Shown here one piece after another: positions 1 to 47,988 of a stretch of 47,988 bases of DNA (positions are counted from its first letter, which is position 1; each line of letters begins with the position of its first letter). The notes below the pieces were generated by a model. That model was not told the origin of the DNA. It made no database searches and saw nothing but the letters and a program-made list of their open reading frames with translations. The stretch is from a virus. A program made the translations under genes and the position numbers. Location of the stretch: positions 1 through 47,988 of the IMG/VR virus record IMGVR_UViG_3300028596_000021; one strand, given 5' to 3'.

Positions 1-53
1 CCTCTTAGACTGCCTCTCCGGCGTCGGGGGTAGGGGTAGGAAGTACTAATGGG
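1..53. repeat. 53-54 bp dispersed element, copy 1
   Basis: First of three full copies of a 53-54 bp element with outer ends CCTCTTAG and CTAATGGG. The inner arms TAGACT and AGTACTA form an imperfect inverted repeat around a GC-rich centre. It covers the stop codon of the leftward HNH-like gene. The other full copies are at 827-879 and 20293-20346, with a half copy at 23310-23327. Its function is unknown; a small transposed element or a bidirectional regulatory site are both possible. Confidence 0.65.
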
Positions 54-802
54 TAGGACCCATCCCCTGCGTGGGCCGGACAACGCACTAGCCATCCCTC
101 GGGAAACCCGTTTCGGATGAGCCATCGAATCTTGTCGTGGCTACCGTATTTCTTGCCGTTCGGGTATTTGGGGACCGAAACCCCCACAGCTGGTACTATC
201 CACACCAATTCAGCTTCTCCGCACGGACAAGCAGCTCCGTAGTGTGAGATGACTTGCGCTCGTGCGCTGGTGGGTTCCGGTTTTGGCAGGGTGCAAGAGC
301 AGCACAGCAGCTTGCAACTCCCCAGCCGGGCGGGTTCTTCAAGCAACCACCGGTACCAACCAGCAGTCCCCTCCCGGACGGGGCGGTGTGCTCCCGCCGC
401 CCAGCAAATACGGAGCAGGTCCGGGGTGGAGAACCCGCACACCTCGCACTCTCCCCCCAGTCTACGAAGGATCTCTCCGCGTAGGCGACTTTTCCGGAGA
501 CTAAGCATGTCCCCCCGGGTGAGATTAGCGGTTCCCCCTTGTCTTTTCCTGTTTTGAAGGTGCTGTCCGAGGGTGGTTAGGGTCAGCTGTCCGTCCTCCC
601 CTTCCTTGGAATGGAAGTGAAGGTCACAGGTCCCGTAAACGTCATCAGGACGTTCGGTTTCCTCCCACAAGGCATACGCCTGCTTTTCTCCGAGCGGCTC
701 CCAGTTCTCTCCCACCACTCCCCATGGAGGGTTTCCCTCTCTCCTCCAGTGCACAGCGGGGGCTGGGCACCAGCGGCAGGTGGGTATGTCGGTTGACAAT
801 CT
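5..802 (-). CDS. Degenerate HNH-type zinc protein
   Basis: 265 residues, read leftward, the only minus-strand gene in the left half. The central part (about residues 123-185) follows the layout of phage HNH endonucleases: a CEVCG knuckle, a LLRI strand, an HR pair, a YRWLLEE helix and a C-terminal CxxxCCSC knuckle. The usual DH of the catalytic motif after LLRI reads CW here, so the metal-binding fold may remain while nuclease activity may be lost. A second set of cysteines (about residues 202-205 and 250) suggests another zinc site. I chose ATG 802 because GAGAGGACC lies 8 bases upstream; a longer in-frame ATG at 850 lies inside the flanking repeat. Two copies of the 53-54 bp element bracket the gene, which fits a homing-type or otherwise mobile gene. 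The family assignment rests on motif pattern only. Confidence 0.6.
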   Translation of the reverse strand, partial: RLSTDIPTCRWCPAPAVHWRREGNPPWGVVGENWEPLGEKQAYALWEETERPDDVYGTCDLHFHSKEGEDGQLTLTTLGQHLQNRKRQGGTANLTRGDMLSLRKSRLRGEILRRLGGECEVCGFSTPDLLRICWAAGAHRPVREGTAGWYRWLLEEPARLGSCKLLCCSCTLPKPEPTSARAQVISHYGAACPCGEAELVWIVPAVGVSVPKYPNGKKYGSHDKIRWLIRNGFPEGWLVRCPAHAGDGSYPLVLPTPTPDAGEAV

Positions 803-826
803 CATGGGTGGTCCTCTCCATGGCGT

Positions 827-879
827 CCTCTTAGTACTTCCTGCCCCCACCCTAGCACGGAGACAGGCAGTCTAATGGG
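827..879. repeat. 53-54 bp dispersed element, copy 2
   Basis: Same outer ends as copy 1 (CCTCTTAG, CTAATGGG), but the two inner arms are exchanged: TAGTACTTCCTG is on the left and AGGCAGTCTA on the right. It lies 25 bases upstream of the leftward HNH-like start codon, so its left arm could serve as that gene's upstream signal. With copy 1 it brackets the gene. Confidence 0.65.
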
Positions 880-916
880 TGCTCCCATCCCTTCCGCCCC
901 GGGCTGGCGCTGGACC

Positions 917-934
917 GTACCACCGTGGTAAGAT
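917..934 (+). promoter_or_regulatory. Dyad promoter-operator 1
   Basis: GTACC-accgt-GGTAA followed by GAT, so the dyad overlaps an extended -10 (TGGTAAGAT, hexamer 929-934). Transcription should begin near 941, giving a leader of about 33 bases with a GAGAGAGGGAC ribosome binding site before the start at 974. It is the first promoter of the rightward early block. Confidence 0.7.
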
Positions 935-973
935 CGTCTCAGGACGTGGGACATCCGAGAGAGGGACGGCTGC

Positions 974-1654
974 ATGACCGCGACTGCTGTACGCACGGCC
1001 AAGGGCCGGAAAACCAAGGACCCGTTCGCGGACTGGAGATGCCAGATCTGCGCGACTGGGCACCACGGGTCGTGTCCGGGGGCTATTTGGTTGAACCAGG
1101 CCAACGGGAAACGACGACTGTTGCTTTGCCAGTGTCCTGAGTCCGGCCACCCGGGGCTACACTGCACCGAGTGCAAGAACGACCAGCCGGACGAGGTGGA
1201 CCCGGCGACCTGGCTGTGCCTGGACCCGTACGTGTGTGCGGGCAAGCTAGAGATGCGACGCAAACACAGCCGGTTGTGGCAAATGCTGCAGGCGGTCAAG
1301 TCCCACTCCGCGATCGTCCGGCGCGCTCGTCGACTTCAGGTCGAGGACCAGCTAGCCCAGATCGACCCGACGCAGGACGCGCGGGTCGATCAGCTCACCG
1401 AGCAGATGTTCCAGCTGGAGCAGGCCAAGAAGGCCAAAGCCCGGAACCCCCGCCCAAAGCCGAAGCCAAAGACCGGTAGCTGCGAGTGCTGCGGTGAACC
1501 CACCCGAGGTGGCCGGTTCTTGCCCGGGCATGACGCCAAACTAGCTTCCGCCCTCAAGGGCCGGGTTGTGTCTGGCGACTCCAAGGCGTTCGAGGAAATG
1601 AAACGGCGGAACTGGCTAAATAAACTGCCCGCCAAGTACCGTGACGGGGTTTAG
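974..1654 (+). CDS. Cys-rich zinc-binding protein
   Basis: 226 residues with three cysteine clusters: CQICATGHHGSC near residue 23, a middle group with CxC, CTEC and two further Cys (about residues 55-95), and a C-terminal CECCGEPTRGGRFLPGHD motif near 173. The last motif, with its glycines and a GHD end, recurs in actinophage and actinobacterial zinc proteins. Between the clusters lies a charged, probably helical or coiled stretch and a Lys/Pro-rich linker. It is the first gene after promoter 1 and leads the recombination and replication block, so a nucleic-acid-binding role is plausible but not shown. The start has a good GAGAGGGAC site. Confidence 0.75.
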   Translation: MTATAVRTAKGRKTKDPFADWRCQICATGHHGSCPGAIWLNQANGKRRLLLCQCPESGHPGLHCTECKNDQPDEVDPATWLCLDPYVCAGKLEMRRKHSRLWQMLQAVKSHSAIVRRARRLQVEDQLAQIDPTQDARVDQLTEQMFQLEQAKKAKARNPRPKPKPKTGSCECCGEPTRGGRFLPGHDAKLASALKGRVVSGDSKAFEEMKRRNWLNKLPAKYRDGV

Positions 1655-1663
1655 GAGAGGGAC

Positions 1664-1909
1664 ATGGCTGAAGCGATAGGCGACTTCCTGGTTGGGTTCG
1701 TGGACTTGTTCTCGTTGAACGGCGGACTGATCCTCTTGCTGGTGATCGTGATCCTGGGTGCGGGGTGGCGACTGTCGATCGCGCTTTTCCCGGAGAAGCA
1801 GTGTCCCCGATGTGACGGCAAAGGCGCGTGGGGGCCGGGGTTCTTGCGACGCGAATGCGGGCAGTGCAAAGGGTCGGGTCGGGTCCCCCGAGTTGGGTCC
1901 GGCCGCTGA
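1664..1909 (+). CDS. Membrane protein with DnaJ-type zinc motif
   Basis: 81 residues. A hydrophobic segment at about residues 20-40 (GGLILLLVIVILGAGW) should span the membrane once. It is followed by two CxxCxGxG repeats (CPRCDGKG and CGQCKGSG), which resemble the zinc centre of DnaJ. Small anchored proteins of this type are common in actinophages; the function is unknown. GAGAGGGAC precedes the ATG by a few bases. The stop overlaps the next start as TGATG, so the nuclease behind it is probably translationally coupled. Confidence 0.7.
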   Translation: MAEAIGDFLVGFVDLFSLNGGLILLLVIVILGAGWRLSIALFPEKQCPRCDGKGAWGPGFLRRECGQCKGSGRVPRVGSGR

Positions 1910-2904
1910 TGCCGCGCAAACCACATCGCGTCCCCGGTACGGGACGCCGCAGCGAAGCAGCAGCCAAGCTGGGGGTAGATCTGCGAGTCCCGCCCGAAGT
2001 CGACCCGATCGTGATCCGACACTCTGAGATCGCGGACTTTCGGCACTGCCCTCTTAAACACAGGCTGGCGTGGGTCGAGGGGTGGTGGAGTCCGGCCCGC
2101 GAATCGGGAGGCGCTCGTGACCTCGGGCAGGTTTGGCATCGTGTCATGCAGGTTCGTTACCGGTGTCTTCGTGACGCAGCTGCCCAGGGCGCTCCTCCGG
2201 ACGAGGACGACATCGAGGACCTGGTTGCGGGCGTCATCGAAGGGGCGAACGAGGATCTTCGCGAAACCCTTTGGTGGATGTATGAGGGTTACGTCGAACT
2301 GTACGGCCGGGACTCTGACCTGGAAATCCTGTCGATCGAGGAAACTCTACGGGTGCCGTTCCACGACGAGGACGACCGTCCGTTGGTGATCGAGGTCGAC
2401 GGAGTTCGGCGTCCGATCCTGTACTCCTGGACTACTGATCTGTTTGCCCGTAGCCGGACCTACCGAGGGCTAGTCGTGGTTGATCACAAGTCCACGTCCC
2501 AGCCGCTAAGCAAGATGGACATCGATCTGTCGGACCAGTTCGGTTTGTACACCGTGGCGTGGCGACGGTTGGGCGAGAACATTCGAGGGCAACTGGTCAA
2601 CCAGGCCAAGACCAAACGGCTTAAACGTCCGATGACTTTGGAAGAGCGTTTCAGTCGTACACCGTCGATCCGAACTCCTGCCGAGTTGCGGGCAATCGAG
2701 CTGGACGCGGTCGACACGATTTACGCGATGCTATCCCCCCGCAACCGGCGACGCTCTTACAGTAACCCGGACCCGCGTTCGTGTGGCTGGAAATGCGATT
2801 TCAAGGAGCCGCACCTTCGGCTACGCCGGAACACCGACCCGCGCAAGGAGCGGGCTATCCTGAAGTCGTTTGGGCTGGAGCAAGGCGCGACTCACGGCCA
2901 GTAG
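1909..2904 (+). CDS. Cas4/RecB-type PD-(D/E)XK exonuclease
   Basis: 331 residues. Motifs are those of Cas4/AddB-type nucleases: an N-terminal Cys in FRHCPLKHRLAW (Cys47), a conserved Asp in WTTDLFA (about 177), the catalytic DHKS (Asp192 to Lys194) after a LVVV strand, a downstream SDQFGLYTVAW helix (motif QxxxY), and a C-terminal CGWKC pair (Cys292, Cys296). The cysteines could hold a 4Fe-4S cluster as in Cas4. It probably resects DNA ends for the Sak4-type recombinase encoded next. I start at ATG 1909, which overlaps the previous stop as TGATG; a longer reading frame starting at 1828 would bury the preceding gene's end. Confidence 0.85.
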   Translation: MPRKPHRVPGTGRRSEAAAKLGVDLRVPPEVDPIVIRHSEIADFRHCPLKHRLAWVEGWWSPARESGGARDLGQVWHRVMQVRYRCLRDAAAQGAPPDEDDIEDLVAGVIEGANEDLRETLWWMYEGYVELYGRDSDLEILSIEETLRVPFHDEDDRPLVIEVDGVRRPILYSWTTDLFARSRTYRGLVVVDHKSTSQPLSKMDIDLSDQFGLYTVAWRRLGENIRGQLVNQAKTKRLKRPMTLEERFSRTPSIRTPAELRAIELDAVDTIYAMLSPRNRRRSYSNPDPRSCGWKCDFKEPHLRLRRNTDPRKERAILKSFGLEQGATHGQ

Positions 2905-2906
2905 CC

Positions 2907-2924
2907 TTGCCACGGTGGTAAGAT
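2907..2924 (+). promoter_or_regulatory. Dyad promoter-operator 2
   Basis: TTGCC-acggt-GGTAAGAT, one mismatch in the left arm. The -10 is TAAGAT at 2919-2924. It starts 3 bases after the nuclease stop codon and would begin a transcript near 2931 with a GAGAGGGG site before the Sak4-type gene. Confidence 0.7.
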
Positions 2925-2954
2925 CAAGATCCTGTACACAGAGAGGGGTGGCTG

Positions 2955-4550
2955 ATGCCACGAAAAGGCGCGACTACGGCTGCGAAGCCGGACCCAGACC
3001 CACCTACGGACGTCCCCCAGACAAACGGAGACGAGCCGGCTAAGCCCGCCCGACGTGGGGGCCGCAAAACCGCAGAGGAGCGTGCGGCCGAGCGGGAGGC
3101 GGACAACGCCACGTACGGAGCGGACAAGGACGGAGGAAAACCGGACGGCGGGTTCGAGGACTGGACCAAGCCGGCTTACGCGAACAACCCTGGCGAGGTT
3201 CTGTTCGACGAGATGGACGATTCCGACGAGCACTACCGCATCCTGTGGTGGGGTCCGGAGGGCACGGGTAAGACCACGGACACTATGCTGGTCACCCGAA
3301 TCCTGCCGGACACGGGTCGGGTTCTGTTGATCAACGCCGAGGCAGGAGCCAAGAAGTCCGCGCTGGTTCACCACGGGGTGGACACTAGCCGCATCGCGCT
3401 GTACCCGCCCAAGGGGCAGCAACTTACGTTCGAGGGCTTGGAACGGCTGTTCTACCGCCTACAGGCGGACCTGGAGGAAGACCCCGGGTCGTGGGGTGCC
3501 GTGGTTTGGGATTCAATCACGGCTATCTACCAGAAGCTGCTGGACGACGTGGTCGAAGCGGATATTCGCAAAACCGCTGAGATCCTGCAGCGTGCCAAGA
3601 AGGGACGCGATGGTCGGTCCGGCAACATCACCCTGCGGGATCGGTTCGACACCGATCGGGACGACTTCGCCCAGATGTCGAACCAGGTTCGGCTGCTGCT
3701 GCGCAAGTACCGGGCGTTGCACTGCCACCTGTTGATCACCGCGTTGGAACGTCGCGACGAGGACAAGAAGGCCAAGACCGTCGAGTACGGTCCGGCCATC
3801 TCACCCGCATTGCAAACCGACCTCCTCGGGTACATGGATGTGGTCCTGCACACGAAGGTGAACAGCAACGGTGTCTACTACGGCCGGACTCAGCCGACCG
3901 AGACCACTCGTGGCAAGGACCGACTGAACACGCTGCCCGTGGAGCTGGTCGACCCCACTGCTGAGCGGATCCACAAATACGTGACCGGTGTGCTCAGCGA
4001 GGAAACCGACCGAGCCCAGCGGCGACTGCCGGATCGCGAGGTCGCGTCGCGTCGGTCGCTGGCCGACGACTACATCGACTCGCCCGAGGAGGAGGCACCT
4101 TACCCTACCAAGGACGGTACTCCGGACGGTCCTCCACTGGCAGGGGAAGAGGACGACCCCCCAAAACGCCCCGCCCGTCGAAGGGCTTCTGCCTCCTCTG
4201 GCCGGACCTCTGCCAGTGCGCCCGCGAGTGCACCGGAGGAGACTGCATCCTCGGAACCGGAGAGCGATGCACCGGAAGCCGAATCTGTTGCTGAGCCCCT
4301 AAAAGCGTCCGGCAGGCGTGTCCGTTCGGAGCCACCGGACGAGCCTGCGACGGCTGAGGAGAAGCCAGCTCCCCGTAGGTCAGGGCGCAAGACCCCAGCG
4401 GACAGAGCCGCGTCTCAGGCTCGATCGGAGGTCAAGGCCGAAACGGAGGGCACGAAAAGCGGCCCCGCAACTCGGGCGGCGGCTGAGCGTGCTCGAAAAG
4501 CTAAAGCAGCTCAGTCCTCCAGTGGGTTCTCCGACGAACCCCCGTTCTGA
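2955..4550 (+). CDS. Sak4-type RecA-like recombinase with SSB-like tail
   Basis: 531 residues. After a disordered basic N-terminus, a RecA-fold core runs from about residue 93 to 345: Walker A GPEGTGKTT (100-108), a LLINAE strand, Walker B GAVVWDS (about 181-187), and a LLITALERRDE strand typical of the AAA_24/Sak4 family of phage single-strand annealing or strand-exchange proteins. From about residue 350 the protein is low-complexity, rich in Ala, Pro, Glu, Arg and Ser. It ends SDEPPF, the same kind of acidic tip with Pro-Phe that actinobacterial SSB uses to recruit partners. Next to it lie an exonuclease and a DUF669-like protein, the usual companions of Sak4. GAGAGGGGTGG precedes the ATG. 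Confidence 0.85.
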   Translation: MPRKGATTAAKPDPDPPTDVPQTNGDEPAKPARRGGRKTAEERAAEREADNATYGADKDGGKPDGGFEDWTKPAYANNPGEVLFDEMDDSDEHYRILWWGPEGTGKTTDTMLVTRILPDTGRVLLINAEAGAKKSALVHHGVDTSRIALYPPKGQQLTFEGLERLFYRLQADLEEDPGSWGAVVWDSITAIYQKLLDDVVEADIRKTAEILQRAKKGRDGRSGNITLRDRFDTDRDDFAQMSNQVRLLLRKYRALHCHLLITALERRDEDKKAKTVEYGPAISPALQTDLLGYMDVVLHTKVNSNGVYYGRTQPTETTRGKDRLNTLPVELVDPTAERIHKYVTGVLSEETDRAQRRLPDREVASRRSLADDYIDSPEEEAPYPTKDGTPDGPPLAGEEDDPPKRPARRRASASSGRTSASAPASAPEETASSEPESDAPEAESVAEPLKASGRRVRSEPPDEPATAEEKPAPRRSGRKTPADRAASQARSEVKAETEGTKSGPATRAAAERARKAKAAQSSSGFSDEPPF

Positions 4551-4563
4551 GTTCGACGTGCGC

Positions 4564-4686
4564 ATGGAGTCGGGGTACGCAAAGGCCATCGCGTGGGCCG
4601 ATAAGCACCACAACGCGCGAGACCTGGAACAGTTGTACAACGGTCTGCTGAACCATCGGCAGTGGATGAAAGAGAGGGCGGGCTGA
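4564..4686 (+). CDS. Small hypothetical protein
   Basis: 40 residues from ATG 4564, mostly helical in appearance (YAKAIAWADKHHNARDLEQLYN). GTG codons at 4522 and 4558 are in frame and would add 14 or 2 residues; the 4522 form would overlap the Sak4 gene. None has a clear ribosome binding site, so the start is uncertain. Its stop overlaps the next start as TGATG, which supports it being translated. Function unknown. Confidence 0.55.
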   Translation: MESGYAKAIAWADKHHNARDLEQLYNGLLNHRQWMKERAG

Positions 4687-5141
4687 TGCCACGCATCCCC
4701 CAGCAAAACGCCGACGCCATCAAGAACGGCGAAGTCGAGCGCGGTGGCAACCGCAAGGCAATCGAGGGCTACGTCCTCGCGAAGCTGATCGAGGCCGAGG
4801 AGACCGACCCGAAGGACTCGGGCTATGCGGGTCAGGACCTCAAGTTCGAGGTAGTCGCCCCGAAAGAGCACAAGGGAACCTGGGTCTGGGAGTACATCTC
4901 GTACGACGAGAAAGTCAACTGGAAGTGGATGGCGCTGTTCGAAGCATTCGGGTTCGAGGCGGACAGCGACACCGACGAGCTGATCGAGGCGGGGGAGGAC
5001 GAGGAGGACCCGGCCTACGCCATCCTGGACTGCGCGATCGAGATCCAGAACAAGGGCAAGAACAAGGGGCGGGAGCGGACCAAGATCCAGGACTTCCTCG
5101 ACCCGTCCAACCAGGAAAACAGCGATCTCGTAGGCGACTAA
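4686..5141 (+). CDS. DUF669-like ssDNA-binding candidate
   Basis: 151 residues. The central pattern, a beta strand KFEVVAPKEHKGTWVWEYIS followed by KVNWKWMALFEAFGF, matches DUF669 phage proteins, which are commonly coded beside Sak4 recombinases and are thought to act as single-stranded DNA-binding partners. An acidic stretch (about residues 98-115) and a Lys-rich KNKGRERTK segment follow. The start overlaps the previous stop as TGATG with GAGAGGGCGGG upstream. Context and pattern agree, but the family call was not checked by alignment. Confidence 0.65.
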   Translation: MPRIPQQNADAIKNGEVERGGNRKAIEGYVLAKLIEAEETDPKDSGYAGQDLKFEVVAPKEHKGTWVWEYISYDEKVNWKWMALFEAFGFEADSDTDELIEAGEDEEDPAYAILDCAIEIQNKGKNKGRERTKIQDFLDPSNQENSDLVGD

Positions 5142-5173
5142 GCTACCCCAACTAAGCGGAACGGGGTATCGCC

Positions 5174-6964
5174 GTGGCGGACCAGTTCGATTTCGTGTGC
5201 GAGGTGGTACAAGCCAGAACCGGCAAGGCGCTGGTGTCGGCCGGACACAACCGCATCAAGGCGTTGTGTCCGGCCCACCCGGACGACAAGCCGTCTCTGT
5301 CGCTTCGCAAGGACGAGGAGAAGGGGAAGATCTACGCCCGTTGCTTCGCCGGCTGCAGTTTCGACGACATCGTCGCGGCGCTGGACCTGACCGCTCGGGA
5401 CTTCCGGCTGAAGGGTGCTCCGAGCAGGAATGGACATGGGAAGAGTCCGGCTACTCGGCCGGAACGCACCTCGCGTTCGTCCAAAGACGACTCGGTGGGC
5501 GAAGAGGTCGAGCGATACGCCTACACCGACGAAGACGGGAAGGTTCTGTACTACAACATTCGGTTCGAACCGAAGGACTTCCGTCTCGCGGACAAGAACG
5601 GCAAACGGGCGAATCTACCCAAGAATATGCGTTGGGTACCCTACAACCTTCCGGCCGTGCTGGAAGCGATTGCCGAAGGCCGAACCGTCTACTGGGTGGA
5701 AGGTGAGCGCGACGTCAAGTCACTGAAATCTCGGGGCGAGGTAGGCACCACTAACGCGGGTGGGGGTAACCGGCCGCTGGACCCAGAATGGGCACAGTTG
5801 TTCGAAGGCGCGGACGTGGTCGTGGTTTGTGACCGAGATAAAACCGGACAAACGTACGGCCGAGCGGTCGCCCGCCTGCTAATTAACTCGGTGAACTCCA
5901 TTCGGCTAACTCAGTCTGCTACACCGCAGGTCAAGTCGGACGTAACCGATCACCTGAACGCCGGATACGAGCTGAACCAGCTAGAGCCGCTGCCGATGAG
6001 GTCAGTCCGGCGTACCCGCTGGTCAGTTGCGGCAATCATGGAGACCCAGCCTGAGCCGCTGCGGTGGGTTCTACCGGGCGTGATTCCGGAGGGGCTAACG
6101 CTGCTGGTCGGTGCTCCAAAGGTCGGCAAATCGTGGTGGAACATCAACCTGATGGCCGCGTTGGGGTCCGGTAGACCCAAGGACGTGTTCGACTGGGGGC
6201 AACCAATCGACCCCAGCCCGAACCTGTACCTGGCCTTGGAGGATCCGCACCGTCGTGTTTGGTCACGAATGCGGCAGGTCACGCGCGGTTTGCACTTCCC
6301 AGCTCACCTGGCCGGAGACGTCTGGCTTGATCTGGAGCAGATCGAAAAGGGCGGCAAGGACGAAATCGAGAAGTGGCTGGACACGCATCCGACGGCTCGG
6401 GTGGTACTGGTAGACGTGCTGGCTAAAGTACGGGGTGGGTCCGACGAGGCCTCGTCCGGAATGTACCAAGCCGATTACCAAGCGGTGTCGATCCTAAAAG
6501 AGATCGCGGACAGCTACGGGATCGGCGTGGTGGTCACGCACCACGACCGTAAGAAAACCAGCGAAGACTTCCTCGACATGGTTTCGGGTACTAAGGGCGT
6601 GACTGGCGCGGCCGACACAATCCTGTACCTGACTAGGGAACGAGGGTCTACCGCAGGGTTGTTGCGGGTGGAGTCGCGCGACGTCGAGGAATGTCAGTAC
6701 AAGATGGAGTTCGTCCGAGAGACCGGCCGTTGGCATATCGTGGCCAAGGAGGATCTCGGAACCGAACCGGACAAACCTCAAGTGGAACTGCTGGACGAGA
6801 TCGAGCGGCTACTATCGGCTCGGGGGTACGCCCGAGTCCAGGAGATGGCGGACATCTTGCACCGAGGCAGCCAGGAGATTCTGTCCGAGTGCAAAAAAGG
6901 CGAACAGCAAGGTTCTCTGATGAAGACCCGGGACGGGAGCTGGTGTGTCCCCGCTAAGAGATGA
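5174..6964 (+). CDS. Primase-helicase (TOPRIM plus RecA-like ATPase)
   Basis: 596 residues. The N-terminus has a primase-type zinc site, CPAHPDDKPSL (Cys32, His35) and CFAGC (Cys57, Cys61). A TOPRIM domain follows, with VYWVEGERD (Glu176) and VVVVCDRDKTG (Asp220, Asp222). The C-terminal half is a RepA/DnaB-like ATPase: Walker A GAPKVGKS (313-320), ALEDP, Walker B VVLVDVLAK and a VVVTHHDRK strand. A winged-helix-like tail ends the protein. It should prime and unwind DNA at the phage fork. The start is GTG, preceded by GGAACGGGG. It overlaps the polymerase gene by 20 bases. Confidence 0.88.
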   Translation: MADQFDFVCEVVQARTGKALVSAGHNRIKALCPAHPDDKPSLSLRKDEEKGKIYARCFAGCSFDDIVAALDLTARDFRLKGAPSRNGHGKSPATRPERTSRSSKDDSVGEEVERYAYTDEDGKVLYYNIRFEPKDFRLADKNGKRANLPKNMRWVPYNLPAVLEAIAEGRTVYWVEGERDVKSLKSRGEVGTTNAGGGNRPLDPEWAQLFEGADVVVVCDRDKTGQTYGRAVARLLINSVNSIRLTQSATPQVKSDVTDHLNAGYELNQLEPLPMRSVRRTRWSVAAIMETQPEPLRWVLPGVIPEGLTLLVGAPKVGKSWWNINLMAALGSGRPKDVFDWGQPIDPSPNLYLALEDPHRRVWSRMRQVTRGLHFPAHLAGDVWLDLEQIEKGGKDEIEKWLDTHPTARVVLVDVLAKVRGGSDEASSGMYQADYQAVSILKEIADSYGIGVVVTHHDRKKTSEDFLDMVSGTKGVTGAADTILYLTRERGSTAGLLRVESRDVEECQYKMEFVRETGRWHIVAKEDLGTEPDKPQVELLDEIERLLSARGYARVQEMADILHRGSQEILSECKKGEQQGSLMKTRDGSWCVPAKR

Positions 6965-9050
6965 CCTGTTGCCCTCGCAGTTGCCGGACCCGTCCGACAT
7001 TCCCGGCACCGTGTTCCTGGACTGGGAGACGTCCGGACTGTACCCAGACGACGGTGCACGAATCGCGTCGGCTGGAGTGGCCTTCCGGTTTCGGGGCGAG
7101 GTGGTCTCGTTCGCTTGGCCGTTCAACCAGGGGCTGTACGGTAAGCCCGAGATCGAGACCGCCCGGTTCGGCTGGGAAGAGGGCCGGGAGATCACGGGGT
7201 ACTATGTGAACGACAGCCCCAAAACCGGGGCCAAGAAGGGTGATCCTAAGTACCGCAACACAAAACGGAAGCTGACGGCCGAGGAGGTCCTGCCCCCTAA
7301 TCCGAATCTAGGTCCGACCGAGTGGAACGCGCTCACCGCGTGGCTCCTAGAGAACGACATCGCCGCCCACAACCTGATGTTCGAGATTGTCATGGCTGGG
7401 TACGGAGTCAATCCGGAGATGCCAGGTGTCGACTTGATGCCGAACGGGGTGTGGTGCACCTTCCTAGGGAATCACCTGCTGGATCCGCAGCACAAGAAGG
7501 GGCTTAAGGAAACTGCCGACCGTCTGTACGGCGAGGCTCCGGACGAACAGAAGGTGCTTACCGACCACCTGAAAGAGCGCGGGGTGCCGGCGAAGCGGTA
7601 CGACTTGGCGGACTGGGACGTCATCAAGCCTTATTTGCTCGGGGACGTCCGGAAGGGTATCCGGTTGGCCTTGCATCAGTACCTGCGGTTCCGGGGACAC
7701 GAGGCTCGGATGGCACGGATGCACGAGCACATCCGAGAGCTGGATTGTTTCGTCCGACAGGAGCGGCGAGGTGTCCCGTACAACGCGACAGAGTCGCTGC
7801 GATGGGCCGACAAGATCGACGCGGCGGCTGACGAGCTGGAAAAGCAGATTCCGTTCCGAACCACCAACCCCGGGGCGGTGCAGTTCTATTTCACTAAGGA
7901 CGTGCTGGAGGACGGTACCCATTGTTTGGGGCTAAAACCGGTCAAGATGACCGCCCCGTCCAAAACCGCCCCCCTGGGAAACCCCAGTCTGGACGCTGAG
8001 GTGTTGGAGCAGCTGGATCAGCGGGACGTCCCGCACGCTCGCAAGTTCTACCGACTGCGTCAACTGAAGGACGCGAACGGGCGGTATTACCGGGGCTATG
8101 CTGAAGCTCTCGGGCCGGACGGACGGCTCCGGACGCGGTTCCGCCAGGTGGGCACCGCTACTGGACGAGCCTCCTGCGAACGCACGAACATGATGGCGAT
8201 TCCGCATGACCACCGGATGCTGGCGGCGGGGGCAGCGATCCTGCTGGAAGCTCCATCGCCGCGTGCGCTGATCGAGGCCCCGCCCGGATTCGAGCTGTGG
8301 CACATGGACTTGATGCAAGCCGAGCTTCGGGTGGCCACCCAATTCGCGCGGTGTGTCCGGATGTGGGAGACCATCGAACAAAACCGGGACCCGCACGGCG
8401 AAACCGCGATTGGTCTAGGTCTGGTGACCGGACCAGAGGACCCGGGGTGGTACAAGGGGCGGTCGGTGATCGGCAAGCGTTCGAACTTCAGCCTGATCTT
8501 CGGGGTGGGACATCGGACGTTCCGAGCGGACCTGCGCAAACAGTCCGGGCTGGATCTGGAGGTTCCGGACCACGTCTGTGTTACAGGGAAACGAGGGTGC
8601 ACTCGGCGAAACTGCAAGGTCAAGGAGCTGGTCGAGGCCTGGCACGAGCTGTACCCTGAGTTCCGTCCGACTATCGACACCTATATGAACGCGGCCGAGT
8701 ACGACCATCGGGTGTTGGTCCGGGGCGACCAGTGGCGTTATTTCACCGACGTGGAAATCGCCTATCACGACTTTCACAAAGCGTTCAACAACAAGGTCCA
8801 AGGCAATATCGGGATGTTCACCAAGCGGTGGATGGTCGAGGCGGATGATTTGCTGATGAGCCGGGGCATCCCGGACGACGCGGGGCTGTTGCTGCAGATT
8901 CATGACGCTTTGCTCGTCATGCTGCCGACCGGTATGCGGGACCTGGCTGAGGAATGCGCGGACATCGCGCGCCAGATGTGGACCGAGTGGTTCGAGATCC
9001 CAGGCGGGGTCGATGTCGAGCCGTGGAAGAAAGAGAGGGTAGCGGCGTGA
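6945..9050 (+). CDS. Family A DNA polymerase with 3'-5' exonuclease (DpoZ candidate)
   Basis: 701 residues. The N-terminal exonuclease has VFLDWETSG (Asp26, Glu28), HNLMFE (usually NxxFD; Glu147 replaces Asp) and YLLGD (Tyr230, Asp234). The polymerase domain has TATGRAS (about 404), motif A HMDLMQAELRVA (Asp455, Glu460), motif B GKRSNFSLIFG (Lys511, Phe515) and motif C LLQIHDALLV (Asp654). The Glu that normally follows Asp in motif C is Ala655. Its place directly ahead of purB and purZ makes it the likely polymerase for 2-aminoadenine DNA, by analogy with DpoZ polymerases found next to purZ in other siphoviruses; substrate preference cannot be read from the sequence. The start is GTG 6945 inside the primase end. 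Confidence 0.88.
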   Translation: MSPLRDDLLPSQLPDPSDIPGTVFLDWETSGLYPDDGARIASAGVAFRFRGEVVSFAWPFNQGLYGKPEIETARFGWEEGREITGYYVNDSPKTGAKKGDPKYRNTKRKLTAEEVLPPNPNLGPTEWNALTAWLLENDIAAHNLMFEIVMAGYGVNPEMPGVDLMPNGVWCTFLGNHLLDPQHKKGLKETADRLYGEAPDEQKVLTDHLKERGVPAKRYDLADWDVIKPYLLGDVRKGIRLALHQYLRFRGHEARMARMHEHIRELDCFVRQERRGVPYNATESLRWADKIDAAADELEKQIPFRTTNPGAVQFYFTKDVLEDGTHCLGLKPVKMTAPSKTAPLGNPSLDAEVLEQLDQRDVPHARKFYRLRQLKDANGRYYRGYAEALGPDGRLRTRFRQVGTATGRASCERTNMMAIPHDHRMLAAGAAILLEAPSPRALIEAPPGFELWHMDLMQAELRVATQFARCVRMWETIEQNRDPHGETAIGLGLVTGPEDPGWYKGRSVIGKRSNFSLIFGVGHRTFRADLRKQSGLDLEVPDHVCVTGKRGCTRRNCKVKELVEAWHELYPEFRPTIDTYMNAAEYDHRVLVRGDQWRYFTDVEIAYHDFHKAFNNKVQGNIGMFTKRWMVEADDLLMSRGIPDDAGLLLQIHDALLVMLPTGMRDLAEECADIARQMWTEWFEIPGGVDVEPWKKERVAA

Positions 9051-10231
9051 TCGAGCGGTATAAGGACAGGGCGATTCACGACGTCTGGAATCCGGCGACG
9101 ATCTACCGGCGGTGGCTGGAGGTGGAGATCGCTTACGTCCGGGAGATCGGCGGGGCGGAGGTGGCCGAGGCGCTGGAGAGCGTGAAGCCGCCGTCACCTG
9201 CTCAGGTCAACTACTACGAGCGCGAAACTGGCCACGACGTGGCCGCGTTCTTGGTGGCGTTGGACAAGAACGTTCAGGCCAAAGCCCGGAAAGGCGCGGG
9301 CGGAGATCTGCCGGACACGGTCTGGAATCGAGTCCGGTCCAGCCTGCACTTCAGGCTGACCAGTTCCGACGTGGTGGACACCGCTCTCGCATTGGGAGTC
9401 CTGCGTTCGCGGCTGGTTGTCGAGGACCGGGTGGCGAACCTGATGGGGGTGTTGGAGGCGTTCGCCAACTCGATCTCGGCGTGGGAGATCACACTCGGTC
9501 GTACCCACGGCCAGTTGGCCGCGCCGATGCCAGCCGACCACCGCTGGCGGGTTCTGGGCGAGATGCTGGACCGGGCCTGGACTCGGGCCGATGCTGGGTT
9601 CTTGTGGATGGACGTCGGAAAACTGTCTGGCCCGGTCGGGCTAGCCGATCCGAGCGAGGGACGCGCCTTGCAGAACCTCGGGTTGCGCGACACCACCGCG
9701 ACTCAGATCGTGCCGCGTGACCGACTGGCACATTGGGCACACTGCCTGGCGGAGTTGGCCACGGTGTGCGAGGCGATCGTGACTCAGGTGTGGCTGCTGG
9801 CACAAGCCGGGGTCGGCGAATTGCGGGTGGAGCCAAACGGCACGGTAGGTTCGTCCGCCATGCCGCACAAGGTGAACCCAGTGATCGCGGAGAATGTCCG
9901 GGGGCTCGCCCGAATGGCGAGGTCGCTGGCCGAGACGCTGCAACTCGGGATCGTTCAGTGGGGGGAGCACGACCTCGCCCACAGCTCCGTGGAGCGGGTG
10001 TCGGTGCCAGACTTACTCCACCTGGTGTGCACGATCGTGTCCCGCACGGCCACGCTGGTGTCCGGCGTGTCCTGGGTTGACCCGGGACGTCCGGCGGACT
10101 ATCGGGACAGTAGCGAGGACCTGCGGGCATTACAGGCCAGCGGACGGGCGTACGTCGACGCACACGCCGCGTTGACCGAGCTTTACCGCGACGGTAAGAT
10201 CAGCTACACCACTACCGAGGAGGGCCAGTAA
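9047..10231 (+). CDS. purB: Adenylosuccinate lyase
   Basis: 394 residues, slightly shorter than cellular PurB. Fumarase/aspartase superfamily motifs are all present: TGHDVAAF (61-68), LTSSDVVD (104-111), GRTHGQLAAPM (151-161) with the catalytic His, and the signature GSSAMPHKVNPVIAE (268-282) with the catalytic Ser loop. Cellular PurB removes fumarate from adenylosuccinate and SAICAR. Here it sits one base from a PurZ-type synthetase, so the likely substrate is the succino-2-amino-dAMP that PurZ makes, released as dZMP. Z phages described so far were reported to lean on host PurB, so a phage copy is unusual. GTG start at 9047 (GTGA overlap with the polymerase stop) with GAGAGGGT upstream. An internal promoter for purZ lies inside its 3' end. 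Confidence 0.9.
   Translation: MIERYKDRAIHDVWNPATIYRRWLEVEIAYVREIGGAEVAEALESVKPPSPAQVNYYERETGHDVAAFLVALDKNVQAKARKGAGGDLPDTVWNRVRSSLHFRLTSSDVVDTALALGVLRSRLVVEDRVANLMGVLEAFANSISAWEITLGRTHGQLAAPMPADHRWRVLGEMLDRAWTRADAGFLWMDVGKLSGPVGLADPSEGRALQNLGLRDTTATQIVPRDRLAHWAHCLAELATVCEAIVTQVWLLAQAGVGELRVEPNGTVGSSAMPHKVNPVIAENVRGLARMARSLAETLQLGIVQWGEHDLAHSSVERVSVPDLLHLVCTIVSRTATLVSGVSWVDPGRPADYRDSSEDLRALQASGRAYVDAHAALTELYRDGKISYTTTEEGQ
10183..10200 (+). promoter_or_regulatory. Dyad promoter-operator 3, inside purB
   Basis: TTACC-gcgac-GGTAAGAT, a perfect dyad within purB codons that end the protein. The -10 is TAAGAT at 10195-10200, without the TG extension. Transcription would start near 10207, giving purZ its own leader of about 24 bases with GAGGAGGG. 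It would let purZ and the genes behind it be expressed apart from the polymerase. Confidence 0.6.
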
Positions 10232-11292
10232 TGGCACGGAAGATTCAGGTGATCGTAGGAGGCCAGTTCGGGAGCGAGGGCAAAGGCCACTGCGCGGTCG
10301 AACTCGCCAGGCGCGAGGACGAGATGCTCGCGATCCGAACTGGTGGCCCAAACGCGGGACACACCGCGTACGGAGTCGCGGGTTTGGAGATCAAGGCCGC
10401 CACCCGGGAGTTCAAGCTCCGTCAGGTGCCGGTGGCGGCGGTGGCCAACCCCCGAGCTACCTGCGCGATCTCGGCCCGGTCGCTGGTCCAGTTGGACCTG
10501 GTCGAACGTGAGGCCAAGGAGACCGGCGTTCCGGTGTTGGTTATCGACCAGGCGGCTACGGTTCTGGAGTCGGCGCACATCACGGTCGAGGAGGCCGACG
10601 ATTCGTTGGCGTGGGGTTCTACCCGCAAGGGGATCGGAGCCGCCCGGATGGACCGGCTCCACCGGACCGCGCGCACCTGGGCCGACCTGGTGCCCTACTA
10701 CGACACCACCAAACTGGTCGAGGCGGACGTGGCGCGGCTGGCCCGCAACTTCCTGAACGGTGGGGCCACGGTCCAGATCGAGGCCGCCCAGGGGTACGGT
10801 CTGGGACTGCACACCGAGTTCTACCCGAAAACCACGTCGGCCGACTGCCGGGCGATCGACGCCTTGGCCGACGTCGGACTCTCGCCGTGGGAATTCTCGA
10901 ACACGGAACTGGAGATCTGGGTGGTGGTCCGACCGTACCCGATTCGAGTCGCGGGGGATTCCGGCCCACTGCGCAACGAAACCAGCTGGGAGGCGCTAGG
11001 TCTGCCGGCTGAGCGGACCACGGTCACGAACAAGGTCCGGCGCGTCGGGCTGTGGGACCCGACGCTGGTCGCCGAAGCGGTGCTGGCCAACGGCGTCCGC
11101 AACGTCAAGCTGTGGATGAACATGGCCGACCACCCGTACCCGTTCTTGTCCGGATTGACCTCGCTGGACGAGGTGTACGACAAGCGTTTCAAGGACGTCG
11201 AGGCGTGGTTGGAGCGGGTCGAGATCCAAACCGGTGCCAAGGTGGCCGCGCTGGGTACCGGACCGAACACCGCGATCTTCCTGGAGGACTGA
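10231..11292 (+). CDS. purZ: PurZ-type (2-amino-deoxy)adenylosuccinate synthetase
   Basis: 353 residues, close to phage PurZ and clearly shorter than cellular PurA (about 430). The P-loop reads GGQFGSEGKGH: Ser15 stands where PurA has its catalytic Asp (GDEGKG). As I recall, this change marks PurZ enzymes, which use dGMP rather than IMP. Other PurA features remain: GGPNAGHT with catalytic His44, GSTRKGIGAAR (129-139), and IEAAQG with Gln187. The enzyme would join aspartate to dGMP with ATP or dATP energy, forming the precursor that PurB cleaves to dZMP. The start overlaps the purB stop as TAATG and the stop overlaps the next gene as TGATG, so the three are translationally coupled. A standard PurA role is less likely given the Ser, the length and the context. 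Confidence 0.85.
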   Translation: MARKIQVIVGGQFGSEGKGHCAVELARREDEMLAIRTGGPNAGHTAYGVAGLEIKAATREFKLRQVPVAAVANPRATCAISARSLVQLDLVEREAKETGVPVLVIDQAATVLESAHITVEEADDSLAWGSTRKGIGAARMDRLHRTARTWADLVPYYDTTKLVEADVARLARNFLNGGATVQIEAAQGYGLGLHTEFYPKTTSADCRAIDALADVGLSPWEFSNTELEIWVVVRPYPIRVAGDSGPLRNETSWEALGLPAERTTVTNKVRRVGLWDPTLVAEAVLANGVRNVKLWMNMADHPYPFLSGLTSLDEVYDKRFKDVEAWLERVEIQTGAKVAALGTGPNTAIFLED

Positions 11293-11984
11293 TGGTCGAG
11301 TACACCAAGGGAGCTGCCGCTCTAGTCCCGGTGGTGCACAAGCAGAATTACGTTCCAGGGTCGATACCAGTAATCGGTGACCCGGGCGACTCAGAGTGTC
11401 TGCTGGCGCTACCCACTTCTCTGGACGGGAGCCACTCGGGTCCATGTTACACCCTTGCCACGAGAGTCGTGCGGGGGTTCGGGGACCTGTTCCCCTGTGC
11501 CACTCAGATAGGTCCCCATACGGTTTGTGGGCACACCGCGAGGAGCCACGTCGAAGTGGATCGTGCGATTCCCTGCTCCAAGTGCGGATGCGGGGGTTGG
11601 ACCGAGCCTCCCGAGCTGCCGGACACACGCCAGGGGCAAGTCGGGTCGTCGGCCGCCGTGACGGACTGGATGGGGATGGGTCCGGACGCCGAGATCGAAT
11701 ACAACTCGGAAGGGGCGGGTCAGTCCAAGATCCCGGCTGTGTTCACCACGATGCCGCTGCGCGCACTGTGGGAACTGTCCAAGCTGCAGAAGCAGGGGGA
11801 CCAGAAGTACGGTGCTCACAACTGGCGCGGTATCGAGGACCACGACCACGTCAATCATGCGTTCGCCCACCTGATGGCGCATTGCCTGGGAGACAAAACA
11901 GACAGGCACCTGCTGCACGCGACCTGGCGGTTGATGGCCGCGTTGGAGCAGCGGCTGGGCGACGGACGAGAGGAAGAGCTATGA
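11292..11984 (+). CDS. DUF5664/MazZ-like dNTP pyrophosphohydrolase candidate
   Basis: 230 residues. The C-terminal part (about 145-225) resembles DUF5664, the dATP/dGTP diphosphohydrolase family related to MazG: LRALWELSKLQKQGDQKYGAHNW, then HAFAHLMAHCLGDKTD and HLLHATWRLMAALEQRL, all-alpha with regularly placed His, Glu and Asp. In Z phages the MazZ enzyme converts dGTP to dGMP, the PurZ substrate, and this gene's place right behind purZ fits that job. The N-terminal 130 residues have Cys pairs (CSKCGCGG near 100) and may form a zinc domain I do not recognise. Coupled to purZ by TGATG and to the next gene by ATGA. Confidence 0.6.
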   Translation: MVEYTKGAAALVPVVHKQNYVPGSIPVIGDPGDSECLLALPTSLDGSHSGPCYTLATRVVRGFGDLFPCATQIGPHTVCGHTARSHVEVDRAIPCSKCGCGGWTEPPELPDTRQGQVGSSAAVTDWMGMGPDAEIEYNSEGAGQSKIPAVFTTMPLRALWELSKLQKQGDQKYGAHNWRGIEDHDHVNHAFAHLMAHCLGDKTDRHLLHATWRLMAALEQRLGDGREEEL

Positions 11985-12250
11985 CCGCGCCGATTAGGCG
12001 TCGTGAGGACGTGATCAGCGACGTCCACACCCTGGCCGAGGAGATGGGGTTTCGTCGCGTTCGGGTGGACCGGTCCCAGTACGAGGACGGCCCCTACATC
12101 GAGGTCGGGTATGCGTCCGAGGAGGTCCACATCCGGACCTCGATCCCTGAGCTGCGGTACCGCAAGCAATGGGACGAGGTGGAGATGGACGACGTCATCG
12201 ACCTGATCGAGCGGCTGCTCGACTGGAACCCCGAGGAGGGGCCGCAGTGA
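11981..12250 (+). CDS. Small acidic hypothetical protein
   Basis: 89 residues with alternating strands and helices and many Glu and Asp (about residues 18-80). It starts in an ATGA overlap with GAGAGGAAGAG upstream and ends in a GTGA overlap with the NDT-dUTPase gene, so it belongs to the nucleotide operon. I do not recognise a family. A regulatory or accessory role in nucleotide metabolism is only a guess from position. Confidence 0.7.
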   Translation: MTAPIRRREDVISDVHTLAEEMGFRRVRVDRSQYEDGPYIEVGYASEEVHIRTSIPELRYRKQWDEVEMDDVIDLIERLLDWNPEEGPQ

Positions 12251-13125
12251 CTGCCTTCGTCTACTTCGCCCACCCGGTCGACTTCGCCGACACCAGGACC
12301 GTGGTGAACGAGATCGCCCGGCAGATCAAGAATGCCGAACTGGCGCTGTACGACCCCGAACTGGCCTGGACGCTCCCGCAGTCGGCAGAGCCGGTCGCCA
12401 CGTTGACCAACGTGAACCGGGCGGTACTGTCCCAGTGCGACGCGGTGATCGCCTACCTGCCTTCGGGTACCCGCACCGTCGGGGTGCCGCGCGAGATCGA
12501 GCAGGCCGTGGCCGAGGGCAAGCCACTGCTGATCGTCTCGGACGCGGACACGTTTCGCCACTCGTGGGCGCTTCCTCAGGAGGACGCGAACGTCCGGCAC
12601 GTCGATTCGTTCAGCCCCAACCAGCTGCCCGGGGGGCTGGGATGGCTCAACGGTCGAGTCCGGCACCTACGTGTTCAGCGCCACCGGACACCGCCCGCCC
12701 AGGCCATGTACGTTCGGCTCGACCCGGGAGCGGCGATCCCCACTCGGGCCTACCAGGGCGACGCGGGGTTCGACATGTACACGACCGAGGAAACGACCAT
12801 TCCGGCAGGTGGGTTCGTCGACGTGCCGGTTGGTATCGCGATCCAGTTCCCCGAGCGGGTGTGGGGGATGATCGTGGGTCGCTCCTCGACCGTGCGCAGG
12901 CTGGACCTGCTGGTGACCCCGGGGGTGATCGATACCGGGTACCGGGGGCCGCTGTACGCGGGGGTTCGGTCCCTGCGAAGCGACGACTACATCGTCAAGA
13001 AGGGTGAACGGCTGGCCCAGATCATTCCGTTCCCGAACGTGGCGATGGGTCTACACGCCACCCCGGTGGACGTCCTTTCTCCGACTGATCGGGGCGAGGC
13101 CGGGTTTGGGTCGTCCGGTGCGTAA
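12247..13125 (+). CDS. NDT-like / dUTPase fusion
   Basis: 292 residues in two domains. Residues 1-115 resemble nucleoside 2-deoxyribosyltransferases: a VYFAHPVDF strand, CDAVIAYLPSG, then GVPREIEQAVAEGKPLLIV with a Glu at the nucleophile position. Residues about 156-292 form a trimeric dUTPase with all five motifs: YQGDAGFDMY, GRSSTVRRL, GVIDTGYRGPLYAG, RLAQIIP and the C-terminal RGEAGFGSSG arm. The dUTPase half hydrolyses dUTP to dUMP and keeps uracil out of DNA. The first half might salvage or sense deoxynucleosides. The fusion closes the nucleotide operon and suggests tight control of dNTP pools. GTG start, GTGA overlap, GAGGAGG upstream. Confidence 0.85.
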   Translation: MTAFVYFAHPVDFADTRTVVNEIARQIKNAELALYDPELAWTLPQSAEPVATLTNVNRAVLSQCDAVIAYLPSGTRTVGVPREIEQAVAEGKPLLIVSDADTFRHSWALPQEDANVRHVDSFSPNQLPGGLGWLNGRVRHLRVQRHRTPPAQAMYVRLDPGAAIPTRAYQGDAGFDMYTTEETTIPAGGFVDVPVGIAIQFPERVWGMIVGRSSTVRRLDLLVTPGVIDTGYRGPLYAGVRSLRSDDYIVKKGERLAQIIPFPNVAMGLHATPVDVLSPTDRGEAGFGSSGA

Positions 13126-13948
13126 GAACCCAGTCCCTCCGTCGTGGGTTTCCGACGAACCGGACGAGCCTCGGCCGAAACAACGGCCCCCGGGGGCAGA
13201 CGGTCCGTCGGAGCCCGAGACGGAGGAGGACAAAGCGCTGCCTCGCAACCAACAGTCGGCTAAGTCTCGCCGCAAGCGAGAGCCTCGAACATCGTTCCAG
13301 CCTGGGTACCAGGAAGGTCCGGTGGGCGATAAGACCTGCGGCGCTCGCAAGGAGGAAGGGAGCCGTTGCTCTCGGGCGGCGGGGTGGGGCACCGACCACG
13401 TCGGGTACGGCCCGTGCAAGTACCATCTCGGGTCCACCCCGACTGGACGGAAGGCGTCCGCGTACGAGATGGCAGGCGAGTTAATGGTGTTCTACGGCTC
13501 TCCGATCGATACCAACCCGATCGAGGCGTTGTTAGACGAGGTAAGTCGCACCGCCGGACACGTGGCGTGGCTCGGGCAGGTGATCGGCAGGTTCAACGTC
13601 CCACTCGAAGAGGAAGTCGACAAAAAAGGCGGTATCACCGTTCGTCGTCCGGCAGGAATTCCGCCCGAGGTCGACGGGTGGATCAAGATGTACCAGTCCG
13701 AACGCAACCAACTGGTTCGGGTGTCCAAGGCCGCGCTGGACGCTGGAGTCAACGAGCGGCTGGTGCAGATCGCAGAACACCAAGCCACCAAGTTCGCGAA
13801 CGCGATCGAGACGATCCTGGACGAGCTGGGGCTGACCGCGTCCCAACAGATGTTGGTACCGCAGGTGGTTCCTCGGGTGTTGCGGTCCCTGGCCGCGTCC
13901 CCCGCGTTACTGGAAGGGGTGGTGGTCGACGATGACGTTTCCGACTGA
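13118..13948 (+). CDS. Terminase small subunit
   Basis: 276 residues. The N-terminal 65 residues are disordered (Pro, Glu, Arg, Lys). A zinc-like motif CGARKEEGSRCSRAAGWGTDHVGYGPCKYHLGSTP (given by positions: about residues 71-105, Cys71, Cys81, Cys97, His100) is typical of actinophage small terminase proteins. Helices follow that include EALLDEVSRTAGHVAWLG. The protein should recognise phage DNA for packaging. It lies about 5 kb ahead of the large subunit, separated by small genes, which is unusual. The start is GTG 13118, overlapping the dUTPase end by 8 bases, with no strong ribosome binding site. Confidence 0.7.
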   Translation: MRKNPVPPSWVSDEPDEPRPKQRPPGADGPSEPETEEDKALPRNQQSAKSRRKREPRTSFQPGYQEGPVGDKTCGARKEEGSRCSRAAGWGTDHVGYGPCKYHLGSTPTGRKASAYEMAGELMVFYGSPIDTNPIEALLDEVSRTAGHVAWLGQVIGRFNVPLEEEVDKKGGITVRRPAGIPPEVDGWIKMYQSERNQLVRVSKAALDAGVNERLVQIAEHQATKFANAIETILDELGLTASQQMLVPQVVPRVLRSLAASPALLEGVVVDDDVSD

Positions 13949-14210
13949 GGAAGAAGAGGACCGGTCCGAGCTTATCGACCAACTTCGTGATTTGGCCGAA
14001 GAAGTGGGACAGGACATGGTCGGCAGGGTGACCCCCGAAATCGCCAAGGTCCTGGAGATGTGGCTGCTGCGGGAGGTGCATCTCGCGGTCCGGCGTGCAC
14101 ACGAGGCGATGGCCGACGGCGTACCTCCCGACTCCGCGTTCTTTCTGGCTGTCGACGACATGGGATTCCAACTAGCCCACGCGCTGAGTGAGGCCTGGCG
14201 TACCGGCTAG
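13932..14210 (+). CDS. Hypothetical acidic helical protein
   Basis: 92 residues, strongly acidic N-terminus (EEEEDRSEL) and long amphipathic helices throughout. It overlaps the small terminase end by 17 bases and uses GGAAGGGGTGG as ribosome binding site. It could partner the terminase, but the sequence itself does not show this. No family recognised. Confidence 0.65.
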   Translation: MTFPTEEEEDRSELIDQLRDLAEEVGQDMVGRVTPEIAKVLEMWLLREVHLAVRRAHEAMADGVPPDSAFFLAVDDMGFQLAHALSEAWRTG

Positions 14211-14219
14211 ACATCGTCC

Positions 14220-14237
14220 TTACCAGCGTGGTAAGAT
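14220..14237 (+). promoter_or_regulatory. Dyad promoter-operator 4 (leaderless)
   Basis: TTACC-agcgt-GGTAAGAT with extended -10 TGGTAAGAT (hexamer 14232-14237). Only six bases separate the -10 from ATG 14244, so the mRNA should begin at the start codon. Confidence 0.75.
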
Positions 14238-14243
14238 CGGTTC

Positions 14244-14432
14244 ATGCGACGCCGGACTGTACGACCCAGCACCCACCGTTTCTTGGTCTTCGTGACCATG
14301 GTCCTTGCGACTGTGGTTTGGGTCTCGTGGGAGCTGGGTCGTCTTGTTGCCAAACGCCCGAGCTACGCCGCGATCGCCATCCTGTCCGGTCTGGTGTTCG
14401 CTCTGTTTGCGGCGGGATGGGCTGTCAAATGA
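14244..14432 (+). CDS. Small two-segment membrane protein
   Basis: 62 residues. A basic N-terminus (MRRRTVRPSTHR) is followed by two hydrophobic stretches, FLVFVTMVLATVVWVSW and YAAIAILSGLVFALFAAGW, with a short charged turn between. The N-terminus is probably cytoplasmic. It is read from a leaderless start behind promoter 4 and ends in an ATGA overlap with the next gene. Function unknown. Confidence 0.65.
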   Translation: MRRRTVRPSTHRFLVFVTMVLATVVWVSWELGRLVAKRPSYAAIAILSGLVFALFAAGWAVK

Positions 14433-14572
14433 CCGAGGAGACCCGATGCCCAGTTACCGGTTGGCTTATCTCCGGGTGTATGGCGGACAACACCACCGCG
14501 ACCCCGGACGACACCGCAGACCCGGACTTGGCTTACGAGCACTGGCGCGAGTTGCAATGGTACTGGAGCTGA
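14429..14572 (+). CDS. Small hypothetical protein
   Basis: 47 residues, acidic (ATPDDTADPDLAYEHW) with two Cys near the N-terminus and a Trp-rich end (WRELQWYWS). It starts in an ATGA overlap with the preceding membrane protein, typical for this genome. An inner ATG at residue 18 is an alternative start. Function unknown. Confidence 0.5.
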   Translation: MTEETRCPVTGWLISGCMADNTTATPDDTADPDLAYEHWRELQWYWS

Positions 14573-14635
14573 GACGCCCAGTTCTGGTTTTGGCCGCGAC
14601 GCTGATGTTGCGGTTCGGTTGAAGAGAGGGAAGCA

Positions 14636-14890
14636 ATGACACCGTCGATGCGCCTGTGGCGCGCGATCAAGTACCTGGCCACCCGGTTCGGCTGGTTCGC
14701 TCTGGGGTTCCTGACGAACCTGGGAATGGCGATTTACGCCAGCAAGGGGTCCGGCCGCGCCAAGCTGATGGCCGAGGCCAGTGGGAATCGTCCGGTCAAC
14801 CTGTCCCAGTTCCCGGACAAGGACCGGTTCCAGGCCATGGAAGTCCGGACCGGGCGGTTTTACTCGGGGGCGGGTGAACTCGATGACTGA
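14636..14890 (+). CDS. Small membrane-anchored protein
   Basis: 84 residues. Basic residues, then a hydrophobic segment FGWFALGFLTNLGMAIYAS (about residues 18-36), then a soluble charged tail. GAGAGGGAAG precedes the ATG by a few bases. It overlaps the next gene by 8 bases. Function unknown. Confidence 0.65.
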   Translation: MTPSMRLWRAIKYLATRFGWFALGFLTNLGMAIYASKGSGRAKLMAEASGNRPVNLSQFPDKDRFQAMEVRTGRFYSGAGELDD

Positions 14891-15596
14891 CATCGTCACT
14901 AGGTTTACCGAATGGCTCGCTTCGATCGAGCGTGATGCGTACAACCGGGGCGAGGCCAATGCCGAAGAGCGGCTGTACAACGAGCGGGTGCGGAGCTACT
15001 GTAACCACCCCGAGGCGCAACAGCTGCTCCCCCGAGTGGAGTCGCTGGAAGTCCGGGCCGAACTCGCCACGGCACTGGGTGTGCCAGTGTCGATCACGTC
15101 CGAGGAGCCCGACCCCGGTCGTGACTGGTCTCGCGTCGAGGGCCACCTGTTCAAGCCTTCCGGCAAGTGGGGGTACCAGGTCTGGCTGGACTACACCGGA
15201 GAACGCCGCTTGGGCGTGTCCGGCGAAGGTCCGCATGGCTGGCACTTCGACGGCCACGAGATGGCTAAGCGCGCTCTGCACCGGGCTACCACCAACGGCA
15301 CGTCCGGGGTGACGATTTCAGCGCTCGGTTCGTACTGGCACCTGTTCGTGCCGCACCCGCCCCAGGGGTTCCCGCACTGGGTGCAACCGGACACACCTAC
15401 CATGGCCGAGCAGGAACAGGACGAGCAACTGCGTCAACCCGAACTCAATGAAGACGGGTTGCTCGCCACCCTGGAGACGCAAGCTGCCAAACTCGGCGAG
15501 ATCCGGGAGTTCGTCCGGATGTGGCAGAGCGCGGCCGAGAACAGCGACACCGGAGATCTGCGGATGGGCGACATCGCAGAGGTGCTCGACCGATGA
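14883..15596 (+). CDS. Hypothetical protein
   Basis: 237 residues. N-terminal helix rich in Glu and Arg (IERDAYNRGEANAEERLYNERV), a middle beta-rich part with many Trp, Tyr and His (about 75-170), and an acidic, helical C-terminus with two DxxEVLD-like ends. No family recognised. Overlaps the previous gene by 8 bases and the next by ATGA, so it belongs to the run of small coupled genes between the terminase subunits. Confidence 0.65.
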   Translation: MTDIVTRFTEWLASIERDAYNRGEANAEERLYNERVRSYCNHPEAQQLLPRVESLEVRAELATALGVPVSITSEEPDPGRDWSRVEGHLFKPSGKWGYQVWLDYTGERRLGVSGEGPHGWHFDGHEMAKRALHRATTNGTSGVTISALGSYWHLFVPHPPQGFPHWVQPDTPTMAEQEQDEQLRQPELNEDGLLATLETQAAKLGEIREFVRMWQSAAENSDTGDLRMGDIAEVLDR

Positions 15597-16057
15597 GCAT
15601 CGAAACCGAGGTCGCCCTGGCAGCCGGCTGGCCGATCGAGACCACTGAACCCGCCGCGATCGGGGACCACGTGGCGCGGCTGTACTCCCGGACCGCTGAG
15701 GACACTGACCCGGACCAGCACTTCGGCGCTTTGATCTGGTCTCTGACCGAGGACGAGCGTCCGGAGTGGTCCCTGGCGAAGGCGCGGGTCCCCGGTGCGG
15801 TCTGCTTCGCCGATCTGCTGACTCGTATCGCCCGGGAGTTCCAGGAGGTGTACCGGGACGCCGGATTCTATCCGGACCCACGCAATAACGACCCCCGGTT
15901 CCCCTTGGACGAACTCGCTACTCAGTACTACCCGCCCCGTCCCCGGCCGTGCGTCGGGGACCCCCGGATGGACCCCACGGTGCTGGTGGAGGGCTGTATG
16001 GCCCCGTGGGACACCCCGTCGTTCTTTTACGGAATCGAGGAGCCTGAAGATGGCTGA
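15593..16057 (+). CDS. Hypothetical protein
   Basis: 154 residues, acidic. Helical N-terminal half with DHVARLYSRTAEDTDPDQ and CFADLLTRIAREFQEVYRDAG, and a Pro-rich C-terminal half (DELATQYYPPRPRPCVGDPR). It starts in an ATGA overlap. No family recognised and no catalytic motif seen. Confidence 0.65.
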   Translation: MSIETEVALAAGWPIETTEPAAIGDHVARLYSRTAEDTDPDQHFGALIWSLTEDERPEWSLAKARVPGAVCFADLLTRIAREFQEVYRDAGFYPDPRNNDPRFPLDELATQYYPPRPRPCVGDPRMDPTVLVEGCMAPWDTPSFFYGIEEPEDG

Positions 16058-16616
16058 AATCGAACGAACCGACATGGACCACGGCCCAGACGAGCAGCTG
16101 CGGGTCCCGGACAGCACCGCCCGGGTGGTCGTCCGGGCCACCTGGCAAGGCCGAGTCCACCAGTGCGAAAAGTCGATCCTGCCCGAACGGGCGATGCACC
16201 ACGTTGTCGACAAGGCGGTGTGGGACGCCACGGTCGAGGTTCGGCGATCGTTGGTTAAGCAGCGGTACGGCGACGGCGCGTTGGCGGGTGCCGGACTGCG
16301 CGGGGCCGGGGTCCGCAACGAGTTCGAGGCGTTCAACGCGATCCGGTCCTACCTGTCCCAGCACCCCGGGTCCCGGTTCGAGTTGGTACCCCCACACAAC
16401 GGGTTCCACCAGTGGCGGGCCTACTTCAAGGGCACTTCCCGATGTGACTGCGAGGGGCCGTACGAGCCACAGGGTCTACCCGATCACCACCCCAACTGCA
16501 GTGTGGCTCCGTTCGGGATCGAGACGAACCCGCCGGTCGGAATCGGGTCGGCCGACTACGTTGCGATCGAAAACCTGCTGCGGTTCGTCGAGGGAAGGGA
16601 CACGATCGATGGCTGA
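16050..16616 (+). CDS. Hypothetical protein with Cys/His motif
   Basis: 188 residues. It contains RCDCEGPYEPQGLPDHHPNC (about residues 131-150), a Cys/His cluster that may bind metal, after a FHQWRAYFKG strand. The first half is helical and basic. GAGGAGCC lies ahead of the ATG, which overlaps the previous gene by 8 bases. Function unknown. Confidence 0.65.
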   Translation: MAEIERTDMDHGPDEQLRVPDSTARVVVRATWQGRVHQCEKSILPERAMHHVVDKAVWDATVEVRRSLVKQRYGDGALAGAGLRGAGVRNEFEAFNAIRSYLSQHPGSRFELVPPHNGFHQWRAYFKGTSRCDCEGPYEPQGLPDHHPNCSVAPFGIETNPPVGIGSADYVAIENLLRFVEGRDTIDG

Positions 16617-16791
16617 TGAGCCTGAGAACCAGATCGTCGAACACGCCACCAAGTCCAAAGGCGGCACGATGTTCGTTCGGCCGCAGGGCATCGAACAGTA
16701 CTACCCGCTGGCGGACTACATCAAGAACGAGGGCACGGTGTACCGCCGAACCGTCATCGTGGTTTCAGACTGGGAAGAGGTGGCCAAGTGA
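16609..16791 (+). CDS. Small hypothetical protein
   Basis: 60 residues with a beta-rich layout (TMFVRPQGIEQYY, TVYRRTVIVVSDW). GAGGGAAGG upstream supports ATG 16609. It overlaps its neighbours on both sides (8 bases, then GTGA). Function unknown. Confidence 0.6.
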   Translation: MADEPENQIVEHATKSKGGTMFVRPQGIEQYYPLADYIKNEGTVYRRTVIVVSDWEEVAK

Positions 16792-17042
16792 GCGACCGAG
16801 TTCGCGTGATCCGCGTTCTGGAGTACGACTACCCCGACCAAGCCACAGCCGAGGCCGACATGGCGCGGTGGGGTGTGCCCGCGAATGGGGTCCGGCGAGG
16901 CTGGGGGTACCCGGACAAGCTGCGAGGAGCAGCGGACCGCCGAGGAGTCGGCACCACGATCCGGTCCGCTACCACCTTCTCCGAGACCCTGCCCCACCAG
17001 GACGAGGAGACCGACGACCGGGAGGAAAAGACCAATGGCTAG
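16788..17042 (+). CDS. Small hypothetical protein
   Basis: 84 residues. RVIRVLEYDYPDQATAEADMARWGVP looks like a small alpha/beta unit, followed by a charged, probably disordered tail (DEETDDREEKTNG). GTG start in a GTGA overlap with GAAGAGGTGG upstream. Overlaps the next gene by 8 bases. Confidence 0.6.
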   Translation: MSDRVRVIRVLEYDYPDQATAEADMARWGVPANGVRRGWGYPDKLRGAADRRGVGTTIRSATTFSETLPHQDEETDDREEKTNG

Positions 17043-17289
17043 CAACCAAGGCAGGCGCCAGCACGAGCAAATCGGCGAGATCCAGCCGCAGCCGCCTAAG
17101 GCCTCGGTTCCTCGGCCAGCCGGGGGCGAGGTGTGCTGTCCGGTCGACGGGTACCCCGCGCGTCGGCTGGAGGGCACCCTGTTCAAGTTCAGCTACCGCC
17201 ACGCCGGTCGGGTCTGGGACTGTGGTTCGGACGCGATGGTCCTGACCACCCAGGAGATGCTGGACGCGATCCCGGGGGTGGCGTGGTGA
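17035..17289 (+). CDS. Small hypothetical protein
   Basis: 84 residues. A polar, Gln- and Pro-rich N-terminus precedes a compact part with CCPVDGYPARRLEG, FSYRHAGRVWDCG and a short helix. The three Cys could bind metal. GGGAGGAAAAG stands before ATG 17035. Ends in a GTGA overlap with the next gene. Function unknown. Confidence 0.6.
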   Translation: MASNQGRRQHEQIGEIQPQPPKASVPRPAGGEVCCPVDGYPARRLEGTLFKFSYRHAGRVWDCGSDAMVLTTQEMLDAIPGVAW

Positions 17290-17765
17290 CTGAGCCTGAC
17301 CGTGACCCGCTGATCGACAAGCTGATCGAGATGTTCGGCCCGGCCCGGGAGGCTCCGTCCGGTCCTACCGCGTGGTCGATCGGTCTGGATCCCCGGACCA
17401 ACCCGCTGATGGGCATTCCGATCGAGCAGGCCGCCGAAATGATCAACAAGCGCTACCTCGGGGAGGTCTCCCGCAAGATCGCCGAGATGGCGGTGGGCTC
17501 GGACTGGAATCCGGCCGACTGGACCATCGCTTGCCCACCTTACCTGTTCCACGGCTGGGAGGTGATAGACGGAGTCCGGGTCTGTCACACCAATCCGCTG
17601 GATTGGTCGGTGCTGTTTGTTCGTAGGCCGGATTGGTCTCTGCCCTGGCCCGGGGTCTCCTACTACGAGTCCGCCCAAGACCACGACGACATCATACAAA
17701 ACATCCGACGAGCCCGTGACCTCATTCGCGACAACCCCAACCCATACAACCCAAACGGAGCCTGA
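17286..17765 (+). CDS. Hypothetical protein
   Basis: 159 residues. Helical start (IDKLIEMFGPARE) and helix AAEMINKRYLGEVSRKIAEMA, then a Trp/Pro-rich middle (about 75-125) and an acidic-to-polar end with NPNPYNPNGA. GTG start in a GTGA overlap. No family recognised. Confidence 0.6.
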   Translation: MTEPDRDPLIDKLIEMFGPAREAPSGPTAWSIGLDPRTNPLMGIPIEQAAEMINKRYLGEVSRKIAEMAVGSDWNPADWTIACPPYLFHGWEVIDGVRVCHTNPLDWSVLFVRRPDWSLPWPGVSYYESAQDHDDIIQNIRRARDLIRDNPNPYNPNGA

Positions 17766-17767
17766 AC

Positions 17768-18622
17768 ATGGAACCCACTATGGCCTACGTCGACGTCCAG
17801 GTCTGGTACCGGGGCCAGTCCCACCGCAAGGTCCTGCGGGTCTCGGACGAGGTCGCTCAGACCTTCGTCCATTCTCTGCTCACCGAGGCGATCGACGCGG
17901 TCCGGACCTCGATGAACGCGGCTTACACCGAGAAGCTCAAGTCCCGCGACTTCCCCGACAATCTGCCCCCGTGGCTGATGAAGGAGATCGAGCTGGACGA
18001 GCAGGTGGGACCGGGGGACACCATCGCGGTCTCTCGCGGCCAGGACGGGGTATTCACAGCCCGGGTGATCCGCAACCAAGAAGCGAGCTTCCTGCCCAAC
18101 CGCGACAACGTCGACCCGAACGTGGACGTGGTGGACGAGCTGGACGCGCCGCTGTTGCCGGCTCGTCCGGGCGACCGCTGCCGAGCGGTGGTTCTCGTTG
18201 ACTGGGTCGACGGGGGAGTTGCACATTCCCGCCGCGTCTCGTGTGGCTGGAAGCTGGACGAGGTCGGGGACTGCCTCAACCGCGACAACCACGTTTCCGG
18301 GCGTGCCCACCGTTTGGATCGCGAGGGGATTCCGAACCCGGCCGCCTCTCGCTCGTTCCTGGAGAGCACCGCTGACCCCAGTGTTCTGTCGGACTTGCTG
18401 GGTCTGGCCGGAGTCACTGTTCACCCTCGCAAGGTCGTCACCTGGAAGCAGGAGTTGCGCGAACAGGCTCGCGACTGGGCCTCGGCCATCCACCTGTCCG
18501 CGTCCGATAACGACGTCGAGGTCCCGCCTCGTCCCGCCTTCCTGGACCAGTACGTCCCCGGTGATGGTTGGGAGGACCTCGGGGAATCGGATGCCGACGT
18601 CGAGGTGCCGGATTCCCAGTAG
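17768..18622 (+). CDS. Hypothetical protein
   Basis: 284 residues. Beta strands at the start (AYVDVQVWYRGQSHRKVLRV), a helical part to about 75, then a long soluble region with single Cys residues and a C-terminal helix WKQELREQARDWASAIHLSA followed by VPPRPAFL and an acidic tail. It is the last gene before the promoter of the large terminase. I do not recognise a family. Confidence 0.65.
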   Translation: MEPTMAYVDVQVWYRGQSHRKVLRVSDEVAQTFVHSLLTEAIDAVRTSMNAAYTEKLKSRDFPDNLPPWLMKEIELDEQVGPGDTIAVSRGQDGVFTARVIRNQEASFLPNRDNVDPNVDVVDELDAPLLPARPGDRCRAVVLVDWVDGGVAHSRRVSCGWKLDEVGDCLNRDNHVSGRAHRLDREGIPNPAASRSFLESTADPSVLSDLLGLAGVTVHPRKVVTWKQELREQARDWASAIHLSASDNDVEVPPRPAFLDQYVPGDGWEDLGESDADVEVPDSQ

Positions 18623-18634
18623 CTAGTTCGGGCT

Positions 18635-18652
18635 TTACCAGCAGGGTACAAT
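18635..18652 (+). promoter_or_regulatory. Dyad promoter-operator 5 (terminase)
   Basis: TTACC-agcag-GGTAC followed by AAT. The -10 is TACAAT (18647-18652), the best match to consensus in the set, but the right arm has one mismatch and the TG extension is missing. GTG 18660 begins 7 bases after it, so the terminase mRNA is probably leaderless. Confidence 0.65.
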
Positions 18653-18659
18653 GGGCCGG

Positions 18660-20246
18660 GTGGCACACAGCTTCCCGGTCCGCCCACCGTTCACCGGTTC
18701 CCACGGCGGTCCCAAACACCGCCCAGCTGCCCCCGACCCGTTCGCGATCGCCGCTCGTCGGTTCGTTCGGTCGGGGGCACAGCTGTACCTGCACGACCCG
18801 GTGGGATTCGCCAAAGATTGCATCGTCTGGCCCCCCGCTCGGGGCGAGGAGTCCAGCGGACTCACCACGTACCAACGTGAGATCCTCAACAAGCTAGTCA
18901 CTACTCGCCGCGTCGCTGTCCGAGGACCTCACGGGCTGGGCAAGACCACCACCAACGCCCTGGCCATTCTGTGGTTCGCGGTCACCCGCGAAGCCGCCCG
19001 GATCGACTGGAAGTGCGTCACTACCGCTGGTTCCTGGCACCAGCTGGAACACTACCTATGGCCCGAGGTGCACAAGTGGGCTGCTCGGATCGACTGGGGT
19101 AAGTTGGAACAGGATCCCTGGCGGCCAGACCGCGAACTGCTGTCTCTGAACATCAAGCTCCGGTACGGCTCCGCGTTCGCCGCCGCGTCCACCCGGGTCG
19201 AGCTGATCGAAGGCGCGCACGCCGACCACCTGCTGTTCGTGTTCGACGAGAGCAAGGCGATCAAACCGGATACGTTCGATGCGGCCGAGGGTGCGCTAAA
19301 CGGTCCAGGCGAGGCGTACGCCCTGGCACAATCCACTCCGGGGGAACCTCAGGGCCGGTTCTACGACATCCACCAACAAAAGCCGGGGTATCTGGACTGG
19401 TGGGCTCGACACGTCACGAAACACGAAGTCATAGCGGCAAACCGAATGGACCCGACATGGGCGGAAAACCGCAAACTGCAGTGGGGTTTTAGTTCGGCAG
19501 TTTATCAGAACCGCGTTGAAGGAGCCTTCTTCATAAACGACGAAGACGCCGTCGTTCCTATGTCTTGGGTTGAAGCTGCGAATGAACGCTGGGTGGAGTG
19601 GGATAAAGCTGGAAGACCCTCGAACGATGGTATCGACGTATTCGGTGTGGACGTCGCGAGGGGCGGAAATGACCTCACCGCAGTGGCCCATAGACTGGGT
19701 CCGGTGATCCAGGAAATAGTGACTTGGAACCTGGCCGACACCACCAAGGTCGGGGTCCGGTTGAAGCGTCGGATGCGCCGCCAAACAGACCTCGCGGTGA
19801 TCGACGTGATCGGTGTCGGGGCGGGTGTAGTCGACCTGATGAGGCGGTGGCGAAGGAACGTAGTAGCGTTCAACGCGGCCCGTCGTTCGTCCCGCCGAGA
19901 CCGCTCGGGCTTGTTCGGGTTCAAGAACCAGCGCGCGGCGATGTGGTGGATGATGCGCGAGGCGCTGGACCCTGCGTTCGACCCGGTACTGGCGATTCCG
20001 CCGGACGATGACCTCCTCGGGGAGTTGACCGCTCCGAAGTGGCGGGTCATCGGCGACAAGATCCAGGTCGAGAAGAAAGAGGACGTGAAGTCCCGAATTG
20101 GTCGCTCCACCGACCTGGCGGACGCGGCGTGCCACACCCTGCTGACCGATGCCGAGTTCAACCAACAGGAGTTGCCGGACACACCCACCGCATTCGGCTT
20201 CACTGACTCCCGGGACGAGGACGGTGGGGTCTTCCAATGGTCCTGA
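18660..20246 (+). CDS. Terminase large subunit
   Basis: 528 residues from GTG 18660. The ATPase has Walker A GPHGLGKTT (about 89-97) and Walker B LLFVFDES (about 194-201). The nuclease domain has FGVDVARGGND, LAVIDVIGVGAGVVD and STDLADAACH, the three acidic clusters of the RNase H-like fold. It pumps DNA into proheads and cuts it. I prefer GTG 18660 over ATG 18651 because that ATG overlaps the promoter's -10 and the GTG sits exactly where the transcript should begin. It is separated from the small subunit by about 4.7 kb. Confidence 0.92.
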   Translation: MAHSFPVRPPFTGSHGGPKHRPAAPDPFAIAARRFVRSGAQLYLHDPVGFAKDCIVWPPARGEESSGLTTYQREILNKLVTTRRVAVRGPHGLGKTTTNALAILWFAVTREAARIDWKCVTTAGSWHQLEHYLWPEVHKWAARIDWGKLEQDPWRPDRELLSLNIKLRYGSAFAAASTRVELIEGAHADHLLFVFDESKAIKPDTFDAAEGALNGPGEAYALAQSTPGEPQGRFYDIHQQKPGYLDWWARHVTKHEVIAANRMDPTWAENRKLQWGFSSAVYQNRVEGAFFINDEDAVVPMSWVEAANERWVEWDKAGRPSNDGIDVFGVDVARGGNDLTAVAHRLGPVIQEIVTWNLADTTKVGVRLKRRMRRQTDLAVIDVIGVGAGVVDLMRRWRRNVVAFNAARRSSRRDRSGLFGFKNQRAAMWWMMREALDPAFDPVLAIPPDDDLLGELTAPKWRVIGDKIQVEKKEDVKSRIGRSTDLADAACHTLLTDAEFNQQELPDTPTAFGFTDSRDEDGGVFQWS

Positions 20247-20292
20247 CAAACCAAATATTGTCACTCCCTGTCACAGGAGGGGGAGAGGACGA

Positions 20293-20346
20293 CCCATTAG
20301 TACTTCCTGTCCGGGACCCGGGGTGGGGATAGGATAGTCTAAGAGG
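20293..20346. repeat. 53-54 bp dispersed element, copy 3
   Basis: The reverse complement aligns end to end with copy 1 (CCTCTTAGACT to AAGTACTAATGGG). The copy is flanked on both sides by the direct repeat ATGGGTCGTCCTCT, seen on the minus strand, whose inner bases overlap the element ends. It lies in the 187-base gap after the large terminase with no HNH gene beside it, so it may represent an empty site. The rest of this gap (20347-20433) is the leader of the next gene. Confidence 0.65.
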
Positions 20347-20433
20347 ACGACCCATCCCCCTGTACACGGAGAGTAGTTACTAGCCGGTAATCGGGAAACA
20401 GTTCGCGCGAGGCAAAGAAGGGAAACGGGAGAG

Positions 20434-20700
20434 ATGTCCGAGTGGACACGAAACGAGAACGATCCGACCACGGGGGAAGCGGTCCGGTGGCACCCGTCCG
20501 ACCTGGACCGGTGCGAACATGGCCGGCATTCGATCGACTCGTGCTTCGACTGTCCGGGTGGTCAGAGCGCGGGGAACGTCTTCCTGTTGGCTCACACGCG
20601 GACTGTCCGGGTCGCGGCCGACGGTCGTGAGGAAGTTCGAATCGGTACGATGGTTCACGGAGAACCGATCTGGGTCAAGCCGAGTAGGGAGCCACGATAA
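20434..20700 (+). CDS. Small zinc-like hypothetical protein
   Basis: 88 residues. A CEHGRHSIDSCFDC motif (about residues 27-40) may bind zinc; the rest is a short beta-rich domain (TVRVAADGREEVRIG). ACGGGAGAG precedes the ATG. The stop overlaps the next start as TAATG. Actinophages often carry such a short protein near the terminase. Function unknown. Confidence 0.65.
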   Translation: MSEWTRNENDPTTGEAVRWHPSDLDRCEHGRHSIDSCFDCPGGQSAGNVFLLAHTRTVRVAADGREEVRIGTMVHGEPIWVKPSREPR

Positions 20701-21008
20701 TGGGAACTGGACACACCGAGTCGCGTCCGGAGCCGTTGCGGGGATGTCGCAAACTGAACGACGAGGAGAAGGCGCTGCTGGACCGGATCAAGCTGGCTGA
20801 GGAGGAGATCGCCGGTCTGTGGGCCGAGGTGCACTACCGGCACAGCACGACCATCAACGCGGCGACCTGCGCGGGCAGTGCGCGTGACCTGTTTCGGCAG
20901 GCATTCATGGAGCTAGTTCGGACCGTGGCTAAGCCGCGTGATCCGTACGGCGAAGCGGTGGAACGGTTGATGGAACAGACGAGGCGCGAGGAGCAGAACC
21001 GTGGCTGA
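20700..21008 (+). CDS. Acb2/Tad1-hairpin-like protein (anti-CBASS candidate)
   Basis: 102 residues, two long helices. The pattern follows Acb2 proteins: an opening RKLNDEEKALLDRIKLAEE helix (Acb2: a YR-L-EEE-L-N-IK type start), a variable turn, then ARDLFRQAFMELVRTVAKP, matching the Acb2 ending with Q-F-M-L-R-VA-P. Acb2 proteins of similar length assemble into small oligomers and soak up the cyclic nucleotides that switch on CBASS defence. This gene lies between terminase and portal, coupled by TAATG at its start, and overlapping the portal by 8 bases. The match is by eye; a structural helper of the portal is the main alternative. Confidence 0.55.
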   Translation: MGTGHTESRPEPLRGCRKLNDEEKALLDRIKLAEEEIAGLWAEVHYRHSTTINAATCAGSARDLFRQAFMELVRTVAKPRDPYGEAVERLMEQTRREEQNRG

Positions 21009-22527
21009 CGAACTCGCGAAGTACGCACCAAACGAGCTGGACCGCGCTACCGCCGAGCGGATGATCGACGAAGAGCGCGGCACGCTGTTCAACTGGCTGG
21101 AGTTCCCGACCTTTCTCGAACTGGAGAAGGGCCGTGTCTCGGAGTACCCGGACCGCGCCTGGATCAACGAGATCATCGAGATGCTCAAGACCGACGGCCA
21201 GGCGCAAGGGGTCGAGCAGGCCCTGACTATGTCGATCCGGCAGGCCAACACCACGATCGAGAAGCCGGAGCGGGACAAGTCCGGCCGAATCACCTCGTAC
21301 GTCGAGGACGTGCTGCTCAAGCCGGCCACCGACGGCGGGATGACCACACCGTTCGATTTGGTGGTCGGCCAGATGACGTTCGCGGCGGCGGTGGCCCGGA
21401 CCTTCCACGAGCTGGTGTGGTGCCGCAGGCCGGACGGCAAGATCGGATTGTGCAAGATAGCGTGGCGGCCCCCGGGCAGCTGCGAGATCCAGCGAGACCG
21501 GGACCACGGCGACCTGGACGGGTTCAAGCAGTACGTCGACTGGGACGCGAAGCGCCGGGTTCCGGCGGTGGACTGGCGCGGCTACACAGACATCCCCTCC
21601 CAGCGTGCGGTCATCCACCTGAACAACCAGCACCGCGATCCGGTGTACGGGTGGTCGGACCTGTCGGTCACCCACTGGGCCTTCCAGCTCAAACGAAAGA
21701 TCATGCTGCTGTGGGTGGCGTTCCTGGACGGGGTGTCGCTCCCGCGCGTACTCGCGTACGGCAACGGTGCGGCCGAGGCCACCAAGAACGCCAAGGCGAT
21801 CGCCGGACTGAAGTCGTCCGGGGTCGCGGCGGTGGACCGGACCGGAACTGACCCCAACGGCAAGATGTTCGATCAGCTGGACATGTCCGGCCAGGGGGCC
21901 GACCAGTTCCTGTCCGCGATGCGGTACCTGGACGGGATGATGAGCCAAAGCGTGCTGGGTGGCTGGATGGACTTGGCGGGAGCGGCTTCCCAGTCCGGAG
22001 CCGGTTCCTACGCGCTATCGGCCGACCAGTCGGGACTGTTTCTGCAGAGCCGGCACGCGGCGGCCCGGGAGATCGCGGCCACGATCAACTACCAGATCAT
22101 TCGGCCACTGGTCCGGGTGAACTTCGGGCCGAAAGCTCCGGTCCCGCTGTTGAAGTTCGAGAAGATCGGTTCGGACCAGGTGTCGAAGGCGATGGAGCTG
22201 CTGGCGTCGCTGGGTTCGGCCCAGAACATTCAGGTGCCGGACGGATTCATCGACCTACTGATCGAGCGGGTGGCCGCGTACCTGGATTTGCCGGACGACC
22301 GGGTCCGCAAGATGATCGCGGAGAACGCGAAGCGTGTCCGGGAGCAGGCGCTGCTGGCTGGCCAGCCCCTACCAGCCCCCGGGACGGCCGAGGGTAACCT
22401 GCAAGACGCCGTAGCGGGGGCACTGTCCTCTGTGGCCCCTCAGGTCACGGGAGGGCCAGCGGGGGGCCAGGACGGGGCATCCGGACAGCCACAGGGTGCG
22501 CCAGCGGCCACAGGAGCGCCGTCATAA
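21001..22527 (+). CDS. Portal protein (DUF935/Mu gp29-like)
   Basis: 508 residues. The domain from about residue 60 to 420 follows the portal layout of Mu gp29-like proteins: helical start, VARTFHELVWCRRPDGK, then LNNQHRDPVYGWSDLSVTHWAFQLKRKIMLLWVAFLDG, and the stem-like helix near AAREIAATINYQIIRPLVRVNFG. The last 60 residues are Ala/Gly/Pro-rich and disordered. It forms the DNA entry ring at one vertex. GTG start at 21001 with GAGGAGC upstream. Unusually, the major capsid gene follows only after about 12 kb. Confidence 0.85.
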   Translation: MADELAKYAPNELDRATAERMIDEERGTLFNWLEFPTFLELEKGRVSEYPDRAWINEIIEMLKTDGQAQGVEQALTMSIRQANTTIEKPERDKSGRITSYVEDVLLKPATDGGMTTPFDLVVGQMTFAAAVARTFHELVWCRRPDGKIGLCKIAWRPPGSCEIQRDRDHGDLDGFKQYVDWDAKRRVPAVDWRGYTDIPSQRAVIHLNNQHRDPVYGWSDLSVTHWAFQLKRKIMLLWVAFLDGVSLPRVLAYGNGAAEATKNAKAIAGLKSSGVAAVDRTGTDPNGKMFDQLDMSGQGADQFLSAMRYLDGMMSQSVLGGWMDLAGAASQSGAGSYALSADQSGLFLQSRHAAAREIAATINYQIIRPLVRVNFGPKAPVPLLKFEKIGSDQVSKAMELLASLGSAQNIQVPDGFIDLLIERVAAYLDLPDDRVRKMIAENAKRVREQALLAGQPLPAPGTAEGNLQDAVAGALSSVAPQVTGGPAGGQDGASGQPQGAPAATGAPS

Positions 22528-22568
22528 TGCCCGGGTGGGCCTGGTGGCTACTGGGGTTCCGGCGATGA
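22527..22568 (+). CDS. 13-residue Trp-rich mini-ORF
   Basis: ATG CCC GGG TGG to TGA encodes MPGWAWWLLGFRR. It begins in a TAATG overlap with the portal stop and ends in an ATGA overlap with the following gene, so ribosomes could pass through it from portal to that gene. It may be only a coupling device or a tiny membrane peptide. Low certainty that it is a functional gene. Confidence 0.35.
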   Translation: MPGWAWWLLGFRR

Positions 22569-22852
22569 AACTCGACAAGAACGGAGTGATATTCAAGTCC
22601 GGCGAGGGCTGGTACTGGCCGTTCCCGAGGCTGCGGTATCGGCTGCGGACCGGACGCTGGTGTGACCACACCCGACCCGTGGACGGCGGCCAAACCTACG
22701 TGGCCCCCGGCGACGAGTGGACGATCAGCATCGAGACCGAACCGGCCTGGGAACTCGGGAACTCCGGACGAACCGACGGCTGGACCATGGTCGACCTTGG
22801 CCGTAGGCAAATGCGTCGCTGCTCGCTGTGTAAGTGGGTGGAGTGGCGGTGA
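22565..22852 (+). CDS. Small hypothetical protein
   Basis: 95 residues, beta-rich with many Trp and Arg (GEGWYWPFPRLRYRLRTGRWCDH) and a C-terminal RRCSLCKWVEWR knuckle; Cys33, His35, Cys87 and Cys90 could form a metal site. It is read by coupling from the mini-ORF and ends in a GTGA overlap with the next gene. Function unknown. Confidence 0.6.
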   Translation: MKLDKNGVIFKSGEGWYWPFPRLRYRLRTGRWCDHTRPVDGGQTYVAPGDEWTISIETEPAWELGNSGRTDGWTMVDLGRRQMRRCSLCKWVEWR

Positions 22853-23112
22853 ACACGACGTCCTTCGCCGGGTGGCTCAGTTTCACCCTGTTTTTCGGCG
22901 CGGCTATGCACGACGCGACCGACAGGCAGCGAGCTTTGCTGAACACCCGGATCACGCCACTGTTGAGCAAGATGCGGGACAATGACCCTGCGGTGTGGAA
23001 ACCGGCGGTCGGACAGGTCCTGGAGACGATCCAGATCGTGATGGGGCCGAACTGGGCACCCTCGGGTGACTGGAAGACCCAGATCGACCTGCTGTTGCAG
23101 CCGGACGAATAA
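22849..23112 (+). CDS. Small hypothetical protein
   Basis: 87 residues. A hydrophobic start (FAGWLSFTLFFGAAMH, about 6-21) could be a membrane segment or buried helix; a helical part follows (RQRALLNTRITPLLSKMRD). GTG start in a GTGA overlap with GGTGGAG upstream. Last gene before a double terminator. Function unknown. Confidence 0.6.
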   Translation: MNTTSFAGWLSFTLFFGAAMHDATDRQRALLNTRITPLLSKMRDNDPAVWKPAVGQVLETIQIVMGPNWAPSGDWKTQIDLLLQPDE

Positions 23113-23141
23113 CCGGACTGTTTCCCTTCCAAAAAGAACGT

Positions 23142-23187
23142 GGCCCCGCTGGAGACCTTCTGGCGGGGTCTCGTCGTGTTTGGTTTT
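23142..23187 (+). terminator. Terminator after the portal operon
   Basis: Stem CCCCGC (23144-23149) with GCGGGG (23163-23168), then a T-rich run (TTTGGTTTTT). It ends the terminase-portal transcript. Confidence 0.65.
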
Positions 23188-23212
23188 TCGCGTGCGCGTC
23201 CGAGTTAAAAGA

Positions 23213-23270
23213 CCCTCCGAGGCCCCCGATGTTCGTCGTCCGGCCCCGAGGAGGGCCACTGTTTCCCTTT
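23213..23270 (+). terminator. Second terminator-like hairpin
   Basis: CCCTCC (23213-23218) pairs with GGAGGG (23250-23255), supported by inner GGCC pairs, followed by TTTCCCTTTT. It stands directly behind the first terminator and may serve as a backup. Confidence 0.5.
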
Positions 23271-23418
23271 TGGATAACGACGAGATAACGAACTAGGGGG
23301 AGAGGAGCACCCATTAATACTTCCTAGCCACCCGGGTCGCGCGTACGCGATTCACGCGTACGCGAGGTTGATAGCCCACCGTTATCGGGTCGTTATCAGA
23401 GATAGGTTTTGCGGCTAC
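23271..23418. promoter_or_regulatory. Intergenic control region with iterated sites
   Basis: The gap 23113-23485 has no convincing gene. Beyond the terminators it holds two GATAACGA sites 11 bases apart (23273, 23284), a mirrored pair of GTTATC sites also 11 bases apart (23381, 23392), a half copy of the 53-54 bp element (23310-23327) and the palindrome CGCGTACGCG twice (23340-23349, 23355-23364). The 11-base period puts the paired sites on one DNA face. A repressor or initiator binding region is likely. Confidence 0.5.
23310..23327 (-). repeat. Half copy of the dispersed element
   Basis: CCCATTAATACTTCCTAG matches one end of the 53-54 bp element (CCCATTAGTACTTCCTG), flanked by AGAGGAGCAC. 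The opposite end is not present at the expected distance. Confidence 0.5.
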
Positions 23419-23436
23419 TTACCGTACTGGTAAACT
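23419..23436 (+). promoter_or_regulatory. Dyad promoter-operator 6
   Basis: TTACC-gtact-GGTAAACT, a perfect dyad with extended -10 TGGTAAACT (23431-23436). Transcription should start near 23443, with a GAGAGAGGGAG site ahead of the gene at 23486. Confidence 0.7.
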
Positions 23437-23485
23437 CGTTCTTACGAGCCGGCCCCCCAGCCGGCACCGAGAGAGGGAGCCCCAG

Positions 23486-24175
23486 ATGGCCACCACCGCC
23501 GAACTCCGCAAGCAGATCACCGCCACCGCCGCCAAGCTGACCGGCAACCTGCCGCGCAGGGGCCTGACGAACCTGCGCAAGGCCGAGCTGGAGGCCGAGC
23601 TGGGCTACTACACCGAGCGGCTGGACGCGGCCCGCGCGGCGGGTGGCGACTACGAGTCCGAGGCGCTGCGGGAGCACGGTCTGGTCTACGACGACGAATC
23701 CGGCACCTGGGTCGCGGCCGGTCCGGGTCGCCGCGAGCCGCAGTACGTCGATGTCAGCACCGACCCGCGTGAGGAGACCGCGCTGGACGAGTTCGCCGCC
23801 TCGTTCGAGGACGACGAGCAGGGGCCGACCCTGGACCAGCTGACCAACGACGAACTGGTCGAATTCACCGACTCGGTGGTCGACCCCGAGTTCGCGGCCG
23901 ACGTCGACGCGCTGGTCGCCGCCAACATCGCGGCGGACGTGCCCCCGGCCCGGATGGTCGAGCGGGTGCAGGCTGCCGCTGCGTTCCCGATCACCGAGAC
24001 CGACGTGGCCCAGGCCCAGGTGGACGTGGTGGTCCAGCTGAAGAGCCGGCTGTACAACGGCAAGCTGATCGCGGTGGTGAACCGCCGGACCAAGTTCGCA
24101 CAGCCGATCCTGGCCACCGTCGAGGTCGGTGGCGTCCGGTTCCTGGTGGACGCCGACCACATGTTGGCGGCCTGA
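23486..24175 (+). CDS. Hypothetical protein
   Basis: 229 residues, acidic and Ala-rich. N-terminal helices (AELRKQITATAAKL, LRKAELEAELGYYTERLDAARAAG), an acidic linker (about 85-130) and a C-terminal alpha/beta part with VVVQLKSRLYNGKLIAVVNRR and VEVGGVRFLVDADHML. Base composition is notably regular and GC-rich at third positions, which suggests high expression. It is the first gene of the accessory block, with its own promoter. No family recognised. Confidence 0.7.
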   Translation: MATTAELRKQITATAAKLTGNLPRRGLTNLRKAELEAELGYYTERLDAARAAGGDYESEALREHGLVYDDESGTWVAAGPGRREPQYVDVSTDPREETALDEFAASFEDDEQGPTLDQLTNDELVEFTDSVVDPEFAADVDALVAANIAADVPPARMVERVQAAAAFPITETDVAQAQVDVVVQLKSRLYNGKLIAVVNRRTKFAQPILATVEVGGVRFLVDADHMLAA

Positions 24176-24178
24176 GTC

Positions 24179-24352
24179 ATGCCGTGGAAGCTGATCCGGG
24201 GCGGGCACGACAAGCCCGACAACCCGAACGAGTGCGACAAGTGCGGCTCCACCAACTGCACAATCACACGCGGTAACCCGAAAGACCCAAATGACCACTT
24301 CGATCTGCGCAAGTGCAGCGGCTGCAAAAACGAGTGGATAACCCCCTGGTGA
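24179..24352 (+). CDS. Small zinc-ribbon protein
   Basis: 57 residues. CDKCGSTNC (about residues 19-27) and CSGC (about 46-49) form a four-Cys zinc ribbon, with a Trp-rich end (NEWITPW). It starts 3 bases after the preceding stop and lies just ahead of a strong terminator. Function unknown; nucleic-acid binding is possible. Confidence 0.6.
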   Translation: MPWKLIRGGHDKPDNPNECDKCGSTNCTITRGNPKDPNDHFDLRKCSGCKNEWITPW

Positions 24353-24365
24353 CGTAAACCACAAG

Positions 24366-24399
24366 CCCCCGGCCACTATTTGGTGGTTCGGGGGTTTTG
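24366..24399 (+). terminator. Rho-independent terminator
   Basis: CCCCCG (24366-24371) pairs with CGGGGG (24389-24394), with an inner CCAC/GTGG stem, followed by TTTTGT. The next promoter begins directly behind. Confidence 0.75.
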
Positions 24400-24406
24400 T
24401 GTGCGC

Positions 24407-24424
24407 GTACCACTGTGGTAAAAT
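24407..24424 (+). promoter_or_regulatory. Dyad promoter-operator 7
   Basis: GTACC-actgt-GGTAAAAT with extended -10 TGGTAAAAT (24419-24424). A possible -35 TTGTGT lies 16 bases upstream, at the tail of the terminator. The leader from about 24431 carries GAGAGAGGGAG. Confidence 0.72.
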
Positions 24425-24452
24425 AGAACTACACCGAGAGAGGGAGCCCGAA

Positions 24453-24914
24453 ATGCCGAAGGTCAACAACGTCACCCGACCCGTCGACTACTCGGATCTT
24501 CAGGTCGACGAAATCATCGAGTTCGGTTCGTGCACCAGTGAGTGGGTCATCCGCGAGAACGACGGTCGGGTGTTGGTCCTGGAGCAGATCAAGGGCAGTC
24601 AGGTTGGTCAAATGACCCACACCAGCTCGCCGGTTCAGCGCGTCGAACCTCGCAACGAGATCGCGCAGAACGTCCAGGTCAGCATCGTCGACCTCGCCAC
24701 CGACGACGCGGTGAACCTCGCCACTGACGTGGCACGCAGGGCCATGATCGACGCGGGAATGCCGGTCGGACCGACTACCCCGGTGCAGCTTGGTGCGTTC
24801 GAGGGGGACTACCTGGTCGACCTGCCGATCGAGTGGTACGACGACTTGGAGGAGTCCGGCGAGGACTTTTGGGCCGAGACCGGCAACGTCGCGGTGACCG
24901 TGATCGTGCCCTGA
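24453..24914 (+). CDS. Hypothetical protein
   Basis: 153 residues, acidic. Beta-rich first part (DEIIEFGSCTSEWVIRENDGRVLVLEQIKG), a helical middle (DDAVNLATDVARRAMIDAG) and an acidic end (IEWYDDLEESGEDFW). GAGAGGGAG precedes ATG 24453; a longer frame upstream would run through the promoter. Single-gene transcript between promoter 7 and a terminator. Function unknown. Confidence 0.65.
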   Translation: MPKVNNVTRPVDYSDLQVDEIIEFGSCTSEWVIRENDGRVLVLEQIKGSQVGQMTHTSSPVQRVEPRNEIAQNVQVSIVDLATDDAVNLATDVARRAMIDAGMPVGPTTPVQLGAFEGDYLVDLPIEWYDDLEESGEDFWAETGNVAVTVIVP

Positions 24915-24965
24915 TCGGTGGTACGCTGGGACAGTGCTCCTAGCAGAGTGCAACCCCCAGTAGAT

Positions 24966-25016
24966 GGAACCCCGACCACCCCCGACGGCCGGGGTTCCGC
25001 TGTGTTTGGGGGTTTT
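24966..25016 (+). terminator. Rho-independent terminator
   Basis: GGAACCCCG (24966-24974) pairs with CGGGGTTCC (24990-24998), followed by a T-rich stretch. A promoter-like TGGTACGCT lies about 45 bases ahead of the stem. Confidence 0.7.
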
Positions 25017-25024
25017 GCGAGGGC

Positions 25025-25042
25025 TTACCGGTGTGGTAAAAT
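25025..25042 (+). promoter_or_regulatory. Dyad promoter-operator 8 (leaderless)
   Basis: TTACC-ggtgt-GGTAAAAT, perfect dyad, extended -10 TGGTAAAAT (25037-25042), possible -35 TTGCGA 16 bases upstream. ATG 25049 follows after six bases, so the mRNA is probably leaderless. Confidence 0.75.
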
Positions 25043-25048
25043 AGTCGT

Positions 25049-25246
25049 ATGAGCCGCTCCCGTGCCTCCGTCCTGGCCCAGCCCCACCGTGCCGCCGCTG
25101 CCAACCCGGCCACCGCCGGTTGTGCGATGTGGTTGTCGCCGGAGCAGCTGGCCGCACGTCACGAGGTTCACACTGCCGCCGGTCGTACCCTGGCCGAGGA
25201 AGTCCCTTGCGTGTGCGGCAATCACAACCGCCGCGTGTATCTTTAA
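25049..25246 (+). CDS. Small Ala-rich protein with Cys pair
   Basis: 65 residues. Basic and Ala-rich start, a helix LSPEQLAARHEVHTAAGRTLAEE, and a CVCGNHN end. Leaderless start behind promoter 8. The gene ahead of a longer unknown gene with GAGGAG site. Function unknown. Confidence 0.6.
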   Translation: MSRSRASVLAQPHRAAAANPATAGCAMWLSPEQLAARHEVHTAAGRTLAEEVPCVCGNHNRRVYL

Positions 25247-25265
25247 CCGAACCGAGGAGAACCGA

Positions 25266-25766
25266 ATGAACGAGACCACTGGCACCGACCGCGACAAGCC
25301 GACTCGTGCGGACATCGGCCGTATCTACCTGCACGGCACCACCGTTCGGGTTATGCTGATCAACGACCGCGAGGTTAGCCAGAACCCGGACGACTTCGAG
25401 GTGACCGTGAAGTGCATCGACCCCTCGAACGACGGGAGTTACCCCGTGGTTCAGGTCGACTGCCGGAACCTGGTCGCCACCGGAGACTTCATCGTGGGGG
25501 ACCGGCTCGACACCAGCGTCACGATCACCTTCAAGGCCGAGCAGGCCGCGCTGTTGCACGCGATGGTTCGTGAGTCCGGCTGGGGCTACACCGAATCGGG
25601 TGCGCCGCAGGTCGCGGCCGAGCTGTTGGAACTGGCCGACGTCGTGCGCCAGGCCCGGGAGGTGTCCGGCACCCTTGGGGTCGTGCCCTTGCGACACAAC
25701 CAGCTGTTTGACGCGCAGTTCGACGGCGTCAGCGACCACAAGGTCATCACAGGGGAGGACAAATGA
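25266..25766 (+). CDS. Hypothetical protein
   Basis: 166 residues. Beta-rich N-terminal half (RIYLHGTTVRVMLINDREV, FEVTVKCIDP, YPVVQVDCRN), then helices with HAMVRESGWGY and AAELLELADVVRQAREV. Good GAGGAGAACC site. ATGA overlap with the next gene. No family recognised. Confidence 0.65.
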   Translation: MNETTGTDRDKPTRADIGRIYLHGTTVRVMLINDREVSQNPDDFEVTVKCIDPSNDGSYPVVQVDCRNLVATGDFIVGDRLDTSVTITFKAEQAALLHAMVRESGWGYTESGAPQVAAELLELADVVRQAREVSGTLGVVPLRHNQLFDAQFDGVSDHKVITGEDK

Positions 25767-25996
25767 TCAAGCTGACCGAGCTCCGGCTAGAGATGGTCCG
25801 GCTGATGCGTGAGCATAGCTACGGCATGGCGGACGTGGAGAACCCGACCTGCCACGACGAGGAGACCCTACAGGCCGCCGAGTGGGCTTTGGACCAGCCG
25901 GTCGAGACGATGGCCGGCTGGGTCGACCTGAGCGACACCGTCATGGCGAACCTACGTCAGGTGTACGTCCGGTACCAGGAGTCGCTGGTAGACTGA
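25763..25996 (+). CDS. Small hypothetical protein
   Basis: 77 residues, largely helical and acidic (KLTELRLEMVRLMREHSY, VMANLRQVYVRYQESLVD). Starts in an ATGA overlap with GGGGAGGAC upstream. Last gene before a strong terminator. Function unknown. Confidence 0.6.
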   Translation: MIKLTELRLEMVRLMREHSYGMADVENPTCHDEETLQAAEWALDQPVETMAGWVDLSDTVMANLRQVYVRYQESLVD

Positions 25997-26011
25997 CCGT
26001 GTTGACCGCAG

Positions 26012-26050
26012 GCCCCCGGGGAGTGCCAACACCCCGGGGGTCGATCTTTG
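26012..26050 (+). terminator. Rho-independent terminator
   Basis: Perfect nine-pair stem CCCCCGGGG (26013-26021) and CCCCGGGGG (26032-26040), then TCGATCTTTG. A promoter-like GGTAGACT lies about 20 bases ahead, overlapping the preceding stop. Confidence 0.75.
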
Positions 26051-26059
26051 TACGGGGTC

Positions 26060-26077
26060 TTACCGTGGTGGTAAGAT
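26060..26077 (+). promoter_or_regulatory. Dyad promoter-operator 9 (leaderless)
   Basis: TTACC-gtggt-GGTAAGAT, perfect dyad, extended -10 TGGTAAGAT (26072-26077). ATG 26084 follows after six bases. Confidence 0.75.
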
Positions 26078-26083
26078 CAGGGT

Positions 26084-26335
26084 ATGGCTCCTCACGACAA
26101 TCAGGAACTGTTCCTGGATTACATGGCCCGAGCGACCGACGAGTTGAACCGGGCGGTTTCCTTGGGGTGCGGGCATCAGCACCTGTTGCCTAAGCCCTCT
26201 ACTGAGCGCGGGTGGACTGGGCCACCCTTGGATGAGGGAAAGCCGGTTACGCCGCTCTTCAAGCCGTTTGGGGTGCCGGACCGTACTCACGAAGTTGACC
26301 GAACGTTCGAGAACGAGACAAGGCCCCTGAGATGA
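26084..26335 (+). CDS. Small hypothetical protein
   Basis: 83 residues. Helical start (QELFLDYMARATDELNRAVSLGCGHQH) followed by a Pro-rich, probably unstructured part. The CGHQH pair may bind metal. Leaderless start; ATGA overlap with the next gene. Function unknown. Confidence 0.6.
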   Translation: MAPHDNQELFLDYMARATDELNRAVSLGCGHQHLLPKPSTERGWTGPPLDEGKPVTPLFKPFGVPDRTHEVDRTFENETRPLR

Positions 26336-26706
26336 CCGAGATCAGTGGCCACGCGCCGGACCCGCGTTTGGGGACTGATCTGTTCGCCACTCTCGGACGG
26401 CTGAGACGGATCGCCGCCAGTCTGAACGCTCCGCCCATGCAGATCGACTCGCTCCAGAAAGTCGCCGATGAGGTGATCCAGTGGCAGCAACGGTTGCGTA
26501 AAGCGGTTGTCGACGCGCTGGGGCACCACGACATGAATCTGGGGTGGGACACGATCGTGAACCAGGTCGCTTCTACGGTTCGGGAGCGGGATTCAGCACA
26601 ACTGTTGCACCGGATGGCCGCGCAGGACCTCGCCGACTACGACGCCCAGTGGACTGCACAGCGCGAGGAATTGGACGCGTTACGAGCGGAGGAGCGCGAT
26701 GCCTGA
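26332..26706 (+). CDS. Hypothetical helical protein
   Basis: 124 residues, nearly all helix, with QIDSLQKVADEVIQWQQRLRKAV and a C-terminal coiled-coil-like AQWTAQREELDALRAEERDA. ATGA overlap at the start and an 8-base overlap with the next gene. Function unknown. Confidence 0.62.
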   Translation: MTEISGHAPDPRLGTDLFATLGRLRRIAASLNAPPMQIDSLQKVADEVIQWQQRLRKAVVDALGHHDMNLGWDTIVNQVASTVRERDSAQLLHRMAAQDLADYDAQWTAQREELDALRAEERDA

Positions 26707-26893
26707 TTCGAACTGGAGACTCACTCCCGAGTGGATTGATCATTACCCGGACCCGCGTCGAGGTCGGCACCGCAGGAAGGCCAGCGAGGTGTGGTTCTGG
26801 ACCCGCGTCGTGGCCACTCTCGTAACCTGGGTGGCCGTGGCGGCGCTGGTGGGCCTAGTCGCGGCCGTTAGCATCGCGGAGAGCCTCCCGTAG
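26699..26893 (+). CDS. Small single-pass membrane protein
   Basis: 64 residues. A basic, soluble N-terminal half (PDPRRGRHRRKASEV) is followed by one hydrophobic segment, VVATLVTWVAVAALVGLVAAV, near the C-terminus. By the positive-inside rule the N-terminus is cytoplasmic. Tail-anchored layout. Function unknown. Confidence 0.62.
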   Translation: MPDSNWRLTPEWIDHYPDPRRGRHRRKASEVWFWTRVVATLVTWVAVAALVGLVAAVSIAESLP

Positions 26894-26904
26894 ACCAGGA
26901 CGGG

Positions 26905-26910
26905 TACCCT
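26905..26910 (+). promoter_or_regulatory. TACCCT promoter (leaderless)
   Basis: TACCCT followed by seven bases and ATG 26918, the same arrangement as at 33521 before the protease/scaffold gene. It lacks the TTACC dyad, so it may belong to a second, later promoter class. Confidence 0.45.
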
Positions 26911-26917
26911 GGTGGGC

Positions 26918-27424
26918 ATGAGCGTGCTCACGACCAAGACCCGCAACCGGCTACTGGACTCGGCGTTTGCGCTCCCGGGACGACGGTACCCGATTCACGA
27001 CCTCGCTCATGCCAGAAACGCGCTGAGTCGAGTCACCCAGAACGGGACCCCCGAGGAGCAGCGTCGAGTCCGGTCCGCCGTGGCGCGCAAGTTCGGAAAC
27101 AAGATCAAGGAATTCAGGCAGCGCCATCACAACACCTCGGTTGAGGATCAGAAGGACGAGCTGCATCTGGCCGGCGATCACTCGTCCCGAACTCATCCCG
27201 ACATTCCGAACAAGCCGGGAAAGACCAACTGGGTCGAGGAACAGGGCGGATTGCCGGACTTCATCAAACGGGTGGCCAAGCACATCATGGCCGACTCGGG
27301 TTACACCCAGAGCCGCGCGATCGCGGCGGCAGTAAGCCAGTGCAAGAAGGGTCGACTGGGGGCCAAGGGACTGGCCGCATATGCCGAGTTCAGGGCCAAG
27401 GCAGCGGCGGCGAGGGCGTCATGA
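26918..27424 (+). CDS. DUF6582-like protein
   Basis: 168 residues. The first part, RLLDSAFALPGRRYPIHD then HARNALSRVTQNGTPEEQRRVRSAV (about residues 11-60), matches a motif common in actinophage head-region proteins, often annotated DUF6582. The C-terminal part, GGLPDFIKRVAKHIMADSGYTQSRAIAAAVSQCKKG, resembles a second short motif found in the same proteins. It may take part in prohead assembly, although here it is far from the capsid gene. Start at ATG 26918 with a probable leaderless promoter; a GTG at 26912 is an alternative. Confidence 0.6.
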   Translation: MSVLTTKTRNRLLDSAFALPGRRYPIHDLAHARNALSRVTQNGTPEEQRRVRSAVARKFGNKIKEFRQRHHNTSVEDQKDELHLAGDHSSRTHPDIPNKPGKTNWVEEQGGLPDFIKRVAKHIMADSGYTQSRAIAAAVSQCKKGRLGAKGLAAYAEFRAKAAAARAS

Positions 27425-27507
27425 GACTTCGGTGGTGGGCCTGGGTCGCGCTCTATTTCTTGGTGCCGATAGCGATCGCGACGTGGTGGCTTGTTTTCTT
27501 CGGATAA
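27421..27507 (+). CDS. 28-residue membrane peptide
   Basis: MRLRWWAWVALYF then LVPIAIATWWLVFFG: one hydrophobic, Trp-rich segment with an Arg-rich N-terminus. It starts in an ATGA overlap with the preceding gene and stops just before a terminator, so it is very likely translated. Short proteins of this type are easily missed. Function unknown. Confidence 0.5.
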   Translation: MRLRWWAWVALYFLVPIAIATWWLVFFG

Positions 27508-27509
27508 GC

Positions 27510-27548
27510 GTCGGCCCCGAACCCGGTGGCGACGGATTCGGGGCCGAC
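27510..27548. terminator. Bidirectional terminator
   Basis: Perfect 12-pair stem: GTCGGCCCCGAA (27510-27521) and TTCGGGGCCGAC (27537-27548). It separates the rightward genes from two leftward genes that end at 27556 and can serve both. Confidence 0.75.
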
Positions 27549-27555
27549 TCGTGCG

Positions 27556-27786
27556 TTACAGTGGTGGTGCCTCGTCCTTGCTCACGACCACGCGGAATCG
27601 CGTTTCGCCTGCGTGCAGCCAGAACACCGTCTGGTCGGCGTCCGATTCCTCGGTCTCGCCGAAGTCCAGGACCCAGTTGGTGTAGTTACCGGACTGGATC
27701 AGGTCGCGAACGCCCTGGCTGACCGCGATGCTGGCGTGTTCGCCGTCGCCACCGTCCTGGCTGAGTGGCAGGTTCGGGTTGGTCAT
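27556..27786 (-). CDS. Small acidic protein (leftward)
   Basis: 76 residues, read leftward. N-terminus with NPNLPLSQDGGDGEHASIAV, then a beta-rich domain (NWVLDFGETEESDADQTVFWL, ETRFRVVVSKDE). The start overlaps the stop of the upstream leftward gene as ATGA. One of only three leftward genes in the window. Function unknown. Confidence 0.62.
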   Translation of the reverse strand: MTNPNLPLSQDGGDGEHASIAVSQGVRDLIQSGNYTNWVLDFGETEESDADQTVFWLHAGETRFRVVVSKDEAPPL

Positions 27787-27995
27787 CGGACTCCTTCCAC
27801 GTAACGGTTCGGGGCCATGAAGGCAGATCCGATACCGCCGGGGTTGTTGGGATTGGTGTACGGGTGATTCTCGTCGAACCACACCGCCGTCACCCCACGC
27901 CTTCGCTCGTCAGGTGACGGCGGGATGTAGCGGGCTGGACGACCGGACACGGTACAGGTAGGCAAGGCCAGCAACCAAGAGGGTTTGTCGGTCAT
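27783..27995 (-). CDS. Small protein (leftward, leaderless)
   Basis: 70 residues. Starts MTDKPSWLLALPTC, with Arg/Pro-rich middle and a FMAPNRYVEGVR end. The leftward dyad promoter places its -10 six bases before the ATG, so the mRNA should be leaderless. It is coupled to the next leftward gene. Position between divergent transcripts recalls a regulator or immunity pair, but no DNA-binding motif is visible. Confidence 0.62.
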   Translation of the reverse strand: MTDKPSWLLALPTCTVSGRPARYIPPSPDERRRGVTAVWFDENHPYTNPNNPGGIGSAFMAPNRYVEGVR

Positions 27996-28001
27996 AACAC
28001 T

Positions 28002-28019
28002 AGCTTACCATCTCGGTAA
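28002..28019 (-). promoter_or_regulatory. Dyad promoter-operator 10 (leftward, leaderless)
   Basis: Read leftward: TTACC-gagat-GGTAAGCT, a perfect dyad with extended -10 TGGTAAGCT. ATG 27995 follows after six bases. It is the only leftward member of the set. A rightward promoter lies 13 bases to its right, so one bound protein could influence both. Confidence 0.72.
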
Positions 28020-28031
28020 GCCCCTGGTCTA

Positions 28032-28040
28032 TGCTACACT
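28032..28040 (+). promoter_or_regulatory. TACACT extended -10 promoter
   Basis: TGCTACACT, followed after six bases by GTG 28047. It is divergent from dyad promoter 10. The transcript would carry a 65-base leader with GGAGGTGG ahead of ATG 28112, or could be read directly from the leaderless GTG in another frame. Confidence 0.5.
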
Positions 28041-28111
28041 CGGCTTGTGCCAACCGGCGCCCCGGTCCGTATCGGGTTCATACGCGAAACACCACTCCGG
28101 AGGTGGTTGGG

Positions 28112-29842
28112 ATGGCCCCCGAGCCGTATTCACAGAAAAAGTGGACGCCCGAACAGGAGCAGGCCTACGCGGAAGGCCGACGATCCAGTCAGGCGGTTGG
28201 CCGGGGGCCTTCCCGATCCGGAAAGCGCCGTCGGCGTGTTGTCCGGACCGAAGCCGGGGCACGTCGGTACAAGGTCCCCGTAGGGTCTGAAATCGGGTCT
28301 GCGCGCAATGCCAACGCGGCTGAGGCCCAGAAGGACACCGAATCTACCGATCGCTACTCCGCCCTAGTCGGACAGGACCGAACGGCCCAAGCCGCCGCGA
28401 TGCGAGGCTTGGACGATTCTCAGCTTCAGCGACTGTCTCAGGTCGCGTACTCCTTCAAGTCAGCGGATCCGAATGTGGTCCGGTTGCGCATTGGCGTGGC
28501 CAATGAGCTCAAGCGGCGCGGCATGAACGTCAACGACTTCGGCGGGTTGGGTAGGGGAAGTGCCCGGCCCGCCGTCTCTGCTCCGCAGGCCAAGAAGCCC
28601 GTCAAGAAAACCAAGAAGAAGGCCGTCAAAGCCCCCGTGTCCACGCAGAGGATCAACGACGCCATGAGCAAGATGTACGGCCGTAAGAAGCGGGAACTGT
28701 CGGTCCCTCAACTGCGCAAGGCGCTGGGTGTGTTCAGCCGAGTGGCCCCGGACAAGCGCCGGGCTGTGGCGTCCTTCCTGGTTGACCGGGCGATCGAACT
28801 TTCGGTGCCTCACATGCTGGGCCAGTCAGTGATCGAAGCAGCCCAGTTGACCGAACAGCGCCACGCCGAGGTGATCGAACTGGCCGGACGTTGGAAACAC
28901 GGTTGGATTCCGCTCGACTCGGTGGCCATGCGTTCGAAGATGAAGGGCGGCAATGGCAAGCCGTGGTGGTCCGGCGGCAAGCAGAGCCGGGTCAGTTCGT
29001 CTGCGCGCATGCGCAAGTCGGTGGAGGCCGGGAAAGCGGCTCGGGAAGGCCGGACCGTTCCCCGCAACAAGCCCAGTGCCAACAAGGATGTCTCGAAGGT
29101 GACCGGTGGCAAGCCGAAGCCGTTCGTCGCAGTTCCCAAGAAGGGTGGGACGCGCAGGGTCGTCACGACGGAGGAGATTCCGTTCAAGGGGAGTAGCAAA
29201 ACCATCCCCGGTACCCGGCGGATTGGCCCTGCTGCAGGGTTCAAGGGAGACACCGTTCCGAAGCCTCGCAAGGACTTCGTGAACAACAAGGACACCAAGA
29301 ACCGGTTTGCGGCTAAGAGCCGTAAGCAGGGGGTTTCAGGTGACCGTACCAGCGTGGTAAAATCGAGTCCCAAACCTGAGAGGGGCTCGAAGATGATCAC
29401 GCCGAGCAGCGAACCGTTCCCGGCCGCAGCCAACTACCTGGAGATGCATGGGACGGACAAGACCCGGGAGAAGCTGGCCGCGCTCAAGAAGAAGCGCGAT
29501 GACCTCAAGGCCATGCGGCGCAAGACGACGAGCGTCGACCTGGAGATCAAGGGCCTGGAGAACGTGCTGGCACGCGATACCTCCAAGGCGTCCGGGTTCA
29601 AGCGACGTTACCCGCTCACCAATCGCGACTCGCAGTGGCTGGCGGGGGAGTCCCAAGCCGTCAAAATTGCCGAAAGCAACTCCACCCAGGCGGCGATCGA
29701 GAAGATCGACGCGGCGATCGAACGCATCCCGAACCGTAACGACGGAGGGCCGGGGGAGGAGAAGTCGTACGGTATGGCGGCCGTCCGAGACCAGCTGGTC
29801 GACGAGCTGGTTGCCAAGAGGAGAAACTCGGGAAAAGCGTGA
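28112..29842 (+). CDS. Large basic protein, probable fusion of two genes
   Basis: 576 residues, Lys/Arg-rich. Residues 1-60 are polar and basic, 95-150 hold helices (LQRLSQVAYSFKSADPNVVRLRIGVANELKRRG), 178-260 a helical domain ending AEVIELAGRWKHGWIPLDS, a phrase seen in actinophage head-region proteins. Residues 300-425 are low-complexity and basic. The last 149 residues form a separate coiled-coil-like domain. A full promoter and ribosome binding site for that last domain lie inside the frame at 29346-29392, and one extra base in the GGGGG run at 29329 would end the first part at a TGA directly before the promoter. So this is probably two genes joined by a one-base change or a sequencing error. 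Start at ATG 28112 with GGAGGTGG. Confidence 0.6.
   Translation: MAPEPYSQKKWTPEQEQAYAEGRRSSQAVGRGPSRSGKRRRRVVRTEAGARRYKVPVGSEIGSARNANAAEAQKDTESTDRYSALVGQDRTAQAAAMRGLDDSQLQRLSQVAYSFKSADPNVVRLRIGVANELKRRGMNVNDFGGLGRGSARPAVSAPQAKKPVKKTKKKAVKAPVSTQRINDAMSKMYGRKKRELSVPQLRKALGVFSRVAPDKRRAVASFLVDRAIELSVPHMLGQSVIEAAQLTEQRHAEVIELAGRWKHGWIPLDSVAMRSKMKGGNGKPWWSGGKQSRVSSSARMRKSVEAGKAAREGRTVPRNKPSANKDVSKVTGGKPKPFVAVPKKGGTRRVVTTEEIPFKGSSKTIPGTRRIGPAAGFKGDTVPKPRKDFVNNKDTKNRFAAKSRKQGVSGDRTSVVKSSPKPERGSKMITPSSEPFPAAANYLEMHGTDKTREKLAALKKKRDDLKAMRRKTTSVDLEIKGLENVLARDTSKASGFKRRYPLTNRDSQWLAGESQAVKIAESNSTQAAIEKIDAAIERIPNRNDGGPGEEKSYGMAAVRDQLVDELVAKRRNSGKA
29346..29363 (+). promoter_or_regulatory. Dyad promoter-operator 11, internal to a reading frame
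   Basis: GTACC-agcgt-GGTAAAAT with extended -10 TGGTAAAAT (29358-29363). Start near 29370, then GAGAGGGGC and ATG 29393. It lies inside the long frame 28112-29842. Confidence 0.7.
29393..29842 (+). CDS. Coiled-coil protein from internal promoter
   Basis: 149 residues, same frame as the 3' end of the long gene. It has its own dyad promoter and GAGAGGGGC site, so it should be made as an independent protein. Contains a charged helical region REKLAALKKKRDDLKAMRRK and DLEIKGLENVLARDTSKAS (about 24-65), and a C-terminal helix MAAVRDQLVDELVAKRR. Function unknown. Either a true separate gene or a shorter isoform. Confidence 0.6.
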   Translation: MITPSSEPFPAAANYLEMHGTDKTREKLAALKKKRDDLKAMRRKTTSVDLEIKGLENVLARDTSKASGFKRRYPLTNRDSQWLAGESQAVKIAESNSTQAAIEKIDAAIERIPNRNDGGPGEEKSYGMAAVRDQLVDELVAKRRNSGKA

Positions 29843-30306
29843 CCCCCGCTGTTGACAGTCGGCACGCGGGGGCCACGATGTCGGATCGCGAGTTCGCCTC
29901 ATTACAGGCGCGGCGGAATGCCCCCTTCACGAGCAAGACCGAGAAGGTCCAGTTGACGCGGCAGATCAACAAGGAGATCGCGGCTCGCAAGGCGGGTACG
30001 TCGACCTCAGGCTCTACTCCGCAACACACCTTGGCCCGGACCGGTGGTTGGGAAGGTGCTCCACTACGCGGTGAGCTGTCCGAAGCCGAGTTGAAGGGTG
30101 CTTGGGCCTCTTGGAAAGGCTTGAACACCTTCATCTCCGAACAGGGTGGCCGGGTGCTCAGCTCCGAGGGAGGCGAGACGGTGATCCAGTTCCCGAACGC
30201 ACGACGAGCCGATGGGTTCTACGACAAGATGATCAGTCGCTACCTCGCCGCCAAGAGCGAGGATGCGAGGGTGCGAGTTCGGCGGCCAAAGTCGAGGTCA
30301 TCGTGA
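29839..30306 (+). CDS. Hypothetical basic protein
   Basis: 155 residues from GTG 29839 (GTGA overlap), or 142 from ATG 29878. The first codons coincide with a strong hairpin, CCCCCGC (29843-29849) and GCGGGGG (29866-29872), which would favour the later ATG. The protein begins SDREFASLQARRNAPF with basic helices, and ends with an alpha/beta unit (LNTFISEQGGRVLSSEGGETVIQF) and an Arg-rich tail. Function unknown. Confidence 0.6.
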   Translation: MTPAVDSRHAGATMSDREFASLQARRNAPFTSKTEKVQLTRQINKEIAARKAGTSTSGSTPQHTLARTGGWEGAPLRGELSEAELKGAWASWKGLNTFISEQGGRVLSSEGGETVIQFPNARRADGFYDKMISRYLAAKSEDARVRVRRPKSRSS

Positions 30307-30656
30307 CCGCGCCCCCGAACGAGTCGATCCTGCGGATCCGGCGGGGTGCTACCGAGGCTGTTGCGTGGCCGGTTACCTCGCCGGAGTCCGGCGACCCGCT
30401 GGACCTCACCGGGTGGACCGGACGCGGTCAGATCAGGGCCGGTTACCAAGCCGTCGAGGTGTTGTTCGAGTGGCCGGACGACGCAGCCATCGAATGTACG
30501 GCGGGTGGCGAGGTGATCGTGCACGTCGCGGCCGACCAGTCCAGTGCATGGACCTGGGACCGGGGGGTTTACGGCATCGAGATCGTTTCCCCCACGGGAG
30601 ACGTGGTTCCGTTGGCCCAAGGACCGGTTCTCGTTACTCCAGAGGTGATGGTCTAA
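30303..30656 (+). CDS. LtfC/Gp6-like beta-sandwich protein
   Basis: 117 residues. The layout, ILRIRRGATEAVAWPVT, DPLDLTGWTGRGQIR, then EVIVHVAADQSSAWTWDRGVYGIEIVSP and a closing VTPEVMV, matches small beta-sandwich proteins of actinophages annotated as LtfC/p132/Gp6 domain. Such proteins are usually virion or tail-associated. GTG start in a GTGA overlap; TAATG overlap with the following membrane protein. Confidence 0.55.
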   Translation: MTAPPNESILRIRRGATEAVAWPVTSPESGDPLDLTGWTGRGQIRAGYQAVEVLFEWPDDAAIECTAGGEVIVHVAADQSSAWTWDRGVYGIEIVSPTGDVVPLAQGPVLVTPEVMV

Positions 30657-30772
30657 TGAGCGAGTTCCTGTACGACGGGCTGTTTTGGGTGGTCGTAGCC
30701 AGCGTCCCCTACTGGGTGGCGTTCCTGATTGGCGAGACCCGACGTCGGGTCCGCTTCGGACACTGGAGGTAG
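30656..30772 (+). CDS. 38-residue membrane peptide
   Basis: MSEFLYDGLFWVVVASVPYW, then VAFLIGETRRRVRFGHWR: one hydrophobic segment (about residues 9-26) with an Arg-rich C-terminus, so the tail is probably cytoplasmic. It starts in a TAATG overlap. Function unknown. Confidence 0.5.
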   Translation: MSEFLYDGLFWVVVASVPYWVAFLIGETRRRVRFGHWR

Positions 30773-30776
30773 GCGG

Positions 30777-31193
30777 ATGGCGGTTCTCCGACTGGCGGTA
30801 CCGGCCCGGAACGCGGTAGTCGCGGCGCTAACCGCGCTGATGGACGCGGATGCCGGGGGAGGCACTGTGAAGGTGTACACCGGGGCTATCGTGGCCACTC
30901 CCGAGACGGCTCCGAGCGGTACGCTGCTCGCTACGTTCACGTTCGACCCCGTGTCGTTCGGTGCACCAGTCAACGGGTCGGCCGCACTGGATGCTACGCC
31001 CACCCTCGACACGGTAGGAGTAGCGGCGGGAACGGCGGGTTGGGCCAGAATCGCGGACGCGTCCGGGGACACCGTGATGGACTGCGACGTTTCGGCGACC
31101 GGCGGCGGTGGGTTTTTGCAGCTGTCAACCGCTACGGTCTCGGTGGGCCTGAACCTGTCGATCACCGGCGGTTCACTGTCTCAGCCAATGTGA
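30777..31193 (+). CDS. Beta-rich virion-type protein
   Basis: 138 residues, rich in Ala, Gly, Thr and Val with repeated short strands (TVKVYTG, GTLLATFTFDPVSFG, GGFLQLSTATVSVGLNLSITGG). A helix ARNAVVAALTALMDADAGG opens it. This pattern is common in phage structural proteins that accompany fibres. GGAGGTAGGCGG precedes the ATG. Lies between the beta-sandwich protein and the LamG-like protein. Confidence 0.6.
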   Translation: MAVLRLAVPARNAVVAALTALMDADAGGGTVKVYTGAIVATPETAPSGTLLATFTFDPVSFGAPVNGSAALDATPTLDTVGVAAGTAGWARIADASGDTVMDCDVSATGGGGFLQLSTATVSVGLNLSITGGSLSQPM

Positions 31194-31200
31194 GTCCGGT

Positions 31201-32166
31201 ATGCCACAGCAACTCGCTTCCAACTTTGACGAAGTATCCGGGGCTGTTCTGGATCACTCAGGCCACGGTCGCGACTGGACCTTGACCAACGGGCTCCAGC
31301 GGACGGTAGGCCGTACGGGGTCCGGTTTGACCAAAGTCGGGGGAGCCGGTTCGATGGGTCTGATCGCGGACCCGTCGTTCCTGTCTTCGGCCGCGTGGAC
31401 GTTCATGTTCTGGCAGCAGAATCCTGGTAACGGGGTTTGGTGGTTTCGGCTGTACAACATCGGACTCGACTCGGGGTCAGGGGTCCTGAACGTCGCAGGA
31501 ACGCTTCGGTTGCGGATCAAGACGGCGGCTGGGGCCAACGTCGAGGTGTCCACCGCACCGCCTCCGGCGGACGATGAGTGGGTCCACTATGCGGGAACCT
31601 ACGACGGTAACGTCGGCCGGTTTTACATCGATGGAGCTTTGATCGGGACGACCTCCTCGGTGCCTTCTCCCGCCGCGATCGACCGAATCGACATCGCGGA
31701 ACACACCGTCGCCAATTTCGCGATGGACGACGTCCGGGTCTACGACGAGGCCTTGGACGAGGCCACGATCAACCTGCTGATGGCCACGTCACCGCCGGAC
31801 AGCGTCGGGGTCACTGGCGCTCTGGATCCGGTGTTGTCCGGCCCCGCGTTAGCGATGGTCGCCACAGCTTCGGCTACCGGTACGATGACCCCCGTCTTGT
31901 CTTCTTCGGCCCTCTCCTTGGTCGGGACGGCCCGCGCTACAGCGGAGTTGGCCCTGGGGTTGGGATCGCCGTCCCTGGCGTTGTCCGGTGTCGCCTCGGC
32001 GCAAGGCGTTTTAGGGCTAGGGTTGGGACACCCTGTGCTTTCGTTGCATGAGACGTTGTCAAACGCACGGCCAATAGTGGGGCCTCCGGGAACGGGGACG
32101 CCACTGGCCGTGGGCGGCCCCACGAAGGTGCCTATCGTTCTGGCCGGCTCCCCCAGGTACGGCTGA
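31201..32166 (+). CDS. LamG/concanavalin-like protein
   Basis: 321 residues. Residues 1-195 have the LamG_3 jelly-roll pattern: DHSGHGRDWTLTNG, WTFMFWQQ, DEWVHYAGTYDGNVGRFYIDG and a closing DIAEHTVANFAMDDVRVYDEALDEATI. Such domains bind glycans or decorate virions. Residues about 200-280 hold about four degenerate repeats of 21-22 residues (for example GALDPVLSGPALAMVATASA and LALGLGSPSLALSGVASA). The protein may be a surface appendage for host binding. It is the last gene before a terminator-bearing gap. Confidence 0.7.
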   Translation: MPQQLASNFDEVSGAVLDHSGHGRDWTLTNGLQRTVGRTGSGLTKVGGAGSMGLIADPSFLSSAAWTFMFWQQNPGNGVWWFRLYNIGLDSGSGVLNVAGTLRLRIKTAAGANVEVSTAPPPADDEWVHYAGTYDGNVGRFYIDGALIGTTSSVPSPAAIDRIDIAEHTVANFAMDDVRVYDEALDEATINLLMATSPPDSVGVTGALDPVLSGPALAMVATASATGTMTPVLSSSALSLVGTARATAELALGLGSPSLALSGVASAQGVLGLGLGHPVLSLHETLSNARPIVGPPGTGTPLAVGGPTKVPIVLAGSPRYG

Positions 32167-32186
32167 TCAGGTACACTGGTAGTGGG

Positions 32187-32295
32187 TCGAGGCTCTTGGC
32201 CTCGGTCACTGGTTCTCCTCGGACCAGTATTGTTTGGTGGTGCACAGTCGGCCCCGGAACTAGCGGTGGATCCGGGGTCGACCTATGTTTGGGGT
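32187..32295 (+). terminator. Two-hairpin intergenic segment with terminator
   Basis: A short perfect hairpin CGAGGC-TCTTG-GCCTCG starts near 32189, and a second stem CCCCGGA (32252-32258) with TCCGGGG (32271-32277) is followed by T-rich sequence. A promoter-like GGTACACT lies just ahead (32171-32177). No convincing gene in this 166-base gap. Confidence 0.55.
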
Positions 32296-32308
32296 CTTAT
32301 GAGGGCAC

Positions 32309-32326
32309 TTACCAGTGTGGTAAAAT
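32309..32326 (+). promoter_or_regulatory. Dyad promoter-operator 12 (leaderless)
   Basis: TTACC-agtgt-GGTAAAAT, perfect dyad, extended -10 TGGTAAAAT (32321-32326). ATG 32333 follows after six bases. Confidence 0.75.
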
Positions 32327-32332
32327 CGTCCT

Positions 32333-32653
32333 ATGGACGCGGGAACTGTCACCACACTGGACCTGGCCCCCGAGCGAGTTCAGAACCTGATCCGGTACGC
32401 GGTTGAGCTGGGTATGGTTGTCGAGCTGGACGAGCGAGGGAACCGTTACTGCTGGTCGGTCAAGTCGTCGCAGGTGCTGGACTGCGATCGAATCTGGGTC
32501 TTCTGGGATGGTCCCGGCCCCAACGGCGGCAGGACCGGCATCAAGCTGTACCGGCCGTTCGCGCGTCGTCAGCCGAGCCGGGTCACCAATCGCACGTTTC
32601 GCGAGGCCTGGTCCTGGATGCGGATCCTTTCCGGGAAGGTGCTGGACCGATGA
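32333..32653 (+). CDS. Hypothetical protein
   Basis: 106 residues. LAPERVQNLIRYAVELGMVVELDERGNRYCW resembles a small helix-strand domain, followed by VFWDGPGPNGGRTG and basic C-terminal helices (FREAWSWMRILSGKVLDR). Leaderless start behind promoter 12; ATGA overlap with the next gene. Function unknown. Confidence 0.62.
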   Translation: MDAGTVTTLDLAPERVQNLIRYAVELGMVVELDERGNRYCWSVKSSQVLDCDRIWVFWDGPGPNGGRTGIKLYRPFARRQPSRVTNRTFREAWSWMRILSGKVLDR

Positions 32654-32976
32654 CTGTCGTTCGCTGCGCACGGGCCGGCTGCGGCCGTCGCTTAACCAAC
32701 CCCAAGTCAGTGGCAGCCGGGGTTGGTCCGGCTTGCGCCAAGAAGCTGGCCGCACAAGCCGCTGAGGTCGCCGCTAGGTTCAAGCGCGACTCGGTGCGTC
32801 GTGCGCTCGGGCTGATCAGCCAGGGTCGGGTTACCTCGATCCGGGGTACTCGCACCTTCGCAGTGGTCGGGGCCACCGGGGGTTACGTGACGTCGTCCGT
32901 CGGCTGCACCTGTCCGGCGGGCAAGAATCTTCGCGACTGTTATCACCTGGTCGCGGCCAAGCTCCTGACGGCGTAG
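32650..32976 (+). CDS. Zinc protein with DUF6011- and SWIM-like motifs
   Basis: 108 residues. The N-terminus, RCARAGCGRRLTNPKSVAAG then VGPACAKK (about 5-31), matches the DUF6011 Cys pattern of actinophage proteins. The C-terminus has CTCPAGKNLRDCYHL (about 86-100), the CxC-x(n)-CxH arrangement of a SWIM zinc finger, which in other proteins binds DNA or partner proteins. Both halves are probably zinc-bound. ATGA overlap with the upstream gene. Confidence 0.65.
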   Translation: MTVVRCARAGCGRRLTNPKSVAAGVGPACAKKLAAQAAEVAARFKRDSVRRALGLISQGRVTSIRGTRTFAVVGATGGYVTSSVGCTCPAGKNLRDCYHLVAAKLLTA

Positions 32977-32998
32977 GACCGTTGGGTAGAGAGGGAAT

Positions 32999-33154
32999 AT
33001 GAACGGATTTAGGAACCTCGTCCTGGTGATGCTGGCGTGCGTTGTGCTAGGGCTGTGGCTTAGCCGTGGCCCTAGCGCGTGTCAGCCACCGGACGCGGGC
33101 CACTGCGTTTGGAATGTCGATTTGCATCGGTACAATTGCCCCGAGGAGAAGTGA
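32999..33154 (+). CDS. Small secreted or lipoprotein candidate
   Basis: 51 residues. MNGFRNLVLVMLACVVLGLWLS is a signal-anchor-like start with a Cys at residue 14 that could be lipidated, though the residue at -3 is Met rather than Leu. The remaining 29 residues have three Cys and would lie outside the membrane. GAGAGGGAAT stands before ATG 32999. The stop overlaps the next start as TGATG, pairing it with the lipoprotein gene behind. Confidence 0.5.
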   Translation: MNGFRNLVLVMLACVVLGLWLSRGPSACQPPDAGHCVWNVDLHRYNCPEEK

Positions 33155-33438
33155 TGGGAACTCGAATTCGGACCAACAAGGGCAACAAGAAGGGTTGTCG
33201 CAACAAGGCGCTCAGCGTCGCCGCGCTGTTCACGGTATTCGCCGTGGTGCTGATGGGCGTCAGCGGGTGCAAGACCAACCCCGAGACCTGCGAGGTCACT
33301 GCGAGGGACAACGCAACGGTCACACTGACCTGTACCGACAAGAAGGGCAACAGTCGCAAGGACACGCTGGACGTCTACAGTGACCTGTACCCCAATTGCC
33401 AGGTTGGCACCTTTTGGCCGGGTTGCAAGGGCCGGTAG
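33154..33438 (+). CDS. Lipoprotein candidate
   Basis: 94 residues. Basic N-terminus (RIRTNKGNKKGCRNK), hydrophobic core SVAALFTVFAVVLMGV, then a lipobox VSGC at about residues 36-39: a clear signal-peptidase II pattern. The mature part (about 56 residues) has four more Cys, likely two disulfides. Phage lipoproteins of this size often block superinfection by related phages, so that is a plausible role. Coupled to the preceding secreted protein and followed by a terminator. Confidence 0.65.
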   Translation: MGTRIRTNKGNKKGCRNKALSVAALFTVFAVVLMGVSGCKTNPETCEVTARDNATVTLTCTDKKGNSRKDTLDVYSDLYPNCQVGTFWPGCKGR

Positions 33439-33450
33439 AGTAGACTAATC

Positions 33451-33485
33451 GCGGCCCCACCCGAACGCCATGCGGGTGGGGCCGC
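33451..33485 (+). terminator. Rho-independent terminator
   Basis: Perfect 12-pair stem, GCGGCCCCACCC (33451-33462) and GGGTGGGGCCGC (33474-33485). TAGACT lies just ahead. It ends the accessory block before the capsid operon. Confidence 0.7.
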
Positions 33486-33517
33486 GCTGTATGTCGGGTT
33501 CCCGCCGTCCGGTTTTG

Positions 33518-33526
33518 TGCTACCCT
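33518..33526 (+). promoter_or_regulatory. Capsid operon promoter (leaderless)
   Basis: Extended -10 TGCTACCCT (hexamer 33521-33526), seven bases before ATG 33534. It has no TTACC dyad. The virion genes behind it have no other visible promoter until the lysin, so it may drive the late operon. Confidence 0.5.
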
Positions 33527-33533
33527 CTTGCGT

Positions 33534-34694
33534 ATGGTTACCGAGGTCCGGACACCCTTCTCTGTCTCCTCCATCGAGTTGGCGGACGGCGGTCTATGGC
33601 GTAAGCAGGTGCTCAAGTTCGGGACGATCTGGTACACGGACCGGACCGGCCAGCGTCGTCAGGTGACGTTCGACGGCAAGTACGGGCGGGACCTGATCAA
33701 AGCCTTCAAACAGGGGGCATTCCCACAGGTGCCGTTCCAGTTTGCCGACTCGGACAACCGACACAACAACGATCCGACCCGCACTGCCGGCGAGGTAGTG
33801 GGGGTCGAGCTGTCTGCGGACGGGTCCGGGGTGGACGCGATTTTGCGCACGTGGGGCGAGGGTACCCGGGTGGTGGAGCAGAACCCCAAGCTCGGGGTGA
33901 GTGCCCGGATCCTGGAAAACACTCCTCAGCCGGATGGCCGGATGTTCCCGCGCGCATTGCAGCACATACTGGCCACGGTCGACCCTCAGGTGAGAGGGAT
34001 GCACCCGTGGGAGCGGGTGCAGTCGGTAGACTTGTCGAACGGAATGGTGCCGGACTCGCTGGACCTTTCCACCGAAACCTACGAAAGGGGTGCTGAAGTG
34101 TCCGGTGACGGAAAGGTGACGCTGGAATTGTCCGCCGATCAGGCCGCCCGGCTGACCCAGCTTCTCGACGAGGACGAGGCCTTGGAGGCTCTGGCCGAGC
34201 AGCTGGGGGAGGACTTCCTCGATGACCTCGACGAGGAGGACGAAACCGAGGACGCCGAGGATGACCTCGACGAGGACGAAGACGAGGAGGAGGACGTGGC
34301 CCTCTCCGGACGACACGCGGAGGCGCTGGAACTGGCCATGGCCCAGCAGCAGGCCCAGAGCGCGCAGATCATCGAGCTGACCAACCGGCTCAACCAGACC
34401 CGCACCGAGAACGAGATGGCCGAGTTCCAGCGCCAGGGCCTGGCCCCCGCGATCACCGAGCTGGCCCGCCCGCTGCTGGCCTTCGAGTCCGGTGCGATCG
34501 AACTGTCGAACGGCGTCGCCGGGGCAGCGATCGACCCGGGGGAGGTTATCCGGGAGGTCCTCAACGCGGTGATCGAACTGTCGAACTCGGGTCATCTGAT
34601 GGTGGACATGGCCGAGACCGGCTCGCTGGAGGGCAACGACACGGTCAACGACGAGCGTCAGGCTCTGCTGGCCGACTGGGCAAACTACAGCTGA
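33534..34694 (+). CDS. Prohead protease/scaffold (Mu gpI-like)
   Basis: 386 residues. Residues 1-180 resemble Mu gpI-type prohead proteases: FDGKYGRDLIKAFKQGAFPQVPFQFADSDN (given by motif: RDLIKAF and FADSDNRHNNDPTRTAGEVVGVEL), then PKLGVSARI. The rest is scaffold-like: an extremely acidic stretch (about 205-255, DDLDEEDETEDAEDDLDEDE) and long coiled-coil helices (AQQQAQSAQIIELTNRLNQ). It would line the prohead and then be degraded. Probable leaderless ATG 33534; a TTG two codons earlier is in frame. Confidence 0.72.
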   Translation: MVTEVRTPFSVSSIELADGGLWRKQVLKFGTIWYTDRTGQRRQVTFDGKYGRDLIKAFKQGAFPQVPFQFADSDNRHNNDPTRTAGEVVGVELSADGSGVDAILRTWGEGTRVVEQNPKLGVSARILENTPQPDGRMFPRALQHILATVDPQVRGMHPWERVQSVDLSNGMVPDSLDLSTETYERGAEVSGDGKVTLELSADQAARLTQLLDEDEALEALAEQLGEDFLDDLDEEDETEDAEDDLDEDEDEEEDVALSGRHAEALELAMAQQQAQSAQIIELTNRLNQTRTENEMAEFQRQGLAPAITELARPLLAFESGAIELSNGVAGAAIDPGEVIREVLNAVIELSNSGHLMVDMAETGSLEGNDTVNDERQALLADWANYS

Positions 34695-34707
34695 GGAGGC
34701 TGGACAG

Positions 34708-35151
34708 ATGGCAGGAGTGGTTGCCCGGACGCGGATGGGTCCGGAGACGTACGAAGCGGGCGAGGCGATCCCCGGCGGGAGCCTGGTCAAGGCCGGGGCT
34801 GGTGGCACGGCGGGCAAGGTCATCAAGACCACCGGTGTCAACGACCAGTGGTTGGGTGTGACCCTGTACGACGCCGAACCGTCGTCGACAACCGGGGAGG
34901 ACACGACCTACACCGGTTCTGGTGCGTTCCCGCGCATCGCGGTCGACGTGCCGCGACCGGAAGTCGCCGTCGCCTGGCACGGGACCATCAAGCTCTTCGT
35001 GAGCGAAGCCGTGAACTTCGGGGACATCGTGTATCCGAGCGCTACGGCGGGGCGGGTACAGAAGACCACCACAACCGGCCGCGCGGTGGGGCAGGTAGTT
35101 TCCACCGCAGGTGCGTCGTCCGGCACACAGGCGCTGGTCCGGCTCTTCTGA
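34708..35151 (+). CDS. Head decoration protein
   Basis: 147 residues, Gly/Thr/Val-rich and beta-rich: PGGSLVKAGAGGTAGKVIKT, NDQWLGVTLYDAE, VAVAWHGTIKLFVSEAVNFGDIVYPSATAGRV, GRAVGQVVS. The pattern fits DUF2190-like capsid decoration proteins, normally coded just before the major capsid gene as here. It would bind the capsid surface and stabilise it. GAGGAGGC precedes the ATG. Confidence 0.7.
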   Translation: MAGVVARTRMGPETYEAGEAIPGGSLVKAGAGGTAGKVIKTTGVNDQWLGVTLYDAEPSSTTGEDTTYTGSGAFPRIAVDVPRPEVAVAWHGTIKLFVSEAVNFGDIVYPSATAGRVQKTTTTGRAVGQVVSTAGASSGTQALVRLF

Positions 35152-35179
35152 GTCCGGCTGACTGAAAGGAGAGCGGGCA

Positions 35180-36136
35180 GTGCCCACACCACGTACGTAC
35201 AGCAACTCGGGTCCCCGGATCACCGTCAACGCGATGATCAAGGACCCGCTGCTGATCCGGCAGCGGATGCTGCAGATGACGGAGCAGCAGTTCATCATGG
35301 AGGCACTGCTCCGGCAGGCCCCGCGCGCCGAGGCTGGCGTGCTCGTGTACAACGAGTCGACGCCTCAGTTCACCGACGACGATGCGGCTGTGATCGCCGA
35401 GGCCGCCGAGATCCCGCTGGTCCAGGGCCAGGACGGGATTCCCAAGGCTGCCTACACCATCAAGACCGGTATGGGCATCGAGATCACCATCGAGATGAAG
35501 AACCGCAACCGGTTCGACCTGGTCACCGCTCGAATGACTCAGGTCAAGAACACGATCGTCCGGCACTGGGAGCGGCGACTGTTCGCCGCCCTGAACGCCG
35601 CGATTCCAGCGGCCAACGTCCTGAACCTGGACGCGGGAGGCACCGGGTTCGCCACCAACAGCTGGTACTCGGGTTCGGCGCCGAAGATCCGCGAGAACAT
35701 CTTCGACGCCATGGAACTCGTCCGGGAGGCCAAGGTGCCGAACCAGGACGACTCCTATCTTGGGTTCGAGCCGGACGCGATCGTCCTGTCGACGCGAACC
35801 GCAACCGCGATTATGAAGGACGACGAGTTCCGGAAGGTGTACGAGGGTTCGCCGCTGGCGGAGAAGAACCCGTTCTACACCGGCCAGCTGGAGAAGCAGG
35901 CGTTCGGGCTGAACTGGATGACCAGTCGGTTCATGAACGACGACTACGTGTTCCTGCTGGAGCGCAAGACGGTCGGCGGCTACTCCGACGAACGGCCGCT
36001 CAACACCAGCCCGACCTACCCCGACCAGGACCGTGAGATCTGGCGGTCGAACGTGGTCCGTCAGACGGCGGTGTTCATCGACCAGCCGTACGCAGTGGCC
36101 AAGATCGCCGCCTTGAAGACTGACCCGACGCCGTAA
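35180..36136 (+). CDS. Major capsid protein
   Basis: 318 residues, GTG start with AAAGGAGAGCGGG. Layout is that of HK97-fold capsid proteins of actinophages: an N-terminal arm, AAEIPLVQGQDG and KTGMGIEITIEMKNRNRFDLVTARMTQVKNTIVRHWERRLFAAL (spine helix region, about 95-140), DAIVLSTRTATAIMKDDEFRKVY, and a C-terminal domain ending REIWRSNVVRQTAVFIDQPYAVAKI. Position after protease and decoration and before connectors supports it. Confidence 0.85.
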   Translation: MPTPRTYSNSGPRITVNAMIKDPLLIRQRMLQMTEQQFIMEALLRQAPRAEAGVLVYNESTPQFTDDDAAVIAEAAEIPLVQGQDGIPKAAYTIKTGMGIEITIEMKNRNRFDLVTARMTQVKNTIVRHWERRLFAALNAAIPAANVLNLDAGGTGFATNSWYSGSAPKIRENIFDAMELVREAKVPNQDDSYLGFEPDAIVLSTRTATAIMKDDEFRKVYEGSPLAEKNPFYTGQLEKQAFGLNWMTSRFMNDDYVFLLERKTVGGYSDERPLNTSPTYPDQDREIWRSNVVRQTAVFIDQPYAVAKIAALKTDPTP

Positions 36137-36150
36137 GGAGGTAGCATCCG

Positions 36151-36531
36151 ATGGCAAAGTACAAGGCGCGGCAGTCGTTCCCGATGCCGCATCCGCAGAA
36201 CCCGAAGCGCCAGATCCTGGTTCGGGGCGGCGACGTGGTGGACCTGCCGGATGACTTCGTCGACGGCGGGGTCGAGTCCGGCGTGCTCCAACGTCTGGAC
36301 GAGGACGGCCAGCCGGCTCAGGTTGCCGAGGCCACCGAGACCGAACTCCCGCCGCGTCCGTCCAACGGTGCGACCAAGGTCGAGTGGCGGGCCTACCTGG
36401 TTCAGCTCAACGAGGTCACCCGCGAAGACCTCGACGACGATCTGGTGATCCCGGACAACGCCACCCGCGACGAGATGATCGCCATCGGCGACACCCGAGT
36501 CGCCGAGTGGAACTCCCTGGACGAGGACTGA
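36151..36531 (+). CDS. Head-associated small protein
   Basis: 126 residues. Beta-rich start (QILVRGGDVVDLPDDFVDGG), then an acidic linker and a helical C-terminal unit, VEWRAYLVQLNEVTREDLDDDLVIPDNATRDEMIAIGD, resembling a small LEM/HeH-like fold. Strong GGAGG site. Its place between capsid and connectors is typical of small head proteins in actinophages. Confidence 0.62.
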   Translation: MAKYKARQSFPMPHPQNPKRQILVRGGDVVDLPDDFVDGGVESGVLQRLDEDGQPAQVAEATETELPPRPSNGATKVEWRAYLVQLNEVTREDLDDDLVIPDNATRDEMIAIGDTRVAEWNSLDED

Positions 36532-36534
36532 GCC

Positions 36535-37041
36535 GTGGTCGCTACTCCGCCGTACACCGATCCCGCGCGGGTTCGCGCGTTAGTTTCCCGCAACGCTGAC
36601 GCGAACCCGGGTACGGCGGGTAGCGTCCAGGCGGCCACGATCGAGTTGGCGATCGACTCCGCGAGGTCGATAATCGACTCCAAACTGAGCACGCTCTACG
36701 TCGTACCGTTCAATCCAGTTCCGCGACTGGTGCAGGACATCGCTACCGCGTTTGCCGCGTTCGACGCGGACATGACCTTCCGTGAGATCCGCGACTATTC
36801 CTCTGAACTGAACCCGGTCTACCTCCGGTACAAGCAGATGTCGGCCTTGCTGGACCAACTCCAGGCGGGCAAGGCCACTCTGCCGGATTACGAACCGCCC
36901 GATCCTGACCCTGGCCCTGACGATCCGCCTGGCGGCGATGTCGTAGCCGTGTTCAACCCCGACCTGTGTGCGATCGATCAGAGTTGGCAGGGTCGCCACT
37001 GCACTGACTGGACACAGCAGTACTACTACTACGGGGGTTGA
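36535..37041 (+). CDS. Head-tail connector (gp36/DUF1320-like)
   Basis: 168 residues. YTDPARVRALVSR, AATIELAIDSARSIIDSKL, VPRLVQDIATAFAAFDADMTF follow the helix order of DUF1320-type adaptors that join portal to tail. A Pro/Asp-rich linker (about 120-140) and a Tyr-rich tail with two Cys end it. GTG start. Confidence 0.7.
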   Translation: MVATPPYTDPARVRALVSRNADANPGTAGSVQAATIELAIDSARSIIDSKLSTLYVVPFNPVPRLVQDIATAFAAFDADMTFREIRDYSSELNPVYLRYKQMSALLDQLQAGKATLPDYEPPDPDPGPDDPPGGDVVAVFNPDLCAIDQSWQGRHCTDWTQQYYYYGG

Positions 37042-37043
37042 CG

Positions 37044-37475
37044 GTGGGCGACAAGTTCACGGTGACCGGGTGGAAGAGGGTTCGGGCACAGGTAGGGTCC
37101 GGGCACCTCACAGGCAAGCTTGTGGTCAACCAGGTGTACGCCAAATATCAGCACGAACGGCTGGACCTGTCGCACCCGCGCGGGGGATCCGCCAAGTATC
37201 TGGAAGGGCCGCTCTACACCAACTACGCCGACTACTACCGACGGCTGGCCAAACAGGTGTTGGACGGTGACCTGACGCAGGCGATGATCGACGTGGTGGA
37301 ATCGCTCAACACCGCGATGTCGTCGGCCGCGCCGATCGAGGCGAACAATCTGCGTAGGTCCGGCAGTCCCCGAGTGTTCGACAACGGGGCCGAGGTGTAT
37401 CACCGTCCTGCGTGGCAGCGGCGGCTATCCGAGCAGGAACTGCGCGCTCAGCGCCGGAGTCGTCGGAGGCGCTAA
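37044..37475 (+). CDS. Head-tail or tail-completion protein
   Basis: 143 residues. Basic, with LTQAMIDVVESLNTAMSSAAPIEANNLRRSGSPRVFDNGAEVYHRPAWQRR, a run recalling tail-completion proteins whose helices are followed by an RRSG loop and a short strand. The Arg-rich tail (RAQRRSRRRR) may touch DNA. I chose GTG 37044 because GGGGG lies 7 bases before it; a TTG at 37038 is in frame. Confidence 0.55.
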   Translation: MGDKFTVTGWKRVRAQVGSGHLTGKLVVNQVYAKYQHERLDLSHPRGGSAKYLEGPLYTNYADYYRRLAKQVLDGDLTQAMIDVVESLNTAMSSAAPIEANNLRRSGSPRVFDNGAEVYHRPAWQRRLSEQELRAQRRSRRRR

Positions 37476-37871
37476 ATGATCGATCCGGCTTTGTTGGTGA
37501 CTTGGTTGAACGGGGTCGCCCTCGAACTGGAAATCCCCTTCAAACGCGGTCCCCGTCAACCCGAGTTCGGGAACGGGGATCTGTTGGGTTTGGTGACCAT
37601 GCTGGAAGGGTCCGGGGAGTCCCTGGAAGGCATCGGGGCCGGACCCAGCTTCCAACTCAGGATCGTCGGCCGTGAACACCAGCAGGACGCGCTGTATCGG
37701 TCCGCTCACGCCGTCGACGCGGCTCTTCGATTCGGGGATTACCCGGCCGAGCTGTGGGGCACCCAAGTGGTGACCGTGAACTGGTCTGGCGGCGGCCCCA
37801 GTGAGCTGCTGGAAGATGAGTACGACCGGATCGCCTACGTCTGTACGTACAATGTTCTCGAAGCAATCTAA
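37476..37871 (+). CDS. Tail terminator/minor capsid protein
   Basis: 131 residues. ALLVTWLNGVALELEIPFKRG, then a PSFQLRIVGREHQQDALYRSAHAVDAALRF core and a GTQVVTVNWSGGGPSELLEDEYDRIAYVCTYNV end, the order seen in minor capsid or tail terminator proteins of siphoviruses. It would cap the tail tube at the head end. GGAGG site. Confidence 0.65.
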   Translation: MIDPALLVTWLNGVALELEIPFKRGPRQPEFGNGDLLGLVTMLEGSGESLEGIGAGPSFQLRIVGREHQQDALYRSAHAVDAALRFGDYPAELWGTQVVTVNWSGGGPSELLEDEYDRIAYVCTYNVLEAI

Positions 37872-37880
37872 GGAGAGGCG

Positions 37881-38108
37881 ATGACCGCGAGGAAGACCAC
37901 CGTTCTGCGAACCGCGTTTTCGGGGGACGTCTTTCAGTTTCCCCAGGAGCGGGGCGACGCGCTGGAGATCACGGCCAGCGGGGTCGAGGTGCCGACGACT
38001 GAGGTCGACAAGATCCGGAGTGCGGCGGCGGCGGCGGGTGTGGCCCTGTATGAAGTCCCGCAGGACGAGCCCCCGGTGGGGAACAAGACCGAAGGAGGTA
38101 ACGCCTGA
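37881..38108 (+). CDS. Small hypothetical protein in tail module
   Basis: 75 residues. Beta-rich start (TTVLRTAFSGDVFQF), a helix with VDKIRSAAAAAGVALYEV and a polar end. AAGGAGAGG site; TGATG overlap with the tail tube gene. Likely a minor structural or assembly protein by position only. Confidence 0.6.
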   Translation: MTARKTTVLRTAFSGDVFQFPQERGDALEITASGVEVPTTEVDKIRSAAAAAGVALYEVPQDEPPVGNKTEGGNA

Positions 38109-38713
38109 TGCCCGCGTTCACGCCGATTTACGAACGCAAGAGGATCATGTCCGGCATGGTCCAGGTGTACCTGGCCCCGTATAACGAGACGAGTCCGGCG
38201 GCTTTGCCGGCTGACACGGTGGAGTTGGCCGGCACGTGGCCTGCCAGCCCCCAGCCGTGGACGCCCATCGGGGCCACCCAGGAAGGCGTTTCGCTTCTAT
38301 TTCGTCGGTCGACTCAGAACCTGACGATCGAGGAGCAGTTGACCCCGGTCGCGGTGGAGACCACCGAAGTGGAATGCATGGTCGAGGCAGTCCTCGCGCA
38401 GGACACGTTCGAGACCATGCGAGTGTCGTTCGGTGGCGGCGCAATCACCACTACCGCCCCGGGGGTCGGCCAGATCGGCAAGAAGGAGCTGGTGATCAGT
38501 TCGGATCTGGAGCACTTCGCTCTGGGTTTGGAGGGGAAGAACACCTATGGGTTCTTCCGGCGAGTCCTGATCCCCGAGATCGTGTCGGTGGCGGACGTGG
38601 AGCAGGTCAACCGCCGAGCCGCCTCGCTGCGGCTGTACAAGGTCAGCTTCAGGTCGCTGGTCAAGCCCGAAGACATGGTGTTCAAGGAGAAGACCGCCGC
38701 CGCCACCTCGTAA
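38108..38713 (+). CDS. Major tail (tube) protein
   Basis: 201 residues. Beta-sandwich tail-tube layout: MVQVYLAPYNETSP, WTPIGATQEGVSLLFRRSTQNLTIEEQLTPV, VEAVLAQDTFETMRVSFGGG, SLRLYKVSFRSLVKPEDMVF. Found between tail terminator and tail chaperones, as in all siphoviruses. AAGGAGG precedes the ATG. Confidence 0.8.
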   Translation: MPAFTPIYERKRIMSGMVQVYLAPYNETSPAALPADTVELAGTWPASPQPWTPIGATQEGVSLLFRRSTQNLTIEEQLTPVAVETTEVECMVEAVLAQDTFETMRVSFGGGAITTTAPGVGQIGKKELVISSDLEHFALGLEGKNTYGFFRRVLIPEIVSVADVEQVNRRAASLRLYKVSFRSLVKPEDMVFKEKTAAATS

Positions 38714-38736
38714 CAAACGAATCCGAGGAGAATCAG

Positions 38737-39210
38737 ATGGGTTTCAAAGCCGCAGAGGCGGTGTCTAAGCTCGAATGGGACTTCCGTCCGTACGTGGATG
38801 CGTTCGGCGTTTCCCCCGAGCCAACGGGGCAATCGCTTTGGCTGTTCCAGCAGAACTACAACAACGTCATTTCGGCGGCCCGCCGAACCGCAGTGTCCCG
38901 AGCCGCTGTTCTCGCTGAGGAGTTCGAAACCTCTACTGCTGAGGAGCGTCGGGCCGAAGCGGAGAAGTGGGCCGGACTGAGCTGGGACGAGGCGATCGCG
39001 GAGTCCGCCCGGATCTTGGAAGGAGCCTTGGGTACCGACATGTCCGAACAGGTGCATTCGCGACTCGCGACGTTGGTTGACGAGTTGACCGGGTCCTGCC
39101 CCAGCTCCGACCAGATCATGGCGCTTCCGGGCCGTACGCGGTCCGCCTACCTCGGGTGGTTCGTCGGGCAGGTGAGTGACCCGGAAGGGCTGACCGTCGG
39201 TATGAGCTGA
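38737..39210 (+). CDS. Tail assembly chaperone (G)
   Basis: 157 residues, helical: WDFRPYVDAFGVSPEP, ARRTAVSRAAVLAEEFETSTAEERRAEAEKW. The C-terminal part (GRTRSAYLGWFVGQVSDPEG) is followed by stop at 39210. A second frame, -1 relative, opens at 39180 and continues to 39437, the expected arrangement for G/GT chaperones ahead of a tape measure gene. It helps thread the tape measure into the tail. GAGGAGAATC site. Confidence 0.72.
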   Translation: MGFKAAEAVSKLEWDFRPYVDAFGVSPEPTGQSLWLFQQNYNNVISAARRTAVSRAAVLAEEFETSTAEERRAEAEKWAGLSWDEAIAESARILEGALGTDMSEQVHSRLATLVDELTGSCPSSDQIMALPGRTRSAYLGWFVGQVSDPEGLTVGMS

Positions 39211-39437
39211 TCACACGATCCGACACCCAGCGGATTTTGTGGTACGTCGTCCGGCGGCATCTCGGGTTTTCAATCGACGAATGGGAACTCCTGCCTTGGT
39301 GGCAGCAGATGGTTTACGCGGAGGGGTTGCGCGAGGAGTTTTATGACGAGGACGCGTCGATTCAAACTGACGACAGCGACGATTGGTCTAATCTACCGGC
39401 GGGGGTGGAAGTCACCACCGTGATCGCAGACGTGTAG
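39180..39437 (+). CDS. Frameshift extension of tail chaperone (T)
   Basis: About 85 residues in the -1 frame, opening right after a TGA at 39177-39179. It encodes RRYELITRSDTQRILWYVVRR then GFSIDEWELLPWWQQMVYAEGL, a phrase typical of chaperone T domains, and an acidic end. The only in-frame start is a TTG at 39237 with no ribosome binding site. So it is probably translated only as a fusion with the upstream chaperone, by a -1 slip between 39180 and 39207. CCCGGAA at 39180-39186 is the best, though non-canonical, slip candidate. Confidence 0.65.
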   Translation, partial: PGRADRRYELITRSDTQRILWYVVRRHLGFSIDEWELLPWWQQMVYAEGLREEFYDEDASIQTDDSDDWSNLPAGVEVTTVIADV

Positions 39438-39452
39438 GGGAAGGGAACGGGC

Positions 39453-42122
39453 GTGGCGTTCAACGCGGGTGACATCGAGGCGGTTCTGACGCTCGACCGT
39501 TCCCCCTTCAACGAGGGCCTGACTAAGGCTCGGGCCGACGCGGAGCGTTTCGAGAAGCGCGGCATCAAACTCAAGGTCGACGTCGACAAGTCGTTCACCG
39601 GACAGATCCAACGTGCGATCAACGACACCCAGAAGAGCACGGGCAAGGGGATCCGGCTTCCCATCACGGTCGACCAAAGGACCGTCAACGACGTCAAGAA
39701 CAAGATCGACGAGATCGCGGATAACACCGAGACCACCGCGCGGCGCTCCGGTAATCGGATGGCCCGCGCCCTACTCAACCCCCTAGTCATACAGCTGGGG
39801 TTACTCCCGGGCATCGCAGCGGCCAGCGCGGCGGCTGCGGGACTGTCTTTCATGGCCTTGCCCGCCGTCTTCGCGGCCGTTGGGGTAGCGGCCCTCAAGA
39901 ACAACGAGGAACTCAAAGAAACCTACTCGGACCTGTGGCAAGAGATCAAGACCGGCGCGGAGGAGATCGCCCAGCCTCTGATAACCACGTTCCAGGACGT
40001 CGCCCAACGGGTTACTTCGTCCTGGCGCGAAATGAAACCCGAGCTGGCACAGCTGTTTCTCGACATCGACCCGTTGATCAAGGACTTGACTGACGGAGTT
40101 TTGGGGTTTGCCGAAGAAGCACTTCCTAAGATGCGGCAGGCGTTGGCGTTGTCCGGCCCCACGGTGCGCGGTGTTGAGTCGATGCTGAAGAGTTTGGGTT
40201 CTGGGTTCGGGGATCTCACGGTTAACATGTCGACCAACTCGATGGACATGGGCAACGCCATCGAGATCGTCGGCAACATGCTGGAGTCTCTGCTTGGCAC
40301 GGTCGGCACGCTGATTTCGCAGTTTGGTTCATTCTTTTCGGATATCGGTCCTCAGTTCGCGCGCGTGTTTGACAAGCTGCTGTCGACCGTTACTGGGTTT
40401 ACCGAGGGGGGTTTGCAGGGGCTGGGCCAGGGCCTGACGGTCACCCTAGGAATCGTCGAGGGGTTCCTGAACGTCCTTGGTCCGTTCGCCGAGATCTTTG
40501 GTCAGGTGGGGGGTCAGGCGCTTGCAGTCGTCGGGTCTTTGAAGCTACTGGGCGGCGCTCTTGGCGTAGTCGGCAAGCTGTGGGGGCTGATCAGTCCGGC
40601 GGGAACCATTCAGCGGTTGGCTGGGTTCTCTACTTCAATCTCGAATGCGGCTGCCAGCATGGGCGGGTTCGTGACGCGGGTGTCCGGGTCCGAAAAAGCC
40701 GGTGATCGGTTTACCTCAGTAACTCAGAAGATGGGTAACGCGGTAGTCAAAACCACGGCTTACATTCCACTGCTCGGGACGGCCATCGGGGTGGCAGCCG
40801 CCGCGATCGATCATTTTTGGCCCAGTGCGGACGAGCTGGCCAACAAGATCTCGCAGGGTGGGGCGGCTGCGGCTGAAGCCCGAGGACAGATGTACTCGAT
40901 CGCGGACGGATACAACCGAGGTAGTCTGACAGCTCAAACGTTTGCGGCTACATCGGAGGAAGTCCGGGCCGCGATCGATAAGCAACGCGAGGGCATGACC
41001 GCGATTGAGCGCGCACAGGCCGACGCGGCGAAAGCTCAGCGGGACTACGACTACGCGGTAGACCAGTTTGGGCCGACCAGCAAAGAGGCTACCGACGCCC
41101 AAATCAACCTCGCTGGGGCTACCGATGACTTGGCTCGGGAACAAGACAAAGCCGCCCGGGCTACCGAGACCCACACCGATGCGATCATTCGACAAACCAA
41201 CCAGCTGCTCGCGGCGGTCGGGTCACGGCTCAGCTACCAGCAAGCTCTACTGTCCATGGAACAGTCTCAGAGGGACCTGACCAAGGCGGTGGAGGAACAC
41301 GGGGCGGGTAGCCTCGAAGCGCGACAAGCTGACATGCAGTATCAGCAGTCGATTTTGTCGGTGATTAACGCGCTAGGTGCCAGGGTGATGGCTGAGAACG
41401 CGGCCCGGGGAGAACAAGAGGCAACTCGGTTGTCCACCCTCGCGATGCACATGGAGATCGCTCGGTTGGCGGTAGCGGCGGGAGAGAATCTGCCCCCCGC
41501 GCTGGCTGAGATGGCGGCGGGATTGTCCGAGGCCGAATTGCGAGCCATGGGTGTCACGAAGGAAGTCGATGGTACGGGGCAAGCCATCTACCGGTTGCCG
41601 CCAGGCAAGGAGTTGACTTTCCCTTCGAACGCGCCGGTCGCTACCGACCAGGTGAACAGCCTGGGACGAGCTATCGACAACATCAAGCCCTCCAAGTGGA
41701 TCACGTTCTATCTGAATTACGTTACTACTGGGGCGACGCCACCCAAGGGGGCCACTCCGTCCGATCCGAGTAACCAAGGGACCATTCCCTTCAAAGCCAA
41801 GGGTGGTCCGGTCATGGCCAACCGTCCTTATTGGGTTGGAGACGCCGGACTCCCCGAGCTTTTCTTCCCGAACGTAGACGGGTTCGTGCTCAACGGCAAA
41901 GACTCGATGAAACTGGCCGACTCGGCGCGGTCCGGAGCGGTGTCCCCAGCTCCCGCAGGGTTCTCGGTAGGCGGGGGAGACTCGGAAATGGACTACGAGG
42001 CACTCGGCCAAGCCACCGCCCAGGCGCTGGCCTCGGTGTTGGATGGCGCTAAACTCGTGGTGGACGGGGACGGTATCGCCCGAATCGTGAACCAAACCAA
42101 CCTACGAAACGCGGCGAGGTAG
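39453..42122 (+). CDS. Tape measure protein
   Basis: 889 residues, fairly short, predicting a short tail for a siphovirus. Starts with a typical MAFNAGDIEAVLTLDRSPFNEGL phrase, long helices, a hydrophobic stretch near 110-150 (AAAAGLSFMALPAVFAAVGVAAL), further Gly/Ala/Leu-rich segments near 270-450, and a coiled region near 515-650. The C-terminus (GPVMANRPYWVGDAGLPELFFP) is the common end phrase of actinophage tape measures. GTG start with GGGGAAGGG. Confidence 0.85.
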   Translation: MAFNAGDIEAVLTLDRSPFNEGLTKARADAERFEKRGIKLKVDVDKSFTGQIQRAINDTQKSTGKGIRLPITVDQRTVNDVKNKIDEIADNTETTARRSGNRMARALLNPLVIQLGLLPGIAAASAAAAGLSFMALPAVFAAVGVAALKNNEELKETYSDLWQEIKTGAEEIAQPLITTFQDVAQRVTSSWREMKPELAQLFLDIDPLIKDLTDGVLGFAEEALPKMRQALALSGPTVRGVESMLKSLGSGFGDLTVNMSTNSMDMGNAIEIVGNMLESLLGTVGTLISQFGSFFSDIGPQFARVFDKLLSTVTGFTEGGLQGLGQGLTVTLGIVEGFLNVLGPFAEIFGQVGGQALAVVGSLKLLGGALGVVGKLWGLISPAGTIQRLAGFSTSISNAAASMGGFVTRVSGSEKAGDRFTSVTQKMGNAVVKTTAYIPLLGTAIGVAAAAIDHFWPSADELANKISQGGAAAAEARGQMYSIADGYNRGSLTAQTFAATSEEVRAAIDKQREGMTAIERAQADAAKAQRDYDYAVDQFGPTSKEATDAQINLAGATDDLAREQDKAARATETHTDAIIRQTNQLLAAVGSRLSYQQALLSMEQSQRDLTKAVEEHGAGSLEARQADMQYQQSILSVINALGARVMAENAARGEQEATRLSTLAMHMEIARLAVAAGENLPPALAEMAAGLSEAELRAMGVTKEVDGTGQAIYRLPPGKELTFPSNAPVATDQVNSLGRAIDNIKPSKWITFYLNYVTTGATPPKGATPSDPSNQGTIPFKAKGGPVMANRPYWVGDAGLPELFFPNVDGFVLNGKDSMKLADSARSGAVSPAPAGFSVGGGDSEMDYEALGQATAQALASVLDGAKLVVDGDGIARIVNQTNLRNAAR

Positions 42123-42124
42123 TC

Positions 42125-42982
42125 ATGGTAGTGAACCGCTTCCGGTTTTACTTGGGGCCGCTGGGCACGCTGCACGAACTCCCCGGGCTACCCACCGAGA
42201 CGCCTCCTCAGTTCGCTTTGTCCATCCCTGGCGTGGAGCACCGTTCGTTGTCCGGACGGGGCACTGTGGACCGTAACGGGAGGTTGCGCCGCAGCTGGGG
42301 GCTAGGCTTCGACTGGTTGACGGAGGACCAAGAGCTGGCCATCCAGGCCGCGTTGCGCGGGTCTGCGAACGCTACTCTCCGGTTTTACGACCCCCGCAAA
42401 CGCAACTCTCTTCCGGAGGACGTGTCTACCGGAGGGTCGACTACCCGAGGCGTAACCGCGTTTACTGATGTCGGGGCAGCCACACCCGTGTTCTTGGCGG
42501 CGGACGTACCGACTGATTTTTCGGGGATTTTGGCGGGGGGCATCAACTGGCCGATGGTCACCAACACTCAACAATTGTGGGGAACGTTCGAACGACACCC
42601 GATTTTCACTACTTCGACCTACCGGTTCTCGGTGTACGCCAAAGGATCGACCACGTTCAAGCTGGGAGTACGCCCATTCAACTTGGCGGGGGTAGAACAG
42701 GCCAACGTGCTGGACGCAGCCACCAGTACTGCGACTGGGGTTTGGCAGAGGTTTTCTTGGGTGTACACACCAGCGGCCGGGATTGCGTCCGCGTACTTTG
42801 GGTTGAACGCGACTGGATCGGGGAACATTCAAACCACGGGGTGGACCGTGCAAACCGACGAACCGTTGCTCAAGTGGACCTTCGGGTACGGTTGTCCGGA
42901 AGTGACCACACAGCTGGACGCGTCGGGCGGGTACTGGAAGACTAAGTACCACAAGGTTGGTTTGATCATCAGGGAGCTGTGA
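42125..42982 (+). CDS. Distal tail protein with CBM-like domain
   Basis: 285 residues. Starts with a tail-module beta domain (RFYLGPLGTLHELPG, RSWGLGFDWLTEDQELAIQAALRG, LRFYDPRKRN). Residues about 110-250 form a carbohydrate-binding-like jelly roll (YRFSVYAKGSTTFKLGVRPF, GVWQRFSWVYTPAAGIASAYFGLNA). A short closing part follows. It is probably the Dit-like protein at the tube end and may aid binding of the cell wall. Directly behind the tape measure. Confidence 0.68.
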   Translation: MVVNRFRFYLGPLGTLHELPGLPTETPPQFALSIPGVEHRSLSGRGTVDRNGRLRRSWGLGFDWLTEDQELAIQAALRGSANATLRFYDPRKRNSLPEDVSTGGSTTRGVTAFTDVGAATPVFLAADVPTDFSGILAGGINWPMVTNTQQLWGTFERHPIFTTSTYRFSVYAKGSTTFKLGVRPFNLAGVEQANVLDAATSTATGVWQRFSWVYTPAAGIASAYFGLNATGSGNIQTTGWTVQTDEPLLKWTFGYGCPEVTTQLDASGGYWKTKYHKVGLIIREL

Positions 42983-45406
42983 ATGCAAAACTCGGGTGAC
43001 GCGGCGTTGGCTGCGGCGGTAGACGCCAACGAGCGCTACCTGGTTCACAAGCTGGAAGTCGACTGGAACCGCAACGGGTTGTACAACCACGCCCTGTCGG
43101 ACCTAACCTCTGTCGTGAAGTCGATGCAGATCGACCGGGATATCAATAGCAGTCTGCCGGCTGAAACCACCATCGTCGAGGGCTACATGGCGTCGCAGAT
43201 GAGCGTAACGCTTGGGGGGACTCGACCGGGAGACACTGAGTCGATCGCGCGGCGGCTTTCGCCATGGAACACGGCAGCACCGTTGTTCGGGGATGGGCGA
43301 TTGGTTACTCCCATCCGGGCCTCGATTGGTCATCGAGTAGCGTCCGGCGCTGAAACGCTGATCACACAGTTCACCGGGGTCCTCTCGGATTTTTCAGTCG
43401 ACTCCCGAACTGGACAGGTCGATCTCAAGTGTCTGGATCGATCTGACACGCTTCGAGCGTCCATCAGTTTGCCCTTGTGGTCGCTGGAGCAGGGCGAGGC
43501 AGGGGACACCCGGTCCAACTGGCGGGTCAATTCGCAGTGGGTGATTGACCACGTTCTCCGCAAAAACGGTTTGTACATGTCACCGCCCACCCACGCTAAG
43601 GCGATCTACTCAGCTACGATGCACGGGTCGCTGATCCCCGAGGTTGGGCACATGTCGTTCATCGACACCAGCACGACCTACGTGTCGGGACGAGGTGTCA
43701 TCACCTCCGAGACCCCGGTGTATCAACCGGGCAGGCCCGGATGGGGGTTGGGTTACGGACCAAACAGCGGACAGGCATTCGTGGCCTCGTACGCGCGGGG
43801 GCAAGGTGGGTTTTCTCCTCGGTCGGGCAGCCAGATCTCGTTTCAGGCCCAGATCAACTTCGACCAGCTGGTTCCGCCGTCGGGGGCTAGCGGAATCTGG
43901 GCGTTCTACGCGTCCGGACACCAGTCCACGGCCGGGACCGGCAACTGCATCATCAACCGGGTTTTGTCGACAGGGCAGCTTACTACCGAATTCCGAAACG
44001 GCGGGTCTGGGTTCACTACCATCTTGGGGCCGATCATCGCTCCAGGGTCGGGGTGGCAAAACGTTTGGACCGAGATTACGTTCGGTACTCCTCTGTCCAA
44101 CTCGACTATTCGATACCCGGGCCTCACTGCCACGATTGACCTGTCCGCCCTGGACGTGTCCGGTTCGTACCCGGCCAGCGAGATTTGGGCGTTTCCCTCA
44201 ATCATGGTCCTTGCCCCCTTCCCGATGCACGACCTGCAGATCTGCAACTCGACCGGACTTGCCCCGGGGTCGACGCTGTACGACCCCACTACTTGGGTTC
44301 CCCAGGTGGACCTGGACCCCGGACTGAACGAAATCTCGGGGCTCCCGATCCGTCGAGGGGTGGATAGCTGGGAGCTGCTCAAGGAAGTGTCGGGGGCCGA
44401 GTTTGGAGTGGTCGGGTTTGACGAATCCGGGCGGTTCTTCTTCAAAAACCGGGATACGGTTCGTCGACAGAATCTGGTGGTCGAAAAGACGTTGACTCAA
44501 GACAAGCAGCTTAGCGACATCACGTTAAGCGAGCGCACGGGCTCGGTCCGGAACGTGGTAACAGCCAAGATTGTGCCTAGGTTGGTGACCCCTTGGGTCA
44601 ACGCGGCCGGGGACAACGGTGTGTGGGACTTCATTTTCAAGCTGGTGGACGCGAACGGCATCGTGTGCGGTCCGGGTGCCAGCGGCCACGTGATTCAGCT
44701 GGACTTTCCTGCGGTTTGTCGAGAGTTCCGGACTGTTGACAGTGTCCAGGTGTCCGCGAGTAGCTGGCCTCCTGCTGCGGGGGTGGTACCGGACAGCACC
44801 CCCCGATTTGCGGCGGTTCGTCAACACGATTTTGTTGAGCAGACGGGGATCATTCTGTCGATCGTGACCTTGCCGGAAAACTACGGGTACGATCGGCTTT
44901 CGTTGCAGGTGTTCAATCCGGGGGTTTACCCGATCATCTTCGCGAACACCGACGGGGACCCCGCGTTGTGGATCGTCGGACGCAAATACGGACCTGGCAC
45001 CGAGACCAACTTTTCGGTACAGCGAGCCTCCTCGATCGCCCGCTATGGCCCTCGAACTCTGGAGTTGCCGGACAACGAGTGGAGGCAACAAGAGTGGTCG
45101 GTCGGGGCGGTGGCTCGTTCGGTTCTCAAGGACCTACGCACCCCCGTTCCCACGGTTCAGCGACTGACTGCGGTGGGAGACTGCCGGTTGCAGTTGCAGG
45201 ACACGACCGAGATCGAGGACAACGGGGTCTTGGGCGGGCCGATGTACACCACGGTAACAGGGATTAGTCGACAGTTCACCGCTGACCCGTCAACCGGATC
45301 GGCCAAGCTGATTGACTCGTTAAGCGTCCGGCCCTTCGCCGCCCCTGGTAAGTGGATTCTAGGGCACCCGGTTTGGGGTACTCTGGGTCAAACCACAAAG
45401 CTGTAA
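42983..45406 (+). CDS. Minor tail protein, hub-like with inserted lectin fold
   Basis: 807 residues. The N-terminal part (YLVHKLEVDWNRNGLYNHALSDLTSVV, TQFTGVLSDFSVDSRTGQVDLKCLD) resembles tail hub proteins. Residues about 240-430 look like a concanavalin-type insert (ISFQAQINFDQLV, ATIDLSALDVSG). The C-terminal part returns to hub-like sequence (SWELLKEVSGAEFGVVGFDESGRFFF, VQRLTAVGDCRLQLQD, ISRQFTADPSTGSAKLIDSL). It probably closes the tail tip and contacts the host. Confidence 0.68.
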   Translation: MQNSGDAALAAAVDANERYLVHKLEVDWNRNGLYNHALSDLTSVVKSMQIDRDINSSLPAETTIVEGYMASQMSVTLGGTRPGDTESIARRLSPWNTAAPLFGDGRLVTPIRASIGHRVASGAETLITQFTGVLSDFSVDSRTGQVDLKCLDRSDTLRASISLPLWSLEQGEAGDTRSNWRVNSQWVIDHVLRKNGLYMSPPTHAKAIYSATMHGSLIPEVGHMSFIDTSTTYVSGRGVITSETPVYQPGRPGWGLGYGPNSGQAFVASYARGQGGFSPRSGSQISFQAQINFDQLVPPSGASGIWAFYASGHQSTAGTGNCIINRVLSTGQLTTEFRNGGSGFTTILGPIIAPGSGWQNVWTEITFGTPLSNSTIRYPGLTATIDLSALDVSGSYPASEIWAFPSIMVLAPFPMHDLQICNSTGLAPGSTLYDPTTWVPQVDLDPGLNEISGLPIRRGVDSWELLKEVSGAEFGVVGFDESGRFFFKNRDTVRRQNLVVEKTLTQDKQLSDITLSERTGSVRNVVTAKIVPRLVTPWVNAAGDNGVWDFIFKLVDANGIVCGPGASGHVIQLDFPAVCREFRTVDSVQVSASSWPPAAGVVPDSTPRFAAVRQHDFVEQTGIILSIVTLPENYGYDRLSLQVFNPGVYPIIFANTDGDPALWIVGRKYGPGTETNFSVQRASSIARYGPRTLELPDNEWRQQEWSVGAVARSVLKDLRTPVPTVQRLTAVGDCRLQLQDTTEIEDNGVLGGPMYTTVTGISRQFTADPSTGSAKLIDSLSVRPFAAPGKWILGHPVWGTLGQTTKL

Positions 45407-45416
45407 GGAGAGGTCG

Positions 45417-45947
45417 ATGGGGTGGAACACCACGATGCCGTCCGGATTCACGGACGGCCAAACCGTAGACGAGGCGGATCTCGATCCGATCGTAGAGAAC
45501 TTGAACTTCGTTCGGTACGCGTCGGTGTTCATGGGCGGTATTCGCCGGACTACTACCGTTACGGGTATTACCTCGTCCGAGATCGCGGTGATGCAGACTC
45601 CGAATGTCACTTTCGAGGCCGGGTACCTGTACAAGATCGAGGGAGCGTACAAGTACAACTCCAGTTCAGGCACGAACTACGTGCTGGAACTGCGTATCCA
45701 CGAAGGTGCCGGGCTAGGTGGAGCGGTGATCCAGTCGTTTGGGACGCCGAACATTTCGTACAACAACATCGGCTACCAGGCGTATTTCAGTGTGAATGTC
45801 AAGATCACCTCGGGGGTGGTCCGCCCGTACACGCTGGGGGTTCGGTCGATTGCCGGACTCGGCACCCCCGGTACCCATTTCTGTGAAACCACGTCCTGGA
45901 TGTCGATCTACCGGTCCGGCGACAACGCGTTGATGACTGACGTCTAA
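45417..45947 (+). CDS. Minor tail / receptor-binding candidate
   Basis: 176 residues. NTTMPSGFTDGQTVDEADLDPIVENLNFVRY is a phrase common in actinophage minor tail proteins, followed by a beta-rich, Thr/Ser/Gly-rich part (FEAGYLYKIEGAYKYNSSSGTNYVLELRIHEG) that suggests a trimeric fibre or knob. GGAGAGGTCG precedes the ATG. Last virion gene before lysis. Confidence 0.68.
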   Translation: MGWNTTMPSGFTDGQTVDEADLDPIVENLNFVRYASVFMGGIRRTTTVTGITSSEIAVMQTPNVTFEAGYLYKIEGAYKYNSSSGTNYVLELRIHEGAGLGGAVIQSFGTPNISYNNIGYQAYFSVNVKITSGVVRPYTLGVRSIAGLGTPGTHFCETTSWMSIYRSGDNALMTDV

Positions 45948-45960
45948 ATCGAGGTGACGA

Positions 45961-46221
45961 GTGAGCGGACGGGACCGGGACCCGCTGTTGCCAAGAGCAG
46001 TAGTGGTAGGGATCGCAATCGTGGTGGCGACGGTGTGGACCATCACGGCTATTGCGGTACTGTTCTTTAATCCGGAGCAATCCGGCGCGCTACTCGCGGT
46101 GTCCAGCCTAATGGCTATGGTGCTGGGTGCAGCATTTGGAGTAGGTGGGAATCTGCTTAGGAAAAACTCAACAGAAGAAGAGCCAACAAAGAAAGACGAC
46201 TCGGGGAGTGAAGCCCCATGA
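45961..46221 (+). CDS. Two-pass membrane protein (holin candidate)
   Basis: 86 residues. Two hydrophobic segments, AVVVGIAIVVATVWTITAIAVLFF and GALLAVSSLMAMVLGAAFGVGG, with a charged, Lys/Glu-rich tail. It fits a class II holin or small lysis accessory. GTG start. Overlaps the next gene as ATGA. Confidence 0.62.
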   Translation: MSGRDRDPLLPRAVVVGIAIVVATVWTITAIAVLFFNPEQSGALLAVSSLMAMVLGAAFGVGGNLLRKNSTEEEPTKKDDSGSEAP

Positions 46222-46736
46222 CGATGATCGCCCTGTTTATCGCCTCGAATGCCGCCTCGGTGTTGATCGGCTGGCTACTCGGTAGAACCGGACGCAACGC
46301 GGCGGTGGTCGCAGCTGCGGTAGAAGAGGAAGAGTCCGGGGAGTCTGACAGAGACAGCCGGCTCATGCGTCCTTTCCAAGCGACACTGGCCTGGGTTGTG
46401 GTCGGGATCGCTGCGGTTACCGCCCTGAACGGGTTCCTCGTCTCGTCCGACCAAGCCGGCCTACGCGAGAAGCACGAAGAGTTCCAGAAGTGCGTGACTA
46501 AAGTGGTCAACCAGTTGTCGGACGCACTGGACGCGCGCTCGGCTCCACAGCGGGAGGCGACCGAGTACTTGGACTTGTTCATGGGGGCCGTGGCTGAGGC
46601 GTTCCGGAACCCCCAGCCGGACTCCCGAACCAAGATCCAGACAGCCACGGAGAACTACATCGAGGCCCGAGAGAAGGCCAACAGGGCTAGACAACAGAAC
46701 CCGTACCCGGACCCGCCTCGGGACGTTTGTCAGTAA
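46218..46736 (+). CDS. Membrane protein with coiled coil (lysis module)
   Basis: 172 residues. Hydrophobic starts at about residues 3-20 (IALFIASNAASVLIGWLLG) and 54-76 (LAWVVVGIAAVTALNGFLVSS), with an acidic loop between, and a long helical C-terminal part (REKHEEFQKCVTKVVNQLSDALDARSA) ending Pro-rich. It may assist lysis or host-envelope disruption, by position. ATGA overlap with the upstream gene. Confidence 0.6.
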   Translation: MTMIALFIASNAASVLIGWLLGRTGRNAAVVAAAVEEEESGESDRDSRLMRPFQATLAWVVVGIAAVTALNGFLVSSDQAGLREKHEEFQKCVTKVVNQLSDALDARSAPQREATEYLDLFMGAVAEAFRNPQPDSRTKIQTATENYIEAREKANRARQQNPYPDPPRDVCQ

Positions 46737-46738
46737 GG

Positions 46739-46744
46739 TACACT
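46739..46744 (+). promoter_or_regulatory. Lysin promoter (leaderless)
   Basis: GGTACACT (hexamer 46739-46744) with six bases to ATG 46751. It overlaps the previous stop codon (46734-46736). No dyad. Confidence 0.5.
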
Positions 46745-46750
46745 AGGACT

Positions 46751-47551
46751 ATGGCAAGAATGCCCGGAGTTGACTGGCAAGGCGAACACGGCAGCTCACA
46801 GATGTCGGTGTACGACATCGTGTGTCTCCACACCATCGCGGGTAAGGCACCCGCACACGCGGCTCACTATTCCGTTCGGGCGGACGGTCACATCTATCAG
46901 TCGCGGGACACCTGGTTCAAATCGGCGGCGAACTTCGACGGCAATTACCGGGTGATCGCGATCGAGAACGAGGACGTGGGTCCTGCGTTCGAGGATTGGG
47001 GAATGGACCCCAAGAGGGTTCCCGCGTTCACCGCCGCGCAGATCGAGGCAATTGCCAGTATCTGTGCGTGGGCCTACTGGACGCACGGGATACCTCTGGA
47101 GCAGTGTCCGGACAGCCGCCCGGGGAGTCGCGGGATCGCTTATCACCGCCAGGGGATCGATGGTGCGTATTACGCGTCCGGCTACACGTACGGGGGCCGG
47201 CTACCCGGCGGCGAGAAATGGTCTACCAAGACGGGGAAGTCGTGTCCGGGAGACAAACGCATCTCGCAGGTGCCAGAGATCATCAAACGAGCGAGGCAAC
47301 TCGCTGGACTGGAGGAGATACCCATGTGGCTTCCGAAGATCTGCAAGAAGAACGATCACCCGGCCGTGTACGCGGTCACGCCGGTCGGGTACTTCAAGTT
47401 CAACACCATGACGGACGCGAACAATTACGCGTTCAAATGGGGCCTGCCACGCGACGCGGCCGGGACCGCCATCGTCGAGGTCAACAACAACATCGACTGG
47501 TTCGGCCCGGACCTCAACCCGACGGCCGACCCGGTGGTACCGCCCCAGTAA
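46751..47551 (+). CDS. Endolysin, N-acetylmuramoyl-L-alanine amidase
   Basis: 266 residues. The Amidase_2/PGRP domain occupies about residues 5-185: VYDIVCLHTIAG (His27), HYSVRADGHIYQ, IAIENEDVG, IAYHRQG (His132) and GKSCPGDKRI (Cys165). The two His and the Cys are the usual zinc ligands. It cuts the bond between muramic acid and the peptide stem. The C-terminal 70 residues do not match a wall-binding module I know. ATG 46751 is chosen because a leaderless promoter ends six bases before it. Confidence 0.88.
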   Translation: MARMPGVDWQGEHGSSQMSVYDIVCLHTIAGKAPAHAAHYSVRADGHIYQSRDTWFKSAANFDGNYRVIAIENEDVGPAFEDWGMDPKRVPAFTAAQIEAIASICAWAYWTHGIPLEQCPDSRPGSRGIAYHRQGIDGAYYASGYTYGGRLPGGEKWSTKTGKSCPGDKRISQVPEIIKRARQLAGLEEIPMWLPKICKKNDHPAVYAVTPVGYFKFNTMTDANNYAFKWGLPRDAAGTAIVEVNNNIDWFGPDLNPTADPVVPPQ

Positions 47552-47569
47552 CAGAAACGAGGAGAACCA

Positions 47570-47950
47570 ATGCCAAACATCAAGGCGTGGCTACAGCTAC
47601 TGGTCGCTATTCTCAGCGCCGTGTACGCCCAGCTCACCGACGGGGGCATCGACACTCAGGAGTGGGTCGTGGTGGCCGGGATCGGGGTTGGTGCGTTCGG
47701 GGTCTACGTGGTCGGGAACATGAGTTCCGGGATTGCCGAGTACGCCAAGGGCGTCGTGAGTTTCTTGACCGCCGGACTGTCGGTGCTGTACGTCGTGATC
47801 CCAGGTGGCCTGACCACGGCCGAGACGATCGAGGTCCTACTTGCGGGAGCGGCGGCCATCGGTCTCGTGGTCGGTGTCGGGGAGCGCGGGTACCGGTTCT
47901 CTCGGCAGCTTCCGTCGGTACGCGAACGCGTGGACGAGTCCGGGCTGTGA
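47570..47950 (+). CDS. Holin
   Basis: 126 residues. Three hydrophobic segments: WLQLLVAILSAVYAQL, WVVVAGIGVGAFGVYVVGN and a last pair around VSFLTAGLSVLYVVIPGG and VLLAGAAAIGLVVGVG, then a charged tail. The layout and place right after the lysin match common actinophage holins. GAGGAGAACC site. Followed by TAGACT, a motif that elsewhere precedes terminators; the window ends before a complete hairpin. Confidence 0.75.
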   Translation: MPNIKAWLQLLVAILSAVYAQLTDGGIDTQEWVVVAGIGVGAFGVYVVGNMSSGIAEYAKGVVSFLTAGLSVLYVVIPGGLTTAETIEVLLAGAAAIGLVVGVGERGYRFSRQLPSVRERVDESGL

Positions 47951-47988
47951 TAGACTGGTTACGCAGCAGCTCGAACGGGTTCCCACCC

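Follow-up and report, generated by a model that had tools for sequence, protein, structure and literature searches.

A probable PurZ0-type Z-genome module with its own PurB-like lyase in an uncultured phage

In other phages with 2-aminoadenine (Z) genomes, the pathway from dSMP to dZMP is completed by host enzymes (PMC8342488). The clusters of S-2L, the vibriophages and Acinetobacter phage SH-Ab 15497 combine a dGMP-using synthase, carrying a P-loop Ser and an ATP-type pocket (Gln/Asn), with DatZ and either MazZ or DUF550, and no phage PurB is annotated in the regions examined. For the PurZ0 phages, activities of DutZ, DUF5664 and DmtZ have been published (PMC12884076). For example, the DUF5664 enzyme of Arthrobacter phage Wayne hydrolyses dATP, dUTP and dGTP, preferring dATP over dGTP about tenfold by kcat, and Tyr6, Asp12, Pro57, Asn77 and Glu103 of the Ghobes DmtZ have been studied by mutation (PMC12884076). 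In Wayne (Korravirus), a PolA-family polymerase with a Phe in helix O, purZ0, DUF5664, a small gene and a fused DmtZ-DutZ gene occur in this order, with an HNH gene between pol and purZ and no PurB found. Gordonia phages Ghobes, Frizzle, Sapo and Archimedes and the Streptomyces Hiyaavirus phages Hiyaa, Galactica, Keanu and Spocter, on the other hand, have both PurZ0 and a phage PurB, which lies 4-7.5 kb from purZ and keeps the Arg found at position 301 in Thermotoga maritima PurB; in those tested, the gene behind purZ has no Pfam DUF5664 match.

Gene content and order of the locus

The window, that is, the whole stretch of DNA analysed here (47,988 bases), is the entire length of one IMG/VR virus record, and its source phage is uncultured and known from a metagenome only. 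The features under study are as follows.

5174..6964, + strand: primase/helicase-like replication protein (PHROG 239 DNA primase/helicase, 3.2e-25; Pfam AAA_25, 3.3e-26)
6945..9050, + strand: PolA-family polymerase of the Wayne-like DpoZ (DpoZ-1) type, 701 aa (Pfam DNA_pol_A, 1.1e-28)
9047..10231, + strand: purB, adenylosuccinate lyase-like, GTG start, 394 aa (Pfam Lyase_1, 1.1e-20)
10231..11292, + strand: purZ, PurZ0 type, 353 aa (PF00709, 6.5e-30; PHROG 1211, "2-aminooxy adenylosuccinate synthetase", 2.3e-74)
11292..11984, + strand: DUF5664 / dATP-dGTP diphosphohydrolase-like protein, 230 aa (PF18909, 9.7e-15, above the curated cut-off)
11981..12250, + strand: small hypothetical protein, 89 aa, joined through ATGA to the preceding gene and through GTGA to the following one
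12247..13125, + strand: DmtZ-DutZ-type fusion, 292 aa (dUTPase, 6.9e-25; Nuc_deoxyrib_tr, 9.3e-6)

The primase/helicase-like gene overlaps the start of the polymerase gene by 20 bases, and the polymerase gene lies directly upstream of purB, its stop overlapping the GTG start of purB (GTGA, within GTGATC). The next two junctions are TAATGG between purB and purZ (TAATG overlap) and TGATGG between purZ and the DUF5664 gene (TGATG overlap), followed by two more coupled junctions, ATGACC at 11981 and GTGACT at 12247, and these overlapping junctions imply translational coupling across 6945-13125. A sequence-only reading of this DNA had described purB, a synthase of about 350 residues with a Ser in its P-loop and a DUF5664 gene, in this order, joined by TAATG and TGATG and placed behind a PolA gene, all of which the coordinates and E-values confirm; the overlaps and family matches likewise bear out its description of PurZ and PurB encoded by the phage in one coupled operon. 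Every gene of the module has a strong family match save the 89-aa one, for which none was found in Pfam or PHROG; a small gene also occupies the corresponding place in Wayne. The very small E-values, together with the repeat of purB-TAATG-purZ in a different virus (IMG/VR contig 3300014745_000003, about 65% protein identical for PurB and about 69% for PurZ), place the purB-purZ-DUF5664 string far beyond chance. The flanking genes are those of a tailed phage, with an exonuclease, a Sak4-like annealing protein and the primase/helicase upstream, and a terminase, portal, major head protein, tape measure and endolysin downstream. No tRNA was found in the window, and no close DNA relatives of it were found among phage records.

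Synthase, polymerase and nucleotide enzymes

The P-loop of the window PurZ reads GQFGSEGKG, in which Ser15 (codon AGC, 10273-10275) replaces Asp13 of PurA, as it does in 15 other phage PurZ/PurZ0 proteins of the alignment, and the protein also carries the PIRV motif. Its best PDB match is 7vf6 (5e-69), the sequence of which, as aligned, agrees with PurZ of Gordonia phage Archimedes, whereas S-2L PurZ is matched at 3.9e-23. The residue contacting the base of the NTP is Asp300 (NMAD, GTP-type), common to Wayne, Ghobes and Hiyaa, whereas this column holds Gln or Asn in S-2L, Vibrio J2 and SH-Ab 15497. The role of S-2L Gln308 in the NTP pocket has been described (PMC8342488), and the acidic Asp300, compared with this Gln and with Asn297 of phiVC8, makes for a guanine-type NTP pocket. 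In a quick tree built with archaeal PurA left out, the window PurZ is nested in a PurZ0 clade of 57 rows (SH-aLRT 97), outside which lie S-2L, Vibrio J2, SH-Ab and 14 cellular PurAs. The synthase is thus assigned to the PurZ0 (GTP-type) branch, and neither to PurA nor to the S-2L/phiVC8 branch; a place among the IMP-using PurA enzymes, which would have refuted the sequence-only reading, is not what the tree gives. It is under purifying selection (dN/dS about 0.29 between the window and its nearest relative). An ordinary PurA-like enzyme in a phage with a normal adenine genome would share the PF00709 fold, which is common to PurZ and PurA, but such an enzyme is hardly credible here, given Ser15 in place of Asp, the nested position in the PurZ0 clade and the DpoZ, DmtZ-DutZ and DUF5664 partner genes around the synthase.

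The window polymerase has 3'-5' exonuclease motifs, and its helix-O Tyr is changed to Phe (NFSLIFG), a mark common to DpoZ enzymes (PMC8599892). In a motif alignment comprising Wayne, Ghobes, Sapo, Archimedes, Cicada and Parvaparticeps, the same column is Tyr in three other actinophage polymerases serving as non-Z controls. By tblastn, its best phage matches are those of PurZ0 phages (30-34% identity over 96-99% of the length), the next being at about 22%. It is of note that Hiyaavirus polymerases (L001 and L006; Galactica and Hiyaa) retain the helix-O Tyr although both PurZ0 and PurB are present in these phages; not all PurZ0 phages, then, bear the Phe mark.

The third gene of the string had been read as MazZ-like and the cluster as a PurZ/MazZ-type one, neither of which holds. 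The gene product matches PF18909 and the gene takes the position of Wayne's PF18909 gene (3.5e-32), whereas neither MazG (PF03819) nor DUF550 (PF04447) was matched in the window, although for DUF550 no control genome gave a positive; MazZ was therefore rejected, as was DatZ, since PF12917 had no match in the window either. The DUF5664 domain covers only residues 148-222, the C-terminal part of the protein; the N-terminal 140 residues, which include a Cys-rich stretch, had no match. In tblastn searches with this protein, cyanophages came first (A-4L, Pf-WMP3 and relatives, 37-48% over the domain) and no Arthrobacter phage was matched, the similarity to the Wayne protein being only distant, which suggests that the gene may have been acquired separately from the DUF5664 gene of Arthrobacter PurZ0 phages. 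The fusion encoded at 12247-13125, which had been overlooked, joins a nucleoside deoxyribosyltransferase (NDT)-like to a dUTPase-like domain, is 37% identical over its full length to proteins of Arthrobacter PurZ0 phages, and retains the counterparts of all five tested DmtZ residues (Tyr6, Asp12, Pro57, Asn77 and Glu103 in Ghobes numbering).

The window set thus appears to be of the PurZ0/DutZ/DmtZ/DUF5664 type with PurB in addition. Like S-2L, the vibriophages and SH-Ab 15497, it has a dGMP-type synthase with a P-loop Ser, but Asp in place of Gln/Asn in the pocket and DutZ/DmtZ in place of DatZ and MazZ or DUF550; it shares the gene order of Wayne but has purB, and it differs from the tested Gordonia and Hiyaavirus phages in having a DUF5664 match behind purZ. 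By its gene set, the phage would belong to a known kind, the PurZ0 Z-phages. The PurZ0 synthase, the DmtZ-DutZ fusion and the DpoZ Tyr-to-Phe mark make it very likely that its genome contains Z, as had been proposed, and we consider it highly probable that the genes at 6945-13125 make up a full Z-genome module of the PurZ0 type, to which the phage has added a lyase dedicated to the pathway. In such a module, DUF5664 and DutZ would turn dATP into dAMP and dGTP into dGMP, PurZ0 would use GTP to couple dGMP to aspartate, giving N6-succino-2-amino-dAMP, the phage PurB would remove fumarate from this succino precursor to give dZMP, and host kinases would raise dZMP to dZTP, while DmtZ would destroy dAMP and salvage the Z base and the DpoZ-type polymerase would insert Z opposite T. 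These enzyme activities, the presence of Z in virion DNA and the use of phage rather than host PurB at the dSMP step are what we infer from the gene set; A would then be replaced by Z, and the phage would be independent of host PurB. Against the module reading, many PurZ0 phages have no PurB (it is absent from every Arthrobacter phage that was checked), and the DUF5664 protein resembles proteins of cyanophages more than those of the Arthrobacter DUF5664-1 group.

Linkage and ancestry of the phage lyase

Among credible phage genomes with annotation, PurB-like matches come from Hiyaavirus and from the Gordonia phages Ghobes, Frizzle, Sapo and Archimedes, each of which has PurZ0; in database annotation, some of these genes already carried the label "PurB-like". 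PurB records assigned to Listeria, Enterococcus, Staphylococcus and Pseudomonas "phages" were discounted, the four that were opened being unannotated UNVERIFIED records, and the PurB of Microcystis phage MaAM05, which falls among cellular PurBs in the tree, was not counted. Single-sequence scans of IMG/VR with the window PurZ or PurB gave no usable relatives, and alignments were needed; the alignment scan gave 273 PurZ relatives, of which the best 80 were kept, and 78 PurB loci. A clear PurB is present in 18 of 45 PurZ0 contigs selected for size (about 17-97 kb), a further match at E 3.6e-4 being left out, a fraction that is no population estimate because these contigs hold the PurZ0s closest to that of the window and one of them, L177, was reached via PurB. 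The PurZ0 match in L177 (G026), of 474 bits, came with a single TGA in frame; a 400-codon frame spans most of the gene, and the stop may sit only near its end.

The two genes are arranged in several ways. In the window, L019 and L021, purB precedes purZ with an overlap; in the L041 group, purB follows purZ after about 300 bases; and in eight contigs (L071, L114, L118, L124, L139, L147, L149 and L152) the genes are divergent and 38-137 bases apart, whereas in other contigs they lie 2-8.6 kb from each other. In L041, the space separating purZ from purB holds an open frame (KAKEYGSLDL) of about 100 codons, at about 6577-6880. L131 and L133, probably one sequence given their identical coordinates and scores, have a divergent PurZ-like gene outside the PurZ0 branch, with a PurB-like gene two bases on.

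In a PurB tree of 104 rows, obtained in a careful run with bootstrap values not fully settled, 38 viral PurBs form one clade (96/93) with no cellular member. All but one of these rows are labelled PurZ-linked, the label of L134 resting on a match that is cut short where the contig ends; the only row without any PurZ match is L156, on a 39-kb contig. The clade has its own signatures, namely a Pro in the SGAVG loop (41/43 rows vs 5/80 cellular) and a Gln after GRTHG (34/43 rows vs 0/80 cellular). Outside it lie a small group of Gly type and the PurBs of the eight divergently arranged pairs, which points either to repeated acquisition of PurB by phages or to uncertain deep branching. Most PurZ-linked PurBs thus appear to be one phage-specific lineage with active-site signatures of its own.

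PurB normally has a dual activity, acting on SAICAR and adenylosuccinate (PMC2917274), and some viral contigs have PurB with no PurZ on the contig, both of which would fit a general purine-supply enzyme raising host AMP (and AICAR), its nearness to purZ being incidental. We regard this as unlikely, since the PurZ-linked PurBs form their own clade with a single row of 38 lacking a PurZ match, purB adjoins purZ in three different arrangements, and the His change described below removes an Arg proposed to act on SAICAR (PMC6301967). The sequence-only reading had asked whether the lyase travels with purZ in other phages, and the 18 of 45 contigs and the 38-row clade show that in many it does. They indicate that a sizeable share of PurZ0 phages carry their own lyase, mostly of one recurrent lineage with an active-site signature; such a lyase would fill a gap in the Z pathway, may explain host independence, and is a candidate part for building Z-DNA in engineered cells. 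Compared with what open-access PMC papers describe, the present analysis would add a lineage of phage PurB that recurs, the physical coupling of its gene to purZ, and an active site that has been altered.

Active site of the lyase

The best PDB matches of the window PurB are adenylosuccinate lyases (1.9e-38), and its AlphaFold model (pLDDT 85.8) is best matched by PurB structures, with a TM (query) of 0.80-0.84 for the top four. It retains the lyase residues H63, H101, T105-S107, H154, Q220, S269/S270, K275, N277 and E282, of which H63, H154, S269/S270, K275 and E282 are the equivalents of His68, His141, Ser262/263, Lys268 and Glu275. The domain ADSL_C (PF10397) had no match in the protein, and the C-terminal tail has 50 residues vs a cellular median of 94; short PurBs recur, in the window, L019, L021, L115, the L041 group and the Gordonia phages.

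His308 of the window PurB (codon CAC, 9968-9970) aligns with Arg301 of T. maritima, and would correspond to human Arg329 if the ungapped match to 4ffx and 5nx8 and a 3-residue tag hold. Arg occupies this position in all 80 cellular PurBs of the alignment, and His was seen nowhere but in the window, in L019, which is related to it, and in the L041 group, the PurB of contig 3300014745_000003 being among those with His. Across IMG/VR, the WxEHD DNA pattern matched only contigs of the window/L019 and L041 groups, and PurZ adjoins every His-type PurB whose locus is not truncated by the contig end or by the limit of the fetched sequence. A private sequence error in the window was rejected, as the His recurs in L019 and the L041 group. 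Since L021, which has Arg, is sister to the window pair (100/100), the change maps twice on the tree, and the PurZ tree likewise separates the two His groups. A single origin is not rejected by the AU test (p 0.18); two origins by convergence are favoured, though not proven.

Mutants of Arg301 in Bacillus subtilis lose most of their activity, which, with the loss of an Arg present in 80/80 cellular PurBs, could point to a decayed or non-catalytic window PurB, perhaps a scaffold, with host PurB performing the step. The missing ADSL_C points the same way, because domain 3 of human ADSL supplies Arg396 and other residues to the active site (PMC6301967). We nevertheless find decay very unlikely, as purifying selection acts on PurB (dN/dS about 0.27 for the window paired with its nearest relative, and 0.07-0.11 among members of the L041 group), the remaining catalytic residues that were tested are retained, the same His occurs in a distant purZ-linked group, and the PurBs of Gordonia phages are also short but keep Arg. 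With the active-site Arg lost and no ADSL_C recognisable, the activity of the window PurB may still be low or altered.

A specialisation of the phage lyase in its substrate is plausible on these sequence grounds. Arg329 has been proposed to stabilise O6 of SAICAR, which it cannot do for SAMP (PMC6301967), so its loss is in keeping with an enzyme that no longer has to act on SAICAR, and as the position would lie near the N1/C2 edge of the purine, the change could make room for a 2-amino group. It is conceivable, if somewhat short of probable, that the PurZ0-branch Z-phages own a specialised lyase lineage, "PurB-Z", for the step from dSMP to dZMP, in which two purZ-coupled lines swapped the pocket Arg for His, trading activity on SAICAR/SAMP for a 2-amino deoxy substrate. 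The Arg-to-His change leads to a concrete and testable prediction on lyase adaptation to a 2-amino purine. In the small PurB group of L022, L171, L175 and L219, Gly replaces Arg at position 301 (EGD motif), and one member of the group, L022, is found close to a PurZ0 that belongs to the same subclade as that of the window.

Follow-up and report, generated by a model that had tools for sequence, protein, structure and literature searches.

A 102-residue open reading frame (ORF) between the large terminase and portal genes of this virus is, on profile evidence, a real, diverged homologue of Acb2, a viral protein that soaks up bacterial alarm molecules. Our preferred reading, to which we assign a probability of roughly 55%, is that it encodes a diverged Acb2-family sponge for a host cyclic nucleotide signal, with an altered ligand range and a probably impaired dinucleotide pocket. 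The window, that is, the whole virus record of 47,988 bases, holds the gene in an intact frame with an ATG at 20700, 102 codons and a TGA stop at 21006-21008; by eye, a ribosome-binding-like AGGGAG lies 5′ of the ATG. The sequence-only reading had placed an ORF here between terminase and portal and had quoted one motif from each end of its protein; both position and setting are borne out, and both motifs are found in the sequence. The gene, its immediate neighbours and the two codons discussed below are as follows.

18651..20246, + strand: large terminase subunit (TerL; phrog_2, E 1.8e-31)
20434..20700, + strand: 88-residue ORF with a conserved Cys/His motif, DLDRCEHGRHSIDSC..CPGGQS
20700..21008, + strand: Acb2-family hairpin protein, 102 residues, with the Pfam hairpin at residues 15-78
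20745..20747, + strand: Cys16 codon (TGT), aligned with Tyr8 of T4 Acb2 and Tyr11 of the PaMx33 type
20886..20888, + strand: Asp63 codon (GAC), aligned with Thr68 of T4 Acb2
21001..22527, + strand: Mu-type portal protein (PF06074, E 6.2e-39)

The genes are tightly packed. The last base of the 88-residue ORF's stop codon is the first base of the Acb2-like gene's ATG. At the other end, the portal gene begins with a GTG at 21001, still inside the Acb2-like gene, and the two share 8 bases.

Homology to Acb2 and predicted fold

The Acb2/Tad1 hairpin family PF24729 aligns to the window protein over 58 of its 58 positions with 24.4 bits (E 3.4e-5), under the curated gathering cut-off of 27 bits. The PHROG family phrog_717 also matches (E 2.6e-5); it takes in ORF24 of phage PaMx46 as well (E 9.8e-33), whose protein is identical to the structurally solved Acb2 of PDB 8h2j. 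A test profile made from ten isolate-phage Acb2 relatives, the window protein being excluded, scores this frame at 34.8 bits and picks it out of the window's 712 frames with E 6.4e-10, against E 2 for the next. Of 20,000 shuffles made as a control, none came to 34.8 bits, the best having 14.1. In the reverse direction, a profile of the window protein and its orthologues alone (A2) finds the 8h2j Acb2 among PDB sequences with E 2.6e-6. By these sequence comparisons, the resemblance to Acb2 exceeds chance. It is a resemblance that only profiles reach: a direct phmmer search of PDB sequences with the window protein did not find Acb2, and direct tblastn against 50,697 phage records gave a single match over most of the query, in Erwinia phage UCB24 (E 9e-3). 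The A2 matches comprise 12 loci, of which L116-L118, being nearly identical copies, were not taken into alignment A4; in a search of genome contigs with the same profile, none of the 199 candidate stretches held a relative. Putative Acb2 genes have already been annotated in actinophages, as reported for Statler (PMC13348362) and for Xandras and BigBubba (PMC11953737).

Like the PaMx33/PaMx46-type Acb2 (PDB 8h2j, 8ixz), the window protein has a first helix of the pattern GxR..L..EE....(D/N)..K and a second helix ending in VR..A.P; unlike it, the protein bears N-terminal and C-terminal extensions and carries Cys16 for Tyr11, Asp28 for Asn23 and Asp63 for the threonine of the GKT/AKT motif. The Tyr11 numbering is one that we take to hold for PaMx33-type Acb2, and it agrees with the PaMx46/8h2j sequence. 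With T4 Vs.4/Acb2 (PDB 7uq2) the protein has the same hairpin in common, the A2 profile matching at E 2.5e-4, whereas the T4 residues Tyr8 and Thr68, which are reported to matter in T4, are replaced by Cys and Asp. Tad1 resembles it in its C-terminal hairpin, PF24729 being common to both by family name, but has been described with an N-terminal β-sheet; no strand is predicted in the window model, in which residues 1-14 have pLDDT under 50.

That model, built from a 14-sequence alignment, is poor overall (mean pLDDT 68.8) and consists of helices at residues 21-48 and 54-76 and an extra C-terminal helix at 82-101. Its top six of 122 PDB matches in Foldseek are all Vs.4/Acb2 chains, at non-significant E-values of 0.14-0.56, and a fold search of BFVD returned non-significant matches only (lowest E 0.49). 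A second aligner, VIA-align, gave Vs.4/Acb2 a Z of about 6, ranking 33rd or lower, against 7.4 for unrelated helical hairpins. Because sensory transducer and Rop helices are thus placed above Acb2, the fold alone is non-specific. The orthologue from locus L018 yields a better model (pLDDT 80.8); there, Vs.4/Acb2 chains take the top nine places among the PDB matches, with E-values from 3.6e-3 to 4.9e-2 and a probability of 1.00. In the Acb2 assignment, then, the fold supports and the sequence decides.

The terminase-portal slot and its alleles

A terminase search of IMG/VR yielded 91 relatives, of which 80 were kept, including L001, which shares 5,629 bases with the window without a difference. 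Besides L001, the hairpin scores above the cut-off in 6 of 79 TerL relatives (4/50 and 2/29), many of these records being fragments. The loci with the nearest terminases, L017, L018 and L020 (TerL identity 77%, 74% and 77%), all carry it, with PF24729 scores of 31.7, 59.0 and 58.8 bits that pass the 27-bit cut-off. All three have the Acb2-like gene in the interval from TerL to portal, its end running 8 bases into the portal gene; the portal starts of L017 and L018 were positioned by alignment. Consistent with a conserved slot, a portal profile returned four loci (L001, the contig of L017, L018 and L020), and the gene directly precedes the portal in 4 of 4. The 88-residue ORF and its Cys/His motif are likewise present in L017, L018 and L020; searches of Pfam, PHROG and NCBIfam gave no match for it. 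Between this ORF and the Acb2-like gene, L017 (7956-8231) and L020 (1459-1731) have a small hydrophobic ORF, which is absent from the window because the two genes there overlap by 1 base.

Short hairpin proteins are also found in actinophages. In L023 (TerL 56%), as in the window, the hairpin gene sits just downstream of TerL; its PF24729 protein differs in being shorter (69 residues) and in scoring far higher (88.9 bits). The second batch of TerL relatives was scanned together with three isolate phages: a PF24729 hairpin was found in SallyK, encoded, unlike that of the window, next to a MazG gene, and none in TurkishDelight or phiAsp2. A home-made profile gave no match in L126-L193; since it also misses the Pfam hairpins of L105 and SallyK, its empty result is no proof of absence. 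A TerL profile search of genome contigs found four TerL relatives (46-53% identity) in metagenome-assembled genomes of Acidimicrobiaceae (two), Gaiellales and Chloroflexi, which do not fix the host.

The packaging module had earlier been called an unusual place for a counter-defence gene. This does not survive comparison, because Acb2 relatives sit similarly in other phages: upstream of an ORF that by eye is terminase-like in Erwinia phage UCB24, between the capsid gene and the head-tail adaptor gene in AV002, and adjoining the tail sheath gene in 1.087.A. Relatives in PaMx46, VP882 and B8b lie outside head genes. A review reports that a capsid mutation can help phages escape CBASS (PMC10419184), and co-production with head genes would fit that report. 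In the UCB24 gene (L003:3980-4423), which lies about 1.1 kb upstream of the terminase-like ORF, the Acb2-type hairpin is joined in one protein with a crAss001_48 domain (PF21825, E 2.5e-15).

The slot is fixed; its occupant is not. L017 and L020 align at 96.3% identity over 5,752 columns, and their synonymous divergence (dS) is 0.07 in TerL, 0.00 in the 88-residue ORF and 0.04 in the portal gene, against 0.94 in the Acb2-like gene. At the protein level, TerL and portal are 99-100% identical and the Acb2-like proteins 48%. In 75-base bins the drop in identity is limited to L017 8223-8522, the Acb2-like gene, with a slight fall in the preceding 225 bases; the excess divergence is thus found in this gene alone. 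Since the flanks are near-identical while this gene has a dS of 0.94, the simplest reading of this one phage pair is that recombination probably replaced the allele. Related phages thus appear to trade different Acb2-like versions at one fixed site, and this pair offers a case in which the allele changes while terminase and portal stay near-identical. A literature search on acb2 allele exchange turned up no report among the matches listed, as judged by titles and the starts of abstracts. Across six pairwise comparisons, dN/dS of the Acb2-like gene is 0.33-0.63, with dS near saturation in most pairs; across pairs it is 0.02-0.26 for TerL and 0.11-0.32 for portal. Such values fit a gene that still functions, its constraint being relaxed or diversifying, rather than a dead one.

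Ligand-site residues and the function of the protein

Residues at putative ligand-site positions were counted in 24 distinct aligned sequences, window included, whose rows are non-independent. At the position of T4 Tyr8, 23 of the 24 have tyrosine and the window alone has cysteine (Cys16). At that of Thr68, threonine occurs in 22, the window having Asp63 and L017 glycine. A nearby arginine present in 21/24 is Thr56 in the window protein; Lys31 and Arg74 (23/24 each) are both retained. Among the slot orthologues, L018 and L020 keep both Tyr and Thr as well as the AKT motif, L017 keeps Tyr only and has lost the motif, and the window has neither residue. Cys16 is seen in one sequence, the copy in L001 being non-independent, and could yet be an assembly error, its codon lying one base from Tyr; Thr to Asp requires at least two changes.

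Both positions have a record in T4. There, a Y8A substitution is reported to disrupt dinucleotide binding and abolish function, F82C is described as an escape mutation that changes a residue involved in base stacking (both PMC12657218, PMC12657230), and a natural T68M is reported to reduce binding (PMC12657230). A review describes the trinucleotide pocket of Acb2 as separate from the dinucleotide site. With Cys and Asp at the Y8 and T68 positions, the window protein was not filed as a cyclic-dinucleotide-binding Acb2. Of the proposal that this is an Acb2-like anti-CBASS candidate, the homology stands, carried by Pfam, PHROG, the profiles and the L018 model, whereas the dinucleotide-binding role is not supported for this copy. 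Nor is there support for its binding both classes of cyclic nucleotide, di- and tri-, and stopping CBASS, the two positions tied by experiment to dinucleotide binding in T4 being altered.

An ordinary Acb2, binding cyclic di- and trinucleotides and blocking CBASS while tolerating Cys16 and Asp63, is on this evidence rather doubtful. Full-length hairpin homology, the retained Lys31 and Arg74, and the orthologues L018 and L020 with their Tyr and AKT motif all speak for it, but at the two changed positions the T4 substitutions Y8A and T68M are reported to abolish function and to reduce binding, respectively. Acb2 activity is described as shielding T4 from CBASS yet triggering Panoptes (PMC12657218), and a phage might conceivably have dropped dinucleotide binding to evade such a guard, or be in the course of losing the gene. 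Natural cases of acb2 loss or site loss are reported for T2, Bas35 and PaMx41 (PMC12657218, PMC12657230), and L017 too has lost the AKT motif; against this, the reading frame is unbroken and all six pairs have a dN/dS below 1, making a binding-dead protein quite improbable. That the gene stays an open reading frame we count in favour of retained function. Re-use of the Acb2 fold as a packaging or head-assembly accessory would accord with the neighbouring terminase and portal genes, the 8-base overlap maintained in L017, L018 and L020, the C-terminal helical extension and the altered ligand residues. Such an accessory is nevertheless highly unlikely, given that few TerL relatives carry the hairpin above cut-off (6/79, with the caveat on fragments above), that the gene is strongly divergent between two phages with TerL and portal 99-100% identical in protein, and that relatives also occur outside head genes.

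The preferred reading, a diverged sponge, may be laid out as follows. The product of this Acb2-family descendant is most likely still a small helical protein, which would sequester a host alarm signal of the cyclic nucleotide type. Its cyclic dinucleotide pocket is probably impaired and its ligand range may have changed. As the overlapping reading frames suggest, the protein would be made together with the packaging genes, and the locus may act as an allele-swapping counter-defence slot linked to host immunity. A more elaborate version, in which the slot is an exchangeable cassette of dinucleotide-binding and non-binding alleles that follows whether local hosts carry CBASS or, like Panoptes, a guard penalizing Acb2 activity, strikes us as unlikely. 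Across this one slot runs a natural series: L018 and L020 have Tyr and Thr, L017 has Tyr alone, and the window has neither. It is an allele set for testing the binding cost of each step.

Several observations concern other genes. In Pseudomonas phage vB_PaeS-D14B (L012:4001-4228), an Acb2-like frame lies opposite an annotated CDS, so the gene may have been called on the wrong strand; in phage MR6 (L013:3001-3231), the annotation calls an Acb2 relative an NAD/FAD-utilizing enzyme. Elsewhere in the window, all on the + strand, a DpoZ-like DNA polymerase gene (6945-9047; NF038381, 338.5 bits) and a PurZ-like gene (10231-11289; NF038379, 275.3 bits) score just below their cut-offs of 350 and 300, respectively, and the phage DNA may contain 2-aminoadenine. 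A single frame at 12169-13122 encodes a dUTPase preceded by a part that resembles nucleoside deoxyribosyltransferases but scores below cut-off.
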